Of a stretch of DNA of 32,358 nt, positions 1 through 32,358 are shown piece after piece. Numbering within the stretch: the stretch's first letter is position 1; the number at the start of each line of letters is the position of its first letter. Origin of the DNA: a virus; IMG/VR virus record IMGVR_UViG_3300018081_000009, positions 1 through 32,358 of that record, one strand, 5' to 3'. Both the position numbers and the translations under genes were made by a program. The notes beneath the pieces were generated by a model that saw only the letters and a program-made list of their open reading frames with translations, searched no databases and was not told the DNA's origin.

Positions 1-414
1 CCCGTGTACCAACGTGCCTATGTTTCCTGGGCAGCTCACCGTTGGTCTGCCAGCCCGGCTGTATCCGTCATCCCCATCACCTCCGATCGGTGTCCTACCC
101 GCCCGGACGGCATCAAGTACAACTGCGTGGTGTGGCGCACAGGTAACAACGGGGGCGGGTTCACCAACATCAACTTCGATTCCTCCAAGCACATCACCTT
201 CGCCCTAGTCACTCTGGACGATCAGGTCGGGCTCGGCACTGACTACGTGCAGGATCGATACATCGCCTGTCATGAGGGAGGCCACTCCCTTGGAGGCGGG
301 TTCGATGATCCAAGGACCGCATACAACGAGCACCACCTATGCAATAAGGCCAACGGATATCCTACATCGGAAGACTATGCGAGCATCGCAGGAGCGTACA
401 ACCACCATGGCTGA
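1..414 (+). CDS. Putative zinc metalloprotease, 5'-truncated by the window edge
   Basis: The reading frame is open to the first base, so the N-terminus is missing; a GTG at position 4 is the first possible start inside the window. The visible 136 residues end in a metallopeptidase-like signature, CHEGGHSLGGGFDD, containing HExxH (two zinc-binding His and the catalytic Glu) followed by a conserved-looking Gly. Metzincins such as matrixins normally read HExxHxxGxxH/D; here the first Asp is one position later than expected, so the third ligand is uncertain. Phages of actinobacteria often encode small matrixin-like proteases near lysis or virion genes, but the substrate cannot be told. The stop lies inside the start of the next gene (ATGGCTGA, 8-nt overlap), so the two are probably co-translated. 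Confidence is good for a zinc protease fold, low for a precise role. Confidence 0.65.
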   Translation, partial: PVYQRAYVSWAAHRWSASPAVSVIPITSDRCPTRPDGIKYNCVVWRTGNNGGGFTNINFDSSKHITFALVTLDDQVGLGTDYVQDRYIACHEGGHSLGGGFDDPRTAYNEHHLCNKANGYPTSEDYASIAGAYNHHG

Positions 415-1045
415 AATCTATCCCAAGATCCCCGGCCCCTTCAAGCGTGAGCAAGAGAAGCCGTTTCTACTGACCGATACCTGGTCCTCTCCCGAGCTGA
501 AGTACCTGGCTGATAACAATTGGGTTTGGACCGAGAAGATCGACGGCACCAATGTCCGCATCATCTGGGATGGCTACAACATCACCTTCGGGGGTCGCAC
601 CGACAAGGCCCAGATGCCCAAGACCCTGACGGCCACTCTCGAACAGCTCTTCCCTGATGGAGCAGACACCGTGTTCGAGCAACTGTGGGGCGACACCCCG
701 GCAGTCCTCTTCGGTGAAGGGTATGGACCCGGCATCCAGAAGGGTGGCTGGTACAGAGACAACGTAGGCTTCGCCCTATTCGACGTGAAGGTTGGAGACT
801 GGTGGCTGAGCCAAGACGATGTCGCAGACGTGGCTAAGACCTGGAACCTTGAGACCGTGCCCTATGTGTTCACCGACACTGTCCATGAAGCTATCTATCA
901 GATCCAGTTGGGTCACCGCTCTTACTACGATGACTCCCGTCTGGCCGAGGGCATGGTCGGTGTTCCTACTGTCCCGTTGTTCGGGAAGAGGGGCAACCGT
1001 ATCATGGTGAAGGTCAAGGCGGTAGACTTCGGACCGGAGGCATGA
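407..1045 (+). CDS. RNA ligase (minimal nucleotidyltransferase domain)
   Basis: The 212-residue product carries the covalent nucleotidyltransferase motifs in order: motif I EKIDGTNV with the adenylated Lys at about residue 44, motif III LFGEGYG (101-107), motif IIIa GFALFDV (121-127), motif IV EGMV (181-184) and motif V IMVKVK (199-204). This matches phage Rnl2-like RNA ligases, which join 5'-phosphate and 3'-OH RNA ends using ATP. The protein is much shorter than T4 Rnl2 (334 residues) and ends right after motif V, so it lacks the usual C-terminal domain. The ATG at 407 overlaps the preceding stop; an upstream in-frame start at 272 is possible but would only translate through the protease gene. 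A role in repairing tRNAs cut by host anticodon nucleases is the usual idea for phage RNA ligases; here it is inference. Confidence 0.85.
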   Translation: MAEIYPKIPGPFKREQEKPFLLTDTWSSPELKYLADNNWVWTEKIDGTNVRIIWDGYNITFGGRTDKAQMPKTLTATLEQLFPDGADTVFEQLWGDTPAVLFGEGYGPGIQKGGWYRDNVGFALFDVKVGDWWLSQDDVADVAKTWNLETVPYVFTDTVHEAIYQIQLGHRSYYDDSRLAEGMVGVPTVPLFGKRGNRIMVKVKAVDFGPEA

Positions 1046-1173
1046 TGAACCCAGGCAAGCGTGAGAGGGAAGAACCAGTGCAGGTCCCTGTACCCTGGAG
1101 GGAGCCCGCCCCCAAGCGAGAGCCTTCTCCGGCCCCCGTCCCGGTGCCTGCCCAACCCCAGAAAGTGAGCTGA
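1042..1173 (+). CDS. Small proline-rich hypothetical protein
   Basis: A 43-codon frame opens with ATGATG at 1042, overlapping the RNA ligase stop (ATGA), and ends one base before the next ATG at 1175. The product begins MMNPGKREREEPVQ and is then largely Pro, Val, Glu and Arg, with a PAPVPVP-type tail; it has no hydrophobic core and looks disordered. It fills the only space between two real genes and has tight junctions on both sides, the main reason to call it. No family is recognised. It could be a linker-like accessory peptide or a non-functional spacer frame. Confidence 0.45.
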   Translation: MMNPGKREREEPVQVPVPWREPAPKREPSPAPVPVPAQPQKVS

Positions 1174-1174
1174 G

Positions 1175-1447
1175 ATGAGTCTCTACGACAAGTTTGTCAA
1201 CCTCCTTGCCCAGACCCGAGCCCGAGCTGCCGTCGTGGCTGCCTCGGCCGTCACCTTCCTGTCCGGTGTCGCCGTCCTCGTGACCACGTTCTCTGGCGAC
1301 ATCGCCTCCGTGGCCCCCGAGGGATACGCCGACGACGTTCTCAAGGTCTCGGTCATCGTGCTGGCGTGGCTAGCCACTGCCATCACTGCGCTACGCCGGG
1401 TAACCCCGGTGAAGCCGTCCGAGCGGGGCGTCCTACCCAACGACTGA
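1175..1447 (+). CDS. Two-helix membrane protein, holin candidate
   Basis: The 90-residue product has two predicted membrane segments (about residues 17-38 and 55-73) separated by a short Asp/Glu-containing loop, a basic N-terminal patch (RARA) and a basic, hydrophilic C-terminus. Size, two-helix topology and charged tail are typical of phage holins. However, it sits in the rightward cluster, away from the amidase on the other strand, where two more small membrane proteins are better placed to be the holin. It is followed by a strong hairpin at 1453-1493. Holin is therefore only a candidate; small phage membrane protein is the safe call. Confidence 0.65.
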   Translation: MSLYDKFVNLLAQTRARAAVVAASAVTFLSGVAVLVTTFSGDIASVAPEGYADDVLKVSVIVLAWLATAITALRRVTPVKPSERGVLPND

Positions 1448-1452
1448 TCGTA

Positions 1453-1493
1453 CGGCGGGACGGGAGGACCCTGTACTACCTACCGTCCCGCCG
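1453..1493 (+). terminator. Strong intergenic hairpin, possible terminator or attenuator
   Basis: An 11-bp perfect inverted repeat, CGGCGGGACGG (1453-1463) with CCGTCCCGCCG (1483-1493), encloses a 19-nt loop; AGG/CCT inside the loop can extend the stem past one mismatch. It begins six bases after the stop of the membrane protein. No T-run follows, as is common for actinobacterial intrinsic terminators. It may end or attenuate the upstream message, or fold near the exonuclease leader, whose AAGGAG ribosome binding site lies about 10 nt downstream. Confidence 0.55.
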
Positions 1494-1517
1494 CTTACAA
1501 TCCAAGGAGCAACCCCC

Positions 1518-2261
1518 ATGAATATCCTGACTCTGGACATCGAGACCACCCCCAACCTGGCCCACGTGTGGGGCATCTGGCAGCAGAACGTCGGCATCAA
1601 CCAGATCCTCGAATCTACCGACCTTCTCTGTTTCGCAGCCAAGTGGCACGATGACAAGATGGTACAGTTCTTCGGGTCGTGGGATGGCCGAGAGAACATG
1701 GTCCACGCAGCACACGATCTGCTGGCCGATGCTGACGCCGTGGTCCACTACAACGGTAACGCCTTCGACATCCCCACCCTGAATCGTGAGTTCCTGCTAC
1801 GGGGGTTGACGCCCCCGGCACCGCAGAAGCAGATCGATCTGCTGGCCACGTGCAAGAGGAAGTTCCGCTTCCAGTCCAACAAACTGGACTTCGTGGCCCG
1901 GGAGCTGGGCATCGGTAACAAGGCTGACAACGGTGGCCACGAGACCTGGATCAAGGTCATGGCCGGCGATGAGAAGGCGCAGCGCAGGATGAGGAAGTAC
2001 AACGAGCAGGATGTGCGCCTCACCGAGGCACTGTACGATCGCCTCCTGCCCTGGATCGAAGGGCACCCCAACGTCGGGCTCCACGATGGCAGCATCGGTG
2101 TGTCCACATGCCCTAGCTGCGGCAGCTACCATCTCAACAGGCGAGGCTTCGCATACACCGCCGTGTCCAAGTTCCAGCAGTACCAGTGCCAGGACTGTGG
2201 CCGGTGGGTCCGAGCCTCCAACCGTATCGAAGGGACCAAGGTTCAAGGTGTCGCAGGCTGA
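1518..2261 (+). CDS. DEDDy 3'-5' exonuclease with C-terminal zinc ribbon
   Basis: The 247-residue protein has an RNase H-like exonuclease domain: ExoI motif LDIETT (D7, E9), ExoII motif HYNGNAFDIPTL (D84) and ExoIII motif YNEQDVRLTEAL (Y161, D165), the Tyr placing it in the DEDDy class (compare PolB-type exonucleases and the YprB-like family). A C-terminal zinc ribbon follows, CPSC (198-201) and CQDC (224-227), probably for nucleic-acid binding. No polymerase domain is attached. The ATG at 1518 has AAGGAG about 8 nt upstream. The stop overlaps the start of the next frame. Likely roles are DNA end processing, recombination, or degradation of host nucleic acid; the substrate is not shown by the sequence. 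Confidence 0.85.
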   Translation: MNILTLDIETTPNLAHVWGIWQQNVGINQILESTDLLCFAAKWHDDKMVQFFGSWDGRENMVHAAHDLLADADAVVHYNGNAFDIPTLNREFLLRGLTPPAPQKQIDLLATCKRKFRFQSNKLDFVARELGIGNKADNGGHETWIKVMAGDEKAQRRMRKYNEQDVRLTEALYDRLLPWIEGHPNVGLHDGSIGVSTCPSCGSYHLNRRGFAYTAVSKFQQYQCQDCGRWVRASNRIEGTKVQGVAG

Positions 2262-2484
2262 CGATATTCTGGACTCCATCGAGGCCAAGGCTGATCGCCT
2301 GGCGGCAGTAGCCTACGCTGCTGCGCTGGGCGAGGCCATCGCCGTCTTCTACCAGTCCATGATCACGAACGGACTCCCCGAGCCCATTGCCCGGTTCGCT
2401 GTTGAGGGGTACGTCATCGAGAAGTTCCGCACCGTAGAGTTGGAAGCGGACGACTATGAAGAGGAAGAAGACGAGGACGATTAG
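2248..2484 (+). CDS. Small acidic-tailed hypothetical protein
   Basis: A 78-residue product starts at GTG 2248, overlapping the end of the exonuclease gene by 14 nt, with AGGGACCAAGG just upstream. It is mostly helical, with a central segment (FYQSMITNGLPEPIARFAVEG) resembling small actinophage proteins that contain a Y-x-x-M/L...G-hP-x-x-A pattern, and it ends in a run of Asp and Glu. An in-frame extension upstream would run through the exonuclease gene and is a shadow. Function unknown. Confidence 0.6.
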   Translation: MSQADDILDSIEAKADRLAAVAYAAALGEAIAVFYQSMITNGLPEPIARFAVEGYVIEKFRTVELEADDYEEEEDEDD

Positions 2485-2743
2485 CCTGCCGGCTCCCATC
2501 GATGAGGGCCCAGGAAAGTCTGAGTGGGAGAACCACGAGATGGCCAACCGGGCCTGCTGGCACTGCCTGGTCACCTGGAACACCAAGGGGACAGGTAACC
2601 ACTGCTGGGTGTGCGGACGCTGGGGTCTGCGCTACGCTCTGCGCATCCCAAAGACTCTGCAGACCCGCAACATGTACGATGCCATGTACGAGAGGCACCG
2701 GGAACTGGCTGGCGGCCGGTGGATGTGGTCGGTCCCCGATTAG
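2456..2743 (+). CDS. Small zinc-binding protein (two CxxC pairs)
   Basis: The product has CWHC and CWVC pairs (about residues 34-37 and 50-53) 12 residues apart, a likely zinc ribbon or knuckle, followed by a basic, aromatic C-terminal half. Starting at ATG 2456 it is 95 residues with a Lys/Arg-rich N-terminus and a 29-nt overlap with the preceding gene. An alternative ATG at 2540 (MANRACWHC) has GGGAG nine bases upstream and would give 67 residues without the overlap. A small nucleic-acid-binding role is likely but not proven. It is the last gene of the rightward cluster. Confidence 0.6.
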   Translation: MKRKKTRTISLPAPIDEGPGKSEWENHEMANRACWHCLVTWNTKGTGNHCWVCGRWGLRYALRIPKTLQTRNMYDAMYERHRELAGGRWMWSVPD

Positions 2744-2788
2744 GGCGATTTTCACCAGGGATAACATCTCTCAGTTGCCCGCCCTGCT

Positions 2789-2832
2789 CGTTTCAGAGGG
2801 CCCCAGCTACCAGACACAGGGCCCCAGAAACG
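2789..2832. terminator. Candidate bidirectional terminator between convergent operons
   Basis: Between the last + gene and the last - gene, CGTTTC (2789-2794) pairs with GAAACG (2827-2832), and inside it GGGCCC (2798-2803) pairs with GGGCCC (2819-2824), giving an interrupted stem around a 15-nt loop. A second possible pairing is TCAGAGG (2793-2799) with CCTCTGA (2838-2844). The site is flanked by two copies of the 11-mer CTCAGTTGCCC (2770-2780 and 2859-2869). No T-runs are seen. Position makes termination plausible; the structure itself is only moderate. Confidence 0.4.
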
Positions 2833-2878
2833 GCAAGCCTCTGACCTGCGATGATGCGCTCAGTTGCCCTGTGCTGAA

Positions 2879-3406
2879 TCAGGGATCCCAGTGCAGCACG
2901 GGCACCTCGTAAGCCTCGGCCAGGTGGTAGATCCGGTCGATTCTCTGCTCCTTGCTGTGCCGAATGGTGCTCGGAACGTAGTCGTAGAGGGCTGACACGG
3001 TGGCGTACTGGGCTCGGTACATGGTCTCGTGGATGAAGACCCTACCTCCGAGCTGAACCTCGGCGACGACGGGCCCTAGCTGTGCTCTCCTGCTGGAGAG
3101 AGGGGCCAGTTCTCGGAAGGCATAGATTCCGCAAGGGTACGAGGACTTGCAGTCCTTCCCGGGAGATACGGCACACGGGCGTGGAGGATGGACGTGCCGG
3201 AGAAGGGTGTGCAACCTGTTGAGGGCTGGGTTGCGCATGAAGCAGTTGGCCACGAGCCCGCCGTACGCTGCGGGGGGCCACTCTATGTCGTGATACAGGG
3301 AGCGCATCCTCCCTGTCCTGTTGGGAGTCTTGACCGGCAGCCGGAAGGACCGGTACGCCGTGAACGATGTGCCCGGCACATAGTCCGGGACTTCCAGTGT
3401 GCTCAT
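2879..3406 (-). CDS. Conserved actinobacterial hypothetical protein (CGIYA-type)
   Basis: The 175-residue product is the last gene of the leftward operon. It contains the sequence PCGIYAF (about 91-97), preceded by several Cys and His residues, and later VFIHETMYRAQYA (about 123-135). From memory, this C-x-CGIYA...H-E-x-x-x-R-A-x-Y-A layout is seen in a family of uncharacterised proteins in actinobacteria and their phages; the function is unknown. ATG 3406 forms an ATGA overlap with the upstream stop, so it is preferred over the GTG two codons earlier. Cys and His residues could bind metal, but no known motif is complete. Confidence 0.65.
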   Translation of the reverse strand: MSTLEVPDYVPGTSFTAYRSFRLPVKTPNRTGRMRSLYHDIEWPPAAYGGLVANCFMRNPALNRLHTLLRHVHPPRPCAVSPGKDCKSSYPCGIYAFRELAPLSSRRAQLGPVVAEVQLGGRVFIHETMYRAQYATVSALYDYVPSTIRHSKEQRIDRIYHLAEAYEVPVLHWDP

Positions 3407-3621
3407 AGCCACTTCCTAGTGACGAAGTGGTCTAGTCCGATCAGCACGAACACCCCGTAGATAGCGGCCGTGGCCGGCCAGGGGAGGAACCACAGGGTCT
3501 CGGAGATGGTGGGCACGGCCCCCGTAACGATGGCGACTAGCTCATAGACACCTGCTAGCACTCCGAAGATACCAAGCCCGATGGATACCTTGGAGGCGTT
3601 CGATCGGAGACTGAGCCTCAC
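3403..3621 (-). CDS. Two-helix membrane protein, best holin candidate
   Basis: Starting at GTG 3621, which overlaps the upstream stop (GTGA), the product is 72 residues with two membrane segments (about 13-33 and 42-63), a basic N-terminus (RLSLRSNASK) and a basic C-terminal end (TRKWL). The frame can be extended to 3660, but that part lies inside the papain-like gene and the overlap start fits the operon pattern. Its place in the lysis cassette, after the hydrolase, amidase, coiled-coil membrane protein and protease, makes it the most likely holin. This rests on topology and context only. Confidence 0.65.
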   Translation of the reverse strand: MRLSLRSNASKVSIGLGIFGVLAGVYELVAIVTGAVPTISETLWFLPWPATAAIYGVFVLIGLDHFVTRKWL

Positions 3622-4361
3622 GAGAACCACCCGTAGAGCCAGGCCAAGAACTTGTCCCACCAGCTCAGTGGCTTCGGCTGCGGAGGGGTCGGCCCGTCAC
3701 CGGGAACGGTCCGGATGATGGGCACGAGGCACTCCCCGTCTTCGGCCAACAGCTTGCCAAGGTCGGACCAGCTCATCCAGGCGACCCCGCCCCATCCCCA
3801 GTCGGCGCCCCAGGAGTTGTGGACCATGACGGTCTCAGCCTCGACGTTGATGGCCCGCACGAGGATGGCGTGCCCGCCTCGGATAGATCCGGTGGCGTGG
3901 ATCATGCCGGCGGAGTCAGTGTCATCCATGCCGTCGTACCAGTTGACGCCTATGACCACGGGACCCCATTGGGACAGGGTGTCGAGGGCATCCTGGAGAC
4001 CGAAGCCCCAGCGATACTCCGAATACCAGCCCAGGGACAGGAGAACCTTGGCTCCGGCTAGCACCGAGGTCCCTTCGTAGTCCTCTCCCGGCCACTCGTC
4101 CACCTTCTGAGCCCTGTTGTAGATCATGGTGGCGTAGGCGCTGTCGATAAGGTATGGATCGACAGGGACTACCGGGGTGCTGAGGATCTCGTGGGTCAGG
4201 CCATATCCCACACACTCAGGAGTTTCCCACTGATTGAGAAAGCGGTCGAGGTCCCACACTCGGTTGACCAGAGGGACATCAGACAGGAGGGCCCGGATCC
4301 GATAGCCTTTGCTGGCCTCGTCAAACTCCGGGATTCTCCCTAACCCGCCAGCCGGCATCAT
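3618..4361 (-). CDS. Papain-like (C1-type) cysteine protease with tryptophan-rich tail
   Basis: The 247-residue protein keeps the papain catalytic set in the right order and spacing: oxyanion Gln about 44 and Cys about 50 in NQWETPECVGYG (six apart, as Q19/C25 of papain), His about 164 in GGHAILV, and Asn about 182 in HNSWGADWGWGG. There is no clear signal peptide or long propeptide. A Pro-rich linker (about 217-230) leads to LSWWDKFLAWLYGWFS, an aromatic amphipathic end that could attach to membrane or cell wall. The start ATG overlaps the upstream stop (TAATG). It lies between two membrane proteins in the lysis cassette, so a role in lysis or envelope breakdown is inferred; a virion-maturation role is less likely given the distance from the head genes. 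Confidence 0.85.
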   Translation of the reverse strand: MMPAGGLGRIPEFDEASKGYRIRALLSDVPLVNRVWDLDRFLNQWETPECVGYGLTHEILSTPVVPVDPYLIDSAYATMIYNRAQKVDEWPGEDYEGTSVLAGAKVLLSLGWYSEYRWGFGLQDALDTLSQWGPVVIGVNWYDGMDDTDSAGMIHATGSIRGGHAILVRAINVEAETVMVHNSWGADWGWGGVAWMSWSDLGKLLAEDGECLVPIIRTVPGDGPTPPQPKPLSWWDKFLAWLYGWFS

Positions 4362-4768
4362 TACCTCGATTCCACTATCCTGTCAGCCTGCTTAGACCTG
4401 CGCATTCTATCGGCTAGCTGGGCTTCTAGCTCCGTGACCTTGCGGGAGGTCTGGTTCAAAGTGGTCAAGGGGCGGTCCAGCTCCTGCATCAACAGGAGTT
4501 CTCGCCTCGTTGCATCAAGTTCTGACTGCACAGCGGCCGTGATGTTACCGTCCACCAGGGTGTGGATTACATCCAGCTTGCTGTCCACCAGCGGGGCATA
4601 GTCGGCTATGCGCTGGTTCTGTTCCAGGTTCTGCCGTGCCAGACCTTCCACCCTGTCCTGCCGGGCCCAGTCTTCTAACTTCTCTGAGTGCCGTAGGCGG
4701 TTCGCTACCCACCCAGAGATGAGGGGAGCTACCACCGAAACAATCACGGCCACGATGATGACTTCCAT
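4361..4768 (-). CDS. Membrane-anchored coiled-coil protein of the lysis cassette
   Basis: The 135-residue product has one N-terminal membrane segment (about 3-22, rich in Ile and Val) followed by a long charged helical region with heptad-like spacing to residue 130, ending in a basic stretch. This topology resembles Rz-like inner spanins and some single-helix holin partners, but a Gram-positive host makes a classical spanin unlikely. The ATG is preceded by AGGAGAGG about 5 nt upstream. Fifteen bases separate it from the amidase stop, one of the few uncoupled junctions in the operon. Function is inferred from position only. Confidence 0.65.
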   Translation of the reverse strand: MEVIIVAVIVSVVAPLISGWVANRLRHSEKLEDWARQDRVEGLARQNLEQNQRIADYAPLVDSKLDVIHTLVDGNITAAVQSELDATRRELLLMQELDRPLTTLNQTSRKVTELEAQLADRMRRSKQADRIVESR

Positions 4769-4783
4769 AGATCCTCTCCTGGG

Positions 4784-5737
4784 TCAGACTGCGGCCAGCT
4801 TAGCGCCCAGAGCTGCAACAACAATGTTGCCGATATCAGGCCCAAGAGCGTCGGCCAGGATGGCGGCCACCTGCTCAGGGTCGAGGGCGGTCAACAGAGC
4901 GGGCAGAAGGGCAGCAGCTAGGGCGGCCTCATCGACGTCGATGATCCCGACCTGAGCTACGGCGGCCAGCACCTTGGCGGTGGCGGCGAGCAGCTCGTTG
5001 TTGGTGGTGCCGGTTGCCCAGGGGTCGGCAGGGTAAGCCTGGTTGCTTACTCCCATGGCTAGGTACTGGGCCTGCCTCTGGTTCTCAGCTCGAATCGTTG
5101 CAGCGATCCGAACATGGTCTGCTTCAATCATGTCATCTTCCTCCGTACCGCCCGCAGCTCGGGCGATGGTTTGGTAGTCGGCGATTCCGGGATCCCAATG
5201 TGAGTTGTTGGGAACATTCTGATGTCCACATAGGCCGTCGAAGGCGGCCCATTGAGCCGCTGTAAAGCGTACTGATCCGCCTGTTCCCGCTGAGGCGGGC
5301 CCATCTGAGCGGGCCAGATGGGTGAGGTTGAGGGGGACTCCGGCCTTTATCACCGGCCCTATAATCCTACGGCCTAACCACTCAGCATGGGTGGTGGCGG
5401 GCTTATTAGCGGCGTACCCGAGGATCTCGACCTGGATGGCGTGCTTGTGATTGGTCTCAGGAGTGCCAGACGGATGGAGCAGGGCGTAAGCAGACAGGGT
5501 TAGCGGGATGCCCTGCCCTAGCCAGTTCTTCTCAGGCCAGCACCAGAAGTGAGGCGGGGCCGCATGAGTGGCGATGTAGCTCTTGAGCCCGGCGACAGTA
5601 GACCACAGGCCCGAGGTGGCGTTGGATGGAGCCTCCATCGTATGGAATACGAATCGCCACGGGGAATTGGGCTCTCGGTATGTGGCTCCTGCCTTGGATT
5701 GGATGCGTTCGGCACCCTCGACCCATGCATCTACCAT
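4784..5737 (-). CDS. N-acetylmuramoyl-L-alanine amidase (endolysin)
   Basis: The 317-residue protein has an amidase_2/PGRP-like catalytic domain (about 25-190): FVFHTMEAP with zinc His about 32, VEILGYA (about 103-109), and GHQNVPNNSHWDPG with His about 172 and 180 and Asp about 182. These fit a zinc amidase that cuts the MurNAc-L-Ala bond of peptidoglycan. From about residue 203 a separate Ala/Leu-rich helical region follows (repeated VDEAALAAALLPALL-like stretches), similar to the C-terminal parts of other actinophage amidases. The start overlaps the end of the upstream hydrolase gene (ATGGTAG, 7 nt). An internal ATG with a strong ribosome binding site exists at 5131 (separate entry). It is the main endolysin candidate. 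Confidence 0.9.
   Translation of the reverse strand: MVDAWVEGAERIQSKAGATYREPNSPWRFVFHTMEAPSNATSGLWSTVAGLKSYIATHAAPPHFWCWPEKNWLGQGIPLTLSAYALLHPSGTPETNHKHAIQVEILGYAANKPATTHAEWLGRRIIGPVIKAGVPLNLTHLARSDGPASAGTGGSVRFTAAQWAAFDGLCGHQNVPNNSHWDPGIADYQTIARAAGGTEEDDMIEADHVRIAATIRAENQRQAQYLAMGVSNQAYPADPWATGTTNNELLAATAKVLAAVAQVGIIDVDEAALAAALLPALLTALDPEQVAAILADALGPDIGNIVVAALGAKLAAV
5129..5144 (-). promoter_or_regulatory. Internal ribosome binding site and start codon within the amidase gene
   Basis: On the - strand, GGAGGAA (5144-5138) is followed after six bases by an in-frame ATG (5131-5129, residue Met203). Translation from here would give a 115-residue protein (4784-5131) made only of the C-terminal domain, starting MIEADHVRIAAT. 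The domain boundary falls exactly here. Known endolysins such as CD27L and CTP1L use internal starts to make a separate binding-domain subunit; the same is inferred, not shown, here. The purine-rich sequence also encodes Glu-Glu codons, so chance is possible. Confidence 0.5.
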
Positions 5738-6330
5738 GCGAACGCCTCCAGGTTTGAGATCATCGAGCGGTCTAGGTCCACCAGTCCGTTACAGACCTGT
5801 TGGCCGTTCCTATATTGCTGTAGGTGAGCCTTGGGAGACCAGCGAAGGACTCCATCGAAGGTGGACCAGGCGTATGTCTGCCATCCCCAGGCGGCGTATG
5901 TAGGCACCAGCCTGTCCATGGCGGCCCAGCCTCCGTACACACCCGTTCGAGCCTTGCCAATGATGGAGTGTACCCCCTCCAGATAGTTCTGGCACTTGGC
6001 CCATTGGACTGCGGTCAGAGTGTTGGGGTTGACATCGAGGGCGAAGAAGATGGGCAGGTTGGTGGGCTGCCCCAGTACACGGGCCTGAGTCTTGGCAATG
6101 TTGGCGTCCACGACACCCTCGTCCTCGGTGCCCTCGATCATGAAAGCCTTGCCGGTCTGCCATACCAGGCCGATCTTGATACCGGCGGCATGGAGTTTGT
6201 CCCGCTCGGCGATGGTCAGGTTCTCTCCCGTGTCGTCGTCACCAAGGTAACGAACGGCAAACCTGATGCCTGCCTGGAACATACAGGGCGGGTCGGGCCT
6301 GCCCCACGAATAGTCTACGCCTTCTGCCAT
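5731..6330 (-). CDS. DUF1906-type glycoside-hydrolase-like lysin
   Basis: The 199-residue protein begins GVDYSWGRPDP and continues with RFAVRYLGDD, LHAAGIKIGLVWQTG, FFALDVNP (about 95-102), GVYGGW (about 129-134) and LQQYRNG. This is the pattern of the DUF1906 / Rv2525c-like glycoside-hydrolase-like TIM barrel, related to GH25 lysozymes and common in actinobacterial secreted proteins and phage lysins. Asp residues near DYSW and ALDVN are the likely active-site positions. It stands alone without a binding domain, directly before the amidase, and overlaps the upstream stop. It probably attacks the glycan part of the host wall; the exact bond is not determined. Confidence 0.85.
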   Translation of the reverse strand: MAEGVDYSWGRPDPPCMFQAGIRFAVRYLGDDDTGENLTIAERDKLHAAGIKIGLVWQTGKAFMIEGTEDEGVVDANIAKTQARVLGQPTNLPIFFALDVNPNTLTAVQWAKCQNYLEGVHSIIGKARTGVYGGWAAMDRLVPTYAAWGWQTYAWSTFDGVLRWSPKAHLQQYRNGQQVCNGLVDLDRSMISNLEAFAW

Positions 6331-7079
6331 TAGCTTGTATTCCCCGTTCGGATTATGTAGACAACGGTCTGGAAGGGTGGGTTGGCAACGTCGCTGTCAC
6401 CCCCGAGGGTCGCCCCGGTGGTCTGCGCAGATCCGCCCCCGGCCGCAGCTCCGGTGGAGTGGGAAGACGTCCACCCGGCAGTTCCCTTACGAGCTACCTG
6501 GATGCTCGGAGAAGATGCGAGAGCAGTTACCTGAGCGTGTGACGAGGCGGTGTCTAGGGCATGGACGTGGTCGATAAGCCCGCCCGTTCCGCCCAGTGTA
6601 GCGCCTGTGCCCGACCCGGCCTTGCCCAGAGGAAACCTCTGGCGTAGGTCCGGGACGTTGAATGTGGTCGAGCCGTCCCCCACCCCGAAGGTAGTGCTGA
6701 TGATGCCGAACAGGGTGGCGTACGTGGTGCGGGAGACGGCGGCCCCGTCACAGAGCAGCCAGCCTGTTGGGGCAGTAGCAGCTCCGTATGCTGTGATGGC
6801 GCCTGGGGGAGACAGGAGGTCACGTGCTGCGGCTGCGATCTTGGCTATGGTGACGGCGCTGTCCTGAATGGCCGCTGTGTCTACGGCATCGTTTGCCACT
6901 TCGCTAGAACCCACAGCGTTGGCAGCGATTTCGGAGGATCCGACTGCGTCGGCAGCGATGGCGGCCGAGGTAACAGAATCAGTCTGTAAGGCATCAGCGC
7001 CCACAGAGTTAGGCATGGCCCGTGAGTGCTGGTGATCAGACTGAGATGTGCTAAGCGCCGGCAGCATTGGCTGGGTCAC
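6330..7079 (-). CDS. Tail-collar-domain protein (receptor-binding/fibre tip candidate)
   Basis: The first 85 residues are low-complexity Ala/Ser/Val repeats of about 10 residues (DAVGSSEIAA, NAVGSSEVAN and so on), typical of trimeric fibre shafts. Residues 92-152 match the phage tail collar domain (PF07484): PPGAITAYG, GWLLCDGA, FGVGDGSTTFNVPDLRQRFP. The C-terminus NPPFQTVVYIIRTG is also characteristic of this family. Translation begins at GTG 7079, overlapping the fibre gene stop (GTGA). It is probably the distal part of the tail fibre or an adhesin, working with the protein encoded just upstream. Confidence 0.85.
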   Translation of the reverse strand: MTQPMLPALSTSQSDHQHSRAMPNSVGADALQTDSVTSAAIAADAVGSSEIAANAVGSSEVANDAVDTAAIQDSAVTIAKIAAAARDLLSPPGAITAYGAATAPTGWLLCDGAAVSRTTYATLFGIISTTFGVGDGSTTFNVPDLRQRFPLGKAGSGTGATLGGTGGLIDHVHALDTASSHAQVTALASSPSIQVARKGTAGWTSSHSTGAAAGGGSAQTTGATLGGDSDVANPPFQTVVYIIRTGNTS

Positions 7080-8260
7080 GAGGCAGCCTCAGCAGCGAAG
7101 AAGCCCTGGAAGACGTCGTCGGCGTTCCAGGTGAACGGGGTGTTGTTGTCCCACCCTGCGGCCGTGCCGGCGGTGACGAAGGACTGAGCTACGCCGGGAG
7201 CTGCGTCGGTGAATCCGCCCAGCCCCGATGAGGCATTGGCGCCGCCCGGGTTCTGGAAGCAGCGGCCGACAGCCAACCAGCCGGTCGTACCAGCGGAGCC
7301 GTGGCCGGTGAACCGGTCGACAGAGGCGAACGGGATCTCGAATCCGAGCGGGCCCGAGACCGAGCCCCCGGTTCCCAAGGCGAATCCGGCGATCCCGAAC
7401 ATGAGCCGACCGAACTTGAAATACTGTCCGTACTGGACTCCACCCGTTCCGAGTGTGACGTTGTGCAGGTCGAAGTTGGGGTCGTAAGCGATCGACGCTT
7501 CTGAGCCCAGCTTCGCCATCGTCACGATGGCATCGGCGAGCTGCGCTGAGGCGGACACGCCACCCGTGTTGATCTTGCCGGCGATCACCGAGTTGGCAGC
7601 CAGCTTGCCCGAGGTCACGCCGAGATCGGCGATCTTGGCGGTGGTGACGTTGAGGTCGGCGATCTTGGCGGTGGTGATCCCGAGGTCGGCGATGTCTCCC
7701 GTGGCCACGCCCAGGTTGGCGAGGGCGGCCGAGTCCACCACACCGGCAGCGAACTGGTTGGCGGCCGAGATCCCACCGACCCCGATCTTACCGGCTGTGA
7801 CAGCGCCGGCCTGGATCTTGGCCGAGATAACCGAGTCGGTGCCCAGCATGGCAGCGGTGTGGAGAATGGCAAGGTGCCGGGCTGTGTTGAGGTACTGAGT
7901 GTGGTGATCCAGCCCCACATTGGTGATGTGGTCATTGGACTCCTGGGCGTCTATGGCCGTGTAGCAGTGACGGATCTTGGCCCCCGACGAATGGGTAGCT
8001 GCGGCCGTGCCATCAATGCCTCGCTTGCCGGTGTCTGCCACTGTCAGGGTGTTGCCGGTGCGGGACTGGATCTCAATCTTCTCCTTACCTGCCAGGTCGT
8101 ATGAGACGATGACGTGGAAGGGACCGCTGCCTCCACCGCTGGGCCATCCGGTAGGATCGGCGATGGCTATGGACAGGGCCGAACCGTTGATGCCGGACGA
8201 GATCGTCGTATCGACGGCCCCTCCGGCATGGTCTCGATTCACATACGATGAAGCAGGCAT
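7076..8260 (-). CDS. Tail fibre / spike protein with 10-residue repeats
   Basis: The 394-residue protein has an N-terminal domain (about 1-120) that probably attaches to the tail, including a DHHTQYLN element often seen in phage fibres. A middle section (about 140-260) contains decapeptide repeats of the form T-T-A-K-I-A-D-L-x-V, and a C-terminal aromatic, Gly-rich globular domain (about 270-394) may bind receptor. The repeat style is shared with the next gene's N-terminus, suggesting the two form one fibre or arose from common shaft sequence. The ATG has a weak purine stretch upstream, and 27 nt separate it from the nozzle-like gene. Confidence 0.8.
   Translation of the reverse strand: MPASSYVNRDHAGGAVDTTISSGINGSALSIAIADPTGWPSGGGSGPFHVIVSYDLAGKEKIEIQSRTGNTLTVADTGKRGIDGTAAATHSSGAKIRHCYTAIDAQESNDHITNVGLDHHTQYLNTARHLAILHTAAMLGTDSVISAKIQAGAVTAGKIGVGGISAANQFAAGVVDSAALANLGVATGDIADLGITTAKIADLNVTTAKIADLGVTSGKLAANSVIAGKINTGGVSASAQLADAIVTMAKLGSEASIAYDPNFDLHNVTLGTGGVQYGQYFKFGRLMFGIAGFALGTGGSVSGPLGFEIPFASVDRFTGHGSAGTTGWLAVGRCFQNPGGANASSGLGGFTDAAPGVAQSFVTAGTAAGWDNNTPFTWNADDVFQGFFAAEAAS
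7621..7710 (-). repeat. 30-bp in-frame tandem repeats in the fibre gene
   Basis: Three adjacent 30-bp units (7621-7650, 7651-7680, 7681-7710) are seen. The first two differ at only a few positions and share GGCGATCTTGGCGGTGGTGA; the third has diverged in its second half. Each encodes one decapeptide of the fibre shaft, so unit number can change by slippage without a frameshift. Confidence 0.75.
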
Positions 8261-8287
8261 AGCTCTCTCACTCTAAGGGAAGGAGGG

Positions 8288-10150
8288 TCACACAACTACC
8301 TTGAGTCGGACCAGGCAGGTACCGTTGATACCCATCTGCTCGTCGGACCCGACGTAGATGTCATGCTCGTCTAGAACGTAGTCCATGACTATCACTGACC
8401 AGCCTCGGCCAGCCTCCGAGTACAAGACCACGTTCTTGCTGGCTCTCAAATCACGAATGTTGTCCACCTGATCTAGTGTATTGATGGCCTCAGTTGTCTT
8501 GTCCAGGCGGTGAATCACGGGACCGATAAGGAGAGGCGCCTCGATGACTTCGACCAGTGGGGTGACAGGTTCGGCACGTAATCCGAACGAGCGCAGGGTG
8601 GGCCCGGTGGTGCCCGCCCCAGTATCACGGGCTAGGCTCGCCCTTACCTCGAAGTCGGTGCCCACTGCCTCACCTGTGCCGAGAGATTGGTGTTCATCAC
8701 CCACTGTGCCGATGCTGGTGAACGTGCCCCCGTCCACGGCCAGAGAGAAGGAGTGGGTCCCAGTAGTGTGGACTCCCGAGTGGGACGAATCTAGGAACAG
8801 GGACAGCTTGGAGTCGATCAGTCCGTAGTCGAAGGCTCCGGTGTCCAGCTCGGCCGTGGCCACGAGGCGGGTCTGGTGCTCGGCCCACATCCCTGCCGCT
8901 GCCACGGTGAAGACACGGATCCCCTGGAAGGTGACCACCGCCTGCACGGCACCCTGGGCTGAGCTGGTGACCATCAGGTCCGAGGCGTATGCTGGCGCCA
9001 GGTTGTCGATGTTCGAGAAGGTCTCCATGCCGAGGCGGCCCAGGCCCGAACGCCCGGCCTCGAAGTTGGTCCATCCGAACCACACGAACTTGTCCTGCCC
9101 CTCGAAGCACAGGACCGACGTGTCGGTGGGGATGAACGAGCCGATGGTCAGGTCCCCGTTGCCACCTACCACACCCACTCTGACTCCCCGGCTGGTACCG
9201 ATCAATACGAAGCCAAGGTATCCCTGCATGGACTTGATGATCTCACCGTCAGGCAGGAAACCGGCGACGACAGGCTGGTTCAATCCGGTGCCGTCCTCCT
9301 TCATAGAAAGGCGGTAGATCAGGGACTTATCCCCCGAGAAGCCTCCCATATATAGGGCGGTGGGGCCCTCGGCCGAGCAGTTCCATACGAAGTCGGTGTT
9401 GATCTGTGTGAAGAAGGCGGCCGGGAGTGCGCCACCCCCTGCCACCAGGGTGGAGATGTCGTAAAGGATGGCGCCCTGAGAAGCTAGCCAGCGTCCCTTA
9501 CCGTAATAGACCTCAGCCACAGTGCCGGTGATATGGGCAGTCTTGGTGGCTGCGCCCCTCGTGGTCTTGTTGATACCGGACGATCCAGCAGCAAGAAGAA
9601 CGTTGAATCCGTCCGAGGCCATAGAGGTAAAGGCTACGGCCGAACCCCCCGTCACTGTGGTGAATGAGGGGGTGTCCACCGTCACGTCGGTGGTGTACTT
9701 GAGAGCTGTGCCGTCCACTATATACAGATGGGTGCTGGTGGTAGCAAGGTAAAGATTGCTGTTGGCGCTGGGAAGCTTCTCGTCAGTGTCCTTGAGCATC
9801 CCTAGCTGATACTTGGTCCAGATGTCAGCCCCACGTGAGCGCCGGAAGCGGAAGGGGTTGGACTCATCAGCCCTGTCGAAGAGGGTCTGGCCCGCCCCCA
9901 CGTGCCAGGACTCGAAGGCCCGGCGCCAGAAGGCTTCTGGGTTCAGGGTCTGCCGGCCCACATTGGTGATGATGTCCTGGGCGGGGCGCAGCTCGGGGAT
10001 AGAGGCGTGCCGAGGTTTGGTGTCCCTGGTGTCCAGCTCGTACGGGATGCCGTTGAGGGAGACGGGGTAGGCTCGGTTGGCCGCCACCGAGACGGAAGAT
10101 CCTCCTCCAAAGAAGGGCTGGGCGAAGTCTGAGTCGAAGCCGAAACTCAT
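8288..10150 (-). CDS. Large tail structural protein, nozzle-like
   Basis: The 620-residue product is beta-rich with many short Gly/Thr/Val strands and recurring elements such as LYIVDG, VLLAAGSSG and FVLIGTSRGVRVG, suggesting a beta-propeller or similar fold. It follows the adaptor-like gene through an ATGA overlap and precedes the fibre genes. In T7-like phages this place after the adaptor is held by the nozzle (tubular protein B, gp12), also large with a propeller-like part. That analogy is inference from size, composition and order; no motif proves it. A fibre-carrying tail hub is the alternative. Confidence 0.6.
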   Translation of the reverse strand: MSFGFDSDFAQPFFGGGSSVSVAANRAYPVSLNGIPYELDTRDTKPRHASIPELRPAQDIITNVGRQTLNPEAFWRRAFESWHVGAGQTLFDRADESNPFRFRRSRGADIWTKYQLGMLKDTDEKLPSANSNLYLATTSTHLYIVDGTALKYTTDVTVDTPSFTTVTGGSAVAFTSMASDGFNVLLAAGSSGINKTTRGAATKTAHITGTVAEVYYGKGRWLASQGAILYDISTLVAGGGALPAAFFTQINTDFVWNCSAEGPTALYMGGFSGDKSLIYRLSMKEDGTGLNQPVVAGFLPDGEIIKSMQGYLGFVLIGTSRGVRVGVVGGNGDLTIGSFIPTDTSVLCFEGQDKFVWFGWTNFEAGRSGLGRLGMETFSNIDNLAPAYASDLMVTSSAQGAVQAVVTFQGIRVFTVAAAGMWAEHQTRLVATAELDTGAFDYGLIDSKLSLFLDSSHSGVHTTGTHSFSLAVDGGTFTSIGTVGDEHQSLGTGEAVGTDFEVRASLARDTGAGTTGPTLRSFGLRAEPVTPLVEVIEAPLLIGPVIHRLDKTTEAINTLDQVDNIRDLRASKNVVLYSEAGRGWSVIVMDYVLDEHDIYVGSDEQMGINGTCLVRLKVVV

Positions 10151-11043
10151 CCGAGCGCCTCGGGGTACCGCCTCGCCAGTCTGATCTGCTCGGACACGAT
10201 GCGGTCGTTGAGCAGTTGACCGAACGATGCCATCGAGCGGGAGTGGGCTGTGGTGGACGCCTCGTCACCACGGCGGGGGTCTGCTTGTGATGTGGAGTAG
10301 GAGCGTTGGGCCTCGGAGCCGCCCATGAGCCGGTAAGCGGCCCCGAGGCTAAGGATGTCGTGTGCCTCGGCGTGTAGTCCGGAAACTGCGAGCACGTCGT
10401 CCGTGGGGTTGACAAGAGGTGCGAAGGATGCTTTGTAGGAGACCCGGATCACGTGTCCGGCACGGCCCCCCTGGTTGATGACGATCTGGATACCTGACGG
10501 AAACTCCGTCGAGTCGGCCGCACGGTCAAGGCGCCACATGGATCGGGGGATAGGTGGCCACGCCGTGTGGTCCTCGGGTACGTTGTACCTCACCCGCCAG
10601 ATGTCGATGAGATCAGTCACGCCTGCCAGGTCATACCCGGACGTGGCAGGGTTGTAGACAATGTCGGTGGCGGTCTTTACCTGGAATAGCCCTGCCATCG
10701 GGGAGGACAGGTCGGCTAGTTCCTCGTTGATGGCGGCAGCGATCTCGGTGGTGGTCCACGTGGGGTTGATATGAACCATGTCCCCTGCGTCGTGAGCTAC
10801 GGCCACCGACCCCTCGGTTCCACGTATCACAGTGGCGGTGTTACCGGTGCTGGCCACCGCCGTGACATACACGCACTCGAAGCCGATGCATAGGCGGGAC
10901 CCCTCGATGAACTTGGTGTCGTATGTCAGGTTGATGGTGTCATCGTCTGCATCTACGCTCACGGATAGAGTGTTCTGGGGCTCTCTCTGCTGGCCCATTA
11001 GTCGCACTCTGGTGCGGGTGACGACATCATCGAAGGTAGTCAC
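10147..11043 (-). CDS. Head-tail adaptor-like protein
   Basis: The 298-residue protein starts at GTG 11043 (GTGA overlap). It opens with a helix (TFDDVVTRTRVRLMG), has a beta-rich insertion (about 25-90) with a RGTEGS-type turn, and a helical C-terminal half (LGAAYRLMGGSEAQRS ... EQIRLARRYPEALG) that resembles connector/adaptor proteins placed below the portal in short-tailed phages. Position just before the nozzle-like protein supports this. No catalytic motif is present. Function is inferred from fold-like features and order. Confidence 0.55.
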   Translation of the reverse strand: MTTFDDVVTRTRVRLMGQQREPQNTLSVSVDADDDTINLTYDTKFIEGSRLCIGFECVYVTAVASTGNTATVIRGTEGSVAVAHDAGDMVHINPTWTTTEIAAAINEELADLSSPMAGLFQVKTATDIVYNPATSGYDLAGVTDLIDIWRVRYNVPEDHTAWPPIPRSMWRLDRAADSTEFPSGIQIVINQGGRAGHVIRVSYKASFAPLVNPTDDVLAVSGLHAEAHDILSLGAAYRLMGGSEAQRSYSTSQADPRRGDEASTTAHSRSMASFGQLLNDRIVSEQIRLARRYPEALG

Positions 11044-11333
11044 TCAGGTCTCCCCTCTATTTGGGCGGCGCTCGTGGCTGTCTGGGCCAGACGATGTGAG
11101 CCTCTAACGGACCTGGGCTGGTAGCCCTGCTCACGCAGAGCCTTGAATGCGGGCATGTCTCGCTCACGCATCTTCTCCCTGGCTCGGGTACGGTCAGTGG
11201 GTTCGTCCGGCATGCCCTTGGTGTGGGTGACAGCACGGGTGGGCAGAGCGGCAGGACTTATCTGTATGCCGAGAAGGTGATCCCGATAAGGGAGATCACA
11301 TCTCGGGTCCTTGCAACTGGAGGGATGGCTCAT
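11040..11333 (-). CDS. Conserved small hypothetical virion-region protein
   Basis: The 97-residue product has an N-terminal C-x4-C-x2-PYRDHLL segment followed by IQISPAALPTRAV, and a basic helical C-terminal half with DMPAFKALREQGYQPRSVRGS. From memory this D/N-x-P-A-[FY]-K-x-L-x-x-x-G-x-[QR]-P motif recurs in uncharacterised actinophage proteins. It is coupled on both sides (ATGA with the repeat protein, GTGA with the adaptor), so it belongs to the tail module. Role unknown. Confidence 0.6.
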   Translation of the reverse strand: MSHPSSCKDPRCDLPYRDHLLGIQISPAALPTRAVTHTKGMPDEPTDRTRAREKMRERDMPAFKALREQGYQPRSVRGSHRLAQTATSAAQIEGRPE

Positions 11334-12961
11334 GTGATGAAGTCTCCGTATCCTGCCTCGATCAGCTCTGACTCTTCGGCCGTGGTGATGGGGTGGACGT
11401 GCCCACCTTCATACACCCTAGCGGCATTGGCCAGTGCCAGCACCGAGTCATCGTGGGTTTCGGATATCAGCTCTCCCTTGCGGAAGACCCGGTCAATCTG
11501 GCCTCCCTGATAAGGATAGGTCGTCTCATGCCAGTCGGCATTCTGGTCCTTCCAGACGGTGGTGCCCATGGCCCAGGTCTCATAGAACTTCCACAGGGCG
11601 TGGGCCCCGGAGGTCAGCACCTTGTTGGGGTCATAGATCAGGATGCCGGGACGAAGGGGAGGGGTGAATACGGCCACGGGAGGTTCCGCCAGTTCGAGTA
11701 GAGGGGACTCCAGGACTTGCTCCTGGATCATGTTGATGACTCCGAGGTCTATCGGACCAATGTACTCCACTACAGGAGATTCGAGAACCTGGAGCTGTGA
11801 TATGAAGTCGGGGACTGCGAGGTTGTGAACCTGGGTGAGGGCAGGCGCCTCTATAACCTGTAGCTGATCGATACTGCTCACAAATAGATCGATAGGTCCG
11901 CCACCGATAGTTGGCGTCTCCAGCACCTGTAGCTGAGCAATGTCTTGTACGGTCAGGTTGTGAACCTGAGTCAGGGTCGGAGTCTCTAGGACTTGGAGCT
12001 GAGACACTCCGTTGGCTGCAAGGATGTGGGTCTGAGTTATAGCGGGAGACTCTATAACCTGTAGCTGATCTATGTTGTTGGCCCCGATGGTGTGAACCTG
12101 GGTGATAGCCGGAGTCTGTAAGACCTGGAGCTGGCTGACACTGGAGACACCGATCTCATGGACCTGAGTTATAGCGGGAGACTCTATAACCTGGAGCTGA
12201 TCAACATTGTTGACGGTTAGGTCTGTTCCCGAGGCAAGACTGAGGTTGAAGAAGACCATCACCCCGGCGCCAGTAGCAGCCCCGGTAGTGAGCGTGAACA
12301 CCCCATCGGGTCCGGCCGAGGCGGTGCCCGACGTGTAGGTGCGGTCGATGCTGTGCCCACGCAGGTCGGTACCCGACGAGGTGGTGGCGTTCCAGCGGGT
12401 GGTGGCAGCCCCGAACGTGACACCAGCAACGGTGACAGTCATCGGGACGGTCGGTGTGCCGGCATCACCGTTGACACCACAGAACGCCCCGAACATATCA
12501 CCAGAAGCGAAGCTGATAGTGGTGCCCGACGCCGCAGGATCTACCCCCGTGGATGCGACCGTGTTGTCGACGGCGGTGGCACACACGGGAGTGTCCCAGA
12601 CCTCGCCTGCCCCCTTGGAGTAGGAGATGGCGCCCACCATCGTGGCATTGGGGACGCCCGACAGGTCGATGCCGGGCAGGGTGGACCAACTAGCGTCCTT
12701 CTCACGGAAGAACAGGGCCACCCTGATGTTGCCGGCGTCGTTACCGGAGTCGGTCAGACCCGAGTTAGCGTCCTCGTTGTTGGCGGGGTCCTGCCAGCCG
12801 GTCGGAGGGTTGGTGGCGATGGTGGTCGCTGCGTACTTGACGATGACCCCATACACCACCATGTCCCCGTTGGCGGTGCCGGCCGGGAGAGCAGGCGCCG
12901 AGGTAGGGTCGGTGGCTCCGCCAGAGGCTAGGGCGGTTACGCCTCGGAATGCAATGGCCAC
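11330..12961 (-). CDS. Structural protein with eight QLQV repeats
   Basis: The 543-residue protein has three parts. Residues 1-245 are a beta-rich Gly/Ala/Thr domain (APALPAGTANGDMVVYG ... VMVFFNLSLASG) of the type found in phage head-fibre or tail proteins. Residues 248 to about 425 are eight repeats of about 22 residues built on hh-x-QLQV-[IL]-E-[ST]-P-xx-TQxH. Residues about 430-543 form a distinct globular end with many aromatic residues. It starts at GTG 12961 with AGGGG seven bases upstream. It is coupled to the next gene by ATGA. It probably forms an extended fibre or attachment element; adhesion is inference. Confidence 0.7.
   Translation of the reverse strand: MAIAFRGVTALASGGATDPTSAPALPAGTANGDMVVYGVIVKYAATTIATNPPTGWQDPANNEDANSGLTDSGNDAGNIRVALFFREKDASWSTLPGIDLSGVPNATMVGAISYSKGAGEVWDTPVCATAVDNTVASTGVDPAASGTTISFASGDMFGAFCGVNGDAGTPTVPMTVTVAGVTFGAATTRWNATTSSGTDLRGHSIDRTYTSGTASAGPDGVFTLTTGAATGAGVMVFFNLSLASGTDLTVNNVDQLQVIESPAITQVHEIGVSSVSQLQVLQTPAITQVHTIGANNIDQLQVIESPAITQTHILAANGVSQLQVLETPTLTQVHNLTVQDIAQLQVLETPTIGGGPIDLFVSSIDQLQVIEAPALTQVHNLAVPDFISQLQVLESPVVEYIGPIDLGVINMIQEQVLESPLLELAEPPVAVFTPPLRPGILIYDPNKVLTSGAHALWKFYETWAMGTTVWKDQNADWHETTYPYQGGQIDRVFRKGELISETHDDSVLALANAARVYEGGHVHPITTAEESELIEAGYGDFIT
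11691..12220 (-). repeat. In-frame 66-bp repeat array with 132-bp higher-order period
   Basis: Eight units of about 66 bp encode the QLQV repeats. A 30-nt stretch is identical at 12032-12061 and 12164-12193, exactly 132 bp apart (two units). At protein level the units alternate between DQLQVIESP and SQLQVLETP types, so growth by duplication of a two-unit block is likely. The last three units are longer and more diverged. Boundaries are approximate. Confidence 0.8.
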
Positions 12962-12974
12962 TATGGGCCCCTAC

Positions 12975-13355
12975 TCAGGTGGCGTCCCGGACCTCAATAG
13001 TCCAGGCCGGGATGTTCACCGTGTTCCCGGACGTGAGGGCCTGAGTGGCTGATAGGTCTGTCACCGCACGTACCACCGAGCCCGACACAGTGACCAACGC
13101 TAGGTGCGCAGCAGTGCCCGTGACATCTACGGGCACAGCAGACTTGGCGGCGACCGTGATCTTCCGGCCGCTGACAGCACCGTCCGTCTTGGGGAAGTCG
13201 GTGCCCGGAGTCATGGCCACATCTGCTAGCGAGGCTGCCACGATCTGAGCGTATGTGGGTGCGGCCCCCAGGGTAGAACAGACGTGCTGCACGTCGGCGA
13301 GATCGATATAGTCTAGCGGAGTCTCGATCTCTAGGTCGGTAAGATACTTAGTCAC
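12975..13355 (-). CDS. Hypothetical structural-region protein
   Basis: The 126-residue product starts at GTG 13355 with GAGGG seven bases upstream. The N-terminal half is helical and acidic (MTKYLTDLEIETPLDYIDLADV), the C-terminal half is beta-rich with several Val/Thr strands (SGRKITVAAKSAVPVDVTG, ALVTVSGSVVRAV). Its place between the small head proteins and the QLQV protein suggests a head-completion or decoration role; no family is recognised. Thirteen bases separate its stop from the next start. Confidence 0.6.
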   Translation of the reverse strand: MTKYLTDLEIETPLDYIDLADVQHVCSTLGAAPTYAQIVAASLADVAMTPGTDFPKTDGAVSGRKITVAAKSAVPVDVTGTAAHLALVTVSGSVVRAVTDLSATQALTSGNTVNIPAWTIEVRDAT

Positions 13356-13367
13356 AGATCATCCCTC

Positions 13368-13616
13368 TCATGGGGCAGGCGCAAAGGTGAGCACGAATCC
13401 GGCTGCGGGGAAAGCCTGCTTCATTCGCTTCCCGGTGTTAGCTCCACCAAGAAGGTCAGCAGCCCTGCCGGCGAGACCAATGAACTCTGTTCGACCCTGA
13501 GCTGCTCCAGCCCCGAACTGGGTTTCGATGGCCCGTTTGAGGGCTCCCGGAGCATCACGCTTGTAGCGAGTCCTTGCCATGTACTGGCAATCCTCGTAAG
13601 AGGTTTCGGTAGCCAC
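13368..13616 (-). CDS. Small basic hypothetical head-region protein
   Basis: The frame is preceded by a GC-rich hairpin, and two starts are possible: GTG 13616 with AGGA six bases upstream (82 residues), or ATG 13580 (70 residues) with GAGGA ten bases upstream. The part upstream of 13616 is Pro/Gly/Ser-rich and is an artefact of reading through the hairpin. The product is basic and partly helical (MARTRYKRDAPGALKRAIET) with a hydrophobic end (AAGFVLTFAPAP). It follows the capsid genes and may be a minor head protein; no family is recognised. Confidence 0.55.
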   Translation of the reverse strand: MATETSYEDCQYMARTRYKRDAPGALKRAIETQFGAGAAQGRTEFIGLAGRAADLLGGANTGKRMKQAFPAAGFVLTFAPAP

Positions 13617-13634
13617 GCCTCGTCCTGTTGTGTA

Positions 13635-13662
13635 GCCTCCCCCCGGCGTACCAGGGGGAGGC
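13635..13662 (-). terminator. GC-rich hairpin after the capsid genes, attenuator candidate
   Basis: A perfect 9-bp stem (GCCTCCCCC with GGGGGAGGC) around a 10-nt loop starts seven bases after the stop of the 91-residue gene that follows the capsid gene. No T-run follows on the - strand. A partial terminator here would lower transcription of tail genes relative to capsid; it could equally be a 3' stabilising structure of a processed capsid message. Confidence 0.55.
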
Positions 13663-13668
13663 GATGGG

Positions 13669-13944
13669 TTAGGCCGCCAGGGCCCCGAGCACAGTGGCGA
13701 TGTCGGCGAGGTTGGGCTTGTATCGCCCACCCTCGGACGACCTGCGGACGGCGATGGAACCCGCCATCAGGGCCTTCTGGATCCTCTCCACGGAGCCCTT
13801 TTTGAGGGCGGCAGCCTCGAAGTTGGCCGAAGCCACCCTAGAAGTTGCCGTAGTCGTGGTGAGGAGAGGTAGCCCCAGGTTGCCGACACCGACCACTCCG
13901 ACAACCGGAGCGCCAGTAGCGATGACTTGGACCTTAGTTGCCAT
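13669..13944 (-). CDS. Small head protein following the capsid gene
   Basis: The 91-residue product has a Val/Gly/Thr-rich N-terminal half (about 1-40) and a helical basic C-terminal half (ALKKGSVERIQKALMAGSIAVRR). Its ATG lies two bases after the capsid stop. Genes in this place often encode decoration or head-stabilising proteins, but no motif decides. It is followed by the hairpin at 13635-13662, so it probably shares the abundant capsid message. Confidence 0.6.
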   Translation of the reverse strand: MATKVQVIATGAPVVGVVGVGNLGLPLLTTTTATSRVASANFEAAALKKGSVERIQKALMAGSIAVRRSSEGGRYKPNLADIATVLGALAA

Positions 13945-13946
13945 TA

Positions 13947-14927
13947 TCAGACTCCCAGTGAGCTGGAGGACTCGACACGGACCAGCGACGCCTCACGGAA
14001 TCGTGCGAAGCCGCCGAGCCAATACCAACCTAGCCCTCGGAACCTGTTGAGGATGTCCGTCACCGGAGAAACCTCAATGTTCGGCTGGGGGTTGGCCACT
14101 GGAGCAGCGTATGCCTTGGCCTCGGCCTCCTGTCCCATGAACAGGCTGGGGTAGACATCCTCGTTGGTGGCACCACCATTGAGCCAGCCCGTGGGCAGCT
14201 CGGGGATATCTAGGCGGGGGGTCTCAACGAAGTTGAAGCCCTCAAACACGCCGGCCGTGCCTCGCCAAATCTCTTCGATCTTGGCGCCGGACTGGACACG
14301 GGGGTCCCGCCATGAATCGGAGCCGGTCTCGGAGGACAGATCGTAGAAGACTGACGGGGCGATGAAGGCGGCGTAGTAATCGCCGAACCTCTTGACGGCT
14401 GCGTTGGTTAGACGCACCCGGGCCTGGCGCACAGCGTCGGCACGCAGCACGTCTGCGTGGACGATGGTCGCACGGGAGGTACCGGTACCGCCGAAGGCGG
14501 AGGGGAAGATGACGCCGGTCCCACCGAGCAGTGGGTTGCGGGCGAGGTTGTCGAAGGTCTTGCCACCGTTGTAGCCGATCTCCTTCGAGGCCCTCATCAT
14601 CTCGTTGAGGTAGGACGTGCCACGCAGCTTGGCTGAGATGGTGGTGGCCTTGCCGTACTCGTCCAGAGTGACGGTGGCCGTACCATCTGCGAGGGCTGTC
14701 GGCGTGACATCCGACAGTTCGGTCAGCGGGGTTGGGGTGGCCTCAACAGCCATCTCCGACATGATGTTGAAGATGACAGAGGTGCCAGGATGGGTCTGGG
14801 CTGTGGGCTGTACCTGTGCGACCTTGTCGAAGTAGAACTCCTGACGAAGGGCGAAGTACGCCTTAGCCTCGTACGCAGCGGTATCGCTCGCAACTTGAGC
14901 GGTACCGGTAACTGCGGTAGTGGGCAT
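13947..14927 (-). CDS. Major capsid protein, N4-gp56 type
   Basis: The 326-residue protein has the hallmark N-terminal region of the N4-gp56 capsid family (HK97 fold): AYFALRQEFYFDKVAQV, then QTHPGTSVIFNIMSEM, PLTELSDVTP and VTLDEYGKATTIS, then a long helix with DNLARNPLL. Length is close to other short versions of the family. The ATG has AGGTGA six bases upstream. It directly follows the scaffold gene. The first 13 residues (MPTTAVTGTAQVA) closely match the start of a small protein encoded at 25374-25643, which is unexpected. It should be the most abundant virion protein. Confidence 0.9.
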   Translation of the reverse strand: MPTTAVTGTAQVASDTAAYEAKAYFALRQEFYFDKVAQVQPTAQTHPGTSVIFNIMSEMAVEATPTPLTELSDVTPTALADGTATVTLDEYGKATTISAKLRGTSYLNEMMRASKEIGYNGGKTFDNLARNPLLGGTGVIFPSAFGGTGTSRATIVHADVLRADAVRQARVRLTNAAVKRFGDYYAAFIAPSVFYDLSSETGSDSWRDPRVQSGAKIEEIWRGTAGVFEGFNFVETPRLDIPELPTGWLNGGATNEDVYPSLFMGQEAEAKAYAAPVANPQPNIEVSPVTDILNRFRGLGWYWLGGFARFREASLVRVESSSSLGV

Positions 14928-14977
14928 TATGGTTCACCTAGTCTCGAAGGGACGGAAGGCAAACCTGCCGGTACCGC

Positions 14978-15472
14978 TTAGGCGTAGGGGAGAAGGTCGA
15001 TATTCTCCTGCAAGAAGGCGTCCAGGTCAGCCTCACTGTCGAAGGATCTCACCTTGGCATCGAAGGCTTCCTGCGTCCTGATGGGGGCATCAGGTGAAGC
15101 CGAGGATGAAGGTGACTTCGCCAGCTTGGCCAGCTCGGCTGCCTCGGTAGCCGCTCCCGGATCCTGAGTCTCGGTCTCGACCTCTTCGGTCTTGGATCCG
15201 AATCCCAGTTCCTCGGCGGTAGCTTTGAGCCCTTCGGCTGTGAAGTCACCCTCGTGGGTGGCTTCAAGAGCCCGCTTCTGCTTGTCCGATAGGCCGGATA
15301 GTCCGGCATCGGCGAACGCAATCTTGCGTTCCAGATCGGTGGCCCTCGTCTCAGCCTCTTTGGCCTGGGCTTCCGCCTTCTCAGCCCTTTCCTCAAGTTC
15401 TCGCCGCCAGTTCTTTCGCTCTGGCTGCGATCCCTCGGGGTCGGTCTCAGCGGATTCCGTGGGGTCTGCCAT
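14978..15472 (-). CDS. Capsid scaffolding protein
   Basis: The 164-residue product is highly charged and helical, with a coiled-coil stretch at about 20-55 (RRELEERAEKAEAQAKEAE), an acidic, Ser/Ala-rich disordered middle, and a short C-terminal helix ending DLLPYA. This composition, and the position immediately before the major capsid gene, are typical of phage scaffolds that assemble the procapsid and then leave. The ATG has GGAGAGG about eight bases upstream and lies after the largest gap in the operon, suggesting its own strong initiation. No protease domain is present. Confidence 0.85.
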   Translation of the reverse strand: MADPTESAETDPEGSQPERKNWRRELEERAEKAEAQAKEAETRATDLERKIAFADAGLSGLSDKQKRALEATHEGDFTAEGLKATAEELGFGSKTEEVETETQDPGAATEAAELAKLAKSPSSSASPDAPIRTQEAFDAKVRSFDSEADLDAFLQENIDLLPYA

Positions 15473-15600
15473 ATTCTTTTGTCCTCTCCGTGGCGAACAC
15501 GCAGATCCCGGAGGATGATCTGCGGAGCCTCATGCAGTTCAAACATCACGACCTCTTTAGGTGGGTCGGCCACCGCACCTTGAATGGTAGAGCCTGACAG
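15473..15600 (-). promoter_or_regulatory. Leader region before scaffold and capsid genes
   Basis: This 128-bp stretch is the longest gap in the leftward operon. It holds a perfect 8-bp hairpin (CGCAGATC 15500-15507 with GATCTGCG 15517-15524, 9-nt loop) about 27 nt before the scaffold start. A TTGAAC hexamer lies upstream on the - strand, but no convincing -10 box follows at normal spacing. It also contains the start of an alternative frame (ATG 15546 with AGAGGT upstream) that runs into the scaffold gene. An internal promoter or RNA processing site is plausible from position only. Confidence 0.35.
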
Positions 15601-16080
15601 TCACATTCGCAACTGTATCGCCTCGATGATGGCTGCTCGGCCCATTTCGTCTGGGACTTGGAGTCCGACCTTATTGGCAGCATCGGCCCATGCCGCACGG
15701 GATGCTCCAGGCCCTTGCTCGGGTGGGAACTGGAATCCCGGCGGGATATTCAGGGAACCCACGGGCTCGTAGACCACGTTAGTGGGCTCCACGGTGGTCT
15801 CGACCACGGGGTTCTCTGGAGGGGTCTCACCGGGAACGGCGGTCTCGATTGTGAAGTCCTGAACTTCGGGACTGCACCAGCAATTCTTGTCCAGAGTGTG
15901 CTCCTTATCGGGCACGAAGTCCACGGGGCTACGCCGGCTAGCCAACAGCTCCACTCGGGGGCGGACCTTGTTGCGCAGCACGCCAGCGATAAACCTCTCG
16001 GCGTCAGCGAAATGCTGGTCTCCTGGCTTGGGGTTCTCGACCCAGTCGGTCAGGACATCGATCATCTCTACAGGACCCAT
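15601..16080 (-). CDS. Hypothetical protein with CWC motif and Lsr2/SAP-like C-terminal helix pair
   Basis: The 159-residue product has a helical N-terminal part, a KNCWCSPEVQ motif (about 65-75) of a kind frequent in actinophage proteins, a Pro/Val/Thr-rich linker, and a C-terminal segment AAWADAANKVGLQVPDEMGRAA resembling the small DNA- or partner-binding two-helix domain at the end of Lsr2-like proteins. ATG 16080 overlaps the upstream gene by 13 nt and has AAGGAG about 11 bases upstream; ATG 16065 is an alternative. DNA binding is a weak inference. Confidence 0.55.
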   Translation of the reverse strand: MGPVEMIDVLTDWVENPKPGDQHFADAERFIAGVLRNKVRPRVELLASRRSPVDFVPDKEHTLDKNCWCSPEVQDFTIETAVPGETPPENPVVETTVEPTNVVYEPVGSLNIPPGFQFPPEQGPGASRAAWADAANKVGLQVPDEMGRAAIIEAIQLRM

Positions 16081-16511
16081 GATTCCATACTCTCCTTCAT
16101 CCAGGCCGGAGCTAGAACTACCGCTCGGAACGACCGGCCGGCGGCCGAGCAGGCAAGGAGGCGCATCACCCCGTGGGTGATATCCCCATGGCTATCGAAT
16201 CTTATCGGGTGTTCGTAGTAACCCCTCTCCAGAGTCTGATCTTGCCACTGTCCCGAGATCATGATGGACGAGTACATATCAACTGCGCCCGGAGCCTTGC
16301 GCTTGATGTCAGCCCAGTGATAGGAGTCCCGGGGGATGTCCATGACTATGGCATGAGCCAGGCCGGGCTCGAACGTGTAGTCGAAGTAGACCCAGCCTGG
16401 CGGGGCGGGGGGAAGTTCGGACGTATCAGCCTCCATGTTGAAGCCGTCGATGGGGCACTTCTTGACGCCCTGCATCCCCCGATTTCCACACTTCACGCAG
16501 TAGACGTTCAT
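16068..16511 (-). CDS. Hypothetical protein with N-terminal zinc-ribbon-like start
   Basis: The 147-residue product begins MNVYCVKCGNRG followed by KCPIDGF, half or most of a zinc ribbon (Cys 5, 8 and 19; the fourth ligand is not clear). The rest is a mixed alpha/beta domain with several His, Trp and Tyr residues (VYFDYTFEP, HPIRFDSHGDITHGVMRLLA). The start ATG overlaps the upstream stop (TGATG). No family is recognised; it may be a minor virion or assembly protein because it lies between ejection-protein and scaffold genes. Confidence 0.6.
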   Translation of the reverse strand: MNVYCVKCGNRGMQGVKKCPIDGFNMEADTSELPPAPPGWVYFDYTFEPGLAHAIVMDIPRDSYHWADIKRKAPGAVDMYSSIMISGQWQDQTLERGYYEHPIRFDSHGDITHGVMRLLACSAAGRSFRAVVLAPAWMKESMESWVL

Positions 16512-17314
16512 CAGGTGGATGACGATCCGAGCCCGCCTAGACCCTCTTCGCCTGAGGCGAAGCCGCCGCCCTCCTGGAACTTGGCGGCCCTCTTCTCACC
16601 CCGGGTCTTTACCTGCTCAGACAGGGCCTCGTTGCCAGAGATCAGCTCTAGCTGATCCTCCACGTCGATGTCTTCCTCGGTGGGCTCGATGCCAGAGAAC
16701 AGCTCCTTGGTGTGTACCAGGGTGCCGAACCCCTCCAGGGCTGCGTTGGGATCCGTGCCCCGGGTGACGAGATCCTCAGCCTGGGAGGCGGAGAGCTGTC
16801 CCCACCCTGTACGGGAGGCCATCTCGGCCACCTGCGCTGCGACAAACCGACGCTGGAGGATGGGCGCCTGCTCCTTGGGGTTGAGCCAGTAGCGGGTCAG
16901 GTCCCCTGTGGTGACACCGTACAGCCTGTCAAGCTGGGCACGCAGCTCGGGGGAAGACATATGCACCACCGTGGCAGCGATGCCCATGCGATCCTGCATC
17001 TCGGAGACGGACTTGTCGTCTGCGATCCACTGGCCCATCTCCTGCCGGGTCACCTGGAGGCCCAGTGCCGAGGCGGCCGCCTCCATGGTGGACTCGTACT
17101 CCAGAACCTCTTGTACCGATATGGGAGACCACCCATTGTTGGAGCGGGTGAAGATCATCCAGAAGCGAGTCCGGAATGCAGGCTGGTTCTCCATGTCGAG
17201 AAGGATCTCGTCCTCGGAGGCGCCGCTGGTCAGCATCCCCGAGGCCCACGGGATCAGGCCGGCGAGGCCCGAGCGGGTCAGATAGTCTTGTAGCATCGGT
17301 CCGGCTGTAGCCAT
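16511..17314 (-). CDS. Putative internal virion (ejection) protein
   Basis: The 267-residue, mainly helical protein has an N-terminal element LAGLIPWASG...SEDEILLDMENQPAFRTRFWMIFTRSN that parallels the N-terminus of the protein encoded just upstream, and ends in a Gly/Ser/Glu-rich disordered tail (GGLGSSST). No enzyme motif is seen. Its position in the block of large structural genes between portal and scaffold suggests a protein carried inside the head and ejected with DNA. The start overlaps the previous stop (TAATG). Confidence 0.5.
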   Translation of the reverse strand: MATAGPMLQDYLTRSGLAGLIPWASGMLTSGASEDEILLDMENQPAFRTRFWMIFTRSNNGWSPISVQEVLEYESTMEAAASALGLQVTRQEMGQWIADDKSVSEMQDRMGIAATVVHMSSPELRAQLDRLYGVTTGDLTRYWLNPKEQAPILQRRFVAAQVAEMASRTGWGQLSASQAEDLVTRGTDPNAALEGFGTLVHTKELFSGIEPTEEDIDVEDQLELISGNEALSEQVKTRGEKRAAKFQEGGGFASGEEGLGGLGSSST

Positions 17315-18186
17315 TACATCTTCCTCGTGCCGAACATCTCACGAATCTTGGTGACCATCGAGGCATCAGCTTGCCGGCCCTTCGAGGTCTTCCACCACTC
17401 GGGAGTGTCACGTGCCAGCTTCAGCACTTCGGACTCTGTCATCATGCGCATCTGCTTGGTCTTGGGGTCCCGGATACCCATTAGAGATCGATACTTGGGG
17501 TTGCTCATCTTGACTTCTCCGGGCCCTCCCAGTTCCAATTCTTCGGCGATGAGCTGACGATAGGGGCCGATGATGTCTCCCACGGTCTCACCCCTCTGGA
17601 GACGTTCAGCCATATGGGGCAGACGCTTCTGGGCTTCCCGGCTGAGCTGGGCCTGATAGTCCTCCATGGTACGCTGTCCGGTCACGATCCACTGGGTCCA
17701 TTTCTTCTGTACGTGAGCAGGAACCGGCCACTGAAACTCATCGAACGCCATCTGGCGCACTGCCTCGGCCGTGGTGGTCCAGGCTCCTACAGTGGCACGG
17801 CCTCCCTTCTCGGCCAGCCTGACGATGGCGTTCTGAACTGAGAAGTCGTCTGCCTTGAGGCCACGACTGAGGGCGTAGTTTCGGATATTTGCAATCTCGG
17901 CGCTGGTCCCCACCACACCCAGCCTTCTCATTTGTGCAATGATTGACTCATTCATGAGTCGGGTCTGGTCCTTGGCTTCACCGGGGTCGGTGGCACCAAG
18001 GATGAACCAGCGGCGCTGCGCCTCGGACTGGCTACGGAACCAGGCCGAGGCGATGAAGTTGCTCTGGAACTTGGTGGGGGACCAGTTACCGGCCACGGCC
18101 TTGGTCAACAGGCTGGCGATAGCCGGGATCTTCAACAGCGGCACCAGAGAGGGGTATCGGTCTTCTACATCGGATCGCAGCGACAT
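17314..18186 (-). CDS. Putative internal virion (ejection) protein
   Basis: The 290-residue helical protein opens with YPSLVPLLKIPAIASLLTKAVAGNWSPTKFQSN, then SAWFRSQSEAQRRW, a sequence style I recall from uncharacterised virion-region proteins of actinophages. The middle is strongly helical and basic (QKKWTQWIVTG, SREAQKRLPHMAERLQRG). It resembles the next protein (16511-17314) at the N-terminus, so the two may be distant paralogues. Coupled on both sides. A structural or ejection role is inferred from context. Confidence 0.5.
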   Translation of the reverse strand: MSLRSDVEDRYPSLVPLLKIPAIASLLTKAVAGNWSPTKFQSNFIASAWFRSQSEAQRRWFILGATDPGEAKDQTRLMNESIIAQMRRLGVVGTSAEIANIRNYALSRGLKADDFSVQNAIVRLAEKGGRATVGAWTTTAEAVRQMAFDEFQWPVPAHVQKKWTQWIVTGQRTMEDYQAQLSREAQKRLPHMAERLQRGETVGDIIGPYRQLIAEELELGGPGEVKMSNPKYRSLMGIRDPKTKQMRMMTESEVLKLARDTPEWWKTSKGRQADASMVTKIREMFGTRKM

Positions 18187-19241
18187 CAGTATCCGTGTCC
18201 CTTCCAGCCAGCTTGGAGGCTGCCGTACCGGCCGAGGGTGTACCGGATAGAAGCTACGATGTTGGCAAATCCGTCTCGGATTCCCCTGCTGGTCAACTCT
18301 CGTGCCCGATCAGGAAAGGCGGAACCGATGTTCTGCATGAGTCCGATAGAAGGGTCGCCCCGCTGAGCATTGATGTCCGTCTGGTTGATGGCGTTGGGGT
18401 CACCACCTGATTCGGTTCCCATCTGCATTAGAAGCAATCCCACGAGACCAGGGTCCTGGCCAGTGTACTTGAGGGCGGCGATAGCTACATCACGCCAGCG
18501 GTCGGTCCCCGAGCCGGGAGGGTTGTAACCGGGGGGCGGGACGTTGCCTCCGAAGCCTCCACCACCGCCGGCAGGCATCTGCTGGGCCTGATCGGGAGTG
18601 CCGGGGATAGTAGTGGTGTCCTGACGCAGCGGGCCCATGGTCTCCGGGATGTCCTCGGGGGACTGGCCCTGAGCGATCTCGGGAGTGTCTGCTAGTGAGG
18701 CGACTGCCGGCGTAGCCGCCATGTCAGTTCCGGGGCTGGCGGACATGCTGGCAAGCTCATCACGGTTAGCGCCAACCATAGCATCGAGATAGCCCGTAAG
18801 AAGCTGCTCACGGCGTTCCTCCTCGCTCATCGGGTTGTCGGCCCACTTCATATCGAAGCCGTATGCCCCCATCTGTTGGGCTCCCTGGTAGAAGCCCTGG
18901 GTCTTGGCCCCGTTAGCGAGCTGCACGTGCCAGGGCTCGTCCCCCATGGGGAACACCAGGCCGAACTTGCCGGCATTGGCGAGGGCCCAGTTTCGGGCTG
19001 CGTCGCTGCCATATCTCAGGTCCATGGCCAGACCATGGTTGTGGTTGGACTGGCCCGGTGGAGCGGCACGGGCCTGGCCAGGCTTGCCGGCCTTGTAGTC
19101 CCTATAGAGCTGGGCCTGCTCCTCGTAAGAGCGGTATCCGGAGCCGGGGGAGATGCTAACTCCGGCAGCTCGGCCGGCTGCGATCATGGCCTGGATCCCC
19201 GAGACCAGCATTGGGTTCATGTTGGCGTAGCCCGTGCCCAT
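18186..19241 (-). CDS. Virion peptidoglycan hydrolase: VanY (M15) peptidase plus SLT transglycosylase
   Basis: The 351-residue protein joins two wall-degrading domains. Residues about 5-125 match VanY-type D,D-carboxypeptidase: SGYRSYEEQ (R37), SNHNHGLAMD fitting SxHxxGxAxD (H67, D74), and EPWHVQ (E102, H105). After a Pro/Gly linker, residues about 246-351 match the transglycosylase SLT domain used in actinophage tape measures: LMQMGTESGGDPNAI with catalytic Glu about 277, SIGLMQNIGSAF, and ASIRYTLGRYGSLQAGW. It is encoded amid ejection-protein genes, so it probably opens the cell wall during infection rather than at lysis. The SLT family cuts the MurNAc-GlcNAc bond. Confidence 0.9.
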   Translation of the reverse strand: MGTGYANMNPMLVSGIQAMIAAGRAAGVSISPGSGYRSYEEQAQLYRDYKAGKPGQARAAPPGQSNHNHGLAMDLRYGSDAARNWALANAGKFGLVFPMGDEPWHVQLANGAKTQGFYQGAQQMGAYGFDMKWADNPMSEEERREQLLTGYLDAMVGANRDELASMSASPGTDMAATPAVASLADTPEIAQGQSPEDIPETMGPLRQDTTTIPGTPDQAQQMPAGGGGGFGGNVPPPGYNPPGSGTDRWRDVAIAALKYTGQDPGLVGLLLMQMGTESGGDPNAINQTDINAQRGDPSIGLMQNIGSAFPDRARELTSRGIRDGFANIVASIRYTLGRYGSLQAGWKGHGY

Positions 19242-20257
19242 CAGACGTAGCCTCCCAGCGCCTCGAAGAAGGCCGGGGCGTAATCCTCAGCCACCTGGGT
19301 GGCCTGGAATCCTCCTGGATCCTTCTCCTTGGCCAGGTCTTCGAGGAAGGTCTCAGGGCTCTCGATGCTCACCGACGACATAGCCTTACCCGGCTCTATA
19401 GTCCCTGTGGCCGGGGCCCCGCCGTACCATTCGGCCTTGTCTCTGGCTATCTGAGCATTGTATGCATCCTTCTGGGCGCTGATCTCGACCTGATTGTAGG
19501 CTTCGACAGCCTGGTTGATCTGGGCCTGGGACCAGCCTTCACCAAGCAGCTCCCGTACGCTCTTGCTGAACACCCGGGCGAGATCCTTCTTGTTGGTGGT
19601 CTTCAACTCCAGAGGCGGGGGAGTGTATGGAGCGTATATAGGACTCCCGTCCGGGTTGTATCCCATGATGTTAGAGCCTCCGCCACCATCCTGGCCCCCT
19701 CCACCACCTCCGCCACCGGCTCCGCCACCGGCTCCGCCACGGACTCCTTGCAGGCCGGCATTGTATAGATCGGCCAGAGCTGTCTGGTCGTCCACTCCTC
19801 TGGCATTGGCGTGAGTGAGAACCTCACTGTATGCAGAGGCGGTCTCCTCGTTCCAGATTCCGAAGTTGGAGAAGGACCCGGGCAGGATCCCGGCTGTAAC
19901 GAGGGCACGCTGAATGGCGGCGATGCTGCCACCGCTAAGGTTGGCCGGCTTCCACTCATCCCCGGTGAAGTACCGAGGCGGGACCTTGTGGGACTCTAGA
20001 GCAGTGGTCTCGTTGTATCGGCTCTCGGATCCCAGGGACAGAGACTCGGCCTGCCGGACACCCATCCCCCGGAGGGGGCCTCTCTGGGCTATGGCTCGGT
20101 AGTTCTCAGGTACGCCTAGAGGCTTGGGCCTCTCTGAGCTGCTGTCATCCCTGCTCCCGCTACTGCCGGGACGGAATTGAGGGACGCCGCTGGATCGTCC
20201 TGAACTACTGCGGCGACGGACGAACTTCCCTGTGTCTCTAGGATCGAATCGGGGCAT
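19241..20257 (-). CDS. Putative internal virion protein with peptidoglycan-binding-like domain
   Basis: The 338-residue protein has a basic Ser/Arg-rich N-terminus, a segment at about 107-152 (SGGSIAAIQRALVTAGILPG...FGIWNEETASAY) that fits the helical peptidoglycan-binding domain pattern (xxQxxLxxxG...GxWxxxTxxA), a long Gly run (about 171-190), and a helical C-terminal half ending FFEALGGYV. It lies directly before the VanY-SLT gene, so it may position that enzyme at the wall. Domain similarity is by eye. Start and stop are both in overlaps (TAATG, TGATG). Confidence 0.55.
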   Translation of the reverse strand: MPRFDPRDTGKFVRRRSSSGRSSGVPQFRPGSSGSRDDSSSERPKPLGVPENYRAIAQRGPLRGMGVRQAESLSLGSESRYNETTALESHKVPPRYFTGDEWKPANLSGGSIAAIQRALVTAGILPGSFSNFGIWNEETASAYSEVLTHANARGVDDQTALADLYNAGLQGVRGGAGGGAGGGGGGGGQDGGGGSNIMGYNPDGSPIYAPYTPPPLELKTTNKKDLARVFSKSVRELLGEGWSQAQINQAVEAYNQVEISAQKDAYNAQIARDKAEWYGGAPATGTIEPGKAMSSVSIESPETFLEDLAKEKDPGGFQATQVAEDYAPAFFEALGGYV

Positions 20258-23200
20258 TAGCCTGTGTCCTCGTCCGTCTCAGTCTCTCTCGACAGGACAT
20301 AGTCATACAGCCTGGCGAAGCCTGGATGTCTCTCTGTCACCCAGGTGGCTAGCTCTCTCAAGTATGCCCTGGCATCTGCCATATCCTCGGCAGTTGAGGG
20401 CCAAGCCCGATCCTGAGAGGCGGCGTAATCGACCACCTGCTGACGGCCCTCAAGATATTCGGACAACCCCTTTCCGGCATCGGTCTTTCTAACCACCGGG
20501 TCTATCGCAGCGCGCTCCAGCTCGGAGATGAATGCCTGGTCCGAGGGGACGGTCAACTTGCCGGACTCGTCTCTCCAGCCAGGGTATTCAGCCCATATCT
20601 GATCCCGGACATCTCGTAGGTACGCACGACCTTCGTCGGTATTTGCGTCCTCTCCCACCTCGGCGTTAGCCTCTCGGTACATCATGTCACCGATGGTGTT
20701 GTTCATAAGCCTGATCCACGTGCTGGGGTTCAGCCTTATAGACTCTCCCTTGCGGAAGTTGTCGTTGTATAGAGTCAAGTCTGTGTCATCACTTTCGGGG
20801 GCGAAGAATCCGTAGGTGTGGGGCAGGCGGTCCTCGACCCCGGGGTTGCGCATCACCCATTGCACACCGGCCTTGCTGGCAGGGACGGCGTAGTTGGACG
20901 ATGTGGTCATCGAGGTACCTATGACACCGAGGACATCTTCCCCGTACTTGTCGAGGAACAGCCTGTCGGCCTCGTTGAAGTCCTGGGCCCGGAGGTCCCT
21001 CAGCTCCTGCGACAGGGCCGCAGCTCGTACCAGCTCTCCGCTGTTGGTCTCGACCATGAACTCGGTGTCAGGGGAGGCAGGAACCACCCCGGCCGTAAGG
21101 GCCTTGATCAGGTAGAGTCCCCGTGCCCGTTTCGAGGCGTCCTCCATGAGACGCTGCTGGTCCTCGACCGATCCGTCATACTCCCCCGTGGTCTTGAGAT
21201 AGCCGGCGACTTCCATCACGGTGGTGTTCCACTGCTTGCCGTTCACGTCACCATCGGTAATGAACTGCCCCATGGCCTTGACCCAGGGGGGCATGAAGTT
21301 GAAGGCGCTGGCAACCCCTGCCTGGTCCTCGGCTCCTACCGCTCCGAATGGGAGAAGGTTCTCTTCCACGGTTCCCATCGGGCCGATCTCGAAATTGAGG
21401 ACGTCGGTCATGAAGTCCTTGGCCACCTGGGGCCCGGGCTTATTGGCGGCCAGCCATCCCACAGGAATCTGGGCCACTGGGCCGAGGCCCGGCATCACGG
21501 TGCCGAACATCGACAGGCCCTGCACCCGGCCGGTGAGAGGCACGGGTACGCCCAACAGCTTGTCGGTGAGTAGGGTGGAGCCGGGGTAGATGAACACCTG
21601 CTCCCCGAACTGGTTCTCCCAGAAAAATCCCTGCCCGTCCTCCTGCCCCAGGAAGTCTCCCAACTCTTCGCCTCGGGCACCCTGCACCAACTGCTGGAAG
21701 CGGCGCACCGTCTTGGGATTGCGCCACAGGAGGCCATCAGCCCCCATCCACCGGGTGACCACTTCCTTCCATGCCTCACCGAAGGGGAAGATGAGGCGCA
21801 GCCCGTCCATGATCTTGTTCTTCTTGGTCAGGTCATAGAGCAGGTTCTTGGTCTCATCAAGAGCGTTCCCCTTGGCCAGCATGTCAACCTCGTGCAGGCG
21901 CAGGTCCCCCACCTTCTTGCTGGCCCCGCCCCTCTCCATACGGCGAATGGCCCGAGATCCAATGTTGGCATTCTTGGCGGACTCAACCATGGCCAGGCGG
22001 GTCTCTTCGTCAGCGAAGGGGAATAGGCGCTCGACCTCACGCCAGTATGACTGCTTGAACATGGGGGCCCGGGACAGCTTGTTGGTGGGGTTGGTCATCA
22101 GCAGGCCGAACATCTTGTCCACGGTGCGATCCCAGGACTGGAGTACTCGGTCCCGCCCCTTGAGGGCGAACACGTCGTCCCCCACCAGCTTCTCGGGAGC
22201 GTACCTGTCGGCCATGCCCGGCAGGTTGGCCTTGAACGTGGTGTCGAGGTGGTTGCCGTCGAGGATATTCTTGCCGTCCCACTGTCCGGTGCGGATGGCG
22301 TCTAGCAGGGTGGGGTTGCCTCCGTGGGCGTTCTCCAGCCGGCGAGACACGGACTCGATGTACTCGTCAGAGTCACGGGGATCGGCGAACCGGGCCGGGT
22401 GGGCCTGGGCCATGTCGGACTTGAACTTCTGTCCGGCACCCCTCTGGAACCAAGTCTTGGCCTCGTTCAGATCGTCAGAATTAGCCACGTACTTGGACAC
22501 CGGGTCGTTGGCAAGCCGGGCGATCTCGCTAGCCCAGGCGTTCTCGAACTGCTCACGCTCGTGGAGGCGAGCCTTGGAGTACACCGTCTTTCGGCCGGTG
22601 GGGACAGCCCTGTCGATCCAGTCACCGTGGACCCGGGTTAGAGAGGACTTGAGGGCGTGTGACTCTTCTATTAGGTTCCCGGCCAGGTCAGTGGCATGGT
22701 GGCGACCCATGATCCCGGCGATGGCAGAGACCGGGTGGTTGAACATGGAGTCGTAGCCGGCGGCTGCCAGGCGCACCTGCTCCTCACCGATGACACGGAT
22801 GGGCCAGGCGATACGGGTGACCAGTTGGACCGGCTTCCACAATTCATTCTGTAGGAACTCTGCTGCGGCAAATCCGATACGCAGCTCCCCGGTGTCCGGC
22901 TTCGCTAGGATCCCGTGCCACTTCGATAGGGATCTCCGGACGTTCCGGGCGTCGGGCAGTTGAAGGGTCTCGGGGGCGTGCTCGATGTATAGGTGGGCGG
23001 CGGTATCCCACGCTGGCTTCCCATCGACTACCACGACGTTGTCGGTTTGACCCTGATGGGCGAGACTGTCTACCCAAGTTCGAGATCCTTCCTCGTGAGC
23101 ATTGTCGTATAGCGCAGTCAGCTTGCTGCGCAGTCTCTGATCTGCTATGCCTCCACGCTCCAGGATCCCTCCCGATTCCTTGAGGGAAGACACGACTCCG

Positions 23201-24858
23201 GCATTGATCTCGATCCTGTTCTCGGCTCGCATGATGCGGCCCACATGCTTGGACAGCTCCTCGTCAGTGGCCCCGGCGATAGAGAGCCACTTCTCCATCT
23301 CGCCCGCTACCACATCTCTGCTGGTGGCATCGATAGGCCCACGGGCCGGCATGTCCATGCCGTAGTTAGTCAGAGCGTTGGTCTCGTAGGGGTCCCGCCC
23401 TAAGGCAGGCATAGACACAGTGGACTGTCGGCGGATGCTCGTTCCCAGCTCCTTGCGCAGGATGTCGTCCACTTCATCCACGCTGCGGGTGTCTGCCAGC
23501 CTCGTGGCCAGGTCCCCGTTGACCTTGCGGTTGAGACCCCGCCACACTGTGTACGGATCGTTGGTCTTAGCCAACCACTCCTTACGGGCCATGCCTTCGG
23601 CCGATGACAGCCACTTGTCTCGGGTGGGTCCGACCATGAAGTTTCGGATCCCCCGCACCAGACCCGCCTTCTCCTCTATGTCCGGGGCCAGGAACATGCG
23701 GGGAGACATCACGGCCTTGCCGCCCTTGCCCAGTGCGAATGCGGTAGGGTCGGCTAGCTGGACTCCCAGGTCGGTGATGCCGGACACCAGTTGGAAGGGC
23801 TTGGAGTCTACGGCGAAGGGAAGGGCGTCTGCCAGCCACCTGCCTGCCGTCACGTTGTGGGATCCGATCTTGCCCCTCTCAGCCTCACGTCGTCGACGCT
23901 CGTCCGCCACCTGAGACTCGGGATCGACCAGCATACCCGAGCCGGCGCTGAGTCCTGTCTGAGCCTGGATAAGGAGATCGCTCTGAGGCTCGGTCCAGTC
24001 AACGTGCTTGCCGTGAGCGGCCCCATAGATGTTTCGGATCTGGCCTTGCAGCTCCTGCACCGGCATGTCCAGGGTGGTGGCCCCGGCCCTGATCAAGGCA
24101 TTGAATCCTGTGGGTCCGGCTGCGGCCTTGCGCTGCGCTCTGACGGCCAGGCGCAGAGGGTCCGTCTCAGGATCGTAGTTGATGACCCGGCTCTCTCCGG
24201 CCCGGACATACTCTACAGTCCGCTTCCCATCTCGGAAGTTGACCTCGTTGCGGTCACTCGACACCATCCGGGTGGGGTGGCCACGATAGTTGACATACTC
24301 CAGGTCTATGCCGGCGTGCATGAACTGGTCGGACAGCCTCTCCCAGGCCGCTCTCTGTGCCTTGTTGTCGGATGTGGGCTCGGTTAAAACCCCGTTGTCA
24401 TCGAACAAGCCCGCACTCTGGGCCGCCTCAATGGAGGACTGGAACAGGGACTGCCTGTCCTCGGGCAGAGCTGCCAGCTTGGTAGCCCGGGTCTCCTGCT
24501 TGTTCTCTCCCAGCAACTCAGCGGTCTGGCGGAAGATGTTGCTGCCTCCACGCCTCTCACGACGGGCTCCAGGAGTATCCAGAAAGTCTCCGTAGCTAGT
24601 GCCCTGGGGATGGCGACGTAGCCACTGGCGGGTGGACAGCTCCCCCAGCTTGGCGGCCGTGCCCTCCCGATACTGCTTGGTCCGGGCCAGAGCCATGAAG
24701 GCATCGGGGGTCATGTGAGGGTAGCGTTGAGCCTCCCGACTAAGGCGATCAACTCTCTTGGGGTCGGTGGCCATAGCTCGGACACGGGATGTCTGCCTGC
24801 GCTGAACGAAAGACTCGACCTCGGCTAGCTCACGATATACGTCGTCCAGAAAGGGCAT
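20257..24858 (-). CDS. 1533-residue large virion protein (ejection protein candidate)
   Basis: The largest gene of the window. The protein is largely helical and charged, with no clear enzyme motif. A section near residues 950-1070 (PTNKLSRAPMFKQSYWRE ... LLYDLTKKNKIMDGLRLIFPFGEAWKEV) resembles stretches I recall from giant virion proteins of environmental podo- and siphophages. Just after it come hydrophobic or amphipathic stretches (LIFPFGEAWKEVVTRWMG and GTVMPGLGPVAQIPVGWLAA) that could enter a membrane. Size and place after the portal match T7 gp16-like internal proteins that form the DNA-ejection channel. A tape measure is less likely since no tail-tube genes are seen. Coupled at both ends. 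Confidence 0.6.
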   Translation of the reverse strand: MPFLDDVYRELAEVESFVQRRQTSRVRAMATDPKRVDRLSREAQRYPHMTPDAFMALARTKQYREGTAAKLGELSTRQWLRRHPQGTSYGDFLDTPGARRERRGGSNIFRQTAELLGENKQETRATKLAALPEDRQSLFQSSIEAAQSAGLFDDNGVLTEPTSDNKAQRAAWERLSDQFMHAGIDLEYVNYRGHPTRMVSSDRNEVNFRDGKRTVEYVRAGESRVINYDPETDPLRLAVRAQRKAAAGPTGFNALIRAGATTLDMPVQELQGQIRNIYGAAHGKHVDWTEPQSDLLIQAQTGLSAGSGMLVDPESQVADERRRREAERGKIGSHNVTAGRWLADALPFAVDSKPFQLVSGITDLGVQLADPTAFALGKGGKAVMSPRMFLAPDIEEKAGLVRGIRNFMVGPTRDKWLSSAEGMARKEWLAKTNDPYTVWRGLNRKVNGDLATRLADTRSVDEVDDILRKELGTSIRRQSTVSMPALGRDPYETNALTNYGMDMPARGPIDATSRDVVAGEMEKWLSIAGATDEELSKHVGRIMRAENRIEINAGVVSSLKESGGILERGGIADQRLRSKLTALYDNAHEEGSRTWVDSLAHQGQTDNVVVVDGKPAWDTAAHLYIEHAPETLQLPDARNVRRSLSKWHGILAKPDTGELRIGFAAAEFLQNELWKPVQLVTRIAWPIRVIGEEQVRLAAAGYDSMFNHPVSAIAGIMGRHHATDLAGNLIEESHALKSSLTRVHGDWIDRAVPTGRKTVYSKARLHEREQFENAWASEIARLANDPVSKYVANSDDLNEAKTWFQRGAGQKFKSDMAQAHPARFADPRDSDEYIESVSRRLENAHGGNPTLLDAIRTGQWDGKNILDGNHLDTTFKANLPGMADRYAPEKLVGDDVFALKGRDRVLQSWDRTVDKMFGLLMTNPTNKLSRAPMFKQSYWREVERLFPFADEETRLAMVESAKNANIGSRAIRRMERGGASKKVGDLRLHEVDMLAKGNALDETKNLLYDLTKKNKIMDGLRLIFPFGEAWKEVVTRWMGADGLLWRNPKTVRRFQQLVQGARGEELGDFLGQEDGQGFFWENQFGEQVFIYPGSTLLTDKLLGVPVPLTGRVQGLSMFGTVMPGLGPVAQIPVGWLAANKPGPQVAKDFMTDVLNFEIGPMGTVEENLLPFGAVGAEDQAGVASAFNFMPPWVKAMGQFITDGDVNGKQWNTTVMEVAGYLKTTGEYDGSVEDQQRLMEDASKRARGLYLIKALTAGVVPASPDTEFMVETNSGELVRAAALSQELRDLRAQDFNEADRLFLDKYGEDVLGVIGTSMTTSSNYAVPASKAGVQWVMRNPGVEDRLPHTYGFFAPESDDTDLTLYNDNFRKGESIRLNPSTWIRLMNNTIGDMMYREANAEVGEDANTDEGRAYLRDVRDQIWAEYPGWRDESGKLTVPSDQAFISELERAAIDPVVRKTDAGKGLSEYLEGRQQVVDYAASQDRAWPSTAEDMADARAYLRELATWVTERHPGFARLYDYVLSRETETDEDTG

Positions 24859-25232
24859 CAGGACTCATCTTCGGCCATGGCAATAAGGGGAGCCAGATGC
24901 TTGGCATACTCTGGAAACTCAGCCACCAGGGCCCGGATGTCGAAGAGGGCGTCGTTCTGGGCGACAGCGGGGTTGAGAACCTCTGAGCCCGGACCGGGTC
25001 CAGTATCTATGCCGGCGGTGACAGGCTCGGTAGGGCGCTGAGATGCAGCTTCTAGAGGGGTAAGTTGCCCCGGCTGAGGCAGCTCGGGAGTCTGGGTGAC
25101 CGCTTCTCGCCTCTTTCCCTCACCGTAGGCGGCAGGAGCCGGACCCCGGGCGGTACGGGGGCCCGCCTGTAGGTCTGATCGCTGCTCATACGTGCCAGTC
25201 CTAGTGCCAGCACGAGGTCCACCGCTGGGCAT
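24858..25232 (-). CDS. Disordered proline-rich hypothetical protein
   Basis: The 124-residue product starts at ATG 25232 (TGATG overlap; a GTG one codon earlier is also possible). The first 80 residues are rich in Pro, Gly, Arg and Thr and look disordered; the last 30 (NDALFDIRALVAEFPEYAKHLAPLIAMAEDES) form an acidic amphipathic helix. It sits between small post-portal genes and the 1533-residue protein, so it may be a chaperone-like or minor virion protein. No family recognised. Confidence 0.6.
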   Translation of the reverse strand: MPSGGPRAGTRTGTYEQRSDLQAGPRTARGPAPAAYGEGKRREAVTQTPELPQPGQLTPLEAASQRPTEPVTAGIDTGPGPGSEVLNPAVAQNDALFDIRALVAEFPEYAKHLAPLIAMAEDES

Positions 25233-25372
25233 CACTTGCCTCTCTTCTTGCCTCCACCTTTATATCCATGGGCGTAGGCGGCCCGGCCCTGGCGATCAGC
25301 CTGAGCCTTGGTGGGATAGACCTTGCCAGACTTGCCCCACCTGTAGCCACCCTTCACCTTGTGGGTGGGCAT
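25232..25372 (-). CDS. Small conserved phage basic protein (HKVKGGYRWGKSGK type)
   Basis: A 46-residue protein with 15 Lys/Arg residues: MPTHKVKGGYRWGKSGKVYP, then TKAQADRQGRAAYAHGYK and a Lys/Gly tail. This K-x-GG-[YF]-[RK]-WG-x-[ST]-GK-x-Y-x-T-x-x-x-A-x-x-Q-[GA]-x-A-I/A-Y-A-x-G pattern is well known from memory in very small proteins of many unrelated phages; the function is not established. It begins one base after the upstream stop and its own stop overlaps the next start. The short length keeps it below usual gene-calling limits. Confidence 0.8.
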   Translation of the reverse strand: MPTHKVKGGYRWGKSGKVYPTKAQADRQGRAAYAHGYKGGGKKRGK

Positions 25373-25373
25373 G

Positions 25374-25643
25374 TTACTTGGACTTGGGATAGACCCGCTC
25401 GGTCACGGACTCCCGGTGAGCCTTCTGCTGCGAAGGGTCGAGGGTTACGCCCTTGGGGACCTTGCCGACAGGCACGTCTCGGTAGACCTCGACGTACTCG
25501 TCTGAGCCGGGCCTCAGCTCATAGTGGACGTTGGTTCCGTCGTCCAGTTGCACATTCTTGTGCGAATAGAAACCTTCCTGGGGATCACTCATTGCGCCTC
25601 CTGTGGCGACTTGTTGGGTTCCGGTTACTGCGGACGTGGGCAT
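25374..25643 (-). CDS. Small protein with capsid-like N-terminal peptide
   Basis: Starting at ATG 25643, immediately after the previous stop (TAAATG), the 89-residue product begins MPTSAVTGTQQVA, matching 11 of the first 13 residues of the major capsid protein. The body is a small beta-rich domain (NVQLDDGTNVHYEL, EYVEVYRDVPVGKVPKGV) with a basic end. A second start, ATG 25592, has AGGAGG four bases upstream and would remove the capsid-like peptide (72 residues). Both starts have plausible signals (TAGGT precedes the long start, as in the capsid gene). Function unknown; a head-associated protein is suggested by the shared peptide. Confidence 0.65.
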   Translation of the reverse strand: MPTSAVTGTQQVATGGAMSDPQEGFYSHKNVQLDDGTNVHYELRPGSDEYVEVYRDVPVGKVPKGVTLDPSQQKAHRESVTERVYPKSK

Positions 25644-25814
25644 TTAGTACCTACGTCCACGTGAGCGAGTCCGGCTTGGAGCGGACCTACCACTCCTAGA
25701 TGGAGAGGACTTGCCACGCTTGGGCTTGGAAGATGCGGCCGCTGCGGTTGCCTGGCCTTTAGCGGACTTGGCAACGCCAGTAGCGGACGCATGTGACTTA
25801 CTAGATCGGGGCAT
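25644..25814 (-). CDS. Protamine-like small basic protein
   Basis: A 56-residue frame starts at ATG 25814, overlapping the portal stop (TGATG), and ends directly before the next ATG. The product has 15 Lys/Arg, no Asp or Glu, and is otherwise Ser, Ala and Gly, with a C-terminal SRSGRSAPSRTRSRGRRY tail resembling protamines or SR-rich peptides. It should bind nucleic acid strongly. Coupling to the portal gene suggests a head-internal or packaging role. No named family is assigned; coding is supported by perfect junctions and by filling the whole interval. Confidence 0.65.
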   Translation of the reverse strand: MPRSSKSHASATGVAKSAKGQATAAAASSKPKRGKSSPSRSGRSAPSRTRSRGRRY

Positions 25815-27598
25815 CATCTCATCCTTATGGCTTGGTCGGTTACACCGATTTGACTCAACATCTGAGCCATGTTACCCAGTGACGGCGAGGGTTCACCGAC
25901 TGCCGGGATACCTCCAGGCGCTCCCTCGGGGGCTAGACCTGGCTGAGCCTCCGGGGTCCCGGGCTCAGCACCCAGAGCCTGGGCCTCTTGCAGCTTCTTG
26001 TTGATGTCGTCTACAGCCTCGTACCACTTCTCCCCCTTGGCGAGGCGCATGGCAAACTCAGCCACCTGAGCTGCTTGCCATGGAGCATCGGGGGAAGCGG
26101 CTTGCTCCTGGAAGGCTGCGAAGAACGCATCCTCAGTAGCTTCCAGGCGGATCTCATTTTCCATCGCCTCGTCATCATCGACCATGGGATCGACCTTCAT
26201 GAAGCCACGTCGGCTCATAGTCCGCTGCGCAATCCGCTGTCCCCCGTTGATCACTAGGTCCGATATGTCGTATCCGGTGACGGGGAAATCAACGACATGC
26301 TGGGCCCCTGCCTCGAACACTTCGGAGGGTCGATAGTTGATCGAGCCCCTGACTCCCTTGGTCGAGACATAGAAGGTCTTGTTGTAGTCGAAGTACGCCT
26401 TATCGATCTCGATGGCCCGTAGGTTCTCGTCGTGCAGGGCCTCGGCGAACATGTCCTGAGCGTCTGCGATGGTGAAGTCCACGGCTGCCCCCATAACCTG
26501 AGTACCTCGACGGGCGGTGCGCACGTTGGTGGGGCTCATACCTCCGAACTCTGCCGGCAGACCGGCTGTCTGACGCTGTGCATACTGGAGATCGTTGCGG
26601 ACCGTGCTGCCTCGCAGCGAGGGGTCGAGGGGGGTGTGCACGAGCTGGCCATTGGTGATGACCCCGGGCTCTCCTGTCTGGGCGTCCGGAAGCTGGACTA
26701 CGTGGGGGATGGCACCGTTCTGCGAATTCACGAGCCACGGGGTGGGGTAGATGGCCTTCCTCGTGGCGATCACCTCTAGGGCCATCAGGGCAGCCTCTGT
26801 CTTATACATGCCGAGGATGGCATCGAAGTGCCCTGCCGAGCGGTCCAGGGTGACCCGGGACGGGATGACCACCCAGCACATGCCGGCCCGGTTAGGAGTG
26901 CGGGTCAGCTCGCAATGCTCGGCCCCGGTGCTGGCGGCGAAGTTCTGATCTGAGTCAGCCTGGCCCAGCAGGACCCACACTACCTCTTCGGCATCGATGT
27001 ATTCGAGGCACTCGAACTCGTCGTTGTTCTTGGCCGCCCCTTGGTTCTTGCGAATGACTAGTAAGGCATCGGGATAGTTGTCTGCTAGCCATCGATAGTC
27101 CCGGCGGTGGCGGACAATGCAGTCAGCCGGCGTGAAGCTGTCGAGATGAAGGTGCGAGGGGTACACGTTGAAGGGGTCCACGGGGTCCCAGACCGGGCAG
27201 CTATGAGTGGGATCGGGACGCACGACCACAGGAGCCTTGCCGTATCCGAGTAGCCATCGTGCCCGACGCCCGGTCACCTTCTTGAGGTGTGACTTCTCCC
27301 AGTATCCGTGGATGATCTGCTTGCGCTTTCCGGCCTTCTCCTCGGACTGCTTGATCCCAGGCTTCAATGGAGGGTGCTGCATAGAGGGCAGGACGGATGA
27401 GATACGCCTGGCGAACTGGTCTAGGCCCTGTTGGGTCAGGTTGGCAACGGCGGCCTGTTCGTTGCGTGACAGCTCCGGTAGTGGCAGTACAACGTCCCCG
27501 TTATACACGTCCACCACTGAGCGCATTCTATCAAACTCTGCCCCCATATCAGAGAGGCGTTCCCGATATAGGGTAACGATGTCTTCAACTGAGCGCAT
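25814..27598 (-). CDS. Portal protein
   Basis: The 594-residue product starts at ATG 27598, which overlaps the terminase stop (TGATG); a longer frame to 27661 lies inside the terminase gene. The body fits a podovirus-type portal: a helical N-terminal part (VEDIVTLYRERLSDM), VDVYNGDV, the stretch QAAVANLTQQGLDQFARRISSVLP, DPFNVYPSHL, and a long C-terminal helical crown region that is Gln/Ala/Glu-rich (DDINKKLQEAQALG). Position immediately after the large terminase is the classical order. It would form the dodecameric DNA entry ring of the capsid. Confidence 0.85.
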   Translation of the reverse strand: MRSVEDIVTLYRERLSDMGAEFDRMRSVVDVYNGDVVLPLPELSRNEQAAVANLTQQGLDQFARRISSVLPSMQHPPLKPGIKQSEEKAGKRKQIIHGYWEKSHLKKVTGRRARWLLGYGKAPVVVRPDPTHSCPVWDPVDPFNVYPSHLHLDSFTPADCIVRHRRDYRWLADNYPDALLVIRKNQGAAKNNDEFECLEYIDAEEVVWVLLGQADSDQNFAASTGAEHCELTRTPNRAGMCWVVIPSRVTLDRSAGHFDAILGMYKTEAALMALEVIATRKAIYPTPWLVNSQNGAIPHVVQLPDAQTGEPGVITNGQLVHTPLDPSLRGSTVRNDLQYAQRQTAGLPAEFGGMSPTNVRTARRGTQVMGAAVDFTIADAQDMFAEALHDENLRAIEIDKAYFDYNKTFYVSTKGVRGSINYRPSEVFEAGAQHVVDFPVTGYDISDLVINGGQRIAQRTMSRRGFMKVDPMVDDDEAMENEIRLEATEDAFFAAFQEQAASPDAPWQAAQVAEFAMRLAKGEKWYEAVDDINKKLQEAQALGAEPGTPEAQPGLAPEGAPGGIPAVGEPSPSLGNMAQMLSQIGVTDQAIRMR

Positions 27599-29568
27599 CA
27601 GACTCCAGCGGGCTGGCGAAACAAAGGAGAGCGCCGACCGGCCTTCGAACCGCTCATCCAAGATGGCATGTCAGGATACATCGTACCGATCTTTGTATTA
27701 CTTCCCACTATGTCCTGCAAATGGTACTCTCCGAACCACTGAGCCATCACCGCATCGTCGGTGGTCGAATCAGGGTAGAGAGTGACCTCCTGTACCAAGG
27801 GGAGCACGGCGAGGCGACTCTGGGTGGGCCTGTCCCCTGGCAAACGTATACGTCCGAACTTGTATGCCGAGGGCAGGGTAGCGTAGATGCCCAGCTTGGG
27901 GTCGGCCTTGTTCCTGGTAGTATCGTGTTCTATCACGGACACGTTGCGGGTATTGGCCCAGTCTTGGAAGAACCGGTACTGCATGGCCCATCTCTGTGCG
28001 GCGTTACGTTCCATGATCAGGTAGGTGATGGGGTGGCCCTGCTCCTTGGACCATTGGACCCAGTCCTCGGCTAGCCCCTCTAGCCCCTGTCCGTCCTCGG
28101 TGGGCTGGAGGAACTCATTGGCCCCCATCTTCCCCTTCTTCACGTTGATCAGGTAGCGATACCCTGTCATGTTGTCCGTGGCTGCCGGAGGCAAGACATA
28201 CAGCCAGTCCTGGACACTCCAGAACTTGGTGGGGGATGGGTCCACGGTCATGTAGCGCACCGTATAGGAGCCAGGCGGGATGACCTCGGGGAGCTGGCCG
28301 ATGGCTCTATCGTTGTCCCAGCACCCGAGGTAGTCCACTCCGTCGATGTCCCGGCCGCCATGGACCCACACCTTGCGCACTAGGGCCTTGGTGGGGTCGG
28401 TGTCTTCCTGCTGCCACACCGTGTTGTAGTTCCCGCCCTCCTGGGCGCCTCGAAGCCTCTGCCAACCGATCCTCACAGGGTCCAGGAGGCACCCGTCCGG
28501 CCACGGCTGAGCCTTGCGCCCATGATCCCCCTCGCACTTCTCCTCGTAGTGGGCCTTGTAGATGATCTGTGTGTACTTCTGGATCCCACCCGTGGGGTCA
28601 TCGAAGTCCTCGTCGTCTCCCCCTAGCTCAAAAGTGAGGCGCTTGTCAAGGGCATAGCGGTAAACGTCATTGACTCGTAACCTTTGGCCCACGAGGACAA
28701 GAAGACCGCCTGGCTCCAGGCGGGTCTCGGCCTCGTCGTCGTACCACTCGTAGAGGGCGTCCACAGCGTCCTGGTTTCGGAGCATGGCAGGGGTCACGAG
28801 GTCGTCCCAGTTGATGAAGTTGACCCGCCAGCCCAGGAACTTGGCCTCGTACGAGAAGGCGACCCAGGTGGATTCCTTCTCGGCGGTAGGGGTCTCGCCA
28901 TGCTGGGCCACAGTGAACATCGAGCGCCGCCACAGCTCCCCAGCCTGTGGTCTCAGGGCCCCGAAGTCCTTGGAGAGGGTGGTCTCGGCGTCGAATGCCC
29001 AGCCTCGCTGCTTGTCGTAGAGGCGGGCCTGGACGGGGTTGCGCCGTCCCAGAGAGTCTCTGAGGTTGCCCACCAGGCCCTCGGAAATGATCTTGCCGTG
29101 GGATCCGAGCAGTCCTCGCATGGTTCGATCCCGGACCGTGAGCCAGGCGGGGAAGTCATGCGAGAAGATGGTTGTCTTGCCCCCACCGGGAGGGCAGTTG
29201 ACTACGACGTACTCCTCCTCCTCGGACTCCAGCTTCTCGACAAGCTGGTTGGCTGCGATCTCCTGCCACGGGGTGGAGCGCCGGCCGAAATAGCGTGACC
29301 GGAAGTAGCCGAAGTCGGTGAGGGCCCGCTTGGCCTCGGGACTAAGCTGGTCCTCAGTCTTGGGAGGGCCTATGGAGTCGTCGTGCTCACCGGCAAAGCG
29401 TTCGGGACGGGATCCAGGAGTAGAGTGATCAGCCTTGCCGGTTCGCAGAATCCCCTTGGCGCTCGACTCGGAGAATCCTGCCTTCTCCGCTGACGCCTTG
29501 ATCGAGTACCCCTCTCGCCGGTGGCGATAGAACTTCTCGATCTGGGCGGGTCTGATACGGGCTCCCAT
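27598..29568 (-). CDS. terL: Terminase large subunit with N-terminal helix-turn-helix
   Basis: The 656-residue protein has an ATPase domain with Walker A CPPGGGKT (125-132), Walker B FINWDD (251-256) and a coupling-type segment LLVLVGQRLR, then a nuclease domain starting near YMTVDPSPTKFWS (first catalytic Asp) with further acidic positions in MERNAAQRWA and STTDDAVMAQWFGEY. Before the ATPase, residues about 8-45 form a helix-turn-helix-like element (EKFYRHRREGYSIKASAEKAGFSESSAKG) of the type found in small terminases or recombinases. No separate small terminase is visible in the window. The start has no strong ribosome binding site and lies inside the preceding frame. Confidence 0.9.
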   Translation of the reverse strand: MGARIRPAQIEKFYRHRREGYSIKASAEKAGFSESSAKGILRTGKADHSTPGSRPERFAGEHDDSIGPPKTEDQLSPEAKRALTDFGYFRSRYFGRRSTPWQEIAANQLVEKLESEEEEYVVVNCPPGGGKTTIFSHDFPAWLTVRDRTMRGLLGSHGKIISEGLVGNLRDSLGRRNPVQARLYDKQRGWAFDAETTLSKDFGALRPQAGELWRRSMFTVAQHGETPTAEKESTWVAFSYEAKFLGWRVNFINWDDLVTPAMLRNQDAVDALYEWYDDEAETRLEPGGLLVLVGQRLRVNDVYRYALDKRLTFELGGDDEDFDDPTGGIQKYTQIIYKAHYEEKCEGDHGRKAQPWPDGCLLDPVRIGWQRLRGAQEGGNYNTVWQQEDTDPTKALVRKVWVHGGRDIDGVDYLGCWDNDRAIGQLPEVIPPGSYTVRYMTVDPSPTKFWSVQDWLYVLPPAATDNMTGYRYLINVKKGKMGANEFLQPTEDGQGLEGLAEDWVQWSKEQGHPITYLIMERNAAQRWAMQYRFFQDWANTRNVSVIEHDTTRNKADPKLGIYATLPSAYKFGRIRLPGDRPTQSRLAVLPLVQEVTLYPDSTTDDAVMAQWFGEYHLQDIVGSNTKIGTMYPDMPSWMSGSKAGRRSPLFRQPAGV

Positions 29569-29767
29569 AGTAGTGGCCAGGATACAGGGTCTTATCCTGA
29601 TGCCGATACTTGAGGCTCTGGGCTCCGAGAAGGAGTACCGTTCCGAAGAACCCGAGGGCAGTTGTCAGAAGAGTGATGGCGTAGATGGCGGCCAGGTCTC
29701 CCAAGATAACCGACCACAGGCATGTTACGATTGCATAACAGCCGAAGATTGCGAGGATGTATCTCAC
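29429..29767 (-). CDS. Small two-helix membrane protein overlapping terminase
   Basis: GTG 29767 overlaps the stop of the FtsK-like gene (GTGA). The 112-residue product has two membrane segments (about 3-22 and 25-48) and a hydrophilic tail with HQDKTLYPGHYYGSPYQ. The last 46 codons overlap the terminase start region in another frame (140 nt), unusually long for this operon; the true functional part may be only the membrane segments. In actinomycete conjugative elements, small membrane proteins (Spd type) often follow the Tra translocase, so partnership with the upstream gene is a reasonable guess. Confidence 0.55.
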   Translation of the reverse strand: MRYILAIFGCYAIVTCLWSVILGDLAAIYAITLLTTALGFFGTVLLLGAQSLKYRHQDKTLYPGHYYGSPYQTRPDREVLSPPARGVLDQGVSGEGRILRVERQGDSANRQG

Positions 29768-31914
29768 GGCTTCTTCACTCCCAGATAGTCGGCCAGATTG
29801 CCTTCGAGGCGGAACCACTCCCGGTTCGGATAGACCCGATGGGCCTTCCATCGCTCGTGAAGCTCGGTCTCTAGATCCTTGCTGTGCTGAGTATCACGAC
29901 AGTCTAGCGTCAGCATCTTGTCGTCCTCGTGCAGGGCGAGATCATCCAACCTCTGATTGAGATTGTCAGTCCGGCCGATCTTGATGGTGTCCCCATACTT
30001 GACGTTGGAGGCTCCACCGGGAGCCAGGAAGTAGACCAGGGGCTGGTACATCTCCCGATTGTCAGGAGACCTCTCACGACCCTCCCAGAACTTGAGGAGG
30101 AACTCCTCCTGGTATTGGTCGCCACCTTGGTTGGCGGGACGGGTGATTACAGGCTCGATGAAAGCGCCCTTCTTCTTGGCTCGGGTGGCAGCCCTCTTGA
30201 GCCGATCGTACGGGATACCCCACTTTCTGGCCGCCTCGGGCAGGGTTAGGAGGGTCGTGTCGTCGGTGAGATCGGGTCCCGGGACCTCAGAAACGTCCTG
30301 CATAGACGCTATGGGGACGTCCTCCGGGACGTAGAAGCGCTCCGGAACCCCGGGCGCCACTGCCGTGGCGATTGGGCCCGGGGATTCTCGTCGCTTGTAC
30401 TGCTCCGTCCCCCGGTCGGTCAAGCCTCTTGTCTCAGCGACCCACTCCTCGGCGTCATCGTCCGTGATATATAGCATTCTCGTTTCTATTGAAACAGCTC
30501 CATGACACACCATCGCCCAGCCGTCAGACTCCACTGATGGGATGTAGTCGCACTCCGGGACCAACATCTCCCACGCCTTCTTCGTGTACCCACTCACGAG
30601 GATACGTAGCACGTAGTTCTCCCGGGCCAGCCCGCCGCCCATGGCCTTGGCATCACCACGCTGGGCTAGACCTATGACGTTGAAACCTGCTATTCTGCTC
30701 ATGTTGAGCATCATCCGCAGATCCATAACCGGAGTACAGGGCCCCTTGTCGAAGTGCCGCCACCACTGTTCCAGCTCGGCCATCAGCGTGGGTGCTTCCT
30801 CTACGATCAGCACCCTACGAGCTAGCCCGGCAACGTACGCCTCTACCTCCCGACGAGGCAGGGTGTCAGCGTGCGCCACACGGTCCCTAACCTCTTGCGC
30901 CAGGTCGGTGATCGCCCGAGCGATGGACGGCATGTCGTGCACGTTGTGGGCGCCAGGAAGGTCACGGAGCCAGAGCTGTGAGAGGTGCTTGTTGTCGATA
31001 TTGGTGATCTCGCACTCTTCATCCTGGGCCATCAACTGCACGGCGATGGAGCGTGCTCCGGCGGACTTACCTCCCCCGGTGGGGCCAGAAATCAGGACAT
31101 GCGGATGCCGGGAGAGGTCATACTTGACTTGCACCCCGTCACGAGACTGGCCTAGCCATACCTCGGCGGGTCGAGTAGCCTTGACCATCTTACGCACCGT
31201 GCCGTTGGGGGTCCCATTCTTGTCAGTCCACGGGGTCTTGTCTGGCAGCTTGGCGGCCGGCAGGAATCTCACGGAGCCCGAGCGCCCGGCTAGGGCCCAC
31301 TTGTGTTCCACGTCCCCTAGGTCCACGTCGGCCCGGACCCTGACGGCATGGACGATGGCCTCTAGGTTCTCATCTGCCACATTGCATTCAGGGTGCACCT
31401 TGACTTCGAGTCCCACACCCCACATGGCCCTAAACCTCCGGAATCGGACCACTCGGCACGCAGCTCTGCGAGGCTGGTCCTTACCGTTCCAGCCTGCGAG
31501 CTGTCGGGTGGCATTGGCCACGGGGCGGATCCACCACTTGTGTACGGCACGCTGTACGGCACACCAGGCGATCAGCACAGCGAGCCCGCCTAGCATCCAT
31601 GCTGCGGTGTATGAGCGCCACACGAGGCTAAGGGACAGGGGATGGCCGGCTCGCATAGCCTCGGCCATAAGTAGTCCGGTGGTTCCGGCCGAGCGCCCGA
31701 GGCCCACCAGGGTCCGGTGTCTGGGATCCTGCTTCTCCTCGGTTAGCTCAGTCTCTAGGGGCCCTCCGGTGAACCAGTAGAGGACCAGGGTGGCGATCTC
31801 CTGGTCTAGCCATAGTCTCTTGCGCTCCTTGGCGAAGTGGACCCACACCATGGCGGCCGCAATCGCCACGAGGACGAGAAGGACGAACGGGCGCCACGGT
31901 GCGAGTAGAAACAT
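29764..31914 (-). CDS. FtsK/Tra-like DNA translocase fused to a GIY-YIG (T5orf172-like) domain
   Basis: The 716-residue protein has membrane segments at about 8-27 and 102-122, then an FtsK/HerA-type ATPase: HPHVLISGPTGGGKS (Walker A 277-284), VLIVEEAP (Walker B 368-373), and VIGLAQRGDAKAMGGG...REN, very like Tra proteins of actinomycete plasmids and integrative elements. A winged-helix-like segment follows (LLTLPEAARKWGIPYDRLKRA, about 555-580), also typical of those proteins. Residues about 624-716 add a GIY-YIG nuclease-type domain: VYFLAPGG, IKIGRTDNLNQR, ETELHERW and EWF, as in T5orf172/MUG113 proteins. It could pump double-stranded DNA across the membrane or act in DNA entry or segregation. 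The start is four bases after the upstream stop. Confidence 0.85.
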   Translation of the reverse strand: MFLLAPWRPFVLLVLVAIAAAMVWVHFAKERKRLWLDQEIATLVLYWFTGGPLETELTEEKQDPRHRTLVGLGRSAGTTGLLMAEAMRAGHPLSLSLVWRSYTAAWMLGGLAVLIAWCAVQRAVHKWWIRPVANATRQLAGWNGKDQPRRAACRVVRFRRFRAMWGVGLEVKVHPECNVADENLEAIVHAVRVRADVDLGDVEHKWALAGRSGSVRFLPAAKLPDKTPWTDKNGTPNGTVRKMVKATRPAEVWLGQSRDGVQVKYDLSRHPHVLISGPTGGGKSAGARSIAVQLMAQDEECEITNIDNKHLSQLWLRDLPGAHNVHDMPSIARAITDLAQEVRDRVAHADTLPRREVEAYVAGLARRVLIVEEAPTLMAELEQWWRHFDKGPCTPVMDLRMMLNMSRIAGFNVIGLAQRGDAKAMGGGLARENYVLRILVSGYTKKAWEMLVPECDYIPSVESDGWAMVCHGAVSIETRMLYITDDDAEEWVAETRGLTDRGTEQYKRRESPGPIATAVAPGVPERFYVPEDVPIASMQDVSEVPGPDLTDDTTLLTLPEAARKWGIPYDRLKRAATRAKKKGAFIEPVITRPANQGGDQYQEEFLLKFWEGRERSPDNREMYQPLVYFLAPGGASNVKYGDTIKIGRTDNLNQRLDDLALHEDDKMLTLDCRDTQHSKDLETELHERWKAHRVYPNREWFRLEGNLADYLGVKKP

Positions 31915-31918
31915 GAGG

Positions 31919-32107
31919 CTAGGCTATCCGGGGCTTGACACCTTCGCTCTGGTGTGAGACACTGTATCCGTGGAAATCATCCTCGTTCTCGTCTTCATAG
32001 CCATCTTCAACGGCGTACCGCTGATATTCCGCCGATATTGGTCCGAATGTCCGTGATTTCGGGCAAATCTGCCTAGAATAGACTCTGAGGCTTACGGTAT
32101 TGTCCAT
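31919..32107 (-). CDS. Small acidic hypothetical protein, first gene of the leftward operon
   Basis: A 62-residue frame starts at ATG 32107 with AGGA about five bases upstream and ends four bases before the translocase start. The N-terminal half is basic with one Cys (SRQICPKSRTF); the C-terminal half is strongly acidic (EDGYEDENEDD). No family is recognised. Coupling to the next gene and the ribosome binding site support it; composition alone does not. A short hydrophobic frame antisense to it is the expected shadow of its acidic run. Confidence 0.5.
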   Translation of the reverse strand: MDNTVSLRVYSRQICPKSRTFGPISAEYQRYAVEDGYEDENEDDFHGYSVSHQSEGVKPRIA

Positions 32108-32358
32108 TGGTTCCTGTGATATAACACACTACATAGACACCCGGCCGCCTGGGCACACGGGGGGTCAAACATTCATGCATGCACCATCACCACGACACGA
32201 TGTCACCACATCACACCATCACCACGTGGTGTGCGTGCGTGGTGCCCCTGCCCCCCGTGGGTGTGGGGTGCGTGGTGTCCATCATGTATATGATTGATAT
32301 GTATACATGGATGCGTGGGCGCAGCGTCACTAGGGGCAGCGTGACTAGGTGGGTGTGA
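32108..32358. promoter_or_regulatory. Upstream region of the leftward operon, rich in palindromes and CAC/GTG repeats
   Basis: No gene is visible in these 251 bases. They hold a CAC/ATC-rich stretch (about 32180-32225), the perfect 12-bp palindrome CACCACGTGGTG (32220-32231), a GTG-rich stretch (to about 32280), an AT-rich inverted repeat CATGTATA (32283-32290) with TATACATG (32302-32309), and a 14-bp near-perfect direct repeat GCAGCGTSACTAGG (32321-32334 and 32336-32349). On the - strand a TTGACC (32163-32168 region) could be a -35 box, but no -10 at proper spacing was found. Regulation or replication origin are both possible. Confidence 0.45.

Follow-up and report, generated by a model that had tools for sequence, protein, structure and literature searches.

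The gene just upstream of the terminase in the viral record IMGVR_UViG_3300018081_000009, here called tra-giy, raises the question of whether a phage can carry a conjugation-type DNA pump joined to a nuclease in one protein and, if so, what such a protein would do. The first-pass annotation of the window (the whole stretch of 32,358 nt analysed here) had placed membrane segments, Walker A and B motifs, a wHTH-like region and a C-terminal GIY-YIG domain in a single frame just upstream of terminase and portal genes; Pfam, hydropathy and AlphaFold2 agree with this layout, and the gene positions agree with the neighbourhood described (Table 1). In the list of open reading frames of the window tra-giy starts with ATG and has no internal stops. 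A frameshift or assembly join at about 30,050 had been named as the event that could have created the fusion; the whole gene shows phage-like codon usage in its reading frame, and since the in-frame signal is continuous across the junction (residues 560-716) there is no sign of such a join. The gene is an intact fusion read in one frame. That an assembly or frameshift artefact united two genes can hardly be credited: the fusion is known from a single viral record, but the coding signal stays in frame through the junction and codon use is phage-like before and after it, the GIY-YIG domain comes directly after the wHTH-like region, and relatives in which the genes are not fused show the same gene order.

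Table 1. Coordinates of tra-giy, its parts and neighbouring features in the window.
Feature	Position	Strand	Basis
tra-giy, 716-aa FtsK/Tra-type DNA translocase with C-terminal GIY-YIG domain	29764..31914	-	Single open frame
Hydrophobic segment 1, residues 10-28	31831..31887	-	Hydropathy
Hydrophobic segment 2, residues 102-120	31555..31611	-	Hydropathy
FtsK/SpoIIIE motor, residues 245-500	30415..31182	-	PF01580; AlphaFold2 model; PDB matches TcpA and FtsK; tree
Walker A GPTGGGKS, residues 277-284	31063..31086	-	G280, G282, K283 and S284 invariant in motor alignment
Walker-B-like RRVLIVEEAP, residues 366-375	30790..30819	-	E372 and E373 invariant in motor alignment
Helix-turn-helix-like region, residues 551-614	30073..30264	-	AlphaFold2 model; HTH_59 under Pfam cut-off
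GIY-YIG (T5orf172/MUG113) domain, residues 628-706	29797..30033	-	Pfam; alignment; separate model; fold matches
Small ORF with two hydrophobic segments	29429..29767	-	Hydropathy; tail may be non-coding
Terminase large subunit (TerL), separate from translocase	27598..29568	-	phrog_38, E 3.9e-35; about 40% identity to 23 IMG/VR terminases
Portal protein, assigned by its place after TerL	25814..27661	-	Homologous to post-TerL gene of relatives, 35-37% identity
Five CACCACG/CGTGGTG motifs upstream of tra-giy; candidate clt-like or iteron site	32188..32277		Densest 7-mer cluster

The motor part was assigned by sequence, by fold and by phylogeny. Pfam FtsK_SpoIIIE matches residues 245-370 over the curated cut-off (E 1.2e-8), and the PHROGs match of the protein is to an FtsK/SpoIIIE-like family (E 3.4e-16). 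The motor alignment, tra-giy included, holds 34 invariant columns, which comprise the Walker motifs and conserved motor residues. Among solved proteins the nearest in sequence is TcpA, a DNA translocase encoded by the conjugative plasmid pCW3 (E 2.6e-5), and FtsK is next; the AlphaFold2 model of the motor, with a pLDDT of about 85-96 over most of residues 230-500, gave TcpA as the top Foldseek match (E 9e-18) and the FtsK motor as the second. A tblastn search of 72,556 plasmids with the tra-giy protein matched 71, of which 53 were from Streptomyces and many were annotated pRL2-11, the identity to pRL2-11-type plasmid proteins being about 30-35% over residues 190-500. A tree built from 28 motor domains placed tra-giy and 11 pRL2-11-type proteins on one 100/100 branch, apart from chromosomal FtsK, from pIJ101 TraB and from two other phage groups; because the branch of tra-giy itself is long (1.37), its placement inside or beside the pRL2-11 clade is unsure. 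The earlier proposal that the ATPase resembles actinomycete Tra proteins is thus supported by the sequence matches, the modelled fold and the tree, and we take the tra-giy ATPase to be of the conjugation/Tra type. A terminase-like packaging motor, the grouping that had been held up against this proposal, is ruled out by the FtsK/TcpA family and fold and by the presence of TerL as a distinct gene. It should be added that in the literature searched we found no report of conjugal transfer or dsDNA spread by pRL2-11.

Comparison with known translocases shows which parts of tra-giy are shared. The pRL2-11 family, from linear plasmids of Streptomyces (pRL2, pPR2, pPSED03 and others), has the ATPase clade, the hydrophobic N-terminal part and the C-terminal HTH-like region in common with tra-giy, but the GIY-YIG domain is absent from every plasmid member examined, and the genes are plasmid-borne and do not adjoin a terminase. 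TraB/Tra of pIJ101, pSVH1 and AICEs, which serve dsDNA conjugation and spread, likewise combine an FtsK-like motor with an N-terminal membrane part and a C-terminal HTH-like region; we know of no nuclease domain in these proteins, and pIJ101 TraB lies outside the branch that holds pRL2-11 and the window protein. TcpA of pCW3 (6o1w), the best match to the motor in both sequence and fold, is a coupling protein in a multi-protein conjugation system and, unlike tra-giy, is without a GIY-YIG domain. In Streptomyces TraB the C-terminal wHTH recognises 8-bp repeats, and the protein forms hexamers and membrane pores (PMC3583192). The HTH-like region of tra-giy stands where related translocases have this DNA-recognition wHTH, and its likeness to the plasmid tails is weak: hhalign gave a non-significant E of 0.029, and L033 alone was above shuffles (z 3.5).

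The C-terminal part is matched by two Pfam families. MUG113, which we take to belong to the GIY-YIG group, covers residues 645-706 (E 8.3e-11, 42.8 bits for a cut-off of 22.3). T5orf172, which also belongs to that group (PMC8263062), covers residues 628-704 (E 1.6e-8, 35.4 bits for a cut-off of 20). When tra-giy was aligned with 18 IMG/VR relatives, all of the invariant residues were found to be kept in it (Y628, K645-I-G, R655, E682, H686 and E699-W-F); the catalytic Tyr, Arg and Glu (Y628, R655 and E682) are among them, while the position of the second Tyr is taken by Lys645, likewise in all 19 sequences. The whole-protein AlphaFold2 run left this part, which has few homologues, unmodelled, and the domain was therefore modelled separately, with a mean pLDDT of 83.6. 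The top five Foldseek rows and the top 11 VIA-align rows for this model were all GIY-YIG proteins, at modest scores (E 0.4 and up and Z 4.2-5.2, respectively), and the structural matches include UvrC, Slx1, HIGLE and UPF0213; no solved structure was matched when searched by sequence with the GIY-YIG part. With two families over the cut-off and top structural matches all of one kind, the C-terminal GIY-YIG domain of the first-pass annotation is supported, as a predicted nuclease. T5orf172 domains can be active nucleases and the conserved Glu is required, as in Odn of phage ICP1 (PMC8263062, PMC10448857). Odn (Gp88) resembles tra-giy in that a T5orf172 domain is joined to a targeting module borrowed from the machinery of its target, in this case a replication-origin-binding domain (PMC8263062); it differs in having no translocase and in acting on satellite origins.

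The first-pass annotation had also presented the occurrence of such a pump in a phage as a novelty, and in this it went too far. A gene of the pRL2-11 type is present in Streptomyces phage Dagobah and in the IMG/VR contigs L031, L032 and L033, and both plasmid-phage ZL12 and phage-plasmids of Streptomyces have an FtsK-like gene just upstream of the terminase. What we did not find is a second Tra-GIY fusion, neither by tblastn in 50,697 phages and 72,556 plasmids, nor by IMG/VR pattern scans with the whole protein or its C-terminal part, nor in 396 genomes of the phylum, where only the centre genome was above threshold, nor in the 38 IMG/VR GIY-YIG contigs described below. The fusion, which none of the other searched records shows, seems to be new, as does its context. 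The Streptomyces elements NBC_01259 (90 kb) and NBC_01590 (102 kb), both circular and with phage genes, come close to it: the order of their genes is FtsK-like membrane ATPase, small gene, GIY-YIG (T5orf172) gene, small gene and terminase, the last small gene being DNA-binding in NBC_01259. Like tra-giy, the ATPases of pZL12 and of these two elements are just upstream of TerL, with the T5orf172 gene in between in the NBC elements; unlike tra-giy, pump and nuclease are separate genes and the ATPase is of a different clade. Pfam does not place the gene that separates the FtsK-like gene of ZL12 from its terminase in the GIY-YIG group. Conjugal transfer of pZL12 is reported to require a tra gene and two adjacent genes (PMC3583192).

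Two IMG/VR scans with the GIY-YIG domains of the NBC elements yielded 38 different contigs, including a few near-duplicates. An FtsK-like gene was found within about 6 kb of the GIY-YIG gene in 23 of the 38 (16 by our own profiles in the flanks and seven by Pfam on whole records, some below the Pfam cut-off), compared with an FtsK match in none of the 73 records with a window-related terminase, which is not a clean control because FtsK-like and GIY-YIG genes both favour the terminase region. In the motor tree three separate clades of pumps pair with the nuclease. In 18 of the 38 contigs a segment of several hydrophobic helices precedes the GIY-YIG domain in the same protein, in a position like that of a spread protein; these segments matched the DUF2637 proteins of pRL2 and pPR2 with an hhalign E of 3.8e-5 at a probability of just 44%, so that "Spd-like" here refers to shape and position and not to a proved family. 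In L168 membrane protein, pump and nuclease are three consecutive genes. Two of the contigs, L168 and L171, had been candidates for a motor and GIY-YIG domain in the same ORF and were rejected, the shared segment being the wHTH alone and the motor a separate gene.

This shared wHTH bears on how the two activities may be coupled. The C-terminal wHTH of the nuclease is paralogous to that of the neighbouring pump in L168 (25/45 identical), L171 (24/45) and L166 (31/85), at 15-24 standard deviations above shuffles, and the nucleases of L160 and L169 bear an FtsK_gamma domain (E 2.4e-17 and 1.2e-18) similar to the one in the chromosomal FtsK of actinobacteria. By sequence, at least five records thus have a nuclease that borrows the DNA-recognition domain of a pump, and uniting both activities in a single polypeptide, as tra-giy does, would have the same effect. 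For eight further pairs (L164, L185, L188, L197, L206, L213, L074 and L075) no match between nuclease tail and pump tail was found. The L160 and L169 nucleases (L160:5023-6720 and L169:5899-6486, the latter encoded directly before the terminase) may, judging by FtsK_gamma, cut at host chromosomal FtsK sites. Such targeting would fit an attack on host or rival DNA, in which a membrane-anchored motor draws in DNA of the host chromosome or of competing elements for cleavage by the GIY-YIG domain, to the end of host takeover or superinfection exclusion; HerA/FtsK ATPases with nucleases are common in systems directed against invaders (PMC10853773), and PADLOC gave weak matches to the HerA-like mad8 and SspH ATPases. 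We nevertheless consider this reading unlikely for tra-giy, whose ATPase groups with plasmid Tra-like proteins and whose gene is located within the structural-gene cluster, the PADLOC matches reflecting a shared ATPase fold and being obtained equally with a plasmid protein.

The position of these genes next to the terminase suggests two further explanations. Besides tra-giy, which stands just upstream of TerL and portal, a GIY-YIG gene is found just upstream of TerL in L074, L075, L169, L185, L188 and L197, and in L185, L188 and L197 the order is FtsK-like gene, GIY-YIG gene and TerL on one strand. The protein could therefore be a packaging accessory, the nuclease making or trimming genome ends by cos-like cleavage and the motor feeding the neighbouring terminase, by analogy with the HNH nuclease upstream of the HK97 terminase, which aids cos cleavage (PMC10448857). 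We regard this as quite unlikely given a complete and separate TerL, the 73 terminase relatives without any FtsK-like gene, the hydrophobic segments and Spd-like fusions that point to membranes, and the Spd-Tra-GIY set of L168, a record with no PF03237 terminase match. A captured homing endonuclease, i.e. a T5orf172 homing gene at a terminase hot spot that was fused to tra by chance and has no role in transfer, would agree with the observation that T5orf172 genes are often homing genes and that 35% of their surveyed neighbourhoods contain a terminase gene (PMC10448857). This too is decidedly improbable: homing leaves unexplained the repeated fusions of this GIY-YIG family to Spd-like membrane segments, to FtsK_gamma and to a paralogue of the pump wHTH, and the Pfam scan of tra-giy detected neither a CapR nor a DUF723-type binding domain. 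The latter result, together with a GIY-YIG domain in frame with the translocase, also speaks against a free-standing T5orf172 homing gene.

We put at about even the chances that tra-giy encodes a conjugation- or spread-type dsDNA pump whose attached nuclease is directed at the very DNA that the pump moves, and it is from the domains and their context that we infer both transfer and cleavage. Pump and nuclease probably work together on the same DNA, as is supported by the recurrence of their pairing upstream of the terminase in other phages and phage-plasmids. The product would be a membrane-anchored hexameric dsDNA translocase of the pRL2-11 Tra type with a GIY-YIG nuclease on its C-terminus; the helix-turn-helix would load the pump onto specific sites in phage or plasmid DNA, the GIY-YIG domain would nick or cut the DNA at or near those loading sites, and the hexamer would drive the DNA through a membrane pore at the septum or between cells. 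An extrachromosomal phage genome could thereby spread between compartments or cells in the style of a conjugative plasmid. In the relatives the same coupling would apparently be achieved by a separate nuclease that has been given the recognition domain of the pump. More doubtful, and put forward tentatively, is the wider proposal that actinophages and phage-plasmids carry a conjugation-type pump with a site-directed GIY-YIG nuclease of its own, in tra-giy as part of one polypeptide, which nicks or cuts DNA where the pump loads, allowing phage DNA to pass septa or cell contacts with no need of a virion.

Four points tell against this reading. Actinobacterial transfer is described as the movement of unprocessed dsDNA by one FtsK-like protein (PMC3218068), so that there is no known need for a nuclease. 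A plasmid-like state is conjectural, since the 32-kb record, probably a fragment, has no match to integrase (PF00589) or ParA (PF13614). Homing T5orf172 genes beside terminases could account for part of the linkage (PMC10448857). Finally, the tails of nuclease and pump are unmatched in the eight pairs listed above and the wHTH of tra-giy is only weakly like the plasmid tails. If transfer by the pump is nevertheless accepted, the presence of a pump-nuclease set upstream of the terminase in several actinophages and phage-plasmids would tie plasmid-style spread to phages, through genes whose usual annotation is hypothetical, FtsK-like or "GIY-YIG nuclease family". The passage of a closed circle in actinomycete conjugation is, to our knowledge, unsettled, and a fused or co-targeted nuclease would be a concrete candidate for a DNA-processing step.

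The immediate surroundings of tra-giy in the window bear out some details of the first-pass annotation and not others. A small Spd-like membrane protein had been described after tra-giy; the ORF at this place does have two hydrophobic segments, but it has no family match above the Pfam cut-off and its tail, which overlaps the terminase start out of frame, scores as non-coding. A small hydrophobic ORF is found at the same place in the relatives L010 and L012. That tra-giy is the second gene of an operon is doubtful, since the 62-aa ORF upstream (31919-32107) scores as poorly coding. As for TRS-like repeat clusters, which were to be looked for, the CACCACG cluster upstream is suggestive with five copies against simulated maxima of 3-4, but it is located in low-complexity sequence near the contig end. 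The region 32110-32358 at this end is non-coding and repeat-rich, with CACCATCACCACG and GCAGCGTSACTA each present twice; iterons, a clt site or a genome terminus are possible. The portal gene product had no Pfam or PHROG match, and a portal-based scan for relatives found nothing. The terminase belongs to a poorly described group with no match among 50,697 phage records, its relatives at about 40% identity occurring in many freshwater and other IMG/VR contigs, of which the longer ones are often 36-42 kb.

The host of the phage is probably actinobacterial, as indicated by the plasmid relatives and by an Rv2525c-like gene in the lysis region. This region also encodes, at 3618-4361 on the minus strand, a 247-aa protein with no Pfam match in which a papain-like signature was seen by eye (GHAILV..., HNSWGADWGWGG). 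At 272-1045, on the plus strand and thus opposite to the structural genes, there is a gene of the phage RNA ligase family (PF09414, E 2.1e-15). A 543-aa protein encoded at 11330-12961 on the minus strand has a repeated QLQV(I/L)E(S/T)P unit, and its gene contains a 66-bp tandem repeat at 12032-12202.
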